Positions 1 to 64,000 of a stretch of DNA of 64,000 nt are shown here, in pieces; position 1 is the stretch's first letter; every line of letters starts with the position of its first letter. The notes under the pieces are model-generated. The model was not told where the DNA came from. It ran no database searches and was given only the letters and a program-made list of their open reading frames with translations. The translations under genes and the position numbers were made by a program. Source of the stretch: Ornithinimicrobium sediminis (GTDB taxonomy: Bacteria > Actinomycetota > Actinomycetes > Actinomycetales > Dermatophilaceae); assembly GCF_021272345.1 (NCBI RefSeq), contig NZ_JAJSDQ010000002.1, positions 620,001 to 684,000 on the forward strand, read 5' to 3'.

Positions 1-860
1 GAGGCGGCAGCACCCTGGCACTGGCCAACAAGGAGTCACTGATCGTCGGGGGGCCCCTGGTCACCGGCGCAGCGGGACCCGGTCAGATCGTGCCGGTCGA
101 CTCCGAGCACAGCGCCATCGCCCAGTGTCTGCGCGGTGGACGCGCCGACGAGGTGCGCAGACTGGTCCTCACCGCCAGTGGAGGCCCGTTCCGTGGCCGC
201 ACCCGGGACCAGCTGGCTCAGGTCACGCCGCAGGAGGCGCTGCGGCACCCGAACTTCGCCATGGGCGCGGTCATCACGACCAACTCCGCGACCCTGGTCA
301 ACAAGGGCCTGGAGGTGATCGAGGCGCACCTGCTCTTCGGGGTGCCCTTCGACCGGATCGACGTCGTGGTCCATCCGCAGCAGCAGGTCCACTCGATGGT
401 CGAGTTCCACGACGGGTCCACCATCGCCCAGATGGGTCCACCGCGGATGCTCGTGCCGATCGCCCTGGGGCTGTCCTGGCCGGAGCGCCTCCCGGACGTC
501 GACGAGCCGTGCGACTGGAGCGGGCCGAGCTCGTGGGAGTTCCACCCGCTCGACGACCAGGCCTTTCCCGCGGTGCGGCTCGCCAGGCAGGTCGGACAGG
601 CCGGCGGCACCTACCCGGCCGTCTACAACGCTGCCAACGAGGTGTGCGTCGCGGCGTTCCACGCCGGCGTCATCACCTTCACCGACATCGTCGACACGGT
701 GGCGGCCGTGGTCGACGAGTATGAGGCCGGGAACTCCGCGGCTGTCTCGTCGGTTGACCTCACGGTGGAGCACGTGCTGCAGGCGGAAGCCTGGGCGCGG
801 GGCGCCGCACGCGCCATGATGGAGACGACGACCGGCTCACGAGGGAAGGGGACCCGCTGA
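1..860 (+). CDS. dxr: 1-deoxy-D-xylulose 5-phosphate reductoisomerase, C-terminal part (5' end outside window)
   Basis: DXR converts 1-deoxy-D-xylulose 5-phosphate to 2-C-methyl-D-erythritol 4-phosphate with NADPH, the first committed step of the MEP isoprenoid pathway. The reading frame is already open at base 3 and reads [13 protein letters not shown], the conserved substrate-binding region of DXR, followed by the PVDSEHSAI segment, [21 protein letters not shown] and [17 protein letters not shown], all family hallmarks. The N-terminal NADPH-binding domain lies upstream of the window. The stop codon overlaps the next start by one base (TGATG). The order dxr, rip1, ispG is the standard actinobacterial arrangement and places two MEP genes around a membrane protease. 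Confidence 0.97.
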
Positions 861-2185
861 TGCTCTACCTGCTCGGCGTCCTCCTGATGCTCGTCGGGAT
901 CGCCGTGTCCATCGCCCTGCACGAGATCGGGCACCTGGTGCCGGCCAAGAAGTTCGGCGTCAAGTGCACGCAGTACATGGTCGGGTTCGGCCCGACCATC
1001 TGGTCGCGGGTCCGCGGGGAGACGGAGTACGGCGTCAAGGCGATCCCGCTGGGCGGGTACGTACGGATGATCGGCATGTTCCCGCCGCGACCCCAGGACG
1101 AGGGCAGGCTGCGCGCCTCCAGCACCGGGCGCTGGAGCCAGATGAGCGAGCAGGTGCGCGCCGAGTCGCTGCAGGAGGTCGGGCCCGGCGACGAGGACCG
1201 GGTCTTCTACAAGCTCCCCGTCTGGCAGCGCCTCGTCGTGATGTCCGGCGGGCCGCTGATGAACCTGCTCATCGCGACCGTCCTGCTGACCGGCATCATC
1301 ACCGTCTACGGGCTGCCGCAGCTGACCGCACAGGTGTCCGCGGTCGCCGCATGCGCGCCGACCGATGTCACGGCCGAGGACTGCGAGGGACAACCCGCGG
1401 CTCCGGCTGCCGCCGCGGGGCTCGAGGTGGGCGACCGCATCCTGGCCGTCGACGGGCAGGCGGTGGACGACTGGACGGGTGCGTCCTACCTCATCCAGCA
1501 GTCCGGCAGCCAGGCCGAGCTGCTCGTCGAGCGGGACGGTGCCCAGCAGACGCTGGTCGCCGACATGGTGGTGCGCGACCGCCCCTTGCTCAACCCGGAC
1601 GGCAGCGTCCAGGTGGACGAGGCCGGCGCCCCCGTCGTCGGCCCGGTCAGCTACCTGGGAGCCAGCGGGTCGCTGGAGTACGTCACGCAGCCACTCACCG
1701 AGGCTCCTGCGTTCGTGGGACAGGCGCTGATGGACACCGCGGCCATCTTCCTCCAGCTCCCGCAGAAGCTCGTGGGCGTCTGGGAGGCAGCCTTCGTCGG
1801 CGAAGAGCGGGACGCCGAAGGACCGATGTCCGTCGTCGGCGTGGGCCGCGTCGCCGGTGAGGTGACCTCCGGCGACCTCGGGCTCCTCTCGGACAGCGTG
1901 AGCGCCCGGATGGTGCTGTTGCTCTCCCTGCTCGCCTCGCTCAACATCGCGCTCTTCGTGTTCAACATGATCCCGCTGCTGCCGCTGGACGGCGGCCACA
2001 TCGCCGGTGCGCTGTGGGAGGGGCTCAAGAAGACCTGGGCCCGGCTGCGCGGACTGCCCGACCCGGGGCCGGTGGACGTCGCCAAGGCGCTACCGGTGGC
2101 CTACTCCGTCGCGATCGGCCTGATCGCGATGACCCTGCTGCTCGTCTACGCCGACCTGGTCAACCCCATCCGGCTCGGCGGCTGA
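860..2185 (+). CDS. rip1: Site-2 (intramembrane) zinc metalloprotease, Rip1/RseP family
   Basis: This membrane protease (441 aa) cuts anti-sigma factors or other membrane proteins within the bilayer. The zinc site is visible at H21-E22-x-x-H25 (HEIGH) directly after a first hydrophobic helix, and the second conserved element, LPLDGGH, lies around residues 375-380. A PDZ domain lies in the middle (VGDRILAVDGQAVDDW and following), with further hydrophobic helices around residues 125-150, 340-370 and at the C terminus. The start overlaps the dxr stop by one base, so translation is probably coupled. In Mycobacterium tuberculosis the orthologue in the same position is Rip1 (Rv2869c). The substrates here are unknown. 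Confidence 0.95.
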   Translation: MLYLLGVLLMLVGIAVSIALHEIGHLVPAKKFGVKCTQYMVGFGPTIWSRVRGETEYGVKAIPLGGYVRMIGMFPPRPQDEGRLRASSTGRWSQMSEQVRAESLQEVGPGDEDRVFYKLPVWQRLVVMSGGPLMNLLIATVLLTGIITVYGLPQLTAQVSAVAACAPTDVTAEDCEGQPAAPAAAAGLEVGDRILAVDGQAVDDWTGASYLIQQSGSQAELLVERDGAQQTLVADMVVRDRPLLNPDGSVQVDEAGAPVVGPVSYLGASGSLEYVTQPLTEAPAFVGQALMDTAAIFLQLPQKLVGVWEAAFVGEERDAEGPMSVVGVGRVAGEVTSGDLGLLSDSVSARMVLLLSLLASLNIALFVFNMIPLLPLDGGHIAGALWEGLKKTWARLRGLPDPGPVDVAKALPVAYSVAIGLIAMTLLLVYADLVNPIRLGG

Positions 2186-2200
2186 GAGATACTGGAAGAC

Positions 2201-3373
2201 ATGACTGCTGGCACCCCCATCTCACTCGGTATGCCGTCCGCACCCCCGCCGGTGCTCGCACCTCGACGACCGACCCGCAAGATCCGGGTCGGCAAGGTCG
2301 AGGTCGGCGGCGACGCACCCATCTCCGTGCAGTCGATGACCACGACGCCGACGACCGACATCAACGCCACCCTGCAGCAGATCGCCGAGCTCACCGCGAC
2401 CGGCTGTGACATCGTGCGCGTGGCCTGTCCGACCCAGGACGACGCCGACGCTCTGCCGGTGATCGCACGCAAGTCGCAGATCCCGGTCATCGCCGACATC
2501 CACTTCCAGCCGAAGTACGTGTTCGCGGCCATCGAGGCCGGCTGCGCGGCGGTGCGGGTCAACCCCGGCAACATCCGCAAGTTCGACGACCAGGTGAAGG
2601 AGATCGCCCGCACGGCCAAGGACGCCGGCGTGTCGATCCGCATCGGCGTCAACGCCGGGTCGCTGGACAAGCGGCTGCTGGACAAGTATGGCAAGCCCAC
2701 GGCGGAGGCCCTCGTCGAGTCCGCCGTGTGGGAGGCCTCGCTGTTCGAGGAGCACGGCTTCCACGACTTCAAGATCTCCGTGAAGCACAACGACCCGGTG
2801 GTCATGGTCCGGGCCTACGAGATGCTCTCCGAGCGTGGTGACTGGCCGCTCCACCTGGGTGTGACCGAGGCCGGTCCGGCGTTCCAGGGCACCATCAAGT
2901 CCTCGGTCGCCTTCGGTGCGCTGCTGTCCCAGGGCATCGGGGACACCATCCGGGTGTCCCTCTCGGCGCCACCGGTGGAGGAGGTCAAGGTCGGCAACCA
3001 GATCCTGCAGAGCCTCAACCTCAAGCCTCGCAAGCTCGAGATCGTCTCCTGCCCCTCCTGCGGCCGTGCCCAGGTGGATGTCTACACGCTGGCGGAGGAG
3101 GTCACCGCCGGGCTGGAGGGCATGGAGGTGCCGCTGCGGGTGGCCGTCATGGGCTGCGTGGTCAACGGTCCGGGCGAGGCCCGCGAGGCCGACCTCGGGG
3201 TGGCCTCCGGCAACGGCAAGGGCCAGATCTTCGTCAAGGGCGAGGTCATCAAGACAGTGCCGGAGAGCCAGATCGTCGAGACCCTCATCGAGGAGGCCAT
3301 GCGCATCGCCGAGGAGATGGGGGAGCCCGTCGACGGTGAGGCCGCCGGCGCGCCCTCGGTCACCGTCGGCTGA
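2201..3373 (+). CDS. ispG: 4-hydroxy-3-methylbut-2-en-1-yl diphosphate synthase (IspG/GcpE)
   Basis: IspG is the iron-sulfur enzyme that reductively opens methylerythritol cyclodiphosphate to HMBPP in the MEP pathway. The 390-aa protein shows the TIM-barrel start ([13 protein letters not shown]), VNPGNIRK, and the three cysteines for the 4Fe-4S cluster: Cys284 and Cys287 in SCPSCGR and Cys319 in [10 protein letters not shown]. The ATG is 15 bases after the rip1 stop. A possible -10 (GATACT, 2188-2193) ends 8 bases before the ATG, so an extra leaderless start inside the operon is possible, although a GGAAG also precedes the codon. The gene follows dxr and rip1 as usual; what normally comes next (a GNAT gene and proS) is displaced here by a glycerol module. 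Confidence 0.97.
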
Positions 3374-3419
3374 CGCCGGGCCCCACGCGCCGGGTTCGTC
3401 CACGGCGCACCACCGTGCC

Positions 3420-3425
3420 TAGGCT
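3420..3425 (+). promoter_or_regulatory. Predicted -10 element of a leaderless promoter (kinase gene)
   Basis: TAGGCT ends 7 bases before the ATG at 3432 and no Shine-Dalgarno sequence lies between. This is the spacing expected when transcription starts at the A of the start codon. No clear -35 hexamer was seen. Confidence 0.5.
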
Positions 3426-3431
3426 CGGGGT

Positions 3432-4130
3432 ATGTCGTACCCCGGCTTCGTGCCCGTCCGCCAGCTGGTCCTCGTCGACCTGCTCGGCCTCATGCTCGGC
3501 GTCCGGCCGGGGGAGCGGGCGGTCGTCGCGATCGACGGGGTGGACGGCGCGGGCAAGTCGCACCTCGCGGCCGAGCTGGTGACCCTGGCGGAGCACGTTG
3601 CGGGGCGGCAGGTGCTCAGCGTCTCGATGGACGGCTTCCACCATCCCCGCGCCCGTCGCTACCGGGACGGTCGCACCGCCCAGACCTACTACCGGGACGC
3701 CTTCGACTACGACGCCTTCCAGCGCAGCGTGCTCGAGCCCTTCCGGGCCGGCCGGGAGATCGTGCCGGCCGTGCGTGACGTGACCCGGGACGTCGCTGTG
3801 CACCCCGACCCGGTCGAGGCCGACGACGACGCGCTTCTCCTGGTCGACGGGGTCTTCCTGCACCGCCCCGAGCTGGTGGCGCGATGGGACGCCACGCTGT
3901 TCGTGCACGTGCCCTTCGAGGTGTCCGTGCCTCGGGGCGCAGCCCGATTCCCCGACCGACGGGTCGCGGGCGACGAGGACCCCGGCCATCCGACGCACGC
4001 CCGCTACGTCGAGGCCCAGCGGTTCTACCTCGACCAGGCCCCGGTGCAGCAGGCCACGTGGGTGCTGGACAACACCGACCTGCGACGACCCGACCTCTTC
4101 CACGGTGACAAGGACGAGCCCGTGGTCTGA
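3432..4130 (+). CDS. P-loop nucleoside/uridine kinase-like protein
   Basis: The 232-aa protein has a Walker A motif GVDGAGKS at residues 36-43 after a beta strand (VVAID), followed by SMDGFHHPR, a short segment typical of uridine kinase-like and phosphoribulokinase-like proteins in which the Asp helps bind Mg and substrate. A DALLLVDGVFLHRPEL segment matches the Walker B region of the same family. It probably phosphorylates a nucleoside or a related small molecule; the substrate cannot be read from the sequence. It has its own predicted leaderless promoter and ends against a strong hairpin shared with the convergent glpK. Alternative: a pantothenate-kinase-like member of the same fold. Confidence 0.75.
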   Translation: MSYPGFVPVRQLVLVDLLGLMLGVRPGERAVVAIDGVDGAGKSHLAAELVTLAEHVAGRQVLSVSMDGFHHPRARRYRDGRTAQTYYRDAFDYDAFQRSVLEPFRAGREIVPAVRDVTRDVAVHPDPVEADDDALLLVDGVFLHRPELVARWDATLFVHVPFEVSVPRGAARFPDRRVAGDEDPGHPTHARYVEAQRFYLDQAPVQQATWVLDNTDLRRPDLFHGDKDEPVV

Positions 4131-4149
4131 CGCCGACACCGCGGGCATC

Positions 4150-4187
4150 GTGGAGCCCGGCCCCGCCTCGGCGGGACCGGGCTCCAC
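4150..4187. terminator. Bidirectional intrinsic terminator-like hairpin
   Basis: An 18-bp inverted repeat with one mismatch (arm GTGGAGCCCGG plus CCCCGCC) closes almost without a loop between the convergent kinase gene and glpK. No long T-run follows, which is common for GC-rich actinobacterial terminators. Confidence 0.7.
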
Positions 4188-4197
4188 GTTCCGGTGG

Positions 4198-5736
4198 TCA
4201 GGCGTCGGCGTCCTCCGAGGCGGACTTCTCCTCGGCCTCGGAGTCGTCGTCGACCCAGTCGAAGGTCTTGGTGACGGCCTTCTTCCAGTTGCGGAAGAGC
4301 CGCTCGCGCTCGGTCTCGTCCATGGAGGGCGACCAGCGCTTGCCCTCCTTCCAGTTGTCGATGACGTCCTGCTCACCGGAGAAGAAGCCCACGGCGATGC
4401 CGGCCGCGTAGGCGGCTCCCAGCGCCGTCGTCTCGGCGACCTCCGGGCGCACCACGTCGACGCCGAGGATGTCCGCCTGGAACTGCATCAGCGTCTCGTT
4501 GGCCACCATGCCGCCGTCCACGCGCAGCTCGGCCAGCTCCACACCGGAGTCCGCCGTCATCGCGTCGGAGACCTCGCGGGTCTGGAACGCGGTGGACTCC
4601 AGCGCGGCCCGGGCGATGTGGTGCTTGTTGACGTAGCGCGTCAGGCCGACGATCGCACCGCGCGCGTCGTCCTTCCAGTAGGGGGCGAAGAGACCCGAGA
4701 ACGCCGGGACGATGTAGCAGCCGCCGTTGTCGTCGACCTCCTTGGCCAGGGTCTCGATCTCGGGCGCCTCCTTGATGAGACCGACGTTGTCGCGCAGCCA
4801 CTGGACGAGCGACCCGGTCACCGCGATGGAGCCCTCGAGCGCGTAGACGGCGTCCTGGTCACCGATCTTGTAGCAGACCGTGGTGAGCAGGCCGTTGTGG
4901 CTCGGGACGATCTCGGTGCCGGTGTTGAGCAGCATGAAGTTGCCCGTGCCGTAGGTGTTCTTGGACATGCCCTTCTCGAAGCACGCCTGGCCGAACGTCG
5001 CCGCCTGCTGGTCACCCAGGATGCCGGCGATCGGCACGCCGAGCTTGGTGCTGTGGCCGTAGACCTCCGAGCAGGACTTGATCTCCGGCAGCATGGACAT
5101 CGGGATGCCCATGGCCCCGGCGATGCCCTCGTCCCAGCTGAGCGTCTCCAGGTTCATGAGCATCGTGCGGGAGGCGTTGGTCACGTCGGTGACGTGCACA
5201 CCGCCGTCGACGCCGCCGGTGAGGTTCCACAGGACCCACGAGTCGGTGTTGCCGAACAGCAGGTCGCCGGCCTCGGCACGCTCCCGCGCGCCCTCGACGT
5301 TGTCCAGGATCCACTTCACCTTGGGGCCCGAGAAGTAGGTGGCCAGTGGGAGACCGCAGCTGGCCTTGAACCGGTCGGGACCCTCGTCGGCGCCGAGCTC
5401 GGCGACGATCTTGGAGGTGCGGGTGTCCTGCCAGACGATCGCGTTGTAGACCGGCTCACCGGTGTTCTTGTCCCAGACCACGGCGGTCTCGCGCTGGTTG
5501 GTGATGCCGATGGCCGCGATGTCGTCGTTGCTGAGGTTGCCCTTGCCCATCGCCTGGCCGATGACCTCGCGGGTGTTGTCCCAGATCTCGACGGGGTTGT
5601 GCTCGACCCACCCGGCCTTCGGGAAGATCTGCTCGTGCTCGTGCTGGCCGACCGAGTGGATCGTGCCGCCCTTGGTGAACACGATGGCACGCGTGCTGGT
5701 CGTGCCCTGGTCGATGGCGAGTACGTAGTCTGCCAT
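4198..5736 (-). CDS. glpK: Glycerol kinase
   Basis: GlpK phosphorylates glycerol to sn-glycerol 3-phosphate with ATP. The protein (512 aa from the chosen start) begins [20 protein letters not shown], the phosphate-1 loop of the FGGY sugar kinase family, and continues with [34 protein letters not shown] and [18 protein letters not shown]. The ATG at 5736 is preferred over an in-frame GTG 15 bases upstream because a GGAGGAGA ribosome site sits just before the ATG and the family starts here. The last ~20 residues are acidic and variable. It is the last gene of the minus-strand order glpD-glpF-glpK, 141 bases after glpF. Confidence 0.97.
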
Positions 5737-5877
5737 GGTCTTCTCCTCCACGTCGTTGTGCGGTTGGTACCTGGCCCCCGGCCGGGCCGCCCTCGCGGAC
5801 GACCCGACCGGGTCGGACTCGGTCAGGTGTGCCGTGCGGCCAGGTCAGCGCCCGGCACCCCTGTGGTCACGGGCGGG

Positions 5878-6606
5878 TCAGCCGACGGCCGCGGCGAGCA
5901 GGCCGGCCAGGGCGCCACCGATGAGCGGGCCGACGATCGGCACCCAGGAGTAGCCCCAGTCGCTGGAGCCCTTGCCCGGGATGGGCAGGATGGCGTGGGC
6001 GATGCGGGGGCCGAGGTCACGGGCAGGGTTGATGGCGTAGCCCGTGGGTCCACCGAGGCTGGCGCCGATACCGACGACCAGCAGCGCCACGGCCAGCGGG
6101 CCGAGCTCCTGGGGGGTGTTCCCGAACATCAGCACGACGTACACCAGCACGAAGGTGCCGATGACCTCGGTGATGAGGTTGGAGGTGTAGTTGCGCAGCT
6201 CCGGGCCGGTGGAGAACACGCCGAGCTTGACGGCCGGGTCGGCGTCCTGTGCGAAGTGGTCCTTGTAGGCCAGCCAGGCCAGCACGGCTCCGATGAAGGC
6301 ACCGATGAGCTGGGCGGCGATGTAGATCAGCGCGTTGACGAAGGACGCCTCCACCCCGGCCGCGAACTCCTCGGCGCCGTTGGCCAGCAGGCCGACCGTC
6401 ACCGCGGGGTTGATGTGGGCGCCGGACTTGAAGGCGACGAAGACTCCGGCGAAGACACCGAGCCCCCATCCGAAGTTGATCAACAGCCAGCCGCCGTTGA
6501 AGCCCTTCGTCTTGGGCAGGATGGCGTTGGCGACCACACCTGCACCGAGCAGCAGCAGCATCGCTGTGCCCAACACCTCAGAGAGAAAGACCTCTCCCAT
6601 GTCCAT
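5878..6606 (-). CDS. glpF: Glycerol facilitator, aquaglyceroporin (MIP family)
   Basis: This 242-aa inner-membrane channel lets glycerol enter by diffusion. Both pore half-helix motifs are intact: N66-P67-A68 (HINPAVT) and N193-P194-A195-R196 (AINPARD). The Asp right after the second NPAR is characteristic of glycerol facilitators as opposed to strict water channels. Six hydrophobic helices are evident. A GGAGA ribosome site precedes the ATG by about 6 bases. Sitting between the kinase and the dehydrogenase genes, it completes an uptake-and-oxidation unit for glycerol. Confidence 0.96.
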   Translation of the reverse strand: MDMGEVFLSEVLGTAMLLLLGAGVVANAILPKTKGFNGGWLLINFGWGLGVFAGVFVAFKSGAHINPAVTVGLLANGAEEFAAGVEASFVNALIYIAAQLIGAFIGAVLAWLAYKDHFAQDADPAVKLGVFSTGPELRNYTSNLITEVIGTFVLVYVVLMFGNTPQELGPLAVALLVVGIGASLGGPTGYAINPARDLGPRIAHAILPIPGKGSSDWGYSWVPIVGPLIGGALAGLLAAAVG

Positions 6607-6701
6607 GTAGTTCTCCGATCTCGACCTAGTGGTGGGTCACGGCGCAGGCGTGATGCCGGCGTCGCTTCGGTGACGACACGCTCGGCACGTGGCCGAGGCG
6701 C

Positions 6702-8453
6702 TCAGCCACCGGAGCCGATGGGGTGCAGCGGGGTGATCGGTTCGGCCTTGCTGCGCTCCGCAGCCGCCGAGGCGTCGTCCGGCTGCCGGGCAGCAGCCTC
6801 CTCGGCCTCCGCCCTCGCACGGTAGGCGGACACCTCCTTCTCCTTGCGCGCCTCGTCCCAGCCGAGCCGGTCGGCGGCGATGTCGGCGATCTCCGGGACG
6901 GCGTCCAGGCCCTGGTGCAGCACCTCGTAGACCAGCCGGGTGCGTCGGCACATGATGTCCTCCAGGTGCAGCGCCCCCTCGCTGGTGCAGGCGTAGGCGA
7001 TCTCGGCCCGGAGGTAGGCGTGCGCGTGCTCCAGCGGCGTGGCCAGCGACTCGTCCTCGGCGATGAGGTCGAGCAGCTCGTCCATGAGCGAGCCGTAGCG
7101 GTGCAGCAGGTGGTCGACCATCATGTCCGACCAGCCGAAGCGGCGCTGCAGCTCGGGCATGCGGCGGCGCACGGCAGCCTCGCCGACAGCGCCCAGCAGC
7201 GGGATCTCGTCAGTGATGCATGCCAGCTCCTCGGCCCGGTTGCCCAGGGCGAAGTCGACCGCGTCCTTGGCCATGACCCGGTAGGTCGTCAGCTTGCCGC
7301 CGCCGATGACGGTGAGACCGGGGATGGGGCTGGCCACGGTGTGCTCCCGGCTCACCTTGGCCGAGCTGGTGCCCTCCTTGGTGCCCGGCTGGAGCAGCGG
7401 GCGCAGCCCGGCATACCACCCGATCACGTCGTCACGGGTGAGCGTCTTCTTCAGGACGTCGTTGGCGTGGTCGAGGACGTAGTCGATGTCCGCCGCGGTG
7501 GCCACCGGGTTGTGGCGGTCCAGCTCCCAGGGGGTGTCCGTCGTGCCCAGGATCCAGTAGCGCGACCAGGGAATGAAGAAGAGCACCGACTTCTCGGTCT
7601 GGATGAACAGGCCGGAGGTGCCCTGGATGCGGTCCCGCGGGATGATCAGGTGGATGCCCTTGGAGGCGAGCACGTTGAGCCCGCCACTGGTGTCGGCGAG
7701 GTCCTCGACGTCCTCGGTCCACACCCCGGTGCAGTTGATGATGTGCCGGGCGCGAGCGGTGATCCGGGTGCCCGTCTCCAGGTCCATCAGCACGGCTCCG
7801 TTGGCGCGTCCTGTCTCGTCCTTGGTGATCTCGACCACCTGGGTGCGGCTGGCGGCGTGGGCACCGTAGGTGACGGCCGTGCGCACCAGCATGGCGACCA
7901 GCCGCGCGTCGTCGACGGTGGCGTCGTAGTACTGCACCGCGCCGATCGCCGTCTCGTGCCGCAGGTCGGGGAAGGACTGCTCCAGCCCCTTGCGCGTGCG
8001 GTGCTTGTGGATCGGCAGCGCACGGCGGCCGGGCATCAGGTTGGCCAGGGCGTCGTAGAGGGAGACCCCGGCCCCGTAGTAGGCGCGCTGCCAGACCCGG
8101 TGCTCCAGGGGGATCAGGAAGGGCATCGGCTTGACCAGGTGCGGGGCGAGCTTCTGCAGCAGGAGCCCGCGCTCGGTGAGCGCCTCCTGCACCAGCTTGA
8201 AGTCCAGCATCTGGAGGTAGCGCAGACCGCCGTGGACGAGCTTGGTCGACCACTGAGAGGTGCCGGAGGCCCAGTCCTGGCCCTCGACGACAGCGGTCCG
8301 CAGCCCGCGCGTGGCGGCGTCGAGCGCGGCGCCGGCACCGGTGACACCACCGCCGATGACCAGCACGTCGAGCTCGGGTCCGCCCTCCCCGCTGGCGGCG
8401 AGGACGTCAAGGGCGTCCTGTCTGGACTGGGCGGTGAGCGGCTGTGCGTGCAC
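6702..8453 (-). CDS. glpD: Aerobic glycerol-3-phosphate dehydrogenase
   Basis: GlpD is an FAD enzyme at the membrane that oxidises sn-glycerol 3-phosphate to dihydroxyacetone phosphate and passes electrons to quinone. The 583-aa protein shows the dinucleotide fold VIGGGVTGAGAALDA near residue 31, STKLVHGGLRYLQ, and IIPRDRIQGTSGLF, with the C-terminal GlpD extension domain. The start is a GTG with a good GGGAGG site five bases upstream. It is the first gene of the glycerol unit; an ACGTACGT palindrome (8528-8535) lies about 75 bases upstream and could be part of its control region. Confidence 0.96.
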   Translation of the reverse strand: MHAQPLTAQSRQDALDVLAASGEGGPELDVLVIGGGVTGAGAALDAATRGLRTAVVEGQDWASGTSQWSTKLVHGGLRYLQMLDFKLVQEALTERGLLLQKLAPHLVKPMPFLIPLEHRVWQRAYYGAGVSLYDALANLMPGRRALPIHKHRTRKGLEQSFPDLRHETAIGAVQYYDATVDDARLVAMLVRTAVTYGAHAASRTQVVEITKDETGRANGAVLMDLETGTRITARARHIINCTGVWTEDVEDLADTSGGLNVLASKGIHLIIPRDRIQGTSGLFIQTEKSVLFFIPWSRYWILGTTDTPWELDRHNPVATAADIDYVLDHANDVLKKTLTRDDVIGWYAGLRPLLQPGTKEGTSSAKVSREHTVASPIPGLTVIGGGKLTTYRVMAKDAVDFALGNRAEELACITDEIPLLGAVGEAAVRRRMPELQRRFGWSDMMVDHLLHRYGSLMDELLDLIAEDESLATPLEHAHAYLRAEIAYACTSEGALHLEDIMCRRTRLVYEVLHQGLDAVPEIADIAADRLGWDEARKEKEVSAYRARAEAEEAAARQPDDASAAAERSKAEPITPLHPIGSGG

Positions 8454-8587
8454 GATGTCCTCCCGGGTGTGCGAACAGGTCGACCGCCGAACGTCGAGGT
8501 CAGATGCCTCGTCGCAGGGCCGGTGTGACGTACGTTACTAGCACGCCGAGATCGACACGTGTGCGGGTGTGCGGCAGGCTTGCCGGC

Positions 8588-9430
8588 ATGCTGCGCGGCG
8601 TCGGTGCGACCCGGACCTTGGGTCCTGCCGATCGGGCCTGGGCCCTGGAGGTGTGCGCCGAGGACCCGGTCAGCCATGTCTTCGTGGCGGCCCGTCTGGT
8701 GGACGGGGCGCTGGGCCACAGCAGGGCAGCCATGTTCGCCTACGACCGCGGCGGGGAGCGTGCCCTGTGCTGGTCGTCCGCCAACGTCGTGCCGGTCGGC
8801 GGCAGCCCGGCCGCGCTGCGGGCCCTCGCCTCCCGGGTCGTCAAGCGCCGGCGCTTCGCCTCCTCGGTGTTCGGACCCTCCGAGCAGGTCCTGCGGCTGT
8901 GGTCCCTGCTGTCACCGTCCTGGGGGCCGGCGCGTGAGGTGCGGGCGCAGCAGCCGGTGCTGACGATCTCCCGCCCCCCGTCCGCGGCCGGTGTCACGGT
9001 GGACCCGCTCGTCCGCGTGGCCCGTCCTGACGAGGTGGACCTCGTCGCGCCGGCAGCGGCGGCGATGTTCACCGAGGAGATCGGCTACCCGCCCTACCGG
9101 GGGTCCGACGCCGCCTACCGGCAGAGCGTGGCCAACCTGCTGCACCGTGGGCACACGCTGGTGCGCGTCGAGGACGGACGGGTCGTGTTCAAGGCCGACC
9201 TCGGTTCGGTGGCTCTCGGGGTGGCTCAGGTGCAGGGGGTGTGGGTCGACCCGCTGAGCCGCGGCAGGGGCATCGCCGTGCCGGCCATGGCCGCGGTGGT
9301 CGAGCACACGCTGGCGCACATCGCCCCGGTCGTGACCCTCTACGTCAACGACTTCAACGCCGCGGCGCTGGCGACCTACCGGCACGTGGGCTTCGAGCAG
9401 ACCGGGATGTTCACCACCGTCCTGCTCTGA
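8588..9430 (+). CDS. GNAT N-acetyltransferase with N-terminal DUF4081-type domain (Rv2867c-like)
   Basis: The 280-aa product has an N-terminal region (MLRGVGATRTLGPADRAW onward) and a C-terminal GNAT fold; the acetyl-CoA loop appears as VDPLSRGRGIAVPAMAAVV around residues 220-238, followed by LYVNDFNAAALATYRHVGFE. In many actinobacteria a gene of this type lies directly next to ispG (Rv2867c in M. tuberculosis), and here it is found on the far side of the glp genes, so it is probably the same conserved gene. The ATG at 8588 was chosen to match the family N terminus; an in-frame upstream start would run into the glpD control region. The substrate is unknown. Confidence 0.8.
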   Translation: MLRGVGATRTLGPADRAWALEVCAEDPVSHVFVAARLVDGALGHSRAAMFAYDRGGERALCWSSANVVPVGGSPAALRALASRVVKRRRFASSVFGPSEQVLRLWSLLSPSWGPAREVRAQQPVLTISRPPSAAGVTVDPLVRVARPDEVDLVAPAAAAMFTEEIGYPPYRGSDAAYRQSVANLLHRGHTLVRVEDGRVVFKADLGSVALGVAQVQGVWVDPLSRGRGIAVPAMAAVVEHTLAHIAPVVTLYVNDFNAAALATYRHVGFEQTGMFTTVLL

Positions 9431-9439
9431 CCTCGCTCC

Positions 9440-11506
9440 TCAGCCCAGGTGGCGGTGCAGGAAGGCCCAGGGCAGCGCGTGCCACAGCGCCCACTGATCG
9501 GCCGTCGAGGCACCTCCGTGGCCGCCCTCGGTCTGCTCCCAGTAGGTCACGTCCCGCCCGGCGGCGGCGAGCAACGCGGCCATCTTCCGGGCGTGGCCGG
9601 GGTGCACGCGGTCGTCCCGGGTGGAGGTCGCGAGGTAGACCGGGGGCGTGGGCCGGTGAGGGGCGAAGCGGTGGTAGGGCGAGAACGTCCGCATCAGCTC
9701 CCACTGCTCGGGGTCGTCCGGGTCGCCGTACTCGGCCATCCACGAGGCGCCCGCCAGCAGGTGCGTGTAGCGGCGCATGTCCAGCAGCGGCACCTGGCAG
9801 ACGACAGCGCCGAAGTCCTCGGGACACCCGGTGAGCATGTTGCCCACGAGGAGGCCTCCGTTGGACCGGCCCGAGCACCCGAGGTGCGCCACGGCGGTGA
9901 CCCCACGCGCCACGAGGTCCCGCGCCACGGCCACGAAGTCCTCGTACGCGCGGTGGCGGTGTCCGCGCAGGGCCGCCTGGTGCCACGCGGGGCCGAGCTC
10001 CCCACCGCCGCGGATGTTCGCGACCACGTACACGCCCCCTCGTGCCAGCCAGGCGCGGCCGACGACAGGGTCGTAGGCGGGTGTGAGCGGCACCTCGAAG
10101 CCCCCGTAACCGTGCAGCACGGTCGGCGTGGTGCCGTCGAGGGGCAGGTCCGCGGGGCCCACCTGGAAGTAGGGCACACGGGTGCCGTCGGCCGAGGTCG
10201 CCCAGTGCTGCGTGACGCTCAGCCCGGTCGCGTCGAACCGCGCGGGTGCCTGCTTCAGCACCTCGAGGGTGGCGGAGGCCGGGTCGTCGCCGAGACGGGC
10301 GAGAGACAGTGCCATCGGCCGGGTCCAGGTGGTGGTGACCACCCACAGGTCGTCCTGGTGCTCGTCGTCGACGGCGGCGACGGAGACCGTCGCCAGGTCG
10401 GGTGCCTGGGTGTCGAGCGGCCGCTGCGACCAGCCGTCCGGGCCGGGGGTGCAGACGACCACCTCGTGCTGCACGTCACGCAGCACCGTGAGCACCAGGT
10501 GGGACCGGGTCCATGTGTGGTCGACCAGGCTGCTGCTGCCGTCCGGGACGAACAGCGGGATGAGGTCCTGGTCGCCGGCGAGGAAGCGGTCGAGCTCGAC
10601 CACGAGCAGTGACCCCGCCGGGTATGCCGTGGCGCCGGTCGGGTGCTCGCCCGGCGGTGCCCAGTCGTGCGGTGCCCAGTCGTGGCGCAGCAGGACGGCC
10701 AGCCACTGCCGGTGCAGCGAGACCTCCGCGGACTCGGGGACGTCGACGAGGACGAGCTCCCCGTCCTGCAGAAGGTAGGTGCGGCTGCGGTAGAACGCGA
10801 GGGCACGGTGGACGACGTCGCGCTCGAACCCGGGGGTGCTGTCGTGGGAGGCGTTCACGAGGAGGTCGTCCACCCCACCGGCGTACACCTCGGGTGCGTC
10901 GGCGAGCGCGGTGCCGCGGCTCCAGCGTCGCACGGTGCGGGGGTAGCCGGACCGTGTCCGGGAGCCCTCTCCCACGTCGGTGAACGCGAAGACGGTGTCA
11001 CGGTCGACCCAGGCGAGCCCGCCCTTGGCCTCGGGGCGCACGAAGCCGTCCTCGACGAAGGTGCGTGTGCGCAGGTCGAGCTCCCGGGTGACGTCGGCGT
11101 CGGAGCCTCCCGGGGACAGGTCCACGAGCGCCCGGTCGTGGTCGGGACGCAGCAGGCGGGCGCCGTGCCACACCCACGGCACGCCCTCGGCCTCGCCGAG
11201 CGCGTCGACGTCCAGCAGCACCTCCCACTCCGGGTGGGCCGTGCGGTAGGACTCCCACGTCGTCCGGCGCCACAGGCCGCGCGGGTGCGCCGCGTCGGTC
11301 CACAGGTTGTAGAGGTGGTCACCCACCTGGGTGACCAGCGGGATCCGGTCCTCGGCCTCCAGCGCGTCCTGGATGCCGGCGCGCAGCTCCTCGAAGAGCG
11401 GCTCGGACTGCAGGTCCGCCTCGGCCTCACCGCTCCGGGCGTGGACCCAGGCCGTCGCCTCGGTGCCGTGGACGTCCTCCAGCCAGGCATGCGGGTCGGT
11501 GCTCAT
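9440..11506 (-). CDS. Prolyl oligopeptidase-family serine peptidase (S9A)
   Basis: A 688-aa cytosolic peptidase that is expected to cut short proline-containing peptides. The C-terminal alpha/beta-hydrolase domain has the nucleophile in GCSGRSNGG (Ser about residue 548), the acid in STRDDRVHPGHARK and the His in EQTEGGHGG. The long N-terminal half fits the beta-propeller that screens substrates by size. It starts MSTDPHAWLEDVHG, the usual beginning of the family; the upstream in-frame extension belongs to the neighbouring esterase region and was not included. It ends 10 bases from the convergent GNAT gene and follows the esterase gene on the same strand with a 13-base gap. Confidence 0.93.
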   Translation of the reverse strand: MSTDPHAWLEDVHGTEATAWVHARSGEAEADLQSEPLFEELRAGIQDALEAEDRIPLVTQVGDHLYNLWTDAAHPRGLWRRTTWESYRTAHPEWEVLLDVDALGEAEGVPWVWHGARLLRPDHDRALVDLSPGGSDADVTRELDLRTRTFVEDGFVRPEAKGGLAWVDRDTVFAFTDVGEGSRTRSGYPRTVRRWSRGTALADAPEVYAGGVDDLLVNASHDSTPGFERDVVHRALAFYRSRTYLLQDGELVLVDVPESAEVSLHRQWLAVLLRHDWAPHDWAPPGEHPTGATAYPAGSLLVVELDRFLAGDQDLIPLFVPDGSSSLVDHTWTRSHLVLTVLRDVQHEVVVCTPGPDGWSQRPLDTQAPDLATVSVAAVDDEHQDDLWVVTTTWTRPMALSLARLGDDPASATLEVLKQAPARFDATGLSVTQHWATSADGTRVPYFQVGPADLPLDGTTPTVLHGYGGFEVPLTPAYDPVVGRAWLARGGVYVVANIRGGGELGPAWHQAALRGHRHRAYEDFVAVARDLVARGVTAVAHLGCSGRSNGGLLVGNMLTGCPEDFGAVVCQVPLLDMRRYTHLLAGASWMAEYGDPDDPEQWELMRTFSPYHRFAPHRPTPPVYLATSTRDDRVHPGHARKMAALLAAAGRDVTYWEQTEGGHGGASTADQWALWHALPWAFLHRHLG

Positions 11507-11519
11507 GGGGCCTACCCCA

Positions 11520-12410
11520 TCACGACGGCGGGACGCCCTCCCGTGCAGGTCCTGCGTCACGGGGGGGTGCGGGCACGGCATACCCCGAGAGCAGCCAGTG
11601 CAGGGCGGCCGGCAGCCGCTCTGCCCAGGCGCTCTCGGCGTGGTGCGCCTGGCTCTCGAACAGGTAGCGCACCGGCACTCCGGCGCCGCGCAGCCAGCCG
11701 AGCACGAGCTCGGCGTCGCGCACGTAGGCGGCCTCGATGGCGGCGTCGTCGGGCTGCTCCCGGCCACCGACGTCGAGGTAGACTCGCTGGTGGGGCTGGT
11801 GCGGCCACGAGAACAGCCTTTCCTGCAGGTCGTCGAGCATGGGCCGGCCCGGCCACCAGAAGGCGGGGGAGAAGACCCCGGCGCCCCCGAAGACGTCGGG
11901 ACGGCGCGTCCAGGCGTGCATGCTGACGACGCCGCCCAGCGACGACCCCGCGACGAGGGTGGACTTCGGCCCCGTCAGGGTCGGCAGCGTGCGGTCGACC
12001 GCCGGCAACAGGTCCTCGACGAGGAAGTCGACATAGTCGTCGGCGCGGCCACCGCCGGACTCGGGGTGGGGGTAGGGCGTGTACTCCTCGGCCCGAGCTG
12101 TGGGCGAGCAGGGCACCCCCACGGCGATGGCGTCGAGGCCTCTGGCCGACAGCGCGCCCAGGGCCTGGTCGGCCCGCCATGTCGCACCGCTGTAGGACAG
12201 CGCCGGGTCGAAGAGGTTGCCACCGTCGTGCAGGTAGACGACGGGGTAGCGGCGCTCGTGCTCGTCGTGACCGGGCGGCAGCCAGGCGTAGAGGTCCGTC
12301 GTGCGACCCAGCGACGGCACGTGCACCTCCTGCATGACCCTGAGGTCACCCTGCACGCCCCTGTCGCGACGGTAGGGCGACCACTGCCCGAAGCGCACCC
12401 GTCCACTCAT
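11520..12410 (-). CDS. Alpha/beta-hydrolase esterase, enterochelin-esterase-like (Fes/EstD type)
   Basis: The 296-aa protein carries VVYLHDGGNLFD (oxyanion region) and the nucleophile elbow GSSLGG, with the order typical of putative esterases related to Fes and tributyrin esterase. A His near the C terminus (QAHHAESAW) completes the triad. There is no signal peptide, so it acts in the cytoplasm. Its ATG lies 8 bases after TAGGCT read on the minus strand (12423-12418), so it is probably leaderless. It is divergent from the aminotransferase gene at 12502 and followed by the S9A peptidase. The substrate cannot be inferred; no siderophore genes are nearby. Confidence 0.8.
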   Translation of the reverse strand: MSGRVRFGQWSPYRRDRGVQGDLRVMQEVHVPSLGRTTDLYAWLPPGHDEHERRYPVVYLHDGGNLFDPALSYSGATWRADQALGALSARGLDAIAVGVPCSPTARAEEYTPYPHPESGGGRADDYVDFLVEDLLPAVDRTLPTLTGPKSTLVAGSSLGGVVSMHAWTRRPDVFGGAGVFSPAFWWPGRPMLDDLQERLFSWPHQPHQRVYLDVGGREQPDDAAIEAAYVRDAELVLGWLRGAGVPVRYLFESQAHHAESAWAERLPAALHWLLSGYAVPAPPRDAGPAREGVPPS

Positions 12411-12417
12411 GCGGGTG

Positions 12418-12494
12418 AGCCTAGCCAGGGGCGGCGGTGCGTGCCCGCCCGACCAGGGCCCCCGCTCGTGGCACCGGGACGGACGGTCTAGGGT
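12418..12494. promoter_or_regulatory. Divergent pair of leaderless promoters
   Basis: On the minus strand TAGGCT (12423-12418) ends 8 bases before the esterase ATG at 12410. On the plus strand TAGGGT (12489-12494) ends 8 bases before the ATG at 12502. Neither start has a Shine-Dalgarno site. Confidence 0.55.
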
Positions 12495-12501
12495 CCGCGA
12501 C

Positions 12502-13716
12502 ATGGCTTTCGACGTGCAGACCGTCCGATCAGGCTTCCCGGCGTTGCGGGAGGGCACCGCCCACTTCGACGGACCGGGTGGCTCCCAGACCCCGGCGTCG
12601 GTGGCGGAGGCGGTCGCGCGCACCATGACCTCGTCGATCTCCAACCGCGGCCGGGTCACCGCGAGCGAGCGGCGGGCCGACGACATCGTGCTCGAGGCGC
12701 GCGCGGCCATGGGTGACCTGCTGGGGACCGAGGCCGGCGGGGTCGTCTTCGGGCGGAGCATGACCGCGCTGACCTACGACCTGGCGCGCACGCTGGCCCG
12801 GGGCTGGAGCGCCGGTGACGAGGTGGTGGTCACCTCTCTCGACCACGACGCCAACATCCGGCCCTGGGTGCAGGCGGCCGAGCGGGCCGGTGCCACCGTG
12901 CGCTGGGCGGAGTTCGACCCCGCCACCGGGGAGCTGCCTGTCGCAGCGGTCGAGGAGCAGCTCTCGGAGCGCACCCGGCTGGTCGCGGTCACCGGTGCCT
13001 CCAACCTGGTCGGCACCCGGCCGGACGTGCCGGCGGTCGCGGCGGCCGCGCATGCCGTCGGTGCCCTCGTGCACGTCGACGTGGTGCACCTCGTAGCGCA
13101 CGCCGTGGTCGACCGGCACGCGCTCGGGGCCGATGTGCTGGCGTGCTCGCCCTACAAGCACTTCGGCCCCCACCTGGGTGTCCAGGCCGCCGACCCGGCC
13201 CTGCTCGAGACCCTGCACCCCGACAAGCTGCTGCCCTCGACCGACCAGGTGCCCGAGCGCTTCGAGCTCGGCACGCTGCCCTACGAGATGCTCGCCGGCA
13301 CGACGGCTGCGGTCGAGGCGATCGCCGCGCTCGACCTGGACGCCATCGGCAGCCGGCGGTCCCGGATCGAGACGTCGATGGCGGCGGTCGAGGCCCACGA
13401 GGACGGGCTGCGCGAGCGGCTGGAGGCCGGGCTGCGCGGCGTGGACGGGGTGGTGCTGCACTCGCGGGCGGCCCGGCGCACCCCCACGGTCTACTTCGCC
13501 GTCGAGGGAGTGGAGTCCGCCGCGCTCAGCCGGCACCTGGCCGAGGCCGGGGTCAACGCCCCGGCAGGCCACTTCTACGCGATCGAGGCCGCACGCCGTC
13601 TGGGGCTCGGCGACACCGGCGCGGTCCGGGCCGGCATCGCCCCCTACACCGACGCCGGGGACGTCGAACGGCTCGTCGACGCCGTGGCTGACGGCGTCGC
13701 CGCACTCCGCGGCTGA
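12502..13716 (+). CDS. Cysteine desulfurase-like PLP enzyme (VC1184-type, aminotransferase class V)
   Basis: The 404-aa protein has the class-V aminotransferase fold: HFDGPGGSQTP at the N terminus, the Asp of VHVDVVHLVAHA, and the PLP lysine in SPYKHFGPHLG. It belongs to the cysteine desulfurase-like subfamily that carries GPGGSQ near the start, and not to the IscS/SufS lines. No active-site cysteine loop like that of SufS is obvious, so sulfur transfer is only inferred; a different beta-elimination or transamination is possible. It is monocistronic with its own predicted leaderless promoter, and proS follows 74 bases later. Confidence 0.82.
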   Translation: MAFDVQTVRSGFPALREGTAHFDGPGGSQTPASVAEAVARTMTSSISNRGRVTASERRADDIVLEARAAMGDLLGTEAGGVVFGRSMTALTYDLARTLARGWSAGDEVVVTSLDHDANIRPWVQAAERAGATVRWAEFDPATGELPVAAVEEQLSERTRLVAVTGASNLVGTRPDVPAVAAAAHAVGALVHVDVVHLVAHAVVDRHALGADVLACSPYKHFGPHLGVQAADPALLETLHPDKLLPSTDQVPERFELGTLPYEMLAGTTAAVEAIAALDLDAIGSRRSRIETSMAAVEAHEDGLRERLEAGLRGVDGVVLHSRAARRTPTVYFAVEGVESAALSRHLAEAGVNAPAGHFYAIEAARRLGLGDTGAVRAGIAPYTDAGDVERLVDAVADGVAALRG

Positions 13717-13720
13717 CAGG

Positions 13721-13726
13721 TACCCT
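13721..13726 (+). promoter_or_regulatory. Predicted -10 element upstream of proS
   Basis: TACCCT lies 65 bases before the proS start codon, which has its own AAGGAG ribosome site. A start near 13733 would give a leader of about 58 bases. The -35 region is unclear. Confidence 0.35.
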
Positions 13727-13790
13727 CACACGAGGCCCGCGGCGCGCGCCCGGACCCTTCCCACCGCATACCTCCTGAAGGAGTGACACC

Positions 13791-15578
13791 GTGGCCCTGC
13801 GCCTGTCGACCCTGTTCCTGCGGACCCTGCGCGAGGACCCGGCCGACGCCGAGATGCCGGGGCACAAGCTGCTCGTGCGGGCGGGCTACATCCGCCGCGC
13901 CGCGCCCGGGGTCTACAGCTGGCTCCCGCTGGGTCTGCGTGTCCTGCGCAAGGTCGAGCGCGTCGTGCGCGAGGAGATGGACGCCATCGGCGGCCAGGAG
14001 CTGTCCTTCCCGGCGCTGCTGCCGCGCGAGCCCTACGAGGCGACCGGACGATGGACGGAGTACGGCCCCAACCTGTTCCGTCTCCAGGACCGCAAGGGCG
14101 TCGACATGCTGCTCGGGCCGACGCACGAGGAGATGTTCACCCTCGCGGTGAAGGACATGTTCAGCTCCTACAAGGAGCTGCCGCTGACGCTCTACCAGAT
14201 CCAGACGAAGTACCGCGACGAGGCGCGTCCGCGCGCCGGTCTCCTGCGGGGCCGGGAGTTCATCATGAAGGACTCCTACTCCTTCGACGTCGACGACGCC
14301 GGGCTCGACGCCGCCTACCAGCGGCATCGCGAGGCCTACGTGCGCATCTTCGACCGCCTCGGCTTCGACTACGTCATCGTGCACGCCGACTCCGGAGCCA
14401 TGGGGGGCTCGGCCTCCGAGGAGTTCCTCGCGGTGAGCCCGCACGGCGAGGACACCTTCGTGCGCTGCGAGGCCAGCGGGTATGCCGCCAACGTCGAGGC
14501 CGTCGTCATGCCCCAGGCCACCCCGGTCGACGCTTCGCAGGTCCCGGCGGCCCACGGGGAGGATACCCCCGACACCCCGACCATCGACACCCTGGTGGCC
14601 GCGGCCAACGCCGACCACCCCCGCGCCGACGGGAGGCCCTGGACTGCGGCCGACACCCTCAAGAACGTCCTGGTGATGCTCGTCCACCCCGACGGCAGCC
14701 GCGAGCCCCTGGCCATCGGTGTCCCCGGGGACCGTGAGGTGGACCGGAAACGGCTCGAGGCCGCCGTGTCGCCGGCCGTGCCGGAGGCCTTCGACGAGAA
14801 GGAGTTCGCGGCCCACCCCGTGCTGGCCAAGGGCTACATCGGGCCAGGCGTGCTCGGTGCGCAGAAGGCGAGTGGGATCCGCTACCTGCTCGACCCCTCC
14901 GTCGCCGAGGGCTCCGCCTGGGTGACCGGTGCCGACGAGCACGGCAGGCACGTCTTCGACCTCGTGCACGGCCGCGACTTCACTGCCGACGGCACCATCC
15001 AGGCCGCCGGCATCCGCGAGGGCGACCCCAGCCCCGACGGTCAGGGGCGGCTGACCCTGGACCGGGGCATCGAGATGGGCCACATCTTCCAGCTCGGTCG
15101 CAAGTATGCCGAGGCGCTCGAGCTCAAGGTGCTCGACGAGCACGGCAAGCTCGTGACGGTGACCATGGGCTCCTACGGGGTCGGTGTGAGCCGGGCTGTG
15201 GCGGCGGTCGCCGAAGGCACCCTCGACGACAGCGGCCTGTGCTGGCCGCGCGAGCTGGCCCCGGCGGACGTCCACATCGTCGCCACCGGCAAGGACCGCG
15301 CCGTCTTCGAGACGGCCGAGCGGCTCGTCGTGGACCTGGAGGCGCACGGGGTCGAGGTGATCTACGACGACCGCCCGAAGGTCTCACCCGGGGTGAAGTT
15401 CAAGGACGCCGAGCTGCTCGGGGTGCCCACGATCGTGGTGGTGGGCCGGGGCCTGGCAGAGGGGGTCCTGGAGATCAAGGACCGCCAGACGGCCGAGCGT
15501 CGTCAGGTGGCCGTCGGTGACGCGGTCGGTGAGGTCCTGGTCGAGATCGGTCACCCCGCCGCGGTCTCCTTCCGCTGA
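13791..15578 (+). CDS. proS: Prolyl-tRNA synthetase (bacterial type with editing domain)
   Basis: ProRS charges tRNA-Pro. The 595-aa product has the class II catalytic core (motif 2 around [20 protein letters not shown]; motif 3 near [14 protein letters not shown]) interrupted by the INS editing domain (roughly residues 225-400), which removes mischarged alanine, and ends with the anticodon-binding domain ([19 protein letters not shown] onward). The GTG start has an AAGGAG site 9 bases upstream. The stop overlaps the ATG of the HAD gene by one base, so the two are translationally coupled. proS near dxr-ispG is a common actinobacterial arrangement. Confidence 0.97.
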
Positions 15579-16324
15579 TGCGGGTGGCAGCGGTCGTCTT
15601 CGACTGGGGCGGCACCCTGACGCCCTGGCACACCGTGGACGTCCGGGCACAGTGGCGGCAGACGTATGCCGCGCACGCGCACCCGGACGACCACGCGGCG
15701 GCCGAGGCCCTCACCGACGCGCTGTGCGACGCCGACGCCCACCACGTGCGGCTGGGCCGGGAGGAGCACCGCAGCTCCACGCTGGAGCAGGTGCTGGAGC
15801 ACGCCTGCGCCGCCGTGGGCCTCGACCCGTCGGCCGTCGACGGCCCCACGGTGCGCGCGAGCTACGAGCGCTGGTGGGAGCCGCACACCTTCACCGACCC
15901 GCACGTGCACCCCCTGTGGGCCTGGCTGCGCACGCAGGGGATCAAGGTGGGTGTGCTGTCCAACACGATCTGGAGCCGCGACTACCATCGCGGGCTGTTC
16001 GCTCGTGACGGTGTGCTGGAGCTCGTCGACGGCGACGTCTACACCAGTGAGCTCGACGTGGTGAAGCCCCATCCCGAGGCCTTCCTCGCGGCGGCGCGCG
16101 CCGTGGAGGCCGACCCGGGGGAGTGCATCTACGTCGGCGACCGTCTCTACGAGGACGTCCACGGCCCGCGCCAGGTGGGCATGCGCACGGTGCACATCCC
16201 GCACAGTGACATCCCCGGTGACCAGACCGTCGCGGTGGACGTGACCCCGCACGCGGTCGCGCACCACCTGGCCGACATCGCCGGCATCGTGCACGGGTGG
16301 AGGTCCGGGGCGGGCGACGGGTGA
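15578..16324 (+). CDS. HAD-superfamily hydrolase with atypical motif I
   Basis: The 248-aa product begins [17 protein letters not shown]. Asp9 is the expected nucleophile of HAD motif I, but the usual Asp two residues later, the general acid/base, is Gly11. Motif II (VLSNT), a Lys (VVKPHPEAF) and motif III (CIYVGDRLYEDVHGP) are present. Loss of the second Asp is seen in some HAD subfamilies and usually means slow phosphoryl transfer or a different reaction, so phosphatase activity is uncertain. The gene overlaps proS by one base and the TauE-like gene by four bases, suggesting one operon. Confidence 0.82.
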   Translation: MRVAAVVFDWGGTLTPWHTVDVRAQWRQTYAAHAHPDDHAAAEALTDALCDADAHHVRLGREEHRSSTLEQVLEHACAAVGLDPSAVDGPTVRASYERWWEPHTFTDPHVHPLWAWLRTQGIKVGVLSNTIWSRDYHRGLFARDGVLELVDGDVYTSELDVVKPHPEAFLAAARAVEADPGECIYVGDRLYEDVHGPRQVGMRTVHIPHSDIPGDQTVAVDVTPHAVAHHLADIAGIVHGWRSGAGDG

Positions 16325-17109
16325 TCGAGGACATCTCGCCGTGGCTCTTCGCCGCCATGGCACTGGCCGGGCTGGTGGCCGGCTGGGTCGACGCCGTGGT
16401 GGGAGGTGGCGGACTCATCCAGCTCCCTGCGCTGCTCATCGGCTTCCCCCAGGCCAGCCCGGTGCAGATCCTGGCGACCAACAAGCTCGGGTCCATCTGT
16501 GGCACCGCCACCAGCTCCCTGACCTACTGGCGTCGGGTCCGTCCCGACCTGCGCACCGCCTTGCCCATGGCGGGCTTCGCGTTCGCCGGTGGCCTGGTGG
16601 GGGCGCTCATCGGGTCGGTGATCCCCAAGGAGCTGTTCAACCCGCTCATCCTGCTGGTGCTGGTCGGCGTCGGGGGCTACACCCTGGCCAGGCCGAGCAT
16701 GGGAGCGCTGTCAGCGCTACGTTTCCAGGGTCGTCGGCACCACGTCACCGCGGGCACCATCGGCTTTGCGGTGGGGGTCTACGACGGTGCCCTGGGCCCG
16801 GGCACAGGGTCGTTCCTCGTCTTCGCCCTGGTCGGCGTCCTCGGCTACGGCTTCCTGCAGGCCAGCGCGAAGGCCAAGATCGCCAACCTGGCCACCAACT
16901 TCGCCGCCCTGTGCGTGTTCGTGCCGCAGGGGGCCGTGATGTGGCAGATCGGGCTGGTCATGGGGGTCTGCAACGTGCTGGGCGGCTACCTCGGCGCCCG
17001 GACGGCGGTGGCCAGGGGCGACCGCTTCGTGAGGGTCGTCTTCGTCGTCCTGGTGGGCGCCTTCATCCTCAAGATCGGCTACGACACCGTCGTGCAGCTC
17101 ACAGCCTGA
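16321..17109 (+). CDS. TauE/SafE-family sulfite exporter-like membrane protein
   Basis: A 262-aa integral membrane protein with about eight hydrophobic helices. The two repeated motifs of the family are clear: VDAVVGGGGLIQLPALL near the N terminus and VYDGALGPGTGSFLVFALV in the second half, together with ATNKLGSICGT. Family members are proposed to export sulfite, sulfoacetate or similar organic anions; the cargo here is unknown. The GTG start (GTGATCGAG) overlaps the HAD stop codon, which supports that start over an in-frame upstream ATG. The gene converges on the capA gene across a short hairpin. Confidence 0.88.
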   Translation: MIEDISPWLFAAMALAGLVAGWVDAVVGGGGLIQLPALLIGFPQASPVQILATNKLGSICGTATSSLTYWRRVRPDLRTALPMAGFAFAGGLVGALIGSVIPKELFNPLILLVLVGVGGYTLARPSMGALSALRFQGRRHHVTAGTIGFAVGVYDGALGPGTGSFLVFALVGVLGYGFLQASAKAKIANLATNFAALCVFVPQGAVMWQIGLVMGVCNVLGGYLGARTAVARGDRFVRVVFVVLVGAFILKIGYDTVVQLTA

Positions 17110-17110
17110 G

Positions 17111-17136
17111 GGAGCCCGGCCAAGGGTCAGGGCTCC
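17111..17136. terminator. Weak hairpin between convergent genes
   Basis: GGAGCCC and GGGCTCC (7-bp stem, 12-base loop) lie between the stop of the TauE-like gene and the end of capA, and overlap the capA stop. It could end both transcripts. Confidence 0.35.
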
Positions 17137-18395
17137 AGGGGCCCAGGGTCGCAGGTGCCCAGGGAGGTCAGGGCCTCCAGGGTGCGCCGGTAGGTCTCGG
17201 GACGCGTGGCGATGGTCGCCGGGCGGACGACGTGCCCGTCGAGGTCGACCCAGGTGGGCTGGACCCGCAGCTCCGAGGTGACCGCGCCGGACCCGTCGCG
17301 ATGCAGGGTCACCTCGGCGACCATGCCCTCCTGCGTCTCCGGACGCAGGGCGCCGCCCGTGGTGTCGGGGGACTGGTTGGACAGGAAGTTGCCCAGGCCG
17401 TAGAGCACGTGCTTGCCGTTGACCACCTCGCACGGCTGGACGACGTGGACATGCGTGCCCAGCACGAGGTCCACGTCGTCGGACTCCAGGAGCTCGGAGG
17501 CGATGCGGCGCTGGTCGGTGGTGGGCTCGGTGGCGTACTCCTGGCCCCAGTGCATGCTCACCACGACGAAGTCGGCCCCGTCGCCACGGGCCGCCGCCGC
17601 GTCCTCGAGGATGCCCTCCGCCCCGACGACCGGCCACAGGTTGCGCTCCAGCCAGGGGGCCTCCCCGGGCACGACCGTGGTGGGGCTGCCGTCGTTGGGG
17701 TAGGTGTAGGTGTAGGCCAGGTGGGCCACCGCCGCGCCCGCGGTGTCGTAGACCTCCGCCAGTCCGGCCCGGTCCTCCTGCGCGGTCGGCCCGGCATACC
17801 CCAGCCCGGCGTCACGGACGACCTGCTCGGTGTCGGCCACGCCGTCCAGCCCGCGGTCCATCGTGTGGTTGGAGGCGAACTCGCACCCGTCGAAGCCGAC
17901 CTCGGCCAGGGTCCCTGCCAGCTGGTAGGGCGTGTTGAACGACAGGACGCCCTGCGTCGTGAGCCCGGTGTTGTCGGGGGTCAGGGGAGTCTCCAGGTGG
18001 CACAGGGTCAGGTCGGACGTGGACAGCAGGTCGGCCACGTCGTCGAACATCGGGCCGAACTCGTAGCCGCCCTCGGCCCCTCCGGCGTAGTCGGCGGCGC
18101 TGGCGATGACGCTCGCGTGCGGGAGCAGGTCGCCCGCCGCGCCGACCGTCACCGACAGCTCTCCGGGGTCGTCCTCCGCCGACGTGTCCTCCGGGTGCGT
18201 CGCGGTGTCCCTGGCTGTGTCCGCCGGCGCCGTCCCGGGTCCGGCGTCCCCCGTCTCCCCGGCCACCGGCGCCGTGCCGGAGACCTCCTCCGCGGGTGGC
18301 GCGGGTGTGCCGGCCGACTCGTCGCTCGACGCCCCGGCGCACCCGGCCACCAGCAGCGCCGTCGCGACGGCAGTTGCGGTCAGTGCGTTCCACAT
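17127..18395 (-). CDS. CapA-family lipoprotein (poly-gamma-glutamate synthesis-type metallophosphatase fold)
   Basis: The 422-aa product starts MWNALTATAVATALLVAGC, a lipoprotein signal with lipobox VAGC, followed by about 60 residues rich in Ala, Pro, Thr and Glu that act as a spacer outside the membrane. The CapA domain shows GAAGDLLPHASV, LCHLETPLT, FASNHTMDRG, VSMHWGQEY and GTHVHVVQPCE. In Bacillus CapA works in polyglutamate capsule synthesis or release, but no capB or capC is nearby, so a role in cell-wall or surface polymer turnover is only possible. The ATG lies 7 bases after TACCCT on the minus strand (18407-18402), inside the end of the upstream gene, so it likely has its own leaderless promoter. 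Confidence 0.88.
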   Translation of the reverse strand: MWNALTATAVATALLVAGCAGASSDESAGTPAPPAEEVSGTAPVAGETGDAGPGTAPADTARDTATHPEDTSAEDDPGELSVTVGAAGDLLPHASVIASAADYAGGAEGGYEFGPMFDDVADLLSTSDLTLCHLETPLTPDNTGLTTQGVLSFNTPYQLAGTLAEVGFDGCEFASNHTMDRGLDGVADTEQVVRDAGLGYAGPTAQEDRAGLAEVYDTAGAAVAHLAYTYTYPNDGSPTTVVPGEAPWLERNLWPVVGAEGILEDAAAARGDGADFVVVSMHWGQEYATEPTTDQRRIASELLESDDVDLVLGTHVHVVQPCEVVNGKHVLYGLGNFLSNQSPDTTGGALRPETQEGMVAEVTLHRDGSGAVTSELRVQPTWVDLDGHVVRPATIATRPETYRRTLEALTSLGTCDPGPLEP

Positions 18396-18399
18396 GACC

Positions 18400-20400
<2,001 letters not shown>

Positions 20401-20498
20401 CGGACGGGTCCCCTCGGGTGGCGTGGATCACTGGTCAGCGGTGCGTCGGACTGACATCATCTCCGCAACACCCGTGATGTGCCGACGAAGGAGTGGGG

Positions 20499-22352
20499 AT
20501 GGCCCGTTCAGCGAAGGACGAGCAGTTCGACCAGCAGGTGATCGACGACCGTGCGGAGAGCGTGGGGCATCTCATCCGCAACCGGGTGGCGACCTCGGGG
20601 CGCTCGGAGGCCTTCCGCTACCGGGAGGGCGAGGAGTGGGTGTCCCTCACCTGGGAGCAGACGGCCGACCGGGCGTACGCCCTCGCCGCGGGCCTGGTCG
20701 CGCTGGGGGTCCAGCCCGAGGAGCGGGTGGCGCTCGCCAGCGCCACCCGGATCGAGTGGGTGCTGTCGGACCTGGCCGTCATGTGCGCCGGTGCCGCGAC
20801 CACGACCATCTACCCCACCACGCTGAGCTCGGACGTCGCCTACATCATCGCCGACTCCGGCAGCCGGGTCGTGATCGCCGAGGACGCCGAGCAGCTGGAC
20901 AAGCTGCGTGCCCACCGCGAGGAGATGCCCGACGTGGTGGCGGTCGTCGTCATCGACGCCGGGGCAGGCGAGGGGGAGGACGACTGGGTCCTGTCCTTCG
21001 CTGACCTGGAGTCCCGGGGGCGGGCGCTGCTGGCCGAGCGGCCCGGGGTCGTGCAGGAGCGCACCGACGCCCTCACACCCCAGCACCTGGCGACGATCAT
21101 CTACACGTCGGGGACCACCGGCCGACCCAAGGGAGTGCGGCTGACCCACTCCGCGCTGACGTACGAGGGTGCCGCGGTCGACGCGATCCGCATCCTGGAC
21201 ACCAGCGACCTGCAGTACCTCTGGCTGCCCCTGGCCCACGTCTTCGGCAAGGTGCTGCTCATTCTCCCGCTGCAGATCGGCTTCCCCACGGTGGTCGACG
21301 GGCGCATCGACCAGATCGTGCCCAACCTCGCTGTCGTCCGTCCCACGTTCATGGGAGCGGCGCCGCGCATCTTCGAGAAGGCCTACGGACGCATCACCAC
21401 GACCGTGGCCGAGGAAGGGGGGGTCAAGGCACGGCTGTTCGGATGGGCGACCAAGGTCGGTGCCCGGGTCGCCGCGCTGCGGGCCGAGGGCAAGGAGCCT
21501 ACCGGGGCACTGGCAGCGCAGTACCGCCTTGCGGACAAGCTCGTGCTGCACAAGGTCCGCGAGCGCTTCGGCGGTCGGATCCGCTTCTTCATCTCCGGCT
21601 CGGCGGCGCTGAACGAGGACGTCGCGCGCTGGTTCGACTCGGTCGGGCTGCTCATCCTGGAGGGGTACGGGCTCACCGAGACCAGTGCCGCCTCGTTCGT
21701 CAACCGTCCCCTGCCGGGCAGCTACCAGTTCGGCTCGGTCGGATGGCCGTTGCCCGGCACCGAGGTGCGCATCGCGCAGGACGGCGAGATCCTGCTCCGG
21801 GGGCCCGGGGTGACCCAGGGCTACCACGGCCTGGACCAGGCCACGCACGAGTCGCTCGACGACGACGGCTGGTTCCACACCGGCGACATCGGGGTGCTCG
21901 ACGAGAACGGCTTCCTGCGGATCACCGACCGCAAGAAGGACCTCTTCAAGACCTCGGGCGGCAAGTACGTCGCGCCCTCGGTCATCGAGTCCATGTTCAA
22001 GGGCATCTGCCCCTACGCCAGCCAGCTCGTCATCGAGGGCGACGGCCGCAACTTCGTCTCCGCCCTGATCACGCTGGACCCCGACGCCATCCGCACCTGG
22101 GCCGAGCACCACGGCATGGGGGAGCGCAGCTACGAGGACATCGTCGGCTCACCCGAGGCGCGGGAGATGGTCCAGGGGTATGTCGACCAGCTCAACGCCC
22201 AGCTGAACCGCTGGGAGCAGGTGAAGCAGTTCGTCATCCTGGACCACGACCTGTCCGTCGAGAGCGGGGACCTGACGCCCAGCATGAAGCTCAAGCGCCG
22301 GGTCGTCACCCGCAAGTACAAGGACCAGCTGGACCAGCTCTACCCGAGCTGA
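20499..22352 (+). CDS. AMP-dependent long-chain acyl-CoA synthetase (FadD15-like)
   Basis: A 617-aa adenylate-forming enzyme that activates fatty acids to acyl-CoA. The P-loop signature IIYTSGTTGRPKGVRLTH, EGYGLTETSA, WFHTGDIGVLDENGFLRITDRKKD and the C-terminal catalytic Lys region (MKLKRRVV) are all present. The N terminus (DQQVIDDRAESVGHLIRNRV) fits the actinobacterial FadD15 group used for long-chain fatty acids. The ATG at 20499 is preferred because AAGGAG lies 7 bases upstream; an in-frame GTG six bases earlier is possible. It is a single-gene unit. Confidence 0.94.
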   Translation: MARSAKDEQFDQQVIDDRAESVGHLIRNRVATSGRSEAFRYREGEEWVSLTWEQTADRAYALAAGLVALGVQPEERVALASATRIEWVLSDLAVMCAGAATTTIYPTTLSSDVAYIIADSGSRVVIAEDAEQLDKLRAHREEMPDVVAVVVIDAGAGEGEDDWVLSFADLESRGRALLAERPGVVQERTDALTPQHLATIIYTSGTTGRPKGVRLTHSALTYEGAAVDAIRILDTSDLQYLWLPLAHVFGKVLLILPLQIGFPTVVDGRIDQIVPNLAVVRPTFMGAAPRIFEKAYGRITTTVAEEGGVKARLFGWATKVGARVAALRAEGKEPTGALAAQYRLADKLVLHKVRERFGGRIRFFISGSAALNEDVARWFDSVGLLILEGYGLTETSAASFVNRPLPGSYQFGSVGWPLPGTEVRIAQDGEILLRGPGVTQGYHGLDQATHESLDDDGWFHTGDIGVLDENGFLRITDRKKDLFKTSGGKYVAPSVIESMFKGICPYASQLVIEGDGRNFVSALITLDPDAIRTWAEHHGMGERSYEDIVGSPEAREMVQGYVDQLNAQLNRWEQVKQFVILDHDLSVESGDLTPSMKLKRRVVTRKYKDQLDQLYPS

Positions 22353-22388
22353 GCCCTCCCGGTCCGCCCGCCGGCTCCCACCGCAGCG

Positions 22389-22408
22389 GGGACCTTGGTC
22401 CCTAGCGT
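22389..22408 (+). promoter_or_regulatory. DosR/DevR-like box abutting a -10 element
   Basis: The palindrome GGGACCTTGGTCCC (22389-22402) is immediately followed by TAGCGT (22403-22408), a good -10. It resembles the mycobacterial DosR core GGGACTNNNGTCCC, and DosR boxes commonly overlap the -35 of activated promoters. The downstream gene encodes a tandem universal stress protein, a class often induced by DosR. The leader would be about 87 bases long. Confidence 0.5.
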
Positions 22409-22501
22409 CATGCCCTCCAGGAGAGGAAGGTGGTGCCCGAGGTGATGGTGAAGCCGCCGCCGAGTGGGGCAGCGGTCGAGTCGCCGGTGAAGGAGGGTTC
22501 G

Positions 22502-23395
22502 ATGAGTGACGTCACTGGTGCAGTGGTGGTGGGCTACGACGGGTCACCGGAGGCCGACCGGGCCGTCGACTGGGCGGCTGCGGAGGCGGTGCGTCGGGAC
22601 CGGCCGCTGCTGGTCCTCTTCGCCTCCGACTACGACCGTCTCCGGGTGAGCCCGGAGTTCCTGGACGCGTGGAGCCCCGCCACCGTCCAGGAGGCGGCGG
22701 ACGGGATCGTCGCCGCCGGAGAGGCTCGCGCTCGTGCGGCGCACCCCGGCGTCGTCGTGCAGGTCAGGACCAGCCACCGGGGTGCTGCCGCGGCGCTGAA
22801 GGACCTGTCCGAGCACGCCGGGATCATCGTGGTCGGCGGACGCAAGCACGGCCGGGTGACGGGGGTGCTGCTCGGGTCGGTGGCCTTCGCCGCTGCGGCC
22901 CACGCACACTGCCCCGTGGTCGTGGTGCCGGCCGAGAGCGAGGTCTACCCGGGACCGGAGCACCCGATCGTGGTCGGTGTCGACGGGTCGAGCGGGAGCG
23001 ACAAGGCGGTGAGGCTGGCGGCCGACATGGCCGCCGGGACCAGCGCCGAGCTGGTGGTCGCCAGCGCCTGGGAGACCCCGGCCATCGACCACTGGAGCCG
23101 TCTGTACCTCGCCGACGACGACTGGCGTCACGAGAGCATCGCCGCCGCCCGCTCGGCCGGGGCCGCCCACGTGGCGCGGGCCAAGGAGGTCGTGGAAGGC
23201 ACCCACCCGGAGGTGGTGGTGCGGGAGCTCGTCCAGGAGGGGCGCGGGGACCTGCTCCTGGCGGACGCGTCCCGCGACGCCGCCCTGGTCGTGGTGGGCG
23301 CCCGAGGTCACGGTGACCTGGTGAGCCTGCTGCTCGGCTCGGTGAGCCGCAGCGTCATGCACCGGGCGCACTGCCCGGTCGCGATCGCACGTTGA
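22502..23395 (+). CDS. Tandem-domain universal stress protein
   Basis: The 297-aa product has two USP domains. Each ends with the ATP-binding G-2x-G-9x-G-S pattern: GGRKHGRVTGVLLGS in the first and GARGHGDLVSLLLGS in the second, each followed by a CPV(V/A) strand. The N terminus VVVGYDGSPEADRAVDWAA is typical. The length and layout match the hypoxia-induced Rv2623 type of M. tuberculosis. The ATG at 22502 follows AAGGAGGGTTCG, an excellent ribosome site; in-frame starts further up lie in the leader. A DosR-like box sits at the promoter. The flavodoxin gene follows after 17 bases. Confidence 0.93.
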   Translation: MSDVTGAVVVGYDGSPEADRAVDWAAAEAVRRDRPLLVLFASDYDRLRVSPEFLDAWSPATVQEAADGIVAAGEARARAAHPGVVVQVRTSHRGAAAALKDLSEHAGIIVVGGRKHGRVTGVLLGSVAFAAAAHAHCPVVVVPAESEVYPGPEHPIVVGVDGSSGSDKAVRLAADMAAGTSAELVVASAWETPAIDHWSRLYLADDDWRHESIAAARSAGAAHVARAKEVVEGTHPEVVVRELVQEGRGDLLLADASRDAALVVVGARGHGDLVSLLLGSVSRSVMHRAHCPVAIAR

Positions 23396-23412
23396 CGGCC
23401 GGAGGAGACGGC

Positions 23413-23928
23413 ATGCGTGCGTTGGTCGTGGTCGAGTCGATGTTCGGCAACACCCTCGCTGTGGCGCGGGCGGTGGTCGAGGGGCTGTCGGCCGGTGGGG
23501 TGGACGGCGACGCCGTGCCCGTCACCGAGGCACCGAGCCAGGTCGCTCCCGAGGTGCGCCTGCTCGTCGTCGGGGGTCCCACCCACGCGTTCGGGCTGAG
23601 CCGTGAGGGCACCCGTGCCGATGCGGTGCGCCAGGGCGGGCACCCGGACGGCGGGGCGGACACCGGGCTCCGTGAGTGGCTCGCGGCGCTCGAGCCCGCC
23701 GAGCCCGGGGTGGCGTCGGCGGCCTTCGACACACGGGTCCGGAAGCGAGGGATCCCTGGGTCGGCCGCCCGGGGCGCGGAGAAGCGGCTGGCCCGGCTGG
23801 GCTACGCCCAGGGACCGACGATGTCCTTCTGGGTGAACGGGGTCTCCGGGCCGCTGATCGACGGCGAGCTCGGCCGCGCGCGTGCCTGGGGCGAGGAGCT
23901 GGCGGGACGGGTGAGCGCCGACAGGTGA
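23413..23928 (+). CDS. Flavodoxin-family protein
   Basis: A 171-aa protein with the flavodoxin phosphate loop near its N terminus (VVVESMFGNTLAVARAV) and a second FMN loop region (VVGGPTHAFGLSREGTR). It should bind FMN and carry electrons or act as an FMN-dependent quinone reductase. It starts at an ATG with GGAGGAGA just upstream and is probably cotranscribed with the stress protein gene, which suggests a redox-stress or low-oxygen role. The partner is unknown. Confidence 0.82.
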   Translation: MRALVVVESMFGNTLAVARAVVEGLSAGGVDGDAVPVTEAPSQVAPEVRLLVVGGPTHAFGLSREGTRADAVRQGGHPDGGADTGLREWLAALEPAEPGVASAAFDTRVRKRGIPGSAARGAEKRLARLGYAQGPTMSFWVNGVSGPLIDGELGRARAWGEELAGRVSADR

Positions 23929-23972
23929 GGGCCGGGCGCGGTCTCGAGGAGGTGAACCACCACACTGGTGTC

Positions 23973-24740
23973 ATGCCCGACGTCGCACAGCAGCGCGCAC
24001 CGCGAGGCCCCGAGCCGCTGCGGGCCCAGGGCGCACCCCTGCGAGGGCCGGTCATCATGACTCAGTGGTGGCGGGACATCACCTTCGTCCACTGGAAGGT
24101 GCCACCTGAGCTCGTCGCGCCGTTCCTGGCACCAGGAGTCCGTCCGGACCTGTTCGACGGCTCGGCGTGGGTGGGGCTGATCCCCTTCCGGATGGTGGGT
24201 GCCGCACCCGGCCTGCTGCCCGGCGTGCCGTGGCTGGGCACGTTCTGGGAGACCAACGTCCGTGTCTACAGCACCGACGACCACGGGCGCCGGGGCGTGA
24301 CCTTCCTGTCGCTCGAGGCACAGCGGGCCGCGGTCGTGCTGGGGGCCCGTGCCGCGTTCAACGTCCCCTACTTCTGGGCCCGGATGACCGGTGCGGTCCA
24401 GGGTCGGCAGGCCCACTACGAGACCCAGCGTCTGTGGCCCCACCGGTCCCGTCCGGTCTCACGGCTCAGCGTGACCGTCGGAGACGCGGTCGCCGAGCCG
24501 AGCCCGCTCGAGCTCTTCCTGACCGCCCGGTTCGGGCTGCACACCTCGCTGCTGAACCGCTCGCTGTGGGTGCCCAACACCCATGGCCCCTGGCCGTTGC
24601 ACCGTGCTGTGCTCACCCGGCTCGACGACGAGCTCGTGCAGGCGACCGGCATCCCTGACCTGCCTGCCCGCGCCGCCCCGGACAGCGTGCTCTACTCACC
24701 AGGGGTGCGCACCCGGTTCGGGCTGCCGCAGCCCGTGTGA
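23973..24740 (+). CDS. DUF2071 (YqjF-like) protein
   Basis: A 255-aa protein of uncharacterised function. It has the DUF2071 pattern: TQWWRDITFVHWKVPPELV, FLAPGVRPDLFDGSAWVGLIPFRM, a WETNVRVYSTDDHGRRGV strand, and FNVPYFWARM. These form an acetoacetate-decarboxylase-like beta fold in related proteins. The ATG is 7 bases after CACACT (23961-23966), a weak -10, so it could be leaderless; it may also be read through from the flavodoxin gene 44 bases upstream. It meets the convergent kinase gene nine bases later. Confidence 0.8.
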   Translation: MPDVAQQRAPRGPEPLRAQGAPLRGPVIMTQWWRDITFVHWKVPPELVAPFLAPGVRPDLFDGSAWVGLIPFRMVGAAPGLLPGVPWLGTFWETNVRVYSTDDHGRRGVTFLSLEAQRAAVVLGARAAFNVPYFWARMTGAVQGRQAHYETQRLWPHRSRPVSRLSVTVGDAVAEPSPLELFLTARFGLHTSLLNRSLWVPNTHGPWPLHRAVLTRLDDELVQATGIPDLPARAAPDSVLYSPGVRTRFGLPQPV

Positions 24741-24749
24741 CGCCGGCGC

Positions 24750-25700
24750 TCAGTCGGGCAGCAGGGCCTTGGCCACCGTCACCGCGACGGTCACCTCGTC
24801 GGTGTGCCGACCCGGTGTCCCGGCCGCCCACAGCGCGGTGCGCACCATCCGCACGATGCTGCAGACACGGGCGAGGTCGGGGTCGAGCCCACCGTGCTCG
24901 CAGACCGTCTCCACGCGTCGTCTCAGCACCCCGCGCGGGTCGTCGGAGCCGGCCACCTCGTACCAGCGGTTCCACAGCACCGGAGCCACACCGATCTCCG
25001 GCAGCGCGGACAGCGGCTTGGGGTCGATGGCCACCCAGGCACCGGTGCCAGGGCGGCGCAGCACGTTCTGGCCGTGGAGGTCGGTGTGGACCAGGCGCGC
25101 GTCGACCGCGGGATGGTCGGCCAGACCCAGGGCCATGGCCCGGCCCTGGTCCAGCAGGCGGCGCGGCAGAGGTCCACCCCGGCCGGTGGCCCGGACTCGG
25201 TCGATGTCGTCCACCAGGGCGGCCAGGTGAGCCGACAAGGTGTCCATCTGTGGAAGACGAGGCCTGTCCAGGGCGCGCAGCAACGAGCCGACGACCCTGC
25301 AGGCGCTGACGTCGTCGAGCCGGTCCAGGTCGTGGTCAGGATCCAGCCACTCGAGCAGCAGGGCCCACCGGGCGGGGTCGGCGGCCAGCAGGCGCACCGC
25401 GGACCGTCCGTCCCAGGCGCGCAGGGCGAGGTGCTCGTATGCAGCCTCGCGGTGCGGCCAGGAGAGCTTGAGTGCAGCCCTCGAGCCGTCCTCGCGCAGG
25501 GTGGGCAGCACGAGGGCAGCGACACCGTGCCGGGCAGGTCCCTCGACCCGGAGCCTCCACCGGTCCAGGAGCTCGTCGACCTGCACGGGCAGACCGGAGA
25601 GCCAGGCGTCTCCGGAGGGGCCGTCGGGGCTGTCCGGCGGCAGGGACCGGAACCGGTCGACGACCTCCTGCGGAAGCGTGGTCCCGTCCCACCGGGTCAC
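24750..25700 (-). CDS. Aminoglycoside/hydroxyurea-type phosphotransferase (APH(6)/Hur family)
   Basis: The 316-aa product has the APH-fold catalytic loop VHTDLHGQNVLR (HxDxxxxN) and the metal-binding AIDPKP, and an N-terminal WRLRVEGPARHGVAALVLP segment typical of the streptomycin 6-kinase/hydroxyurea kinase family. Proteins of this family are common in actinobacterial chromosomes, and only some confer resistance, so a resistance phenotype cannot be claimed. The GTG start overlaps the stop of the upstream lipoprotein gene (GTGA), which supports this start and translational coupling. Confidence 0.82.
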   Translation of the reverse strand: MTRWDGTTLPQEVVDRFRSLPPDSPDGPSGDAWLSGLPVQVDELLDRWRLRVEGPARHGVAALVLPTLREDGSRAALKLSWPHREAAYEHLALRAWDGRSAVRLLAADPARWALLLEWLDPDHDLDRLDDVSACRVVGSLLRALDRPRLPQMDTLSAHLAALVDDIDRVRATGRGGPLPRRLLDQGRAMALGLADHPAVDARLVHTDLHGQNVLRRPGTGAWVAIDPKPLSALPEIGVAPVLWNRWYEVAGSDDPRGVLRRRVETVCEHGGLDPDLARVCSIVRMVRTALWAAGTPGRHTDEVTVAVTVAKALLPD

Positions 25701-26710
25701 GGTGTCCTCAGGCCGGGGAACGCCGGGAGCGGCGAGCCGAGCCGCTGGGCCTGCGAGACGACCTCGGCCAGCACCTGGGTGCAGCCTGCGACGGCCACCT
25801 CGTCCTGGACGAGCCCCCCACTGCCGTCCAGCACAGCCGTGGGGACGGCTTCGAGGGTCCGGACGACCAGCGCCCGACGTGCGTCCGCACTGTCCACAGG
25901 CCCTGGCAGCCCGTAGCCCAGCGGCGGCGCAGGTGCGGCCGGCCCGGCGAGGGTCACCAGCCGGTCGGTGAGGGTCCGCATCGAGCTCAGCACGACCTCG
26001 TGCTCTGCCCGCTCGTCGCCGGACGCTCTGGCCGCAGCCACCTCGAGGGCATAGACGACCTCGCGCAGCGCCACGAGCATGCCGACCGCGGCGGCTCCCT
26101 CGGGTCCTGACAGCGGTGGCCAGTCCGGCGTCCGGCGCAGCAGGACGGCGGCGGCGGCGCGCTGCCCGTGCAGGGAGAGCAGCACCGGCAGGTTGGCCGG
26201 GCTCGTGCCCGCGACCTCGGCCAGCGCCTCGGCGCCGGCGTCGTCGGCCAGCGCGTCGGCCAGCGTGGCGACGCGGTCCGCCCGAGGGATGCCTCCCGTC
26301 GTCGCGGTGCTGTCGTCCGCCCCGCCGGACCGCGAGGCGGACGTCGCGGCGGCGTCGTCCGCCACAGGTCGTCGTGCCGGCCCCGGGCCCGGCTCGACCT
26401 CGGCGGCGCGCAGCAGCTCCTCCAGGACCTCGGCCTGTCCGCTCAGGGCCTCGTGGATCTCCGGGACGGTGCTGCTGTCCGGTGCCCCGTCCAGCAGCCC
26501 AGCAGCCATCATCTGCAGTGACCGGGTGCGCTCCAGCGCCCGGAACATGACCAGCACGTCGGCGGCCTCGGACCGGATCGGTCTGCCCGCGCCGTCGGTG
26601 GGGGCCACCTCCGCCAGGCTCTCCGGCTGCTCCTGGCAGCCGGTCAGCGCCACCCATCCGCCGAGGCCCACAGCGGCCAGCAGCGTGCGGCGGGTCGGAC
26701 GGGAGGGCAT
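25697..26710 (-). CDS. Tat-type lipoprotein with ferritin-like DUF4439 domain
   Basis: The 337-aa product begins with PTRRTLLAAVGLGGWVALTGC: a twin-arginine motif, a hydrophobic stretch and a lipobox (LTGC), so it is likely exported folded and lipidated. The middle is a low-complexity linker, and residues from about 195 to the end form an all-helical domain like DUF4439, a ferritin-like domain of unknown role. The ATG is 7 bases after GATGAT on the minus strand, consistent with a leaderless start. It is coupled to the phosphotransferase gene by a four-base overlap and is divergent from rimP. Confidence 0.75.
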   Translation of the reverse strand: MPSRPTRRTLLAAVGLGGWVALTGCQEQPESLAEVAPTDGAGRPIRSEAADVLVMFRALERTRSLQMMAAGLLDGAPDSSTVPEIHEALSGQAEVLEELLRAAEVEPGPGPARRPVADDAAATSASRSGGADDSTATTGGIPRADRVATLADALADDAGAEALAEVAGTSPANLPVLLSLHGQRAAAAVLLRRTPDWPPLSGPEGAAAVGMLVALREVVYALEVAAARASGDERAEHEVVLSSMRTLTDRLVTLAGPAAPAPPLGYGLPGPVDSADARRALVVRTLEAVPTAVLDGSGGLVQDEVAVAGCTQVLAEVVSQAQRLGSPLPAFPGLRTP

Positions 26711-26753
26711 GGCTGGATCATCGCAGACGGTCGGGGGCCTCGCCGGAAGCGGC

Positions 26754-26759
26754 TACAGT
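26754..26759 (+). promoter_or_regulatory. Predicted -10 of the rimP-nusA-infB operon promoter
   Basis: TACAGT in GGCTACAGTGG lies 73 bases before the rimP start and implies a leader of about 65 bases. It is divergent from the lipoprotein gene. Confidence 0.45.
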
Positions 26760-26831
26760 GGTCGTTCCGCGTGGAGCGAGGCAGCGTGCTGCCCTCCGCC
26801 GGAGCCGACAGGAGAAGAGAGGCAGACGCGC

Positions 26832-27347
26832 ATGGACCAGCGGACCCGGGCCGAGCAGATCCGTAGCGTGGTCGACGACGCGTTGGCCGGCACCGAGATG
26901 GTGGTCGAGGACGTGAGCGTGCAGCCCGCCGGCAAGCGGCGCCTGGTGCGCGTCACCGTGGCGCGCGACGTCGGTGCCCTCCTGGACTCGGACACCGGGA
27001 CTCCGGTCCTGCCCCTCACCCTCGACGAGGTCGCCCTGGCCAGCCGTGCGGTCGACGACGTCCTGGAGGACGGCGACCTGATGGGGCCCGCGCCCTACAC
27101 CCTCGAGGTGAGCTCACCCGGGGTGGACCAGCCCCTCACGACGCCCGCGAGGTTCCGGCGCAACGTCGGTCGCCTCGTCGAGCTCACGCTCGTGGACGGC
27201 ACGAGCCGCCAGGGCCGCGTCGTGCGTGCGGGAGTCGACGGCATCCGGCTGACGGACGACCCCGACGGCACCCTGCTGTACGACGAGATCTCCCGAGCGC
27301 GGGTCCAGGTCGAGTTCACCCGCCACGACGCCGAGGAGGACAACTGA
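26832..27347 (+). CDS. rimP: Ribosome maturation factor RimP
   Basis: RimP (171 aa) helps assemble the 30S subunit. It shows the N-terminal domain ([20 protein letters not shown]), the conserved [14 protein letters not shown] segment and the C-terminal SH3-like domain. The ATG at 26832 matches the family length; the in-frame extension upstream runs through the promoter. The stop overlaps the nusA ATG (TGATGG). First gene of the classic rimP-nusA-ylxR-infB-rbfA-truB block. Confidence 0.95.
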
Positions 27348-28339
27348 TGGACATCGACATGGCGCTCCTGCGTGGTCTCGCCGCAGAGCGCGAGATCCCG
27401 CTGGAGGTGCTCGTCACCGCCATCGAGCAGGCCACCCTGAGCGCCTACGAGCGCGTGGAGGGCCACTACAGCCATGCCCGCGTGGAGCTCGACCGCAAGA
27501 CCGGTCACGTCACGGTCTGGGCGCGCGAGCCCGGTGAGACCGACGAGCACGGGTTGCGCGGGGAGCCGGGCCCGGAGTTCGACGACACCCCGGAGGGCTT
27601 CGGCCGCGTCGCTGCCGCCACCGCGCGCCAGGTGATCTTCCAGCGCATGCGCGAGCTGGAGGACGACGCCGTGCTGGGCGACTTCCGTGGCCGTGAGGGC
27701 GAGATCGTCTCGGGGGTCATCCAGCAGTCGAGCGACCCCCGCACGGTGCTCGTCGACTTCGGCAACGTCGAGGGCGAGCTGCCCAGCGCCGAGCAGGTCC
27801 CCGGGGAGCGCTACCAGCACGGTCAGCGGCTGCGCTGCTACGTGGTCAGCGTCAAGCGTGGCCCGCGCGGGCCCCTCATCTCCCTGTCCCGGACGCACCC
27901 CAACCTGGTCCGCAAGCTCTTCGCGCTCGAGGCGCCGGAGATCGCGGACGGGTCGGTGGAGATCTCAGCGCTGGCGCGCGAGGCCGGCCACCGGACCAAG
28001 ATCGCGGTGCGGGCCACCGTGCCGGGCATCAACGCCAAGGGCGCGTGCATCGGCCCCATGGGGCAGCGCGTCCGTGCGGTGATGGCGGAGCTGCAGGGCG
28101 AGAAGATCGACATCGTCGACTGGTCCGAGGACCCGGCGGAGTTCGTGGCCTCGGCCCTGTCGCCCGCACGGGTGCTCTCGGCCCGGGTGGTGGACGAGAG
28201 CACCAAGCAGGTGCGGGTGGTCGTGCCGGACTACCAGCTGTCCCTGGCGATCGGGCGTGAGGGCCAGAACGCCCGTCTGGCCAACAAGCTGACCGGGTGG
28301 CGCATCGACATCCGGCCCGACACAGCGCCCGAGCAGTGA
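27347..28339 (+). CDS. nusA: Transcription termination/antitermination factor NusA
   Basis: NusA (330 aa) binds RNA polymerase and nascent RNA and controls pausing, termination and rRNA antitermination. The domains in order are an N-terminal RNAP-binding domain ([22 protein letters not shown]), an S1 domain ([10 protein letters not shown]... [11 protein letters not shown]), and two KH domains ending with [22 protein letters not shown]. The length is typical for actinobacteria, which lack the C-terminal acidic repeats of E. coli NusA. It is translationally coupled to rimP. Confidence 0.97.
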
Positions 28340-28362
28340 ACCCCGCGCGGTGAACCTGTAGG

Positions 28363-28686
28363 ATGGTCGTGTCTGCTCGTCGTCGTCAGCAGCCTCCCAT
28401 CGCATCGAGCACCGTTCCGGTGCGCACGTGTGTGGGATGCCGGCACCGTGACGAGCAGGCGGCACTACTGCGCGTCGTCGGGGAGGAGCCGGGCCCCACG
28501 GGTATGCCGTGGGAGGTCGTCCCTGACCCACGACGCCGCAGCCAGGGTCGTGGTGCCTACGTGCACCCCGACCCGGCCTGTGTCCGGCTCGCGACCGAGC
28601 GCCGGGCGTTCGGCAGGGCCCTGCGGAGAAGCGGGCGGCCGGACATCCGTGCGCTGGAGGCGTGGCTGGGGCAGCAGGAGACGTGA
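28363..28686 (+). CDS. ylxR: YlxR family RNA-binding protein (RnpM-like)
   Basis: A protein of about 105 aa with the family signature VRTCVGCRHR near the N terminus and GRGAYVHPDPACVRLA, RRAFGRALRR towards the end. YlxR homologues bind RNA, and in Bacillus the protein binds RNase P RNA. The start may be the ATG at 28363 or, more likely, the GTG at 28369 because TAGGAT (28359-28364) looks like a -10 directly before it. Position between nusA and infB is conserved. Confidence 0.88.
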   Translation: MVVSARRRQQPPIASSTVPVRTCVGCRHRDEQAALLRVVGEEPGPTGMPWEVVPDPRRRSQGRGAYVHPDPACVRLATERRAFGRALRRSGRPDIRALEAWLGQQET

Positions 28687-28721
28687 CGGGCCCGTCGTCC
28701 CACGCGGACGGAGGGCACAAC

Positions 28722-28743
28722 GACCGGGCCACCAGGCCCGGTC
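28722..28743 (+). terminator. Hairpin in the ylxR-infB intergenic region
   Basis: A perfect 9-bp inverted repeat GACCGGGCC / GGCCCGGTC with a 4-base loop lies in the 215-base gap before infB. No T-run follows. It may be a partial terminator or attenuator, or a processing structure. The rest of the gap shows no gene; the infB start has AAGGAGAAAC upstream. Confidence 0.4.
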
Positions 28744-28901
28744 GCCACAGGGCGGAGCCACCTGGCTCTGTCATCGAGGAACCGGAAGCGGGTTTGACGC
28801 TGATGAGCACCCGATGAGTACTCAGCGATGAGCACCCACCAGCACTAGTCACGGCTGCGTGCCCCCCAGGGCCCGAGCCGCGGCGCAACACAAGGAGAAA
28901 C

Positions 28902-31805
28902 GTGGCCAAGGTCCGGGTCTACGAGCTCGCCAAGGAGCTCGGGGTCGAGAGCAAGGAACTGCTCGCCCATCTGAAGGAGCAGGGAGAGTTCGTCCGGTCG
29001 GCGTCGTCGACCATCGAACCCCCTGTCGTTCGCAAGATTCGAGAGAGCCCTCCCGCGGCAGCAGGCAAGCCTGCCCCGGAGAAGAAGAAGCCGGCGTCCG
29101 GCAAGCCCGGCGCCTCCAGCACGCCGTCGCCCACGCCGGGCCCGGCACGTCCCGCGGCTCCTGCGGAGTCCACGCCCGCTGCACCCGGGACCGGCGCTCC
29201 GGCCGCCCCGAAGGACGCAGGCACCGGGTCCGGGACGCCTGCTCCCGGGCCGCGTCCCGGGCCGGCGGCACCCGCTGCCGAGCCCGCCGCTCCCGCTGCC
29301 GAGCCCGCGGCTCCCGCTGCCGAGCCGGCAGCGGACGCCGCAGAGCCGGCTGCCGCCGAGACCAAGGACGCTGCCGCCTCGGCACGCCCCGGACCGCGGC
29401 CCACACCCCGGGCCGAGCGGCCGGAGGGCGGACGTTCCGGGGGGCGCGGCGACGCGTCCCGCCCCGGCGTGAAGCCAGGGCCCCGTCCCGGCAACAACCC
29501 GTTCGCCCCCAGCCAGGGCATGCGCTCCGGCCGTGGTGGCGAGCGCCCCGAGCGCGGGGACCGCGGGGGAGCGTCCCGTCCCGGCAACAACCCCTTCGCC
29601 CCGAGCCAGGGCATGCCCAGGCCCGGTGGCACGCGCGGTGGCCAGTCCGGCCCCGGCGGTCCTCGTCCGGCGGCGCCTCGACCCGGCGGCGCCCGCCCCA
29701 ACCCCGCCATGATGCCCGACCGGGCTGCGGTTCCGCGGCCGGGCGACCGGCCGGCCCGCCCTGGTGGCGGTCGTGGTCGCCCCGGTGCACCCGGTGGTGG
29801 TCCGGGCGGCCCCGGCGGTGCGCCCGGTGGGTTCCGCGGAGGTGGCCGCGGTGGCGGTCCGCGCGGTCGCGGCGGCACCCAGGGTGCCTTCGGTCGTGGC
29901 GGCGGCAAGGTCCGCGGACGCAAGTCGAAGCGGGCCAAGCGCGCAGAGTTCGAGCAGATGCAGGCGCCCGCCATCGGCGGCGTCAACGTCCCACGCGGCA
30001 ACGGCCAGACCGTCACGGTGCGCCGCGGTGCGTCGCTGACCGACTTCGCCGACAAGATCAACGTCGACCCGGCATCGCTGGTGACCGTGCTGTTCCACCT
30101 CGGTGAGATGGCGACGGCGACCCAGTCGTTGGACGAGGTCACCTTCGGTATCCTCGGCTCCGAGCTCGGCTACGACATCCGTCTGGTCTCGCCGGAGGAG
30201 GAGGAGCGCGAGCTCTTCAACGCCTTCAACATCGACCTGGACGCCGAGGCCGACGCCGAGACGGACGAGGACCTGCTCCCGCGGCCCCCGGTCGTCACCG
30301 TCATGGGTCACGTCGACCACGGCAAGACCCGCCTGCTCGACGCGATCCGCGAGGCGGACGTCGCCGAGGGTGAGGCCGGTGGCATCACCCAGCACATCGG
30401 TGCCTACCAGGTCCACGCCGAGCACGAGGACGAGGACCGCGCGATCACCTTCATCGACACCCCGGGGCACGAGGCGTTCACCGCCATGCGTGCACGTGGT
30501 GCGAAGGTGACCGACATCGCGATCCTGGTCGTCGCCGCCGACGACGGTGTCATGCCGCAGACGGTGGAGGCGCTCAACCACGCCCAGGCGGCGGACGTGC
30601 CGGTCGTCGTGGCGGTCAACAAGATCGACGTCGAGGGTGCCAACCCCCAGAAGGTGCGCCAGCAGCTCACCGAGTACAACCTCATCGCCGAGGAGTACGG
30701 CGGCGAGACGCTCTTCGTCGACGTCTCCGCCAAGGCCGGCCAGAACATCGAGGAGCTCCTCGAGGCCGTCCTGCTGACCGCCGACGCTGCGCTGGACATG
30801 CGGGCCAACCCCGACAAGGACGCGCGCGGCGTGGCGATCGAGGCCAACCTGGACCGCGGCCGCGGTCCGGTGGCCACGGTGCTGGTCCAGCAGGGCACCT
30901 TGCGGGTCGGCGACTCGATCGTGGCGGGCGCGGCCCACGGCCGTGTGCGCGCCATGCTCGACGAGCACGGCAACAACGTCGCCGAGGCGACCCCGTCGCG
31001 CCCCGTGCAGGTGCTCGGCCTGGCGTCCGTGCCGCGTGCGGGTGACACCTTCGTGGTGGCCCCGGACGACCGCACGGCCCGGCAGATCGCCGAGAAGCGG
31101 GAGGCTGCTGACCGTCAGGCCTCCCTGGCCAAGGCACGCAAGCGGATCAGCCTGGAGGACCTCAACGAGGCACTCGCCGCCGGCAAGGTGGAGACCCTCA
31201 ACCTCATCCTCAAGGGCGACGTGTCCGGTTCGGTGGAGGCGCTCGAGGACGCGCTCCTGCAGATCGACGTGGGCGAAGAGGTGGACCTGCGCATCATCGA
31301 CCGTGGTGTCGGCGCGATCACCCTCAACAACATCAACCTGGCGATGGCCTCGGACGCGATCATCCTCGGCTTCAACGTGCGGGCCGAGGGACAGAACGCC
31401 GACGTCGCCGACCGCGAGGGCGTCGAGATCCGCTACTACTCGGTGATCTACCAGGCCATCGAGGACATCGAGAACGCGCTCAAGGGCATGCTCAAGCCAG
31501 AGTACGAGGAGTTCGAGACCGGGTCCGCCGAGATCCGCGAGATCTTCCGCTCCTCGAAGTTCGGCAACGTCGCGGGTTCGATCGTGCGCGACGGCGAGAT
31601 CCGTCGCGGCGCCAAGGCACGGATCACGCGCAACGGCGTGGTCGTCACCGAGGGGCTGCAGATCGCCGGTCTGCGGCGCTTCAAGGACGACGTCACCGAG
31701 GTCCGCGAGGGCTTCGAGTGCGGCATCAACCTGGGGTCGTTCAACGACGTCCAGGTCGAGGACGTCATCACGACCTACGAGATGCGGGAGATCCCCCGCA
31801 GCTGA
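28902..31805 (+). CDS. infB: Translation initiation factor IF-2
   Basis: IF-2 is the GTPase that brings initiator tRNA to the 30S subunit. The 967-aa protein opens with the IF2 N-terminal domain ([20 protein letters not shown]), then a long low-complexity region (residues about 45-345) of Pro, Ala, Gly and Arg with repeated NPFAPSQGM blocks. The GTPase domain has GHVDHGKT (about residues 468-475), DTPGHEAF and NKID. The C-terminal domains II-IV follow ([17 protein letters not shown]). The extended, repeat-rich N-terminal region is typical of actinobacteria. A strong terminator follows. Confidence 0.98.
29271..29330 (+). repeat. 21-base tandem repeat inside infB
   Basis: The unit CCCGCTGCCGAGCCCGCNGCT is present almost three times in a row and encodes PAAEPAA repeats in the IF-2 linker. 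Such in-frame repeats change linker length without breaking the gene. Confidence 0.75.
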
Positions 31806-31823
31806 GTGGCCGCTGTCAGCGGC

Positions 31824-31855
31824 AGGGCCGGACACCCGCACGGGTGTCCGGCCCT
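31824..31855 (+). terminator. Intrinsic terminator after infB
   Basis: A perfect 15-bp inverted repeat (arm AGGGCCGGACACCCG) with a two-base gap lies 18 bases after the infB stop. It is the strongest hairpin in this part of the window and would separate infB from rbfA, which has its own -10 at 31888. Confidence 0.75.
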
Positions 31856-31887
31856 CGCCGTGGCGACGACACGGCCGAGCCCACACC

Positions 31888-31893
31888 TAGACT
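31888..31893 (+). promoter_or_regulatory. Predicted -10 element of rbfA-truB
   Basis: TAGACT lies 39 bases before the rbfA ATG, after the infB terminator. The leader carries GAGGAGG just upstream of the start. Confidence 0.45.
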
Positions 31894-31931
31894 GGTCCGG
31901 CACCGCCCCGCCCGTCATCCGAGGAGGAGTC

Positions 31932-32393
31932 ATGGCTGATCCCGCCCGCGCACGCAAGGTCGCCGAGCGCATCAAGGTGCTCGTCACCCAGGGCCTGGAC
32001 ACGCTGGTCAAGGACCCCCGGCTCGGGTTCACCACCGTCACCGACGTCAGGGTCACCGGTGACCTGCAGCAGGCGTCGGTCTTCTACACCGTGCTGGGCG
32101 AGGACGCGGACCGGGCCGCCACCGCGGAGGTCCTCGAGGCCTACCGAGGGCGGCTGCGCTCCTTCGTGGGCAAGGGCCTGGGCATCCGGCTCACGCCCAC
32201 CCTGGAGTTCGTGCCCGACGCGCTGCCCGAGGACGCCGCCCACCTCGACGAGGTGCTGCGCCAGGTCCAGCAGCGCGACGCAGAGCTGGCTGCGGCGCGC
32301 GACGCGGCGGCGTATGCCGGGGAGCCCGACCCCTACCGCAAGCCGCGCGACGAGGACGAGGACGTCGAGGGCCTCGACCCGGACCGCGGGTGA
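31932..32393 (+). CDS. rbfA: 30S ribosome-binding factor RbfA
   Basis: RbfA (153 aa) binds the 30S subunit during 16S rRNA maturation and cold adaptation. It has a KH-like fold with [19 protein letters not shown] at the start, [19 protein letters not shown] and [12 protein letters not shown]. The C-terminal tail is acidic. A GAGGAGG site precedes the ATG; in-frame codons further upstream overlap the terminator and promoter. The stop overlaps the truB GTG (GTGA). Confidence 0.95.
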
Positions 32394-33319
32394 GGGTGCG
32401 CGGTCCCGGGGTCGCTGACGACAGCAGGCAGGTCGGGGACGGCCTGCTGGTCGTGGACAAGCCGGCCGGGTGGACCAGCCACGACGTGGTCGGTCGGGTC
32501 CGGCGGCTGTGCGGCACGCGCCGAGTGGGCCACGCGGGCACCCTGGACCCCATGGCGACCGGAGTCCTGGTCCTGGGGGTCAACCGCGGCACGAAGCTGC
32601 TCACCTACCTGGTCGGGTGCGACAAGTCCTACACCGCCACCATCCGGCTCGGGCAGTCGACCGTGACCGACGACGCCGAGGGTGAGGTCACGCAGGACCA
32701 CGACGCGTCCGGGCTCGACCGGGCGCGCATCGAGGCCGCTGTGGGCACGTTGACCGGTGCGATCCAGCAGGTCCCCAGCTCCGTCAGCGCGATCAAGGTC
32801 GACGGCAGGAGGTCCTACGCCCGGGTGCGCTCGGGCGAGGACGTCGAGCTCCGTGCCCGTCCCGTCACCGTCCACCGGTTCGACGTGCTGGAGGTGCGCA
32901 CCGCCCGCGAGCCCCGGCATACCGACGTCGACGTGGAGGTCGAGGTGAGCTCGGGCACCTACGTGCGTGCCCTGGCGCGTGACCTCGGCGCAGTGCTGGG
33001 GGTGGGGGGGCACCTGACCGCGCTGCGGCGCACCCGGGTCGGCGACATCGACCTCGACCAGGCGGTCACCCTGACCGCGGCCGAGGGTGACCCGGGGTCC
33101 CGCCTGGTCCCGCTGGCCGACGCCGCCGCCGCGGTCATGCCGGTGCGGCACCTCGACGAGGAGCAGGCGCGCGCCCTCGGCTACGGCGGACGCGTCGAGT
33201 CGGAGCAGCCCGGGCGTCGTGACCCGGTCGCGGCGCTGGGCCCGGCCGGCGAGCTGGTCGCCGTGCTCGACGAGTCAGCAGCCCGGACGCGCAGTCACGT
33301 CGTCTTCGCGCCCCGCTAG
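32390..33319 (+). CDS. truB: tRNA pseudouridine(55) synthase TruB
   Basis: TruB (309 aa) makes pseudouridine 55 in the T loop of tRNAs. It shows [16 protein letters not shown], the catalytic [14 protein letters not shown] with the active Asp, and the [17 protein letters not shown] and [14 protein letters not shown] segments. The C-terminal region is the short actinobacterial type. The GTG start overlaps the rbfA stop by four bases, so it is coupled. This is a housekeeping enzyme in its usual place. Confidence 0.96.
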
Positions 33320-33324
33320 GCAGT

Positions 33325-33330
33325 TAGAGT
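33325..33330 (+). promoter_or_regulatory. Predicted -10 of a leaderless ribF promoter
   Basis: TAGAGT ends 8 bases before the GTG at 33338. No ribosome site is present, and an alternative in-frame GTG at 33329 would overlap this element. Confidence 0.45.
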
Positions 33331-33337
33331 GGCCGCC

Positions 33338-34300
33338 GTGCACCGCTGGACCGACCTGGAGCAGATCCCTCCCGACCTGGGCCCGACGGTCGTGACCCTG
33401 GGCAACTTCGACGGCGTCCACCGCGGCCACCGTGCGGTGCTCGACACCGTCGTCCGCATCGCGCACGCCCGCTCGGCAGCTGCCGTGGCCATCACCTTCG
33501 ACCCTCACCCGGTCGCCGTGCTCCACCCGGAACGGGCTCCGGAGCAGATCACCGGGCTGCAGCACCGGCTCGACCTGCTCGACCGCTGCGGGCTGGACGC
33601 GACGCTCGTGCTGGAGTTCACCCGGGAGTTCGCCCGGCTCACCCCGGAGGACTTCGTCCGGCAGACCTTCGTGGAGGCCCTCCGTGCCCAGGTCGTGGTG
33701 GTCGGCGAGGACACGCGCTTCGGCGTGCACAACTCGGGGGACATCACCACGATGCGCGCGCTCGGGGAGCGCTACGGCTTCGAGGTGGTCACCCAGGACC
33801 CCGTCGGGGAGTGCACGCACGGGCAGCGCACATGGTCCTCCACGCGGCTCAGGTCAGCACTGCGGGCCGGAGACGTCGCCACGGCCGCAGAGGTGCTCGG
33901 CCGGGCCCACCGCGTGACCGGCACGGTCGTGCACGGTCACCACCGGGGTCGTGAGCTCGGCTACCCCACGGCTAACCTCGGTCCGGACAGCGAGGGTATG
34001 GTGCCCGGCGACGGCGTGTACGCCGGGTGGCTCGAGCGCCCCTCCCTGCCGGAGGACCACGAGGACCATCGGCTCCCCGCCGCGATCTCCGTCGGGACCA
34101 ACCCGACCTTCGACGACGTGCTGGAGCGCACCGTCGAGGCCTACGTCTTGGACCGCACCGACCTCGACCTCTACGACGAGCGTGTCGCCGTCGACTTCGT
34201 CGCCCGGCTGCGCGGCAACCTGCGCTTCGAGACCGTCGCCCAGCTCTCACAGCAGATGGCGCGCGACGTGACCGCCAGCCGTTCCCTGCTCCTGGGCTGA
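33338..34300 (+). CDS. ribF: Bifunctional riboflavin kinase/FAD synthetase
   Basis: RibF (320 aa) makes FMN and then FAD from riboflavin. The N-terminal adenylyltransferase has VTLGNFDGVHRGHRAVLD and ITFDPHPVAVLHPE; the C-terminal flavokinase has GRELGYPTANLG and EAYVLDRTDLDLYDERV. The start at 33338 (GTG, VHRWTDLEQIP) is chosen from the leaderless promoter layout. In many actinobacteria rpsO and pnp follow ribF; here rodA follows one base after the stop. Confidence 0.94.
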   Translation: MHRWTDLEQIPPDLGPTVVTLGNFDGVHRGHRAVLDTVVRIAHARSAAAVAITFDPHPVAVLHPERAPEQITGLQHRLDLLDRCGLDATLVLEFTREFARLTPEDFVRQTFVEALRAQVVVVGEDTRFGVHNSGDITTMRALGERYGFEVVTQDPVGECTHGQRTWSSTRLRSALRAGDVATAAEVLGRAHRVTGTVVHGHHRGRELGYPTANLGPDSEGMVPGDGVYAGWLERPSLPEDHEDHRLPAAISVGTNPTFDDVLERTVEAYVLDRTDLDLYDERVAVDFVARLRGNLRFETVAQLSQQMARDVTASRSLLLG

Positions 34301-34301
34301 C

Positions 34302-35438
34302 ATGCCGTCCTCGGCCCCCGGGAGCGTGCGCACCCGGTACCTGCGCACCGACTGGGGGCTGTACGTCGCCGCCCTGGGCCTGTCCCTGGTCGGGGCGCTC
34401 CTGGTGTGGTCGGCGACCCATGAGCGGGTCGGTGCGGCGCTGACCGTGCGCCACCTGGTGAACACCACGGTCGGGCTGACGGTGGCGGTCCTGCTCGTGC
34501 GGGTCGACGTGCGGTGGCTGCGGGCCGCCGCTCCGTGGGCGTACCTCGCCGGGATGGTGGGCCTGCTGGTCGTGCTCGGCCCGTGGGGCCAGACGGTCAA
34601 CGGGTCACGGTCCTGGCTGTTCCTGCCGGGCGGGTTCTCGCTCCAGCCTGCGGAGCTGGCCAAGATCTCCCTGTGCATCGGGCTGGCCATGATCCTGGCC
34701 TCCGGGCGCGACCCCGGTCGACGTCCCGGTGCCGCCGAGGTGCTGCCGGCCTGGGTGCTCGGTGGTGTGCCCGTGCTGCTGGTCCTCGCCCAGCCCGACC
34801 TCGGCACCGCGGTGGTCCTGGCGGCGATGACGGTGGGCGTCGTGGCCACCTCGGGGGCGGCGTGGTGGTGGACCGCGACGGCGGCGGCGGGGACGGCCAC
34901 CGCGGTGGTCGCTGCGGTGCGGGTGCCGCTGCTCGACCGCTACCAGGTCGACCGGCTCCTGGCGTTCGCCGACCCGTCGCTGGACCCGGAGGGCATCGGC
35001 TACCAGACCCGACAGGCGCGGATCGCCATCGGCAGCGGGGGGTGGGAGGGGACCGGGCTGGGCTCCGGCCCGCGCACCCAGGGTGGCTACGTGCCCTTCC
35101 AGGAGACGGACTTCGTCTTCTCGGTGGCCGGTGAGGAGCTGGGGTTCTGGGGGGCGGCCGGACTCGTGGTGCTCCTGGGCTTCCTCGTCATGAGAGCACT
35201 CTGGGTCGCCGTGGTGACCGACGACCCCTTCGGTCGCCTCGTCGCCGTCGGGGTGGCGACGTGGTTCGCGTTCCAGACCTTCCAGAACATCGCGATGAAC
35301 CTGGGACTGGTGCCCGTGACCGGGCTGCCGCTGCCCTTCGTCTCCTACGGCGGGTCCTCGATGCTGGCCTGCTGGATGGCGGTGGGGCTGCTCGCATCGG
35401 CCCAGCACACCGGGCGTCGGCCTACCCTGGTGCCATGA
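34302..35438 (+). CDS. rodA: SEDS peptidoglycan glycosyltransferase RodA
   Basis: A 378-aa polytopic membrane protein of the SEDS family that polymerises lipid II. Key segments are NGSRSWLFLPGGFSLQPAELAKI, the AQPDLGTAVVLA motif with the functional Asp, and the C-terminal VTGLPLPFVSYGGSSML. Elongation-type RodA proteins normally work with a class B PBP encoded next to them together with mreBCD; none of these is found here, which fits a coccus. The start follows the ribF stop by one base and the stop overlaps the next ATG (ATGA). Confidence 0.9.
   Translation: MPSSAPGSVRTRYLRTDWGLYVAALGLSLVGALLVWSATHERVGAALTVRHLVNTTVGLTVAVLLVRVDVRWLRAAAPWAYLAGMVGLLVVLGPWGQTVNGSRSWLFLPGGFSLQPAELAKISLCIGLAMILASGRDPGRRPGAAEVLPAWVLGGVPVLLVLAQPDLGTAVVLAAMTVGVVATSGAAWWWTATAAAGTATAVVAAVRVPLLDRYQVDRLLAFADPSLDPEGIGYQTRQARIAIGSGGWEGTGLGSGPRTQGGYVPFQETDFVFSVAGEELGFWGAAGLVVLLGFLVMRALWVAVVTDDPFGRLVAVGVATWFAFQTFQNIAMNLGLVPVTGLPLPFVSYGGSSMLACWMAVGLLASAQHTGRRPTLVP
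35423..35428 (+). promoter_or_regulatory. Predicted -10 of a leaderless promoter for the radical-SAM gene
   Basis: TACCCT ends 7 bases before the ATG at 35435, inside the last codons of rodA. The gene may be both coupled to rodA and separately transcribed. Confidence 0.45.
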
Positions 35439-37405
35439 CCTCCACTCCGAGCCGAGCACCCGGCGAGAGCATCTTCGAGTCCCTGGAGCCGCTGCTGGAG
35501 GAGGTCACCAAGCCGGTGCAGTACATCGGCGGTGAGCTCAACTCCCGCACGAAGGACTGGCACGTCGGCGGACACGGTCCCCTCGGGGAGGAGGGCACGG
35601 TGCGATGGGCGCTGATGTATCCCGACGCCTACGAGGTCGGCCTGCCCAACCAGGGCGTCATGATCCTCTACGAGGTGCTCAACGAGCACCCCCACGCGCT
35701 GGCGGAGCGTACGTATGCCGTGTGGCCAGACCTGGAGGCGCTGATGCGCGAGCGAGGAGTGCCGCAGTTCACCGTCGACGGCCACCGCGCGGTCGGCGAC
35801 TTCGACGTGCTGGGCCTGTCGTTCGCCACCGAGCTCGGCTACACCAACATGCTCACGGCACTCGACCTCGCCGGGATCCCCCTGCACGCCAGGGACCGGA
35901 CCCTGGAGCACCCCATCGTGCTGGCCGGCGGACACGCTGCGTTCAACCCCGAGCCGATCGCCGACTTCGTCGACGCCGCGGTCATCGGTGACGGCGAGGA
36001 GGCGGTGCTGGCCGCGACGGAGATCATCCGTGCCTGGAAGCTCGCCGGGCGGCCCGGTGGGCGCGGGGAGGTGCTCGCCCGTCTGGCCGCGACGGGTGGG
36101 GTGTACGTGCCCGCGTTCTACACGGTCGACTACCTGGAGGACGGCCGCATCCAGCGGGTCGCGCCGCGCCGGCCCGGCGTGCCGTGGCGGGTGTCCAAGC
36201 ACACGGTCATGGACCTCGACGCCTGGCCCTACCCCAAGCAGCCCCTGGTGCCGGTCACCGAGTCGGTCCACGAGCGGATGAGTGTGGAGATCTTCCGCGG
36301 CTGCACCCGCGGGTGCCGGTTCTGCCAGGCCGGGATGATCACCCGGCCGGTGCGCGAACGCTCGATCACCGGCATCGGCGAGATGGTGCAGCGTGGGCTG
36401 GACAGCACCGGCTACGAGGAGGTGGGGCTGCTCTCGCTCTCCAGCGCCGACCACTCGGAGATCGGTGACATCGCCAAGGGCCTGGCCGACCGCTACGAGG
36501 GCACGCAGACGGGCCTGTCCCTGCCCTCGACCCGGGTCGACGCCTTCAACATCGACCTCGCCAACGAGCTGACCCGCAACGGGCGGCGCTCCGGGCTCAC
36601 GTTCGCTCCCGAGGGAGGCAGTGAGCGGATGCGCCGGGTGATCAACAAGATGGTGACGGAGGACGACCTCATCCGCACCGTCGCGGCCGCCTATGCCGCG
36701 GGGTGGCGACAGGTGAAGCTCTACTTCATGTGTGGGCTGCCGACGGAGACCGACGAGGACGTGCTGCAGATCGCCGAGGTCGCCAAGCGGGTCATCGACA
36801 CCGGACGCGAGGTCAGCGGCCGCAGGGACATCCGGTGCACGGTCTCGATCGGGGGTTTCGTGCCCAAGCCGCACACCCCCTTCCAGTGGGCGGCGCAGCT
36901 GGGGGCCGAGGAGACCGATGCCCGCCTCGCGAGGCTGCGGGAGGCCCTGCGGGCCGACCGCCGGTACGGCTCGGCCATCGGGTTCCGCTACCACGACGGC
37001 CAGCCGGGCATCGTCGAAGGGCTGCTGTCACGCGGCGACCGCCGCCTCGGTGCCGTCATCGAGCAGGTGTGGCGTGACGGGGGCCGGTTCGACGGCTGGA
37101 GCGAGCACTTCTCCTACCAGCGGTGGATGAGCGCGGCCGAGCGCGTGCTGGCCGGCACCCCGGTGGACGTCGCGTGGTTCACCACGCGGGAGCGGGGGGA
37201 GAGCGAGGTGCTGCCGTGGGACCACCTCGACTCCGGGCTGGACAAGGAGTGGCTCTGGGACGACTGGCAGGACGCCCTGGACGGTCGCGAGGTCGAGGAC
37301 TGCCGTTGGACCCCGTGCTTCGACTGCGGGGTCTGCCCGCAGATGAACACGGCGATCCAGGTGGGCCCGACCGGCAAGAGGCTGCTGCCGCTCAGCGTCG
37401 TCTGA
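35435..37405 (+). CDS. B12-binding-domain radical SAM protein (TIGR03960 type)
   Basis: A 656-aa protein with an N-terminal cobalamin-binding-like Rossmann domain (ALMYPDAYEVGLPNQGVMILYEVLN, LSFATELGYTNMLTALDLAG) and a radical SAM domain with the cluster motif CTRGCRFCQ and the GLTFAPEGGSERMR segment. The C terminus has a Cys-rich CFDCGVCPQ motif that may bind a second cluster. In most actinobacteria its partner, a DUF2344 protein, is directly downstream; here the partner is at 41.1 kb. The likely role is RNA or ribosome-related modification, inferred from the constant linkage to rne and ribosomal genes. Confidence 0.92.
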   Translation: MTSTPSRAPGESIFESLEPLLEEVTKPVQYIGGELNSRTKDWHVGGHGPLGEEGTVRWALMYPDAYEVGLPNQGVMILYEVLNEHPHALAERTYAVWPDLEALMRERGVPQFTVDGHRAVGDFDVLGLSFATELGYTNMLTALDLAGIPLHARDRTLEHPIVLAGGHAAFNPEPIADFVDAAVIGDGEEAVLAATEIIRAWKLAGRPGGRGEVLARLAATGGVYVPAFYTVDYLEDGRIQRVAPRRPGVPWRVSKHTVMDLDAWPYPKQPLVPVTESVHERMSVEIFRGCTRGCRFCQAGMITRPVRERSITGIGEMVQRGLDSTGYEEVGLLSLSSADHSEIGDIAKGLADRYEGTQTGLSLPSTRVDAFNIDLANELTRNGRRSGLTFAPEGGSERMRRVINKMVTEDDLIRTVAAAYAAGWRQVKLYFMCGLPTETDEDVLQIAEVAKRVIDTGREVSGRRDIRCTVSIGGFVPKPHTPFQWAAQLGAEETDARLARLREALRADRRYGSAIGFRYHDGQPGIVEGLLSRGDRRLGAVIEQVWRDGGRFDGWSEHFSYQRWMSAAERVLAGTPVDVAWFTTRERGESEVLPWDHLDSGLDKEWLWDDWQDALDGREVEDCRWTPCFDCGVCPQMNTAIQVGPTGKRLLPLSVV

Positions 37406-37484
37406 CCGGGGGCGGGCGCCCGAGGTCACGATCCGCTCCGGCCGCGAGGCACGCAGCACCATCGGCGTCGACGGCCAGGCTCGC

Positions 37485-38651
37485 TCAGAGCATGCGGACG
37501 CGGATGACTCCCGCGATCGAGCGCAGGCGCTCGGCCAGGGAGGCCGGCAGGCCCCCGTCGACGTCGATCAGGGTGTAGGCGATCTCGCCCTTCGACTTGT
37601 TGAGCAGGTCCGCCAGGTTGAGGCCTGCCTCGGCCAGGGTGCCGGAGATCTGGCCCACCATGTTGGGCACGTTGGCGTTGACGATGGCGACCCGCGTGGC
37701 GCCGGCGCTGCGAGGCAGCTGCGCCTCCGGGAAGTTGACGCTGTTGCGGATGGTCCCGTCCAGCAGGTAGTCGCGCATCTGGTCGGCCGCCATGACGGCG
37801 CAGTTCTCCTCCGCCTCGGCCGTCGACGCACCCAGGTGGGGCAGGGCCACGACCTTGGGGTGAGCGACGAGTGTCGGGGAGGGGAAGTCACAGATGTAGG
37901 CGTGCAGCCGACCGTCGTCGAGCGCCGAGACCACCGCCTGCTCGTCGACGATCCCACCGCGGGCGAAGTTGAGGATGGTCGCCCCCGGCTTCATCCTGTC
38001 GAGCTGCTCGGCACCCACGAGGCCCCTGGTGGCGTCCACCAAGGGCACGTGCGCGGTGACCATGTCGGCGCGGCGGAAGAGCTCGTCCAGCGAGGTCGCC
38101 TGCTGCACCGACGAGTTGAGCTGCCACGCCCGGGTCACGGTCAGTGCAGGGTCGTAGCCCAGGACCCGCATGCCCAGGCCTGCGGCCGCGTTGGCGACGA
38201 GCACCCCGATGGCACCCAGGCCGATGACTCCCAGGGTGCGACCGGGCAGCTCGAACCCGGCGAACTGCTTCTTGGCCTGCTCCACCGCCGGGTCCAGGTC
38301 TCCCGCGTCGTCGGTGAGGTCGGCGGTGAACCTCGCCGCCGGCCAGATGTTGCGGGCGGCCAGCAGCATGCCGGCGATGACCAGCTCCTTCACGGCGTTG
38401 GCGTTGGCGCCTGGGGTGTTGAACACCACCACCCCGCGCTCGCTCATCCGGGCCACAGGCACGTTGTTGGTGCCCGCCCCCGCCCGGGCGATGGCGAGCA
38501 CGGACTCGTCGACGGGCTCCTTGTGGAGGTCCGCGGACCGCAGCAGGATGCCCTGCGGAGAGGAGACGTCGGGGCCGACCTCGAAGTCCCGAGGCAGGCG
38601 GGCGAGCCCGATCGGGCTGATGGCGTTGTAGGTCCTGATGCGCTGGGTCAT
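37485..38651 (-). CDS. serA: D-3-phosphoglycerate dehydrogenase, short type with ACT domain
   Basis: SerA oxidises 3-phosphoglycerate to phosphohydroxypyruvate, the first step of serine synthesis. The 388-aa protein has the NAD fold GVIGLGAIGVLVANAAAG, the catalytic Arg of NFARGGIVDE and the His of LPHLGAST, and a C-terminal ACT domain from about residue 315 (VAIVNANVPNMVGQISGTLAEAG) for serine feedback. It lacks the ~130-aa intervening domain of the long mycobacterial form. It lies 22 bases after serC on the minus strand, forming a serC-serA operon. Confidence 0.95.
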   Translation of the reverse strand: MTQRIRTYNAISPIGLARLPRDFEVGPDVSSPQGILLRSADLHKEPVDESVLAIARAGAGTNNVPVARMSERGVVVFNTPGANANAVKELVIAGMLLAARNIWPAARFTADLTDDAGDLDPAVEQAKKQFAGFELPGRTLGVIGLGAIGVLVANAAAGLGMRVLGYDPALTVTRAWQLNSSVQQATSLDELFRRADMVTAHVPLVDATRGLVGAEQLDRMKPGATILNFARGGIVDEQAVVSALDDGRLHAYICDFPSPTLVAHPKVVALPHLGASTAEAEENCAVMAADQMRDYLLDGTIRNSVNFPEAQLPRSAGATRVAIVNANVPNMVGQISGTLAEAGLNLADLLNKSKGEIAYTLIDVDGGLPASLAERLRSIAGVIRVRML

Positions 38652-38673
38652 GGTCGTGTCCGCAGTCGGCCGC

Positions 38674-39750
38674 TCACGCGTGCTTCTGCTCGAACTCCTT
38701 CATGAAGTCGATGAGGGCCTCGACGCCCTCCATGGGCATGGCGTTGTAGATGCTGGCTCGCATGCCGCCCACGGAGCGGTGGCCCTCGAGGTTGGCCAGT
38801 CCTGCGGCTGCGGCGCCGCTGACGAAGTCCTTCTCCAGGGCGGGGTCGGCGACGAGGAAGGGCACGTTCATCCAGGACCGCGCCTGCGGCGCGACCGGGT
38901 TGGAGTAGAAGTCCGAGGCGTCGATGGCCGCGTAGAGGCGGTCGGCCTTGGCTTTGTTGCGCTCGCCCATGGCCTGCAGGCCGCCGGTGTCCCTGATCCA
39001 CTCGAGCGTCAGCCCCAGGAGGTACCACCCGAAGGTGGGAGGGGTGTTGAGCATGGAGCCGCTGGCCGCCATCCGGGAGTAGTCCCACACCGAGGGGGTG
39101 CTCTGCCGCGCGTGGCCGACGAGGTCCTCGCGCACGATGACCAGGCACAGCCCGGCCGGCCCGAGGTTCTTCTGGGCTCCGGCGTAGATGAGGCCGAACC
39201 TCGAGACGTCCAGCGGGCGGGACATGATTGTGGAGGACATGTCCGCGACCAGGGGCACGTCCACCTCCGGGACGTACCCGAACTCCACCCCGCCGATGGT
39301 CTCGTTCGGGGTGTAGTGGAGGTAGGCCGCTCCGTCGCTCGAGCCAAAGGCGCCCTGGGCGGGCACCGTGCTGTAGCCGGAGGCCGCCTCGTCGGCCACG
39401 ACGGTGACCGGTGCGTACTTCTCGGCCTCGGCGATCGCCTTCGCCGACCAGGCCCCGGTGTTGACCACGTCCACGGAGGCGCCTTCGGGGGCAAGGTTCT
39501 GCGGGATCGCGGAGAACTGTCCCGTCGCCCCGCCCTGCAGGAAGAGCACGTGGTAGCCCGCGGGCACGCCCAGGAGCTCACGGACCAGGGCCTCGGACTG
39601 CTCTGCGACGGCGACGAAGTCCTTGCTGCGGTGCGAGACCTCCATCACGGACATGCCCTTGGAGCGCCAGTCCGTGAGCTCGGACCGCGCCTGCTCGAGG
39701 ACGTCGAGGGGCATCGTCGCCGGCCCCGCGGCGAAGTTGTAGACACGCAC
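38674..39750 (-). CDS. serC: Phosphoserine aminotransferase
   Basis: SerC (358 aa) converts phosphohydroxypyruvate to phosphoserine with glutamate and PLP. It has the N-terminal VYNFAAGPATMPLDVLEQ, EVSHRSKDF, and the PLP lysine in AGAQKNLGPAG. The GTG at 39750 (VRVYNFAAGP) is chosen because the family starts there and GGAAG lies upstream. The gene is divergent from the DUF1015 gene, whose -10 is 85 bases away, and precedes serA. Confidence 0.96.
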   Translation of the reverse strand: MRVYNFAAGPATMPLDVLEQARSELTDWRSKGMSVMEVSHRSKDFVAVAEQSEALVRELLGVPAGYHVLFLQGGATGQFSAIPQNLAPEGASVDVVNTGAWSAKAIAEAEKYAPVTVVADEAASGYSTVPAQGAFGSSDGAAYLHYTPNETIGGVEFGYVPEVDVPLVADMSSTIMSRPLDVSRFGLIYAGAQKNLGPAGLCLVIVREDLVGHARQSTPSVWDYSRMAASGSMLNTPPTFGWYLLGLTLEWIRDTGGLQAMGERNKAKADRLYAAIDASDFYSNPVAPQARSWMNVPFLVADPALEKDFVSGAAAAGLANLEGHRSVGGMRASIYNAMPMEGVEALIDFMKEFEQKHA

Positions 39751-39813
39751 AGGTCTTCCACCTTCAGGGTCGTGATTGCGGAGGCCACAGCGTAGCAACC
39801 TGCAGCGGCGTGC

Positions 39814-39840
39814 TTGACCACGCGGCAACCCCGGTAGCCT
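39814..39840 (+). promoter_or_regulatory. Predicted promoter of the DUF1015 gene
   Basis: TTGACC (39814-39819) and TAGCCT (39835-39840) form a -35/-10 pair with a 15-base spacer; the -10 ends 9 bases before the ATG at 39849. The transcript would be leaderless or nearly so. Confidence 0.5.
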
Positions 39841-39848
39841 CCTGCGGC

Positions 39849-41051
39849 ATGAGCGCCGTGCACCCCATCAGCCAGGCCTGGATCAGCACCGGTGGCACCG
39901 GTGCCCAGAACTACGACGAGTTCGCCGACGACGCCGAGATCAGCCGGATCCTGCAGGACGCCCCCCACAGTGCGCTGGGGGTCGAGATGCCGCATCGGGC
40001 ACCGGACAGCCTCGGTGCCACGTTCGCCGAGGCGCTGCCGGCGGCGGCCGAGAGGCTGGCTGCCGCCCAGCGGGCGGGAGCCTACCGCTCGGCCCGGGAC
40101 GTGCTCGGCGTCTACCGCATCTCGGGCCGCCCCGGGGGTCGTGCGTCCCACGGGGTGTTCGCCATGGTCGACACGGCAGAGATCTCCGGCCGTGCGGACG
40201 AGCCGGGTCTGGTCATCCGCAACGAGGACGTCTTCCTCGACAAGGTGCGGGAGCGGGTCGCCCTGATCGAGGCCGTGGACCACCTGCTCTCGCCGGTGCT
40301 GCTGCTGCAGACCGAGCACGACGCCGCGCTGCAGGATGCGCTGGTGCAGGTCACCGAGACCGTGGCGCCGGACGTGCGGGACGTCGACCAGGCGGGGCGT
40401 GTCCACGAGGTCTGGGCAGTCTCCGACCCTGCCGTCGTGGGACGGATCTGTGACCTGGCCGGCGGCGGCGAGCTGGTGGTGGCCGACGGCAACCACCGGA
40501 GCCTGGCCGCGCAGACCGCCGGGCTCACCCGCTTCCTGTCTGTCGTGACGACTCCGGGCTCGGTCGACCTCGACCCCTACCACCGGCTTCTCTCCGCGCT
40601 GCCCGAAGAGGTGCCCGACCTGGTCGAGGCACTGCGCAGCCGGGGCGCCCAGGTCTCACCACTCGAGGGACCCACAGAGGTGCCCGGCGAGCCCGGCGTC
40701 GTCCACCTGCACACGCCCACGGGCGGGTATGCCGTGCGCCTGCCGGTGCCCGCGGGCGCTGCCGGCGTCGACCGCCTCGACCACGCCGTCGTCGAGGCCG
40801 TGGTGGTGCGGGGCGTGCTGGGCTGGGACCCGGGGGACAAGCGCATCCGCTACATCGGCGGCGACTACCCCGCGGCCTGGCTACGCGAGCAGGTGGACGC
40901 GGGGCATGCCGCTGTCGCGGTGCTCATCGCGCCGGTGCGCGTCGACGACTTCGTGGCGGTCAACCTCGACCGGGCCAAGATGCCGCGCAAGTCCACGTGG
41001 TTCACGCCCAAGGCCCGGGCAGGCCTCGTGGTGGCCCGGCGCGAAGGCTGA
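39849..41051 (+). CDS. DUF1015 family protein
   Basis: A 400-aa cytosolic protein of unknown function. The family features are visible: YRISGRPGG, VADGNHRSLAAQTAG around residue 215, and the C-terminal AKMPRKSTWFTPKARAGLV that matches the conserved 'MPxKSTxFxPK' ending of DUF1015. DUF1015 genes are often found next to serA and serC, so a role linked to serine or C3 metabolism is plausible but not shown. It runs divergently from serC and is followed two bases after its stop by the DUF2344 gene. Confidence 0.87.
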   Translation: MSAVHPISQAWISTGGTGAQNYDEFADDAEISRILQDAPHSALGVEMPHRAPDSLGATFAEALPAAAERLAAAQRAGAYRSARDVLGVYRISGRPGGRASHGVFAMVDTAEISGRADEPGLVIRNEDVFLDKVRERVALIEAVDHLLSPVLLLQTEHDAALQDALVQVTETVAPDVRDVDQAGRVHEVWAVSDPAVVGRICDLAGGGELVVADGNHRSLAAQTAGLTRFLSVVTTPGSVDLDPYHRLLSALPEEVPDLVEALRSRGAQVSPLEGPTEVPGEPGVVHLHTPTGGYAVRLPVPAGAAGVDRLDHAVVEAVVVRGVLGWDPGDKRIRYIGGDYPAAWLREQVDAGHAAVAVLIAPVRVDDFVAVNLDRAKMPRKSTWFTPKARAGLVVARREG

Positions 41052-41053
41052 CC

Positions 41054-41761
41054 GTGGCCCGGCGCACACCGGAGGGGCCGGCCCCCGACCCCGCGGTGCA
41101 GAAGCTGCGGATCCGGTACGCCAAGCGCGGGCGTATGCGGTTCACCTCCACCCGCGACTTCCAGCGTGCCCTGGAGCGCGCGGTGCGCAAGGCAGGGCTG
41201 CCGATGGCGTTCTCGGCCGGCTTCCACCCCCATCCCAGGATCAGCTATGCCAACGCGGCGCCGACCGGGGCCGCCAGCGAGGCGGAGTACGTCGAGATCT
41301 CGCTGACCCGCGAGGTGGACCCCGACTCCGTGGGTCCTCTGCTCGACGCGGCGCTGCCGGCCGGTCTGGACGTCGTCTCCGTGGTCCGCTCCCCGCCCGG
41401 GGCCCTGGCCGACGCGCTCCAGGCCAGCGTCTGGGAGATGGACTTCCGGGACGGCGACGCCGGGGCGGTCCGCGCGGCGGCCACGGGGCTGCTGGCCACC
41501 GAGGAGCTCCGGGTGACCCGGATGATGAAGCAGGGCCCGCGGGAGCTCGACGTCAGGGCGGCGCTGGTGGGCGTCGAGACGGCCCAGCACGGGGCACGGG
41601 TCGAGGCCACGGTCCGGCATACGATCCCCACCATCCGGCCGGAGGAGATCTGGACGGCGATGCGCGCCGTCACGGGTGCCGACCTGCCCAGGCCGGTGAG
41701 CACGCGGCTGCGACAGGGGCCGCTGACCGAGGACGGTGCAGTCCTCGACCCGCCGGTCTGA
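41054..41761 (+). CDS. DUF2344 (TIGR03936) protein, radical-SAM partner
   Basis: A 235-aa protein with the family start LRIRYAKRGRMRFTSTRDFQRALERAVRKAGLP and FSAGFHPHPRISYANA. It is encoded next to, or fused with, the TIGR03960 radical SAM protein in most genomes and is thought to act with it. In this window the two are separated by serA, serC and DUF1015. The GTG start two bases after the DUF1015 stop is preferred over an upstream in-frame codon in the DUF1015 gene. Confidence 0.9.
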   Translation: MARRTPEGPAPDPAVQKLRIRYAKRGRMRFTSTRDFQRALERAVRKAGLPMAFSAGFHPHPRISYANAAPTGAASEAEYVEISLTREVDPDSVGPLLDAALPAGLDVVSVVRSPPGALADALQASVWEMDFRDGDAGAVRAAATGLLATEELRVTRMMKQGPRELDVRAALVGVETAQHGARVEATVRHTIPTIRPEEIWTAMRAVTGADLPRPVSTRLRQGPLTEDGAVLDPPV

Positions 41762-42071
41762 CCTGGCGAAGCAGCCCGTCCTCGGCCGGCTGTGCGATAC
41801 TGCCGATGGCCTCGCGGTCATCCCACACCCGCCGCGAGTCCCGGTGACACCTCACCCGCAGTGCGGCCTCCAGCCGGCACGCGTGGCGCCGCTCCGGCGC
41901 TCGGGGGCACCGGCATCGCCGGATGACGCGCGAGGTGCGCGAGCCCGGAGATGCAGCGGACTGACTTCCGTCCGGCCCGCCTGGGTCCGACGACGCACCC
42001 GCGCCAGGCAGAGGGTGGGCCATACGGCCCGGTGTGGGCCCTCTCGCCCGGCATGGAAGGACGACACGTCC
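41762..42071 (+). promoter_or_regulatory. 310-base leader upstream of rne
   Basis: No long gene lies here. A -10-like GATACT (41796-41801) could start a leader of about 265 bases. It contains a short ORF (41806-41847), several GC-rich inverted repeats, and a small hairpin GGGCC-ATAC-GGCCC (42017-42030) before the rne ribosome site. Long, structured 5' leaders are known to mediate RNase E autoregulation in enterobacteria; the same is an inference here. Confidence 0.4.
41806..41847 (+). CDS. Possible 13-codon upstream ORF in the rne leader
   Basis: ATG to TGA reads MASRSSHTRRESR. The ATG follows a -10-like GATACT by only a few bases, so a leaderless transcript could begin with it. The peptide is basic and has no known relatives. 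It could control rne translation by upstream translation or may be chance. Confidence 0.2.
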   Translation: MASRSSHTRRESR

Positions 42072-44687
42072 ATGACGGACAACTCCACCCCCGAGACCCC
42101 GGCAGCAACCCACCCGGACGCACCGCCGTCCCTCTTCTCGGCCCCCGAGCCGGCAGATCCGCAGCCGCTCTCCCCCACCCCGGCCGCGGCCCCGGCCCCA
42201 GCCTCCGGAGGCTCGCCCTTCGGGCTGGTCTTCCAGGCGCCCGACCTCTCCGAGGTCCCGGCACGGCCGCGCCGCCGGCGCGACGAGTCCGATCAGGCTG
42301 CGGGGGAGAAGGACGACGAGCAGCCCACGGAGGAGCAGGCGCCCAGGGCCCGTCAGGGCGAGGAGCCCAGGACGAAGAAGAAGGGCGAGGACACGGCCGC
42401 GAAGGGGGACTCGAAAAGCAGTGCCTCGCCCCAGGGTGGACAGCCCACCGACGAGGGTGAGTCCGACGGCACCGACCAGGACGGCGACGACGACGCCGGC
42501 GACGGGCAGGGCTCGCGCGGGCGCCGCCGCCGGCGCGGGGGCAAGGGCCGGCGCAGCAGGGGCGGCACCGAGGACACGAACGAGCAGGACGAGGACAAGC
42601 CGGGCGCCGGGGACGGGAGCCGAGGCGACGGCGACAAGGACTCCGCCCGGGGACAGCGTGGCGGGTCCGACGACGGCCAGCAGGACGGGTCTGCCTCCGG
42701 CTCCGACGACGACTCCGACGAGGGGGAGTCGGGCAGCCGACGACGTCGTCGCCGCCGCCGCGGGGAGGGCACCGAGCGTGCCGCCCGTGACGAGGTGTCG
42801 GGGGTGAAGGGGTCGACCCGGCTGGAGGCCAAGCGCCAGCGCCGCCGGGAGGGACGCGAGGCGGGTCGCCGCCGCACGGTCATCTCCGAGGCCGAGTTCC
42901 TGGCTCGCCGCGAGAGCGTCGAGCGGGTGATGGTCGTCCGCGGGCTGCAGGACCGCACCCAGATCGGTGTCCTCGAGGACGGCGTGCTCGTGGAGCACTA
43001 CGTCTCGCGGGAGACCCAGGCGACGATGGTCGGCAACGTCTACCTCGGTCGCGTGCAGAACGTGCTGCCCAGCATGGAGGCAGCGTTCGTCGACGTGGGC
43101 AAGGGCCGCAACGCGGTCCTCTACGCCGGTGAGGTGAACTGGGACGTCGCCGGTCTGGAGGTCAACCAGGCCAAGCGCATCGAGAACGCCCTCTCCTCCG
43201 GGGACTCCGTGCTGGTGCAGGTGACCAAGGACCCGATCGGTCACAAGGGAGCCCGGCTGACCTCCCAGATCTCGCTGCCGGGGCGCTACCTGGTCTACGT
43301 GCCCGGCAACACGATGACGGGCATCTCCCGCAAGCTGCCCGACACGGAGCGGGCACGCCTGAAGAAGATCCTCAAGGAGGTCGTGCCGGAGGGTGTCGGG
43401 GTCATCGTGCGCACGGCGGCCGAGGGTGCCAGCGAGGCCGAGCTCCGCGCCGACGTGGAGCGGCTCACGGCCGTCTGGGAGCGCATCCAGGCCAAGTCGG
43501 CCGCCAAGGGCGCCAGCGCCCCGGTGCTGCTGCACGGTGAGCCCGACATGACGGTGCGGGTCATCCGGGACGTGTTCAACGAGGACTTCTCCCGTCTGGT
43601 GGTCTCCGGTGAGCGTGCCTGGACCGAGGTGAGCGACTACATCGAGAGTGTGGCGCCCGACCTGGCCGACCGGGTCGAGAAGTGGACCGGCCAGCAGGAC
43701 GTCTTCACGCACTACCGGGTCACCGAGGCGCTCGCCAAGGCCATGGACCGCAAGGTGTGGCTGCCCTCCGGCGGGTCGCTGGTCATCGACCGCACCGAGG
43801 CGATGACGGTGGTCGACGTCAACACGGGCAAGTTCGTCGGCTCCGGTGGCAACCTCGAGGAGACCGTCACGAAGAACAACATCGAGGCGGCCGAGGAGAT
43901 CGTCCGCCAGCTCCGCCTGCGTGACATCGGCGGCATCATCGTCATCGACTTCATCGACATGGTGCTGGAGAGCAACCGTGACCTCGTGGTGCGGCGCCTG
44001 CTCGAGTGCCTGGGCCGCGACCGCACCAAGCACCAGGTGGCCGAGGTCACCTCACTGGGGCTCGTGCAGATGACCCGCAAGAGGGTGGGCTCCGGGCTCA
44101 TCGAGGTCTTCTCCGAGCCCTGTGCCCACTGCAGCGGACGCGGCCTGGTCGTGCACACCGAGCCGGTCGAGCGGTCCTCCGGGGACGCGGGCAACGGCAA
44201 CGGTGGCAGTGGCAAGGGACGCTCGCGCAAGGGCCGTGGTGCGGGCTCCGGTGAGGTCACCGGCCAGGGTGCGCCGAACGTGCTGCCGCCGCCCAACCCG
44301 AACGGCCCGACGCCGGCTCAGATCGCTGCGGCGGCCCATGCTGCGGCGCTCAACGCCGGGTCCAGCGACGAGACCGCCAACGCCCAGGCCAAGGCGGTCG
44401 TGCAGGAGATGTCCGAGGACGACGCGACGACGAGGACGCCGTCTCCGGTCTCTGAGGCGGCCGCGGACACTCCCGGGGCCGCCGCGCCTCGGGACGGCGC
44501 GGAGGCCGGGTCCTCGGATGCCCCGGAGGCTGGCGAGCCGGCGGAGACCACCGGGCCCGCGCCGGCCGTGGTCCCGGAGCCGGTGGAGCCGGCACCGGCG
44601 GCCCGCCCGCGGCGTCGGCGTGGCCGCGTCGTGGCACCGGCAGGCCCGCCCGGAGCCACGGAGACCACGGAGGTGTCGGCCAGCTGA
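42072..44687 (+). CDS. rne: Ribonuclease E/G
   Basis: The main endoribonuclease for mRNA decay and rRNA/tRNA processing. The 871-aa protein has a low-complexity N-terminal extension rich in Asp, Glu, Gly, Arg and Ser (about residues 1-280), then the catalytic core starting [19 protein letters not shown] (about 285), an S1 domain with [22 protein letters not shown], the DNase I-like site [12 protein letters not shown] (about 579) with downstream IIVIDFIDM, and the zinc-link motif CAHCSGRG (about 683). The C-terminal tail is disordered. Actinobacterial RNase E usually carries such flanking disordered arms around the core. Confidence 0.95.
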
Positions 44688-44694
44688 GCCGGGT

Positions 44695-44724
44695 TTGGCC
44701 GCCGGCCCACCAGGGCTGTAGGCT
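44695..44724 (+). promoter_or_regulatory. Predicted rplU-rpmA promoter
   Basis: TTGGCC (44695-44700) and TAGGCT (44719-44724) have an 18-base spacer. The leader to rplU is about 125 bases and contains a small hairpin AGGGAC-GTC-GTCCCT (44811-44825) shortly before the ribosome site. The leader might carry L21 feedback control, but no match to a known L21 leader can be claimed. Confidence 0.5.
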
Positions 44725-44854
44725 TACTCGTCGGTGCGCGCCCAGGATCTTGCCCTCCGGGCAGCGGGTCCGGCCCGTCCGGGACGAGAGTCCCACCCGA
44801 GCACCACGAAAGGGACGTCGTCCCTCCATCAGACTGCAGGAAGTGAGTAGCAAC

Positions 44855-45163
44855 GTGTACGCGATCGTTCGTGCTGGCGGCCGCCAGGAGAAGGTCTCCG
44901 TCGGCGACGTCCTCATCATCGACAAGGTGAGCGCCCAGGCCGGCGAGTCCGTCGAGCTCGCTCCGCTGCTCCTCGTCGACGGCTCCTCGGTCACCTCCGA
45001 CGCGGACTCGCTGGCCAAGGCCAGCGTCACCGCCGAGGTCGTCCAGGCCACCAAGGGTCCGAAGATCATCATCCAGAAGTACAAGAACAAGACCGGCTAC
45101 AAGAAGCGTCAGGGCCACCGCCAGCCGCTGACGCAGGTCAAGATCACCGCGATCAACGCCTGA
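44855..45163 (+). CDS. rplU: 50S ribosomal protein L21
   Basis: L21 (102 aa) begins [19 protein letters not shown] from a GTG and ends with the RNA-binding [26 protein letters not shown]. The GTG at 44855 matches the family N terminus; an in-frame GTG four codons upstream is part of the ribosome site region (GGAAGTGAG). It is followed by rpmA and obg in the conserved order. Confidence 0.96.
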
Positions 45164-45211
45164 GCGCCGCTCACAACCCCTCCATCACTGAGCAGAAGGT
45201 AGGCATCAGCC

Positions 45212-45475
45212 ATGGCACACAAGAAGGGTGCGTCCTCGACCCGCAACGGTCGCGACTCGAACGCACAGCGTCTGGGCGTCAAGCGCTTCGGTGGTCAGGT
45301 CGTCGGCGCGGGGGAGATCCTCGTGCGCCAGCGCGGCACCCACTTCCACCCCGGTGACGGCGTCGGCCGTGGCGGCGACGACACGCTGTTCGCCCTGGTC
45401 GACGGCACCGTCCAGTTCGGCTCCAAGCGGGGCCGCAAGACCGTGAACGTGCTGACCGAGGACGTCTCCGTCTGA
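45212..45475 (+). CDS. rpmA: 50S ribosomal protein L27
   Basis: L27 (87 aa) begins [28 protein letters not shown] and contains [21 protein letters not shown]. Its N-terminal tail reaches the peptidyl transferase centre. It is cotranscribed with rplU after a 48-base gap carrying AGAAGG upstream of the ATG. Confidence 0.98.
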
Positions 45476-45506
45476 CGCGGACACGCCGCACACGCAGCCA
45501 ACAGCC

Positions 45507-45544
45507 GGACGCCGGTGGGAGCGAGGAGCTCTCCACCGGCGTCC
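45507..45544 (+). terminator. Hairpin after rpmA
   Basis: A perfect 12-bp stem GGACGCCGGTGG / CCACCGGCGTCC with a 14-base loop lies between rpmA and obg. It fits a terminator or attenuator that would give ribosomal genes more transcript than obg. Confidence 0.6.
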
Positions 45545-45574
45545 TGCTGTATCCGTCCCTTGAGAGGATGAACC

Positions 45575-47080
45575 ATGACCACGTTCGTCGACCGTGTCGT
45601 CCTGCACCTGCGAGCGGGCAACGGCGGGCACGGCGTTGCCTCCGTGCACCGTGAGAAGTTCAAGCCGCTCGGGGGGCCCGACGGAGGCAACGGGGGTCGG
45701 GGCGGCAACATCGTGCTGCGCGTCGACAGCCAGATGACGACGCTGCTGGACTACCACCGCGGCCCGCACCGCAGTGCTCCCAACGGCCAGCCGGGTGGGG
45801 GCAGCGAGAAGCATGGCGCCAACGGCGAGGACCTCGTGCTGGCGGTGCCCGAGGGCACGGTGGTGTCCAACCGCCACGGGGAGGTGCTGGCCGACCTGGT
45901 GGGGGACGGGGCCGAGTATGTCGCCGCCCAGGGCGGGCGCGGTGGCCTCGGCAACAAGGCGCTGGCCTCACCGCGCCGCAAGGCCCCGGGGTTCGCCCTG
46001 CTCGGTGAGCCGGGCGAGGAGCGCGACGTCGTCCTCGAGCTCAAGACCCTGGCGGACGTGGCGCTGATCGGCTTCCCGTCCGCGGGCAAGTCCTCCCTGG
46101 TCTCCGTGCTCAGCGCGGCCAAGCCCAAGATCGCCGACTACCCGTTCACCACCCTCGTGCCCAACCTGGGGGTGGTCACCGCCGGTGGCGAGCGGTTCAC
46201 CGTGGCCGACGTCCCGGGCCTCATCCCCGGGGCGTCCGAGGGCAAAGGGCTGGGCCTGCAGTTCCTGCGCCACGTCGAGCGCTGCCACCTGCTGGTCCAT
46301 GTCATCGACTGCGCCACGCTGGAGCCCGGGCGCGACCCGCTGACCGACCTCGACGTGATCGAGCACGAGCTCGCCGAGTACGTCCCCGATGCCTCTCTCG
46401 GCGGCATCCCCCTGGCCGACCGCGTGCGCATCGTCGTGCTCAACAAGGCCGACGTGCCCGAGGCCAGGGAGCTGGCCGAGATGGTCCGGCCCGACCTGGA
46501 GGCCCGCGGCCTGGAGGTGCACATCGTCTCTGCCGTCGCGCACCAGGGGCTCAAGGAGCTCACCTACGCGCTGTCGGGCCACGTCGTCCGTGCCCGCGCG
46601 GCGGCCCCGCCGGCCGAGCCCACACGCGTGGTGCTGCGACCCAAGGCCGTGGACGACAGCGGCTTCACGGTCCGCCGCGAGAACACCTCCGACGGAGAGC
46701 TCTTCCGCGTCATCGGCGAGCGGCCCACGCGGTGGGTGCGCCAGACCGACTTCAGCAACGACGAGGCGGTCGGCTACCTCGCCGACCGGCTCAACCGTCT
46801 CGGGGTCGAGGACGAGCTGCTCAAGGCCGGTGCCGTCGCCGGCTCCACCGTGCTCGTCGGGCCCGAGGACGACGCGGTCGTCTTCGACTGGGAGCCCACC
46901 CTGTCCTCAGGGGCCGAGCTGCTCGGTCAGCGCGGCCAGGACCTGCGCCTGCAGGAGCGTGACCGGCCGACCCGCAGCGAGAAGCGCGAGTCCTTCTACG
47001 CCAAGATGGATGCCGCCCAGGCGGCGCGCGAGGAGCTCGCGGCCGACCGCCAGGCGGGACGCTGGGTCGACGAGGAGTAG
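45575..47080 (+). CDS. obg: Obg/CgtA GTPase
   Basis: A 501-aa GTPase that works in 50S assembly and stress control. The N-terminal Obg glycine-rich fold ([17 protein letters not shown] onward, [15 protein letters not shown]), the GTPase domain with [25 protein letters not shown] and NKAD, and the C-terminal OCT domain ([21 protein letters not shown]) are all visible. The order rplU-rpmA-obg-proB is conserved. An ATG with GAGAGG upstream was chosen. Confidence 0.97.
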
Positions 47081-47117
47081 ACGGACCTTGCATGCATGAT
47101 TATGTGCGGTGATGGAT

Positions 47118-47123
47118 TAGTAT
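47118..47123 (+). promoter_or_regulatory. Predicted -10 of a leaderless proB promoter
   Basis: TAGTAT ends 8 bases before the GTG at 47131. The preceding region (GCATGATTATGTG) is AT-rich for this genome, as expected of a promoter. Confidence 0.45.
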
Positions 47124-47130
47124 GCTGTGC

Positions 47131-48258
47131 GTGTCCGATCTCCGCTCCGCTGTGCGCGACGCGCACCGCATCGTCGTCAAGGTGGGGTCCTCGTCCATCA
47201 CCGCACCTCAGGGCGGGATCGACCGTTACCGCGTCCAGGCGCTCTCCACCGCCATCGCCAAGCGGTGGCAGGGGGAGACCCAGGTGGTGCTGGTCTCCTC
47301 GGGTGCCATCGCGGCAGGGATGACGCCCCTGGGGCTCAGCCGCCGGCCCAAGGACCTCGCGACCCAGCAGGCCGCCGCCAGTGCCGGCCAGGGGAGCCTC
47401 ATGGCGGCCTACACGCAGGCCTTCTCCCCGCACGGACTGACTGTGGGGCAGGTGCTGCTCACCGCTGACGACATGCACCGCCGCAGCCACTACGTGAACG
47501 CCTCACGGACGCTGGAGCGGCTGCTCGAGCTCGAGGTGGTGCCGGTCATCAACGAGAACGACACGGTGGCCACCGACGAGATCCGCTTCGGCGACAACGA
47601 CAGGCTGGCCGCGCTGGTGGCCCACCTCGTCGACGCGGACGCACTCATCCTGCTCTCCGACGTGGACGCCCTCTACGACGGCAACCCGCGGGTGGCGGGC
47701 ACCGCGCGCATCCCCCTCGTGACGAGCACCGAGCAGCTGGTCGGTGTCGACGTCTCCAGCGGGAGCTCACACGTGGGCACCGGTGGCATGGTGACCAAGC
47801 TGGCGGCTGCCACGATGGCCGTCGAGGAGGGCATCACGGTCGTGCTGACGTCGGCGGCCCAGGCCCACGAGGCTCTCCAGGGTGACGACGTGGGCACCCT
47901 CTTCTCGCCCACGGGGTCCAAGAAGTCGGCTCGGCGACGGTGGCTGGCGCACGCCAGCAACGTGACGGGCCGGCTGGTTCTCGACGCGGGGGCCGTCGAG
48001 GCCGTCGTGCAGCGGCAGACGTCCCTGCTCCCCGTCGGGGTGACCCGCATCGAGGGCCGGTTCGCCGCGGGGGACACGGTCGACCTGTGTGCGCCGGACG
48101 GCCACGTCGTCGCCCGGGGGCTCGTCGGCTACAACTCCACCGAGCTGGCCCCCCTGGTGGGTCGCCGGCTCGACACGACGTCGAGCACGCGCTCCCGACC
48201 TCCGGCCGGGCGTGCACCGCGTACCGTCGTGCGTCGTGACGACCTCGTCGTCCTGTGA
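47131..48258 (+). CDS. proB: Glutamate 5-kinase
   Basis: ProB phosphorylates glutamate in the first step of proline synthesis and is normally feedback-inhibited by proline. The protein (375 aa) starts [24 protein letters not shown], with [27 protein letters not shown] and a C-terminal PUA domain ([14 protein letters not shown] onward). The GTG at 47131 is chosen from the promoter spacing; an ATG nine bases upstream would overlap the -10. Followed by proA after 55 bases. Confidence 0.95.
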
Positions 48259-48313
48259 CCCGTCGTCCTCCGACCCCGGCACCGTCCCGCATCCCCGAGG
48301 AGCCCCCGCCATC

Positions 48314-49609
48314 ATGAGCCCGGTCCAGACCACCGAGATCGACCCCGCCGTCGTCGCCGGCGTCCATGAGGTCGCCCGTCGTGCGCGGGTCGCTGCCCGC
48401 GCCCTGGCGCTGCTGACCCGTGCCGAGAAGGACGCGGCGCTCCTGGCGATGGCCGACGCGGTCGACGCCGCCACCGAACGGGTGGTGTCCGCCAACCAGG
48501 AGGACGTGCAGCGCGGTCGGGAGAGCGGCATGCCCGCCAACCTCCAGGACCGTCTGACCTTCGACGCGCCCCGGGTGCACGCCGTGGCCGACGCGCTGCG
48601 CCAGGTCGCCGGTCTGCCCGACCCCGTCGGCGAGGTCGTGCGGGGGTCCACGCTGGCCAACGGGCTACAGCTCCGGCAGGTCCGGGTGCCCATGGGGGTG
48701 GTCGGCATGATCTACGAGGCGCGGCCCAACGTCACCGTCGACGCCGCGGGTCTGGGGCTGAAGTCCGGCAACGCCGTCATCCTGCGGGGCGGCTCGGCAG
48801 CCGGGTCGACCAACGCCGCCCTGGTGGCCGTGCTGCGCGAGGCGCTCTCCGGCTGCGGCCTGCCCGCCGACGCCGTCAACCTGCTCAGCGAGGGCGGCCG
48901 CGACGCCGGTCGGGCTCTGATGACGGCGCGCGGCCTCGTCGACCTGGTCATCCCGCGCGGGGGTGCCGACCTGATCCGGACCGTGGTCATGGAGTCCACC
49001 GTGCCGGTCATCGAGACAGGCACCGGCAACTGTCACGTCTACGTCGACGCAGGGGCGGACCCGGACATGGCGGTCGACCTCGTCCTCAACTCCAAGACCC
49101 ACCGCACGTCGGTGTGCAACGCCGCCGAGTCTCTGCTGGTGCACGCCGGCATCGCCGAGCAGGTGCTGCCGGAGATCATGCGGCGCTTCGCCGAGGCAGG
49201 GGTGACCGTCCACGGGGACCACGCCATGGGGCGCTACGCACAGGAGGCCGGCACGCCATACGTCCCGGTCACCGCGGAGGACGACGACACCGAGTTCCTC
49301 AGCCTGGACATCAGCGCCCGGGTGGTGCCCGACCTCGACGCCGCGTTGGCTCATGTGCAGGAGCACACCTCGGGCCACACCGAGGCGATCGTCACCGGTG
49401 ACCGCGCTGCCGCACGCCGCTGGGTCGCCGAGGTGGACGCTGCGGCGGTGCTGGTGAACGCCTCCACCCGGTTCACCGACGGGGGCGAGTTCGGCTTCGG
49501 CGCCGAGATCGGGATCTCCACCCAGAAGCTGCACGCACGAGGACCCATGGCGCTGCCGGAGCTGACCACGACCAAGTGGGTCGTGGAGGGTGAGGGGCAG
49601 ACGCGCTGA
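48314..49609 (+). CDS. proA: Glutamate-5-semialdehyde dehydrogenase (gamma-glutamyl phosphate reductase)
   Basis: ProA (431 aa) reduces gamma-glutamyl phosphate to glutamate semialdehyde with NADPH. It has [32 protein letters not shown], and the active cysteine in [13 protein letters not shown], then [25 protein letters not shown] at the C terminus. The ATG at 48314 matches the family start and follows a GAGGAG site. It is the last of the conserved proline genes before an accessory cluster. Confidence 0.96.
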
Positions 49610-49617
49610 AGCCCGCT

Positions 49618-49623
49618 TACAGT
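49618..49623 (+). promoter_or_regulatory. Predicted -10 of a leaderless promoter (GCH II-RibD fusion)
   Basis: TACAGT ends exactly 7 bases before the ATG at 49630, without a ribosome site. It marks the left boundary of the accessory cluster. Confidence 0.5.
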
Positions 49624-49629
49624 TGGGCC

Positions 49630-51042
49630 ATGGCAGTCGATCGGACACCGTCGCACACAACGGCGCAGGTGGAGCGGGTGGTGGAGACCACGCTGCCGAC
49701 CAGGCACGGGGTCTTCCGGCTGCTCGGCTACCTCGGGCCCTCCGGCCAGGAGAGCGTGGCGCTGGTCATGGGTGACGACGATGACGACGACCCGCAGGCA
49801 CCCGTGCCCCTGGTGCGGCTGCACTCCGAGTGCCTGACCGGTGACGCGCTGGGCTCGCGCCGCTGCGACTGCGGTGAGCAGCTCGACGCCGCCCTCGGCA
49901 TCGTGGCGGGACACGGCCGGGGAGCGGTCCTCTACCTCCGGGGCCACGAGGGGCGGGGGATCGGCCTGCTGGAGAAGCTCAAGGCCTACGCGCTGCAGGA
50001 CCAGGGGCTGGACACGGTGGACGCCAACACCGAGCTGGGGCATCCACCTGACGCGCGCGACTACGGTCCCGCTGCTGCCATGCTGCACGACCTCGGGCTG
50101 GACAGCATCGTGCTGCTCTCGTCCAACCCCGCCAAGGAGCGTGCCGTCGAGGCACACGGCATCACGGTGCAGGAACGCCGCAGCCTCATCGTCCCTGACC
50201 GCGTCGAGAACGCGATGTACCTCGCGACCAAGCGGCTGCGCATGTCGCACGACCACCCCCAGGGTGACCTCGTGTGGGAGCAGCTGCTGGAGGGCATCGT
50301 CCCTGACGTCGTGACCGACCCGGCCGACCAGGTCCTCGTCGAGCGGTACGGCCCGGTCGTGTCGGCGGGCCCCGACCTGGTGCTGGCGCAGCTCGCGCAG
50401 AGTCTCGACGGGTTCATCGCCTCCCGCAGCGGCCACGCGGAGTACGTCTCCGGGGAGCAGGACCGTGAGCACCTGCACCGGCTGCGCGGCCTCGTGGACG
50501 CCGTGGTCGTCGGCGGAGCCACCGTGTGTGCCGACGACTGCCGGCTGACCGTGCGTGCCGTGCCGGGGCAGGACCCCGTCCGCGTCGTCCTCGACCCTCG
50601 GGGCCGCGTGCCCACGACGGCGCACGTCCTCGCCGACGGCGCCGCCCCGACCTTCTGGGTGCTCGCCGCCGGCACGCCGGCGCCGACAGGCCTGGGGGAG
50701 CACGTGGAGGTCGTGCGTATGCCGTTGCGCGAGGGCGGGTTCGACCCGGCGGAGGTCCTGCGGCTGCTGCGGAGGAGGGGTCTGCGCCGGGTGCTGGTCG
50801 AGGGTGGGGGGCGGACCGTGTCGGCCTTCCTGGACGCCGGGGTGCTGGACCGGCTCTACGTCACGACCGCGCCGATGCTCATCGGCGACGGTGTGCCGGG
50901 AATCCGTTTCGACGGGGCCGAGCGGCTCTCCGGGGCGCTGCGACCGACCGTGCGGCGCTTCCTGCTGGGGGACGACGTGTGCACCGAGCTCTGGCTGACC
51001 GACGTGGGCCACGACAGCGCTGCCCGGGCGCATCCGGCCTGA
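49630..51042 (+). CDS. GTP cyclohydrolase II fused to a RibD-type reductase domain
   Basis: The 470-aa product joins two enzymes. Residues about 12-215 are GTP cyclohydrolase II: the zinc cysteines in HSECLTGDALGSRRCDCG, GHEGRGIGLLEKLKAYALQDQG with the conserved catalytic Tyr, and DRVENAMYLATKR. Residues about 230-460 are a RibD C-terminal reductase-like domain (LAQLAQSLDGFIASRSGHAEYVSG, VVGGATVCADDCRLTVR, RVLVEGGGRTVSAFLDAG). The deaminase domain of normal bacterial RibD is absent. The predicted product is a 2,5-diamino-6-ribitylamino-pyrimidinone phosphate or a relative. It sits beside a PTPS-like and glycolipid-type gene set, not beside riboflavin genes. Confidence 0.9.
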   Translation: MAVDRTPSHTTAQVERVVETTLPTRHGVFRLLGYLGPSGQESVALVMGDDDDDDPQAPVPLVRLHSECLTGDALGSRRCDCGEQLDAALGIVAGHGRGAVLYLRGHEGRGIGLLEKLKAYALQDQGLDTVDANTELGHPPDARDYGPAAAMLHDLGLDSIVLLSSNPAKERAVEAHGITVQERRSLIVPDRVENAMYLATKRLRMSHDHPQGDLVWEQLLEGIVPDVVTDPADQVLVERYGPVVSAGPDLVLAQLAQSLDGFIASRSGHAEYVSGEQDREHLHRLRGLVDAVVVGGATVCADDCRLTVRAVPGQDPVRVVLDPRGRVPTTAHVLADGAAPTFWVLAAGTPAPTGLGEHVEVVRMPLREGGFDPAEVLRLLRRRGLRRVLVEGGGRTVSAFLDAGVLDRLYVTTAPMLIGDGVPGIRFDGAERLSGALRPTVRRFLLGDDVCTELWLTDVGHDSAARAHPA

Positions 51043-51080
51043 CAGCTGAACCGGGCCGGACAAGCGGCGCCCTGGGGTGT

Positions 51081-51980
51081 CTAGGCGTCGGCGGCGACGC
51101 CCTCACGCGGCGCGCTCAGCCGGCGCGACCGGACCACGGCCAGCAGCACCAGCGCCCCTCCCGGCAGCGAGCCGACCATGGCCAGCACGCCGTAGGTCGC
51201 CGCAGCGGTGACGCCGTCGACCATGGGCAGGCCCCAGAGCATGGCCGCGACGGCCGTGGCGCTCTCGCGGGGTCCCCACCCACCGACGTTGACCGGGATG
51301 GCCATGGCCGCCAGGCACACGGCGCCCAGAGGGAGGGCGTCGCCGATGCTCAGACCGGGCACGCTGGTGGTGCCGGCGTAGACGAAGAGGGCCATGAGCG
51401 AGCCCCACATCGCCAGCGAGGCCAGCAGCGCCCGCGCGAGCTCCCCGGGTCGCACGCGGCGTAGGCCCGGCCACAGGGCGGCCAGCAGCGCGGCGCTGCC
51501 CACGAAGGCCAGCGCCGTCACGACCGGGGTGCGGCCACCGACGGCCAGGGCGACAGCAGCACCGAGCACGGTGACGAGGGTGCCCAGCAGCCTCTCGAGA
51601 GCCACCACGGTGACCCCGGTGCGCAGCCGGGCGCCCTCCTCTGTCGGGTGCCGCAGGGCCCGGACGGCGTCACCCGCGACGCCACCGGGCAGCACCAGGT
51701 TGAGGAAGGTCGCCTCGTAGGTCAGCGAGACCGCCTCGCGGACCCGCGGGCGAGCCGCATACCCGTGGGCGATCCGTCGCCACCGGTCCGCCTGTGCGCC
51801 CACCGCCACCAGTCCCAGCAGCAGGGCGACGACGACCGCCGGGCCGTCCACGGCCCGCGCCGCACGCATGAACGGCTCGGCGCCGAAGGCAGCGACCAGG
51901 AGCGCCACGAGCAGCACCGAGACCAGCACCTGGACGACCGTCCACCCGCGATGCCGCGCGGGGCGTGCCGGCTCGCTCAC
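51081..51980 (-). CDS. Flippase-like integral membrane protein (LPG synthase transmembrane domain, PF03706 type)
   Basis: A 299-aa protein with about eight hydrophobic helices and the conserved LTYEATFLNLVLPGGVAGDAVR segment of the AglD/MprF transmembrane family, plus NVGGWGPRESATAV towards the C terminus. Members move or handle lipid-linked molecules, as in MprF. The last gene of the minus-strand operon, it starts at a GTG overlapping the methyltransferase stop (GTGA). It converges on the GCH II fusion with 38 bases between. Confidence 0.82.
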   Translation of the reverse strand: MSEPARPARHRGWTVVQVLVSVLLVALLVAAFGAEPFMRAARAVDGPAVVVALLLGLVAVGAQADRWRRIAHGYAARPRVREAVSLTYEATFLNLVLPGGVAGDAVRALRHPTEEGARLRTGVTVVALERLLGTLVTVLGAAVALAVGGRTPVVTALAFVGSAALLAALWPGLRRVRPGELARALLASLAMWGSLMALFVYAGTTSVPGLSIGDALPLGAVCLAAMAIPVNVGGWGPRESATAVAAMLWGLPMVDGVTAAATYGVLAMVGSLPGGALVLLAVVRSRRLSAPREGVAADA

Positions 51981-52846
51981 GACGGGCTCCCAGGCACGGC
52001 CAGGCCGTCCACGTGGTCCACGACAGCGCTCAGCGCGTGGTCGTCGAGCTGCCCGGAGCGGTCTCGCCACCAGCCCTCGATCCGTCGGGTGCTCTCGGGG
52101 TCGCCGCCGACGACCTCCAGGGCGGCGTCGACGCGCTCGGCGAGCCAGCGGCGCAGCAGCGCCTCGTGGCCGGGCCCCAGCTCCCAGGGGGTCGCCGCCT
52201 CGGTGACCCGCCAGCCGGCGGCTGCAAAGGCCTGCGCGGCCACCTGCCACCCGTCCGGGCCGGCGAGGGGCTCTGCCATGGCCTCGAGGCGACGACGCTG
52301 GTGCGCGTTGAAGGCGCGGACCAGCGTCGCGTCGTCGCGGTGCTCGGGCGTGACGAGGAAGGACCCGGTGACGGTGAGGGAGAACAGCGCGGCCTCCGCT
52401 CCTGCCACGACGTCGGCCACGCACCGGACGACCTGGCCCGGTGTGAGCAGGTCCAGCAGGGCCGAACAGGTCACCACCCTAGGACGCGCCCGGTCGGCCA
52501 GCACCCGGGGCAGGTCGTCCACGCCGCCGACCACCCGTTCGGTGGCGCGCAGGGCCTCGTGCGCGGGCAGGTCGGCTGCGGTGAGCAGGTCGCTGTCGTG
52601 GTCGACCAGGACCCACCGCTGGGCGTCGGCCCCGGCCCGGGCCAGCCGCGGCACCAGCCAGGCGGGGTTGGCCCCGGTGCCTGCGCCCAGGTCGACGAGG
52701 CTCAGCTCGCCGCTCGTGCCCACCTGCCGTGCCAGGTCGCGGACGAGGGGGAGTGCCGCCTCGCGCGCCGCCGTGTCGGCTGACCGTCGGGCGGCCAGCC
52801 AGTCCCCGGCGATCCTGCGGGCCCCGCCGGTCGGCGTCGTGCTCAT
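51977..52846 (-). CDS. Class I SAM-dependent methyltransferase
   Basis: The 289-aa product has the SAM motif I LVDLGAGTGANPAWL, an acidic residue at the end of strand two (WVLVDHD), and VVTCSALLDLLTP at motif IV. The substrate is unknown; the operon context suggests a small molecule or lipid-linked intermediate. The ATG overlaps the stop of the glycosyltransferase gene (ATGA) and its own stop overlaps the flippase start. Confidence 0.82.
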   Translation of the reverse strand: MSTTPTGGARRIAGDWLAARRSADTAAREAALPLVRDLARQVGTSGELSLVDLGAGTGANPAWLVPRLARAGADAQRWVLVDHDSDLLTAADLPAHEALRATERVVGGVDDLPRVLADRARPRVVTCSALLDLLTPGQVVRCVADVVAGAEAALFSLTVTGSFLVTPEHRDDATLVRAFNAHQRRRLEAMAEPLAGPDGWQVAAQAFAAAGWRVTEAATPWELGPGHEALLRRWLAERVDAALEVVGGDPESTRRIEGWWRDRSGQLDDHALSAVVDHVDGLAVPGSPS

Positions 52847-53886
52847 CGGTGCTCCTGGCTCAGGTGCGTGTGCACCGTGTGGGCGGTGTCGGCCCACGTG
52901 GGCAGCTGTCGACCGCGGCTACGTGCCCGGGTGCTCCAGTGGCGGCGCAGCGCGGTGTCTTCGAGCCAACGGCGCAGGGTGGCCGCCCATTCCTGCGGCA
53001 GCTGCGGGTCCAGGGCCGCCCCGGCGGGGTCGTCGCCGTCCGTCCCCACCAGGGTCTGCGCGGCCGCCGTGCCCGCGGAGACGAAGGCCGGTATGCCGTG
53101 GGACAGGGCCTCGGCCACGACCATCGCGTAGGTCTCGCTCGTCGAGGGCAGGAGCAGCAGGTCGGCAGCGTCCCAGGCGCGCTCCATCAACGTGCCGGTC
53201 GCCGGCCCGTCCATCCGCACCCGCCCGGCGAGGTGGCCCGCCTCGATCCCGGCGCGCAGGCTCGGACCGGTGCCCCGGTCCGGTCCGGTGCCCACCCAGT
53301 GGGCGGTCCAGGAGAGGTCCTGCACCGCGGTGAGGGCCTGCAGGAGCAGCACGTGGTTCTTGCGCACGGTGTAGGCCGCCGGGGTGAACAGCCGGGGCGG
53401 CTCGCTGCCTCGGGACGGCGGGGACGGGTCGGTGCCGGGCTCGGCGACCAGGAGGGGCAGGTCACCGTAGCGCCGGCGCACGTCCCTCTCGGCCCATCCG
53501 CTGGTGACGACCACACCCGTGGCGGCGTGCAGGGCGGCGCCCTCGGAGCGGGCCAGCCGGGGCGCCTCGGCTGACGCTGCGTCGGCCGGCAGCGGCAGGT
53601 GGACCAGCAGCCAGACGGCGGCGTGCGCCGAGACCCGGGCGACGGCCTCCGGCGCGGCACACCCGATGATGCCGTCCACGAGGAGCGGGCGGTCCCCGGC
53701 GTGTGCGTGCAGCACCTGTTCGAGCTGGGCGAGGTCGGCGGCATCCGGGTGCGGCCAGGCCCCGGCCACCGGCACCGGCTCGGTGCCCCACTCCCGGGCC
53801 AGGCGGGTGTTGTAGACCGTGCCGCCGCTGGGGCCCGGCAGGTCGGCGGGGGACAGGACCAGGGGCGGGCGGTCAGTCGGGGGCAT
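52843..53886 (-). CDS. Glycosyltransferase, GT4-like
   Basis: The 347-aa product has a GT-B C-terminal half with the usual donor-binding helix (STSETYAMVVAEALSHGIPAF, an E-x7-E pattern) and an N-terminal glycine-rich loop (LPGPSGGTVYNTRLA). It should transfer a sugar from a nucleotide sugar to an acceptor produced by the cluster. The start at 53886 (MPPTDRPPLVLSPADL) overlaps the end of the PTPS-like gene by 14 bases; an upstream in-frame ATG would lie deeper in that gene. Confidence 0.8.
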   Translation of the reverse strand: MPPTDRPPLVLSPADLPGPSGGTVYNTRLAREWGTEPVPVAGAWPHPDAADLAQLEQVLHAHAGDRPLLVDGIIGCAAPEAVARVSAHAAVWLLVHLPLPADAASAEAPRLARSEGAALHAATGVVVTSGWAERDVRRRYGDLPLLVAEPGTDPSPPSRGSEPPRLFTPAAYTVRKNHVLLLQALTAVQDLSWTAHWVGTGPDRGTGPSLRAGIEAGHLAGRVRMDGPATGTLMERAWDAADLLLLPSTSETYAMVVAEALSHGIPAFVSAGTAAAQTLVGTDGDDPAGAALDPQLPQEWAATLRRWLEDTALRRHWSTRARSRGRQLPTWADTAHTVHTHLSQEHR

Positions 53887-54277
53887 CGGCGACGGCCACC
53901 TCGTAGGTCGCCCAGGCGTCGGGGTGCTCACGCAAGGTGACCTGGACGCGCTCGATGCCGTGCGCGGGGTCGCTGCTGCGCATCCGCTCCACCACGCGCA
54001 GCGCCACGTGACGTGCCAGCACCTCGGTCGTGGTCAGCTGCCCCACCATGTCGGGGTGCTCGTCGAGGTTGCGGTAGCTCAGCGCGCCCAGCACGGCGTC
54101 GAGATGGCCCTGGGCGGCGCCGATGTCGAGGACGACCCCGTGCTCGTCGAGCTCGGGACGGCTGAACGTGGTCTCGGCGACGTAGGTGGCTCCGTGCAGG
54201 CCCTGCGCGGGTCCGAAGAAGGGGTCGGGGAGGCTGTGGGCGATCATCATGTGGCCACGGACGGTGAGGCTGAACAC
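53873..54277 (-). CDS. 6-pyruvoyl-tetrahydropterin synthase/QueD-like protein with altered active site
   Basis: The 134-aa product aligns by eye with the T-fold PTPS/QueD family: FSLTVRGHMMIAHSL at the N terminus supplies the first zinc His, GLHGATYVAE replaces the usual HGH motif, VVLDIGAAQGHLD matches the conserved Asp strand, and NLDEHPD plus a late Glu (ATYE) match the catalytic pair region. The catalytic Cys before HGH is missing (GPAQG in its place) and the third zinc His is Ala. The GTG start has AAGGAG upstream. This is a divergent subfamily, so canonical pterin or carboxypterin synthesis is unlikely. Confidence 0.8.
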   Translation of the reverse strand: MFSLTVRGHMMIAHSLPDPFFGPAQGLHGATYVAETTFSRPELDEHGVVLDIGAAQGHLDAVLGALSYRNLDEHPDMVGQLTTTEVLARHVALRVVERMRSSDPAHGIERVQVTLREHPDAWATYEVAVADAPD

Positions 54278-54288
54278 AGAGGTCTCCT

Positions 54289-55299
54289 TCAGGTGTAGTC
54301 GACGACGGTGCAGAGCCCGGCGGGCCCCGGCCGTGCCAGCCGGTCGAGGGTCTGAGGCAGCTCCTCGAAGGAGCAGGAGCCGGTGAGGAAGACGTCGTAC
54401 ACGGGGTCGGCGAGCTCGGCGAGCGCGAGGGCCAGGCGGTCCTGGGTGCTGCGCCGGGCCCGGCGCGAGGGGGAGACCGCGCCCACCTGGCTGGCCCGGA
54501 TCGTCAGGCGGCGGGCATGGAAGGCGCCGCCCAGCGGCACCCGCGGCGCCGTGGCCCCGAACCACGAGACCTCGACCAGCGTGCCCTCGAAGCCCAGGGC
54601 GTCCAGCCCGGTCGCCAGACCTGCCTCGGTGGCCGAACAGTGCACGACCAGGTCCAGGTCGCCAGGAATGTCCTCGGGACGGACCAGGGGGACGCCCAGG
54701 GCCCCTGCCAGCTCGGCACGACCGGGGTCCGGGTCGACCAGGACCAGCTCGCTCAGGGGATGGTCGCGCAGCAGGGCCGCCACGGACGCGCCCACCATGC
54801 CCGCCCCGACGACCGCGACCCGGTCGGCCCAGCGCGGGGCGGCGTCCCACACGGTGTTGACCGCGGTCTCCACCGTGCCGGCGAGCACGGCCCGGGCCGA
54901 GGGGACGTCATCGGGCACCGGGACCAGCGCCGAGACGGGCACGACATAGCGGTCCTGGTGCGGGTGCAGACAGAAGACCCGGCGGCCCACCCACGAGGGG
55001 GCGCCCTCCTCGACGACGCCGACCGAGAGGTAGCCGTACTTCACCGGGCCCGGGAGGTCGCCCTCCTGGAAGGGAGCCCGCATCGCCGCGGCGACCTCGG
55101 GAGGCACCTCGCCGCGATGGACCAGGGTCTCGCTGCCGCGGCTCACCCCGCTGTGCAGCGTGCGCACGCTCGCCTCGCCCGGCCCCGGGGCGGGGAGGTC
55201 GGCGGTGCGGATCTCGCCCGCGCCGGGCGCGACGGTCCAGTAGGCACGGCAGGTGCGGGCCTGGTCAGGGGCCTCCGGGGCGTCGTCGGGGGATGGCAT
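54289..55299 (-). CDS. Zinc-binding-type alcohol dehydrogenase (MDR) family protein
   Basis: The 336-aa product has an MDR fold: an N-terminal GroES-like region (VRTLHSGVSRGSETLVHRGEVP), VKYGYLSVGVVEEG, and a nucleotide-binding fold VAVVGAGMVGASVAALL with Asp-Pro-Asp at the end of strand two. The GSETLV pattern resembles the subfamily without the structural zinc loop and often without catalytic zinc ligands, so redox chemistry is likely but zinc use is doubtful. First gene of the five-gene minus operon. The ATG lies 9 bases after TATGCT on the minus strand. Confidence 0.82.
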   Translation of the reverse strand: MPSPDDAPEAPDQARTCRAYWTVAPGAGEIRTADLPAPGPGEASVRTLHSGVSRGSETLVHRGEVPPEVAAAMRAPFQEGDLPGPVKYGYLSVGVVEEGAPSWVGRRVFCLHPHQDRYVVPVSALVPVPDDVPSARAVLAGTVETAVNTVWDAAPRWADRVAVVGAGMVGASVAALLRDHPLSELVLVDPDPGRAELAGALGVPLVRPEDIPGDLDLVVHCSATEAGLATGLDALGFEGTLVEVSWFGATAPRVPLGGAFHARRLTIRASQVGAVSPSRRARRSTQDRLALALAELADPVYDVFLTGSCSFEELPQTLDRLARPGPAGLCTVVDYT

Positions 55300-55307
55300 C
55301 ACCCACC

Positions 55308-55338
55308 AGCATACGAAGGGCTCTGCGCTCCGTAGGGT
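55308..55338. promoter_or_regulatory. Compact bidirectional promoter
   Basis: On the minus strand TATGCT (55313-55308) ends 9 bases before the dehydrogenase ATG. On the plus strand TAGGGT (55333-55338) ends 7 bases before the ATG of the CDP-alcohol phosphatidyltransferase at 55345. Only 45 bases separate the two start codons, so shared control is likely. Confidence 0.5.
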
Positions 55339-55344
55339 GTGCCC

Positions 55345-56064
55345 ATGTCTCCGGCCGTGCCCCCCCTGCGCATGGGGGCGCAGGGGGCTGCCGCGCTGGT
55401 GCTCACGGTCCTGGCCTGTGTGCTCATCCTCGGGCAGGGCTCCCCGCGGCCCTCGGGGCCCGGCGCAGTCGCGGCCGTGGCGGCGGGCACGGCCTTCCTG
55501 CTGGTCTTCCTGGCAGGGCTGTCCCGTCGGCGGCCGCGCCGGTACGGTCCGGCGGACACGGTCACCCTGGTGCGTGCAGGTCTGGCCTCCGTCTGCACGT
55601 GCTGGATGGTGCTCACGCTGCAGGGAGCTCTCCCGGCGCAGTCCTGGTGGCTGCTCGGCATCAGCGTGACCGCGCTGGTGCTGGACGGGGTCGACGGGGC
55701 GATCGCGCGTCGGACCGCGTCCTCGAGCGGTGCAGGTGGGCGGCTCGACGCGGAGACCGACGCCGCCCTGATCCTGGTCCTGTCGGTCGTCGCGGCGCAG
55801 GTCGTCGGCTGGTGGGTCCTGCTGAGCGGCCTGATGCGCTACCTGTTCCTCCTGGGCCAGTGGCTGCGACCGCGCTGGCGCCGTCCGCTGCCCTACAGCC
55901 AGGCCCGTCGGACGGTCGCCGCGACGCAAGGCGGGATCCTGGCGGGGATCACCGGGCCGGTCGTGCCCTGGTGGCTGGCGGCGCTGGCCGCTGCCGTGGG
56001 ACTGGGGCTACTCCTGTGGTCCTTCTCCCGGGACGTGCTCGTCCTGGAGGCCCAGGGACGCTGA
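55345..56064 (+). CDS. CDP-alcohol phosphatidyltransferase family protein
   Basis: A 239-aa membrane protein with the family signature DGVDGAIARR followed by GGRLDAETDAAL (D-x2-D-G-x2-A-R-x8-G-x3-D-x3-D). It should join an alcohol to a CDP-activated group, normally diacylglycerol. About six hydrophobic helices are present. The start is leaderless-like (ATG 7 bases after TAGGGT). Its last 57 bases overlap, on the opposite strand, the end of the GT2 gene. The alcohol acceptor is unknown; a product of the neighbouring pyrimidine chemistry is one possibility. Confidence 0.85.
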   Translation: MSPAVPPLRMGAQGAAALVLTVLACVLILGQGSPRPSGPGAVAAVAAGTAFLLVFLAGLSRRRPRRYGPADTVTLVRAGLASVCTCWMVLTLQGALPAQSWWLLGISVTALVLDGVDGAIARRTASSSGAGGRLDAETDAALILVLSVVAAQVVGWWVLLSGLMRYLFLLGQWLRPRWRRPLPYSQARRTVAATQGGILAGITGPVVPWWLAALAAAVGLGLLLWSFSRDVLVLEAQGR

Positions 56065-56982
56065 GTCGTGGGCGATGTAGTAGGTCGGGCGTCCCTGCAG
56101 GGTGGCGTAGATGCGCCCGACGTACTCTCCGAGCACCCCCAGGCAGAGCAGCTGCACGGCCCCGACGGCCGCGACGACGACCACGGTGGAGGTCCAGCCG
56201 GCCACGGTGAACCCTGCGACCTTGGCCGCGACGGCATACGCGAGCAGCAGCAGCGCGCCGACGAAGCCTCCGAGACCGAACCACGTGGCCAGGCGCAGCG
56301 GGGCCAGCGAGAAGCCGGTGAAGCCGTCGACCGACAGGCGCAGCATCGTGCCGAGGGGGTACTTGCTGGTGCCTGCCGCCCGGGCGTCGCGGACGTAGCC
56401 CACCGAGGCCGACGGGAAGCCGAGGGAGGGCACCACGAGCCGCAGCACCCGGTGCGCCTCCGGCAAGGCGTTGACCGCGTCGACCGTCGCCCTCGACATC
56501 ATCCTGAAGTCGCCCGCGTCGTCGGGGGCGTCCCGTGCGCCCGCGGCGCGCATCACGCCGTAGAAGGCGCGCGCGGTGGAGCGCTTGAACAGCGAGTCCG
56601 ACGAACGGTCGGTCCGCACGCCGTAGACGACGTCGACACCCTGCGACCGGGCGGCCTGCAGCATCGGCACGATCACCTCGGGTGGGTCCTGCAGGTCGGC
56701 GTCGAGGGTGACGACCCAGTCACCCCGCGCGCAGGCCAGACCGGCGGAGATGGCGGCCTGGTGGCCGGCGTTGGCCCGCAGCCGGACGACCCGCAGCTGC
56801 GGCCACTCCCGCCGGTGCCGCTGCAGCAGCACGGGGGTCTGGTCGCGGCTGCCGTCGTCGACGGCCACCACCTCGTAGGTGACGTCGAGGCCGTCGAGCA
56901 CACGCCGCAGGCGCGCGACCAGCAGGGGCAGCACCTCGGCCTCGTCGTACATGGGCACGACGACGGACAGGTGCACGGACAT
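56008..56982 (-). CDS. GT2 glycosyltransferase with C-terminal membrane helices (DPM1/GtrB/ArnC-like)
   Basis: The 324-aa product has a GT-A domain with VVVPMYDEAEVLPLL, VAVDDGSRDQT, TLDADLQDPPE (DxD) and GDFRMMSR, followed by two hydrophobic helices (LGGFVGALLLLAYAVAA and STVVVVAAVGAVQLLCLG) and LGEYVGRIYATLQGRP. Such enzymes transfer a sugar from a nucleotide to polyprenyl phosphate in the membrane. Minus-strand TACAGT ends 8 bases before its ATG. It overlaps the phosphatidyltransferase gene at its 3' end and is divergent from the small membrane protein gene. Confidence 0.88.
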   Translation of the reverse strand: MSVHLSVVVPMYDEAEVLPLLVARLRRVLDGLDVTYEVVAVDDGSRDQTPVLLQRHRREWPQLRVVRLRANAGHQAAISAGLACARGDWVVTLDADLQDPPEVIVPMLQAARSQGVDVVYGVRTDRSSDSLFKRSTARAFYGVMRAAGARDAPDDAGDFRMMSRATVDAVNALPEAHRVLRLVVPSLGFPSASVGYVRDARAAGTSKYPLGTMLRLSVDGFTGFSLAPLRLATWFGLGGFVGALLLLAYAVAAKVAGFTVAGWTSTVVVVAAVGAVQLLCLGVLGEYVGRIYATLQGRPTYYIAHDSASLGLQDEHVPGEGPQE

Positions 56983-56989
56983 GCCCACC

Positions 56990-57017
56990 ACTGTAGGCGG
57001 CGGACGACGGGTAAGGT
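56990..57017. promoter_or_regulatory. Divergent leaderless promoters
   Basis: The minus-strand TACAGT (56995-56990) serves the GT2 gene; the plus-strand TAAGGT (57012-57017) ends 7 bases before the ATG at 57024. Neither start has a ribosome site. Confidence 0.55.
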
Positions 57018-57023
57018 GTGCCC

Positions 57024-57245
57024 ATGACGTCTGTGCTGTTCGCGGCTGCCGAGGGCGAGGCCCACCACAACGAGCTGATCTTCGACCCGATCTGGTTCGG
57101 CGTGATCGCCTTCGGGCTGCTGATGGCGCTGCTGGCGCTGCTCTGGAGCTTCCGCAACACCCTGGCGCTCGACCCGCACACCGAGCACGAGGAGACCGGC
57201 ACCGACGTGAGCGCCAGCCCCGACTCGGGACGCAGTAGCCACTGA
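57024..57245 (+). CDS. Small single-pass membrane protein
   Basis: A 73-aa protein with one hydrophobic helix ([17 protein letters not shown], residues about 26-43) and a His/Glu-rich, acidic C-terminal tail. It has no recognised domain. Similar small membrane proteins lie immediately upstream of nadD in other actinobacteria. The start is leaderless-like and the stop overlaps the nadD ATG by one base, so the gene is coupled to nadD. Confidence 0.7.
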
Positions 57246-57829
57246 TGCGCCTGGGTGTGATGGGTGGGACCTTCGATCCCATCCACCACGGCCACCTGGT
57301 GGCCGCCAGCGAGGCCGCAGCCCTGCTCGACCTGGACGAGGTGGTGTTCGTGCCCACCGGCCAGCCCTACCGCAAGGACGCCAGGACGGTGACGCCGGCC
57401 GAGCACCGCTACCTCATGACCGTCATCGCGACCGCATCCAACCCGCACTTCACGGTCAGCCGGGTCGACATCGACCGGGCGGGCCCGACCTACACGCTGG
57501 ACACGTTGCGCGACCTGCGGGCCGAGCGGCCGGACGCCGAGATGTTCTTCATCACCGGTGCCGACGCCCTGGCCCAGATCCTGTCCTGGAAGGGCGTGGA
57601 CGAGCTGTGGCGGCTCGCGCACTTCGTCGGCGTGACCCGCCCCGGTCACCACCTGTCCGACGACGGGCTGCCCGAGGACCGGGTCACCCTGCTGGAGGTG
57701 CCGGCGATGGCGATCTCATCCTCGGACTGCCGTGAGCGGCGGGCCTCCGGCCGACCGGTCTGGTACCTCGTGCCCGACGGCGTCGTCCAGTACATCGGCA
57801 AGTACGACCTCTACACCAAGGAGCACTGA
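57245..57829 (+). CDS. nadD: Nicotinate-nucleotide adenylyltransferase
   Basis: NadD (194 aa) makes nicotinic acid adenine dinucleotide from NaMN and ATP on the NAD route. It shows [22 protein letters not shown] with the (H/T)xGH nucleotidyltransferase motif, [10 protein letters not shown], and the C-terminal [14 protein letters not shown], which matches ISSTxIR. Its stop is directly followed by the rsfS GTG. Conserved proA-nadD-rsfS order is interrupted here by the accessory cluster. Confidence 0.96.
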
Positions 57830-58246
57830 GTGGCGGCGACCCAACGGGCCCTCGACCTCGCGCAGGCAGCCGCTGCGGCGGCCGCGGACAAGCTGGCCAA
57901 GGAGGTGGTGGCCCTCGATGTCAGCGAGCAGCTGGCCCTCACGGACGTCTTCGTCATCGCCTCCGCCCCCAACGAGCGACAGGTCGACGCCGTCGTCGAC
58001 GCCGTCGAGGAGCGGCTGCTGCAGCTCAAGGCCAAGCCGCTGCGCCGGGAGGGGCACAAGGAGTCGCGCTGGGTCCTGCTCGACTACGGCGACATCGTCG
58101 TGCACGTGATGCACTCGGACGACCGCGAGTTCTACGCCCTGGAGCGTCTCTGGAAGGACTGCCCGACCGTGGCACTCGCCATCCACGACGTGCCCGACCA
58201 GGACAGCGCTGCCGAGCCCGAGACAGCGGGCGACGACGACTCGTGA
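57830..58246 (+). CDS. rsfS: Ribosome silencing factor RsfS
   Basis: RsfS (138 aa) binds L14 on the 50S subunit and blocks joining to 30S in starvation. It has DVSEQLALTDVFVIASAPNERQVDAVVDAV, HKESRWVLLDYGDIVVHVMHSDDREFYALERLW. The C-terminal tail is acidic. The start is a GTG right after the nadD stop, and its own end overlaps the phosphatase start (GTGA). Confidence 0.95.
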   Translation: MAATQRALDLAQAAAAAAADKLAKEVVALDVSEQLALTDVFVIASAPNERQVDAVVDAVEERLLQLKAKPLRREGHKESRWVLLDYGDIVVHVMHSDDREFYALERLWKDCPTVALAIHDVPDQDSAAEPETAGDDDS

Positions 58247-58857
58247 GCCGCCGGCTCGTCGTCTGGCGCCACGGGGAGACCGACCACAACGCGGGCGGCG
58301 TCTACCAGGGACAGCTCGACACGCACCTGTCCTCACGGGGGCACGAGCAGGCGCGGCGCGCCGCGGCGGTCCTGGCCGGTCATGCCCCGGACCGGATCGT
58401 GGCCAGTGACCTGGCACGTGCCATGGACACCGCCGCAGCCCTGGCTGCTGCGACCGGGCTGGCCGTCGACCACGACCCCCGGCTGCGGGAGATCGACGTC
58501 GGCTCCTGGGCCGGTCGCAGCCACACCGACATCGTCGAGGCCTACCCCGAGGACACTGCCGCCATCGCCCGGGGGCACGACGTGGTGCGGGGTGAGCACG
58601 GTGAGAGCGTCGAGCACGTCGCCCGGCGCACCGCCGCGGCCGCAGCCGACATCACCGCGGCGATGGGCCCGGACGACCTGGTGGTCGTCGCGACCCACGG
58701 GATGGCCGGCCGCACCATGGTGGCCGGGCTGCTCGGCTGGACCCAGCGTGACGCGTGGCTGTGCCTGGTCGGTCTGCGCAACTGTCACTGGGCCGAGCTG
58801 GAGGAGCAGTCGACCGGCTGGCGCCTGGTCAGCTGGAACGCCTCCGCCACGCACTGA
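58243..58857 (+). CDS. Histidine phosphatase family protein
   Basis: A 204-aa protein with the LVVWRHGETDHNAGG phosphohistidine motif, LREIDVGSWAG, and the second His in VVATHGMAGR. It may be a phosphoglycerate mutase-like phosphatase; the substrate cannot be told. It is the fourth gene of the nadD unit and overlaps the photolyase-family gene on the other strand by 29 bases at the 3' end. The same phosphatase follows rsfS in many actinobacteria. Confidence 0.92.
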   Translation: MSRRLVVWRHGETDHNAGGVYQGQLDTHLSSRGHEQARRAAAVLAGHAPDRIVASDLARAMDTAAALAAATGLAVDHDPRLREIDVGSWAGRSHTDIVEAYPEDTAAIARGHDVVRGEHGESVEHVARRTAAAAADITAAMGPDDLVVVATHGMAGRTMVAGLLGWTQRDAWLCLVGLRNCHWAELEEQSTGWRLVSWNASATH

Positions 58858-60067
58858 ACGAGGTCACCGGGCCGCCGTGCGGTCTGACCAGCCACGGCCA
58901 AGGGTGCAGCGCGGCCACGTCGAGACGCTCGAGGCTGCGTCGGAAGCCCGGCACGGGCGCGAACGTCACGGCCGGACGGCGGTCGGTCATCGCCTCGACC
59001 GGGGAGCCGAGCAGCACCTGCAGCTCGCGTCGCGACGCCAGGTCGGCGAGCGTCTCGGCGAGGAAGACCAGGCGCTTGCCGGACAGGCGCAGCCGCGTGA
59101 GCAGCGGCTCGTCGAAGACGAAGGTGACCGGGAGCCGCGGGTGGGCCGTGAGGGCAGGGTCGGCGTCGCCCAGTGACTCCGCCGTCAGCCAGACCACGCC
59201 GGGCCTGCCGGCGCCGGTGGGCCGGTCGGGTCCCGCGGTCTCCGACGACGCGGGGTCCGTGCGCAGCAGGGGAGCGGGCGGTGCTGCGGCGAGAGGGCGT
59301 TCGGGCGGCCGGTCCTCGACCGGACAGGCGCTCGCCAGCGCGCAGGAGGCGCACAGCCCGGGGGCCCGTGTGCGGACGTTCCACCGCGAGAAGCCGTACG
59401 GTCGGCCGGTCCCGGCCCCCACGGTCCACTGCCAGCCCAGGCGGTTGGCGGCACGCGAGCCGTCGAGCAGGTGCCGGAAGAAGTGGTCCTCCCCGTCACG
59501 CCACCCCCACTCCCCGCGCACGGACCAGTGCGACGCGAGCCACAGCCGGGTCTGGTTGGTCACCCACCCGTCCTCGAGGAGCTCCTGCGAGGCGAGGTCC
59601 AGGCAGGCCATCCGCGGGTCCCACACCGCGTCCGGCGGCGGAGCGGGCACCGTCCGCTCGGGCACGGCATACCGCAGGGACCGGCCGTTCCTGGTGCCGA
59701 GCCGGGCGTAGGCGTGCCGGGCGAACTCCTGCCACAGGAGCTCGTCACGGAACCGTCGCACGTCCTCCGGTGGCCCTTGCGCCACGTGCTCCCACACCGT
59801 CCGCAGGGGGAGCAGGCCGTGCCTGACCCAGGGGGACAGTGCGCTCGCCCCGCGACGCCCGACCGGCCAGACCTCGTTGCGCCGACGTGCATAGCCCGTG
59901 ACGTCGAAGGCGGCCAGAGCCGTGTCGGCCGCCTGCTGGCCTCCCCGGAACCGGGGGCTGGGCCGGATCCTCCCGGCCGGTTCGGCGGTGAGGTGGCCGA
60001 GATGGTCGGCGACCCAGGCGCGTGCCGCCTCGGGCCCGGGTCCGGGCGTCGGCAGCGGCTCAGCCAC
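58829..60067 (-). CDS. Cryptochrome/photolyase-family protein with permuted domain order
   Basis: The 412-aa protein carries the FAD domain first: SALSPWVRHGLLPLRTVWEHV, FRDELLWQEFARHAY, DPRMACLDLASQELLEDGWVTNQTRL, WRDGEDHFFRHLLDG and the AANRLGWQW pocket, residues about 40-285. A linker then leads to a C-terminal region (from about 290) that resembles the photolyase N-terminal alpha/beta domain: GVVWLTAESLGDADPAL, VTFVFDEPLL, LSGKRLVFLAETLADL and GGPVTSFSAWRR. In ordinary photolyases this domain comes first. The GTG start overlaps the stop of the upstream zinc-finger gene by 8 bases. Confidence 0.85.
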   Translation of the reverse strand: MAEPLPTPGPGPEAARAWVADHLGHLTAEPAGRIRPSPRFRGGQQAADTALAAFDVTGYARRRNEVWPVGRRGASALSPWVRHGLLPLRTVWEHVAQGPPEDVRRFRDELLWQEFARHAYARLGTRNGRSLRYAVPERTVPAPPPDAVWDPRMACLDLASQELLEDGWVTNQTRLWLASHWSVRGEWGWRDGEDHFFRHLLDGSRAANRLGWQWTVGAGTGRPYGFSRWNVRTRAPGLCASCALASACPVEDRPPERPLAAAPPAPLLRTDPASSETAGPDRPTGAGRPGVVWLTAESLGDADPALTAHPRLPVTFVFDEPLLTRLRLSGKRLVFLAETLADLASRRELQVLLGSPVEAMTDRRPAVTFAPVPGFRRSLERLDVAALHPWPWLVRPHGGPVTSFSAWRRRSS

Positions 60068-60452
60068 GGCCGACCAGGCGCACCCGGACCGGACCTCTGG
60101 CGGTGGACGGGTCGACGACGCGACCACCCTGGGTGACCTCGACCTGCCCCGCCACGACCAGCCGACGTGCCGCGGCGCGCGCGGGCTCCATGAGCTCCCG
60201 CCACCCCTCGCCGGTGCCCACGGCGCGGGCCGCCTCACTGGGGCAGACGGTGGCCCCTCGGGCACGCTCCCGCAGCAGCTGCACCAGGGCGTCCTCCAGC
60301 TGCCGGTCCACCGGGGTGAGACCCCGTCGGCGGCAGGCGGAGGAGCACCATCGGAGGTGCTGCCAGTCCCGCTCCCAGGCCTTGCGCCACGTGATCGTCC
60401 GGCCGCAGCCGGCGCAGGACCTGGTCGGCCTCGGCGCCTCGGGAGCGGTCAC
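60060..60452 (-). CDS. DUF2256-DUF3253 zinc-finger protein
   Basis: A 130-aa protein with an N-terminal Cys4 zinc finger, CAGCGRTITWRKAWERDW followed by WCSSACRR (DUF2256), and a C-terminal winged-helix-like DUF3253 domain (VCPSEAARAVGTGEGWRELM, VEVTQGGRVVDPSTARGPVRVRL). DUF2256 genes are regularly found beside photolyase or cryptochrome genes. The GTG start is 7 bases after CATACT on the minus strand, so it may be leaderless. It overlaps the photolyase start and probably acts with it. Confidence 0.88.
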   Translation of the reverse strand: MTAPEAPRPTRSCAGCGRTITWRKAWERDWQHLRWCSSACRRRGLTPVDRQLEDALVQLLRERARGATVCPSEAARAVGTGEGWRELMEPARAAARRLVVAGQVEVTQGGRVVDPSTARGPVRVRLVGRG

Positions 60453-60467
60453 CTGGGCAGTATGCCG

Positions 60468-61061
60468 TCAGGCGGGGTCGCGGTGGAGCACCAGGTCGGT
60501 GACCGCACGTCGTTGCCGGGGAGCGCGCTCGCGCTCGCGCAGCGGCTCGGGGAGCGCATCAGCGTCCCCCAGGGGCCCGACGGCGACGACGGTGACCGGG
60601 TCGAGCCGGGGGGGAAGGGACAGAGCCGCTCGCAGCGCCTCGGTGTCGAACCCCGCCATCTGGTGGGCGTGGAGGCCGTCGTGGTGGACCTGTGCCGTCA
60701 GGTAGGCCACGGACTGGCCGAGGTCGTAGTGGCTCCACGGCCGGGGCCGCCCGTCCGCGTCGGCCACCTCGGCGATGCTGACCACGAGCACCGCCGCCTT
60801 GTCGGCCCAGGTCCGGTTGACGCCGGCCAGGGAGCCGTGGACGAGGTGGAAGGTCGGCGAGCCCCTGCGGGCGACGACGAACCGCCACGGCTGGGAGTTG
60901 TTGGCCGAAGGGGTCCAGCGTGCGGCCTCCAGGGCGCGGTCGATCGCCGCGTCCTCGACCTCGCCCCGCGGGTCGAAGGCCCGGGGGCTCCAGCGCTCCG
61001 CCAGGACCTCGAGGATCGGGACGGCGGTGGCTGCGGTGCGGACGGTGTCGACGAGAGTCAT
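60468..61061 (-). CDS. Nitroreductase-family flavoprotein
   Basis: A 197-aa FMN-dependent NAD(P)H oxidoreductase with the family start VLAERWSPRAFD, ALEAARWTPSANNSQPWRF and a central QSVAYLTAQVHHDGLHAHQMAGF segment. It probably reduces nitro compounds or quinones. The ATG at 61061 follows AGAAGG by 7 bases. It lies 15 bases before the DUF2256 gene on the same strand, so it may share a transcript with the photolyase unit. Confidence 0.9.
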   Translation of the reverse strand: MTLVDTVRTAATAVPILEVLAERWSPRAFDPRGEVEDAAIDRALEAARWTPSANNSQPWRFVVARRGSPTFHLVHGSLAGVNRTWADKAAVLVVSIAEVADADGRPRPWSHYDLGQSVAYLTAQVHHDGLHAHQMAGFDTEALRAALSLPPRLDPVTVVAVGPLGDADALPEPLRERERAPRQRRAVTDLVLHRDPA

Positions 61062-61172
61062 CGTGGGCCTTCTGCGCGGTCGGTGACAGGACACATCCGG
61101 AACGCGCTCCGTTTGCCGGGCATTCCGCGCGGTGGCCGGCCGACGATTTGGTGCACCACCCCCCGTTGTGCG

Positions 61173-61178
61173 TATGAT
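61173..61178 (+). promoter_or_regulatory. Predicted -10 of the tRNA-Ala promoter
   Basis: TATGAT lies 15 bases before the mature tRNA 5' end; TTGGTG (61148-61153) is a possible weak -35 with a 19-base spacer. Confidence 0.45.
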
Positions 61179-61192
61179 TCTCCGGTCCTCAC

Positions 61193-61265
61193 GGGGCTGT
61201 GGCGCAGCTGGTAGCGCACCTCCATGGCATGGAGGGGGTCAGGGGTTCGAGTCCCCTCAGCTCCA
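61193..61265 (+). tRNA. tRNA-Ala (anticodon GGC)
   Basis: A 73-base cloverleaf: acceptor GGGGCTG pairs with CAGCTCC (one G-T pair), D arm GCGC, anticodon stem CCTCC/GGAGG with loop ATGGCAT (anticodon GGC), and T arm AGGGG/CCCCT with TTCGAGT. The 3' CCA is not encoded (ACCG follows). It reads GCC and GCT codons. Confidence 0.95.
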
Positions 61266-61290
61266 CCGTGAGCGTCCGCCAGGGCGTGTC

Positions 61291-61324
61291 GAAGGGGCCT
61301 CGTCCGACCGGACGGGGCCCCTTC
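61291..61324 (+). terminator. Terminator hairpin after tRNA-Ala
   Basis: GAAGGGGCCTCGTCCG pairs with CGGACGGGGCCCCTTC (16-bp stem with one T-G pair). It lies 26 bases after the tRNA and 31 bases before the end of the convergent iclR-type gene, so it may serve both. Confidence 0.7.
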
Positions 61325-61354
61325 GTACTGCCGGCCCCCCGACGCCGAGCGGGG

Positions 61355-62068
61355 TCAGAACGCTCGTGCCAGGTCGGTCGCCACCTCCTGCAGGTCGGCG
61401 ACCAGGCCGACGGCCGCCTCTGCGGAGAGCCGCTCGACGGGTGCGGAGACCGAGAGCGCCGCGCGCACCCCGACGGGGACGGCGACGCAGCGGACCCCGA
61501 CCTCCTGCTCCTCGTCGTCGAGCGCGTAGCCCTCCACCCTGGCCCGCCGGACCGCGGCCAGCACCGCCTCGCGCGTGGTGAGGGTATGCGGCGTGCGTGC
61601 CTCCATCGGTCGCGTGCCGAGCAGCCGGGCCGCCTCGTGGTCGCTCATCCCTGCGAGCGCGACCTTGCCCACCGCCGTCGAGTGCACCGGCACGCGGCGG
61701 CCGACCTCGGCGAAGATGCGCAGGGTGTGCGGAGACGGTGCCTGCGCCACGTAGACCATGAGGCCGCCCTCCAGGACCGCGAGGTTGACGGTCTCCCCGG
61801 TCCGCACGACGGCATGCCGCAGGTGCGGCAGGGCCAGGGCCCCGAGCTCGCGGTAGGCCTGGTCGCCGAGGCGGAGCGCCGCGAGCCCCACGGCATACCG
61901 GCGGTCGGCGTCCTGGCGGACGTATCCCCGGTCGGCCAGGGCCGTCAGCAGCCGGTGTGTGCTGGCCTGGGGGAGTCCGGCGCGACGCGCCACCTCGGTG
62001 ACCCCCAGCGGGGCACCCGCGGCGGCGAGCGCCTCCAGGACGTCCAGGACCCGGTCGACGGACTGCAC
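61355..62068 (-). CDS. IclR-family transcriptional regulator
   Basis: A 237-aa regulator with an N-terminal winged helix (VLDVLEALAAAGAPLGVTEVARRAGLPQASTHRLLTAL is the expected layout; key residues are in the recognition helix LPQASTHRLL) and a C-terminal ligand-binding domain (VPVHSTAVGKVALAG, VGVRCVAVPV). It is divergent from an L-lactate permease gene and probably controls it; IclR members near lactate or glycolate transporters usually sense such acids. The GTG start (VQSVDRVL) is the usual family beginning. Confidence 0.93.
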   Translation of the reverse strand: MQSVDRVLDVLEALAAAGAPLGVTEVARRAGLPQASTHRLLTALADRGYVRQDADRRYAVGLAALRLGDQAYRELGALALPHLRHAVVRTGETVNLAVLEGGLMVYVAQAPSPHTLRIFAEVGRRVPVHSTAVGKVALAGMSDHEAARLLGTRPMEARTPHTLTTREAVLAAVRRARVEGYALDDEEQEVGVRCVAVPVGVRAALSVSAPVERLSAEAAVGLVADLQEVATDLARAF

Positions 62069-62132
62069 GGTCAGCCGAGATGTCCGCAGACGCGGGTGTC
62101 GGTGCGATCGACGGTCGGCACAGTGAGTTCTT

Positions 62133-62147
62133 CCGTTCAGTGAAAGG
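62133..62147. promoter_or_regulatory. Possible IclR-type operator
   Basis: An imperfect palindrome CCGTTCAGTGAAAGG with a perfect TTCA-G-TGAA core (62136-62144) lies in the 221-base gap between the divergent regulator and permease genes, about 100 bases before the permease -10. Nothing else of note was seen in the gap. Confidence 0.35.
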
Positions 62148-62244
62148 GCTGTTGCGGTGAGAGGAGTCCAGCGTAGCGATCCGTGACGGCGCAGGTGGCC
62201 GAGCCGGCTCGAGCCGACCCATGGCGCGACGGCCGGAATGGGTC

Positions 62245-62250
62245 TAGTGT
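62245..62250 (+). promoter_or_regulatory. Predicted -10 of the lactate permease gene
   Basis: TAGTGT in GGGTCTAGTGTCACG lies 40 bases before the GTG start. The leader holds GGAGGG (62272-62277). Confidence 0.4.
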
Positions 62251-62289
62251 CACGCCCGGGTCACCGCCGACGGAGGGAACGTGTCATCG

Positions 62290-64000
62290 TGGACAACTTG
62301 GGTGTGCTGAGCCTGCTGGCCCTGACGCCGATCCTGGTGGTGGGGGTGCTGCTCGCGGGTCTGCGATGGCCGGCGAAGTACGCCATGCCGGTGGGCTACG
62401 TCGTGGTCGTGCTGATCGCGCTGCTCGTCTGGGAGATGGACTTCACTGCCGTCGCAGCGGCGTCCATCGAGGGCCTGATCGTCGCGGCGACGCTGCTCTA
62501 CATCGTCTTCGGAGCTCTGCTGCTGCTGTCGACCGTGACGGTGAGCGGGGCGATGTCGACGATCCGCTCGGGGTTCACGACCATCTCCCCGGACCGCCGG
62601 GTCCAGGCGATCATCATCGGCTGGCTGTTCGGGTCCTTCATCGAGGGTGCCTCAGGGTTCGGCACGCCGGCAGCCGTGGTCGCGCCGCTGCTGCTGGCCC
62701 TCGGCTTCCCCGCGATGGCGGCGGTCATGGTCGGGCTCATCATCCAGTCGACCCCGGTGAGCTTCGGTGCTGTCGGCACCCCGATCATCGTGGGCGTCGG
62801 CAACGGGCTGCGGGACGGTGACGGCGTCAACGAGCGGGCGGCCGAGATGGGGCTGACCTACCCGGAGTTCGTGGCGGAGATCGGCTTCCAGGTGGCGCTG
62901 ATCCACGGGATCGTGGGTCTGCTGATCCCGCTCATCCTGGCGGTGATGCTCACCGGCTTCTTCGGCCCCGACCGCCGCTTCTCCGACGGCCTGAAGGTCG
63001 CGCCCTTCGCGCTGTACGCGGCACTGGCCATGGTGGTCCCCTCGGTGCTCGTCGCACGCTTCCTGGGCCCGGAGTTCCCCTCGCTGCTGGGCGGCCTGTT
63101 CGGCCTGGTGCTCGTCATGTTCACCTCCAGCCGGGGCTTCCTCATGCCCAAGGACACCTTCGACTTCGGGCCGCGGTCGTCCTGGGAGGAGCGGTGGATG
63201 GGCAACGTCGACCCGGAGAAGGCGGCCGACACCAGCCACACCATGAAGACGTGGTACGCCTGGCTGCCCTACGTCGTGCTCGCCGTGCTCCTCGTCGGCA
63301 CCCGGGTCATCGACCCCATCCAGCAGTTCCTCACCTCCGACACACCCCCGCTGTCGCTGACCTGGCAGAACGCACTGGGCACCGGGATGGACTTCTCGGC
63401 CGTGCAGATCTTCTACTCGCCCGGGTCGATCCTGGTGCTCACCAGCGTCGTCGCCTACGGCCTCTACCGGATGAGCGGCAGCCAGATCGCCGCCACCTGG
63501 CGGATCTCGGGACGGCAGCTCGCCGGCACCGCGGTGGCGCTGCTGTTCGCCCTGCCGCTGGTGCGGGTGCTCATCCGCTCCGGTGCCGACTTCAACGACT
63601 CCGGCCTGGCCAGCATGCCGGTGGTCCTCGCCGAAGGGGCGGCCGCGGTCAGCGGGGCCAGCTGGCCGATGCTGAGCCCGACCATCGGGGCGCTCGGAGC
63701 GTTCATCGCAGGATCCAACACGGTGTCCAACCTCACCTTCGCGCTCTTCCAGTTCTCGACCGGTGAGCAGATCGGTGTCCCGCCGGAGCAGGTCGTCGCC
63801 ACCCAGGCCGTCGGCGGCGCCGGCGGCAACCCGATCGCGATCCACAACATCGTGGCGGCCTCGGCGACCGTCGGGCTGCTCGGTCGTGAGGGCGACCTGA
63901 TCCGTAAGACGGTCCTGGTCACCCTCTACTACTGCATCGCAGGCGGAGCGGTCGGCTACCTCATGATCTACGGCTTCGGGCTCAACCTCGGCACGGTCGC
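62290..64000 (+). CDS. lldP: L-lactate permease (runs off the right edge)
   Basis: A proton-linked lactate/glycolate importer, read here as 570 codons without a stop. Family motifs include [34 protein letters not shown], the late [18 protein letters not shown] and [21 protein letters not shown]. About 12 hydrophobic helices are present. The GTG at 62290 ([18 protein letters not shown]) is chosen because GGAGGG lies 12 bases upstream and the family starts with this helix. Most of the protein is present; only the last residues are missing at the window edge. Confidence 0.93.

Follow-up and report, generated by a model that had tools for sequence, protein, structure and literature searches.

A recurrent seven-gene set that looks like an undescribed pathway to a GTP-derived, sugar-bearing and probably membrane-attached compound

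Gene content and layout of the locus

The window is the whole stretch of 64,000 nucleotides of Ornithinimicrobium sediminis DNA that was analysed, and positions refer to it. Eight genes are found between 49630 and 56982:

49630..51042, + strand: GTP cyclohydrolase II (GCHII)-RibD_C fusion, 470 aa (Pfam GCHII 2e-59, RibD_C 3e-39)
51081..51980, - strand: flippase-like protein, LPG_synthase_TM family, GTG start (Pfam LPG_synthase_TM 2e-22)
51977..52846, - strand: class I SAM-dependent methyltransferase (MT), recognised through orthologues
52843..53886, - strand: GT4 glycosyltransferase (Pfam GT4 2e-13)
53873..54277, - strand: PTPS-like T-fold protein, orthologue of SCO6650, PDB 3d7j (Pfam PTPS 4.5e-21)
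54289..55302, - strand: MDR-type dehydrogenase (ADH), BchC-like, without the invariant cysteines (weak sub-cut-off family matches)
55345..56064, + strand: CDP-alcohol phosphatidyltransferase (Pfam CDP-OH_P_transf 3e-12)
56008..56982, - strand: GT2 polyprenyl-type glycosyltransferase, outside the module (Pfam GT2 2e-31)

All eight genes lie where a preliminary description of this DNA had placed them and belong to the families it named, as judged with Pfam and NCBIfam profiles. The GCHII domain of the fusion scores above the NF001591 cut-off and just below that of TIGR00505 (203.2 vs 205.85), and its Tyr120 aligns with Y105 of the E. coli enzyme (structure 2bz0), the active-site tyrosine of RibA-type GCHII being present. 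The ADH is placed among MDR proteins by weak Pfam matches under the cut-off and by BchC/HpnZ-type NCBIfam matches under theirs. The methyltransferase has no Pfam match of its own, and its Streptomyces counterpart is barely at the Methyltransf_25 cut-off. The best solved profile matches of GT4 are 6kih (Tll1590) and 3c4q/3c48. The CDP-alcohol transferase motif D-x2-DG-x2-AR-x8-G-x3-D-x3-D is intact and is invariant in 11 of 11 aligned proteins. Pfam and NCBIfam profiles for RibD deaminase, RibB, RibE and RibH find no match among the eight proteins; nor is there a match to QueE, QueC, GTP cyclohydrolase I (GCH I), CofG/CofH or MftA/MftC, as queuosine, F420 or mycofactocin synthesis would call for. 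The QueD profile scores the PTPS-like protein far below its cut-off (26.6 vs 89.25), as does the MftF profile with GT2.

Within the minus-strand operon the flippase-like gene and MT overlap by 4 bases, MT and GT4 by 4, and GT4 and the PTPS-like gene by 14. The preliminary description had extended such overlaps of 4-14 bases to the whole operon, but the ADH and PTPS-like genes are 11 bases apart; the latter has a GTG start with AGGAGA upstream. The 45-base gap that it had read as a bidirectional promoter is there when measured from ATG to ATG between ADH and the CDP-alcohol transferase (36 bases between the outer GTG starts). A scan for sigma-70-like motifs over 49500-57300 finds none, and shuffled sequence likewise gives none in this GC-rich DNA, so the scan is uninformative and the promoter label depends on gene spacing.

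Linkage and distribution of the module

The linked module consists of seven genes and ends at 56064. GT2 does not belong to it, as this gene also neighbours proA in genomes that have no PTPS-like match and is part of the proA-nadD neighbourhood; the proposed single block of eight genes thus holds for seven. Linkage was assessed in 150 fetched loci around PTPS-like genes, with counts summed over two sets and several queries per family. ADH is in reach of the PTPS-like gene in 149 loci and GT4 in 147, and ADH-PTPS-GT4 are adjacent and codirectional in 143. MT (84), the flippase-like gene (88), the CDP-alcohol transferase (85) and GCHII (86) are less constant, and all six of these families accompany the PTPS-like gene in 65 loci. 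These figures supersede initial single-query counts (n=80: GT4 76, FUS 35, FLIP 27, GT2 3).

Of 393 genomes sampled from the class, 63 carry the cluster, and Streptomyces is among the hosts. An expected wide occurrence in actinobacteria is borne out, and the reach is wider still, as plasmids from Alphaproteobacteria, Gammaproteobacteria and Haloarcula also carry much of the set in one place. Five Rhizobiaceae plasmids hold all module families. Three Haloarcula modules have GT4 only several kb away, with RibD_C and flippase-like genes found in none. One Streptomyces plasmid carries a PTPS-like gene without any other module family. Gene order in S. fungicidicus L227 is CDP-OH, ADH, PTPS, GT4, MT, flippase-like, creatininase, GCHII; in Micromonospora GCHII and RibD_C are separate adjoining genes, whereas they are fused in O. 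sediminis. The link that the preliminary description drew between SCO6655 of S. coelicolor and a PTPS homologue also proved correct, as SCO6650 (3d7j) is an orthologue of the PTPS-like protein and SCO6655 is listed as a GCHII family member.

A pyrimidine- or pterin-type start, glycosylation and membrane-lipid families are, as proposed, joined in one conserved unit. The lipid part recurs in many loci, but 48 of the 150 are core-only, with none of MT, flippase-like gene, CDP-alcohol transferase, GCHII, RibD_C or creatininase in reach, so that the lipid steps are not universal. This could be explained by two co-travelling pathways, one making a pyrimidine or pterin glycoside (GCHII, reductase, ADH, PTPS, GT4) and the other a separate lipid (MT, flippase-like protein, CDP-alcohol transferase). 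It would agree with 6 of 14 core-only genomes (Arthrobacter kin and Sinomonas), where a CDP-alcohol transferase of the same family lies apart from the core. Those six also carry a second, Micromonospora-like GCHII, which argues against separation, yet two genomes (G041 and G050) have this GCHII and lack the transferase. In the single copy that was scanned, this second GCHII has an acyl-CoA-dehydrogenase-like domain as fusion partner. The remaining genes are not kept as one second locus, the other families being absent within ~9 kb of the CDP-alcohol transferase in 6 of 6 stretches. Given the 4-base overlaps that tie MT and the flippase-like gene into one tight operon and the complete sets in 65 loci and on the five Rhizobiaceae plasmids, two pathways are unlikely.

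Alternative entry enzymes

Loci with a Tyr-type GCHII contain RibD_C in 40 of 41 cases and a creatininase-family gene in none of 41, whereas the creatininase-family gene is present in 44 of 45 loci with a non-Tyr GCHII. All six alphaproteobacterial plasmid stretches with GCHII have the Tyr form and RibD_C and no creatininase. S. fungicidicus pairs a Met-form GCHII with a creatininase-family gene, and the Streptomyces loci seen likewise have Met and creatininase where O. sediminis has Tyr and a fused reductase. GTP cyclohydrolase III (GCH III) is annotated in three of the four Haloarcula modules (Pfam-checked in one), and the fourth has a creatininase-family gene. BrbF, a creatininase-annotated enzyme, has been shown to deformylate the formylpyrimidine intermediate (PMC9478397); the creatininase genes of the sister form are assigned at family level and are candidates for the same activity.

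The association between residue and partner gene has a Fisher p of 7e-24, a value that ignores kinship, and the non-Tyr GCHII has one or two origins on the tree and so does not represent many independent events. More weight is therefore given to the logic of the enzymes and to the replacement by GCH III. We strongly infer from these families that the alternative entry enzymes would all lead to one diaminopyrimidine, and the swap is the best chemical evidence for the module. RibD_C is absent from 36 of 44 creatininase-type loci, and a cluster-type reductase query, run with no internal positive control, matched none of 18 whole genomes (16 creatininase-type genomes together with G701 and G523) at 1e-20. 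The reduction step is thus not universal, and a general scheme of reductase then dehydrogenase is weakened.

The PTPS-like protein

The best solved match of the PTPS-like protein is SCO6650 (1.4e-51), with canonical PTPS/QueD members ranking next. It shares the Pfam family PTPS with these enzymes but differs from them at the active site. The first two zinc histidines are retained in 148 and 149 proteins respectively, whereas the third is replaced in all 149 aligned (Ala in 146, Val in 3). In the Asp-His pair, which we take to be catalytic in PTPS/QueD, the His position is occupied by Tyr in 146 of 150 (His 2, Phe 1, Met 1), and Asp is kept in 5 of 150. GCH I, QueC and QueE are also missing from the module genes. 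The Glu113 position, presumably ring-anchoring, is Glu in 149 of 149, and N66 (150/150), D68 (149/150) and E81 (150/150) are similarly conserved. The losses, together with SCO6650 presumably not catalysing the PTPS reaction, would suit a non-enzymatic carrier or sensor of pterins or pyrimidines, the product then being a ribityl- or ribosyl-aminopyrimidine glycolipid and never a pterin. This is improbable, as the near-absolute residues and the constant position between ADH and GT4 point to catalysis, and the Haloarcula versions (31% identical) retain the HxH motif.

Relation to riboflavin synthesis

O. sediminis has a separate riboflavin operon, RibD-RibE-RibB-RibH, at 27683-30456 of contig C9. 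In O. sediminis and two other genomes (G003 and G020) the RibB of this operon lacks GCHII (RibB domain checked in O. sediminis), and no GCHII turns up besides that of the cluster. Because the fusion is the sole PF00925 match in a profile search of the O. sediminis genome, it probably feeds riboflavin synthesis too. One genome, G002, has the fusion and ADH-PTPS-GT4 with no match to lumazine synthase (PF00885), which together with the separate operon rules out a displaced riboflavin operon. A second GCHII adjoins lumazine synthase in 10 of 18 relatives with a PTPS-like match. The module shares GCHII or GCH III, a creatininase-family protein and a RibD-type reductase with the riboflavin route (RibA, RibD; archaeal GCH III, ArfB; BrbF), but its seven genes include no deaminase, RibB, RibH or RibE and bring in further proteins: an MDR dehydrogenase, a PTPS-like protein, GT4, the methyl- and phosphatidyltransferases and a flippase-like protein. 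A salvage or storage route for flavin supply, with riboflavin intermediates diverted or protected and no separate end product, could account for the three genomes with a sole GCHII but is very unlikely in view of G002, the ten relatives, the use of GCH III in Haloarcula, and glycosyl- and phosphatidyltransferases, for which we know of no role in riboflavin synthesis.

Proposed pathway

With moderate confidence, we favour a dedicated module, separate from riboflavin, folate and queuosine synthesis, that would convert GTP to a methylated, often membrane-anchored glycoside of a 2-amino-4-oxo-pyrimidine or pterin. The GCHII domain very probably opens GTP to 2,5-diamino-6-ribosylamino-4(3H)-pyrimidinone 5'-phosphate. 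The fused RibD_C, judged by its family, would reduce the ribosyl to a ribityl chain ahead of any deamination, so that the 2-amino group would be retained; the lack of a deaminase match in the O. sediminis cluster is counted as support for the dedicated module. Most speculatively, the MDR dehydrogenase might oxidise a side-chain hydroxyl, and the PTPS-like protein might bind the 2-amino-4-oxo ring through its conserved Glu and assist in closing or remodelling a pterin-type ring. Oxidation at C2' would yield the keto intermediate that GCH I forms by Amadori rearrangement. GT4 would then add a sugar, the SAM enzyme would methylate, the CDP-alcohol transferase would attach a phosphatidyl-type moiety, and the LPG_synthase_TM protein would move the product across the membrane or hold it there.

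The cyanobacterial tetrahydrobiopterin glucosyltransferase (5ze7) is likewise a GT4-type enzyme acting on a pterin (profile match 1.7e-7), although the module GT4 is no nearer to it than are many GT4 enzymes (Tll1590 5.6e-33, 3c48 3e-28). The tetrahydrobiopterin glucosyltransferase pathway begins with GCH I, and no lipid genes are known for it. Only tentatively can an undescribed class be suggested, of membrane-anchored pterin or diaminopyrimidine glycolipids made by a pterin route without GCH I, common to bacteria and haloarchaea and perhaps spread by large-plasmid transfer. Within open-licence full text, a scope that makes for a weak negative, no paper apparently describes the cluster or its product.

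Significance

The module places two orphan results in a common context: the structure of SCO6650 and the unusual cyclohydrolase SCO6655. Since the entry-enzyme swap names the first intermediate, feeding and mass spectrometry can be used to track down the product. Judged from its genes, this seven-gene set, which recurs across many bacteria and partly in a few halophilic archaea, looks like an undescribed pathway to a GTP-derived, sugar-bearing and probably membrane-attached compound. Should the product be a redox-active ring fixed to the membrane, this would represent a new cofactor, pigment, light sensor or protective lipid.

Gene content of the block

The eight open reading frames that the preliminary description placed between proA and nadD are present as it had them, and the same eight were recovered in the window by a purpose-written codon-usage gene caller. 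Pfam and NCBIfam upheld most of the proposed families: GTP cyclohydrolase II (GCHII) and RibD_C in one protein (the fusion), the flippase-like LPG_synthase_TM (FLIP), GT4 and GT2 glycosyltransferases, a PTPS-like T-fold protein and a CDP-alcohol phosphatidyltransferase (CDPOH; CDP-OH_P_transf). Matches to the MDR dehydrogenase (ADH) family were weak, and the methyltransferase (MT) was weakly recognised, via orthologues. The minus-strand operon is compact, with overlaps at three junctions (4, 4 and 14 bases) and a gap of 11 bases at another. A 70-aa frame with no Pfam match lies between GT2 and nadD (57033-57245), a position held by frames of 71-90 aa in L114-L116; the frame at 58829-60067 is photolyase-like by eye.

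GT2 had been counted as a block member but is a bystander. Matches to it at 1e-30 occur in 26 of 38 relatives, and ten same-genus genomes (G005, G006, G008, G010, G013, G015, G018, G019, G022, G023) carry it with no PTPS-like match. The order in G022 is proA, GT2, a 71-aa frame and nadD with no other genes intervening; other genes separate proA from GT2 in G013 and G006 (L114-L116). The window is a proA-GT2-nadD arrangement with seven genes between proA and GT2.

Linkage around the PTPS-like gene

Homologues of the PTPS-like protein served as anchors for two sets of loci, 150 in total. Set 1 is the best 80 of at least 553 confirmed relatives in named genomes; set 2 comprises 60 loci from an even draw of the class and 10 from relatives. 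The class draw gave a match at 1e-35 in 63 of 393 genomes, of which 59 supplied the 60 loci (one giving two); the window's own genome was left out, and G027, G028 and G029 were already among the loci. Eighteen relatives have a PTPS-like match; G001 (L024) and G020 (L023) fall in set 1, and G011, G012, G017, G021 and G037 (contig end) were not counted. The sets share one genome (L038 and L151). When 346 genomes were drawn evenly from the phylum, 16 matched at 4.6e-48 or better; the next match, at 6e-29, was clearly set apart.

Loci with a tblastn match to each family (absences are upper bounds, because some loci end at contig ends or have short flanks; two of the three GT2 matches in set 2 are only 27-39% identical)
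Family	Set 1 (of 80)	Set 2 (of 70)
ADH	79	70
GT4	77	70
RibD_C	30	29
FLIP	29	59
GCHII	28	58
CDPOH	26	59
MT	26	58
Sulfatase-like C20	11	17
Creatininase	7	37
GT2	1	3

The core ADH-PTPS-GT4 is codirectional and adjacent in 143 of 150 loci. ADH, GT4, MT, FLIP, CDPOH and GCHII are all within reach in 20/80 loci of set 1 and 45/70 of set 2, and none of MT, FLIP, CDPOH, GCHII, RibD_C or creatininase in 44/80 and 4/70, mostly Arthrobacter and kin. The sulfatase-like C20 protein lies near CDPOH in 28 of 150 loci and on five Rhizobiaceae plasmids; at L094:6242-8053 it scores just below the Pfam Sulfatase cut-off. Nine called frames separate the fusion from the core in L103 (G002).

Enzymes of the module

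The best solved match of the PTPS-like profile is its S. coelicolor orthologue SCO6650 (3d7j, 1.4e-51); the matches to canonical PTPS and QueD come next, at 5e-8 and weaker. Among the 150 loci, zinc His 1 and 2 are conserved in 148 and 149, the third zinc His position is Ala in 146 and Val in 3, and Tyr replaces the catalytic His in 146, with His still present in 2; all 149 aligned sequences retain the ring-binding Glu. Haloarcula homologues retain HxH at 31% identity and so may have a somewhat different job. No Cys is invariant among 12 aligned MDR orthologues (two incomplete), making a catalytic zinc unlikely; one near-invariant Cys lies close to the C-terminus. The CDP-alcohol transferase motif is intact. 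The closest matches of GT4 are 6kih (Tll1590) and 3c4q/3c48, with D-inositol 3-phosphate glycosyltransferase next; GT4 enzymes of this sort are known to take phosphorylated polyol or sugar acceptors.

The entry step

The counterpart of Tyr105 in E. coli GCHII (2bz0) is position 120 of the fusion. The GCHII family member SCO6655 reportedly has Met there and halts at the formylamino intermediate (work ascribed to Spoonamore and Bandarian, 2006 and 2008). Tyr occupies this site in 41 of 86 loci with a scorable GCHII, with a creatininase-family gene in 0/41 and RibD_C in 40/41 (exception L078), whereas Met, Leu, His or Gln occupies it in 45, with creatininase in 44 (exception L162) and RibD_C in 8; the association is a clade-level pattern with few replicates, because a GCHII tree built without the columns around this residue explains the distribution by one or two changes. 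GCHII taken from elsewhere has Tyr in 29 of 29 rows, representing 28 genes. These include the gene of the window itself, a fusion at another site in the L080 genome, copies in riboflavin operons and the additional GCHII of Arthrobacter kin. One such additional GCHII (L150:9858-11690) forms a fusion with an acyl-CoA-dehydrogenase-like domain; a RibD_C-like protein precedes it, and biotin-type genes lie nearby. Similar copies occur in other genomes.

The creatininase-family match is strong (Pfam 1.2e-64), and BrbF, annotated as a creatininase, is a proven deformylase of the formylamino intermediate (PMC9478397, in excerpt). Three Haloarcula plasmids, close relatives and therefore counted as one event, carry a gene annotated as GTP cyclohydrolase IIa, flanked by those for the CDP-alcohol transferase and ADH (L224: Pfam GCH_III, 2e-82). 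This enzyme is unrelated to GCHII and yields the same formylamino compound (PMC7288161, in excerpt), and the swap gives further support to the entry-step reading. In H. sinaiiensis, a creatininase-family gene some 5 kb away from ADH takes the place of GTP cyclohydrolase IIa.

Riboflavin supply

The single PF00925 match of the window genome lies in the fusion, and the riboflavin operon (G000:C9:27683-30456, L102) encodes RibD, RibE, a 210-aa RibB without GCHII, and RibH; the fusion therefore most likely also serves riboflavin synthesis here. G003 and G020 resemble it: each has a single GCHII, and their RibB frames measure 222 and 219 aa. A second GCHII stands beside lumazine synthase in 10 of the 18 PTPS-positive relatives. 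The closed genome G002 has fusion and core with no lumazine synthase match. L106 (G029) holds an 841-aa single frame with RibD_C-, RibE- and RibB-like matches and no GCHII. The same-genus genomes G006, G010, G015, G018 and G023 match neither GCHII nor lumazine synthase and are possible riboflavin auxotrophs.

Spread on plasmids

PLSDB gave 24 matching records, 18 of which were read for gene content by tblastn and annotation. Sulfatase-like, flippase-like, CDP-alcohol transferase, Tyr-GCHII, ADH, PTPS, GT4, MT and RibD_C genes are all present in five stretches from Rhizobiaceae (L226, L232-L235). Palleronia L231 has Tyr-GCHII, ADH, PTPS, MT and RibD_C, with GT4 some kb away. ADH, PTPS, MT and RibD_C occur in SC52 L225, with GT4 in Methylosinus L221, and with GT4 and CDP-alcohol transferase but no GCHII match in Thiodictyon L219 (Gammaproteobacteria). 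Microbacterium L228 has all but GCHII, and S. fungicidicus L227 the complete creatininase form, its GCHII with Met. Counter to this pattern, the PTPS-like gene stands alone in L222, the core alone in L236, and Neorhizobium L220 holds core and MT with no further members. RibD_C and flippase gave no match in the Haloarcula stretches by tblastn and annotation. An annotated cytochrome b adjoins the RibD-family gene in the proteobacterial modules L219, L226, L232 and L233, and SLC23-type permeases lie upstream in L219.

Product and expression

The module is real and conserved, and is found in part across two domains. Its first intermediate is well argued; closure of a pterin ring, the target of glycosylation and a lipid anchor are putative. 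Gene order anchored on SCO6650 and SCO6655, matching L227, indicates that SCO6652 should be the methyltransferase. Excerpts of two S. coelicolor studies bear on expression: SCO6652 changes by log2 0.8, 4.3 and 4.1 when multinucleated mycelium of 24, 48 and 72 h is compared with 16 h first mycelium (PMC3610822), and SCO6655 (-0.61, riboflavin metabolism) is tabulated among genes with expression opposite to predicted flux, most of which are up in stationary phase (PMC2853524). These data are compatible with a product of late development.
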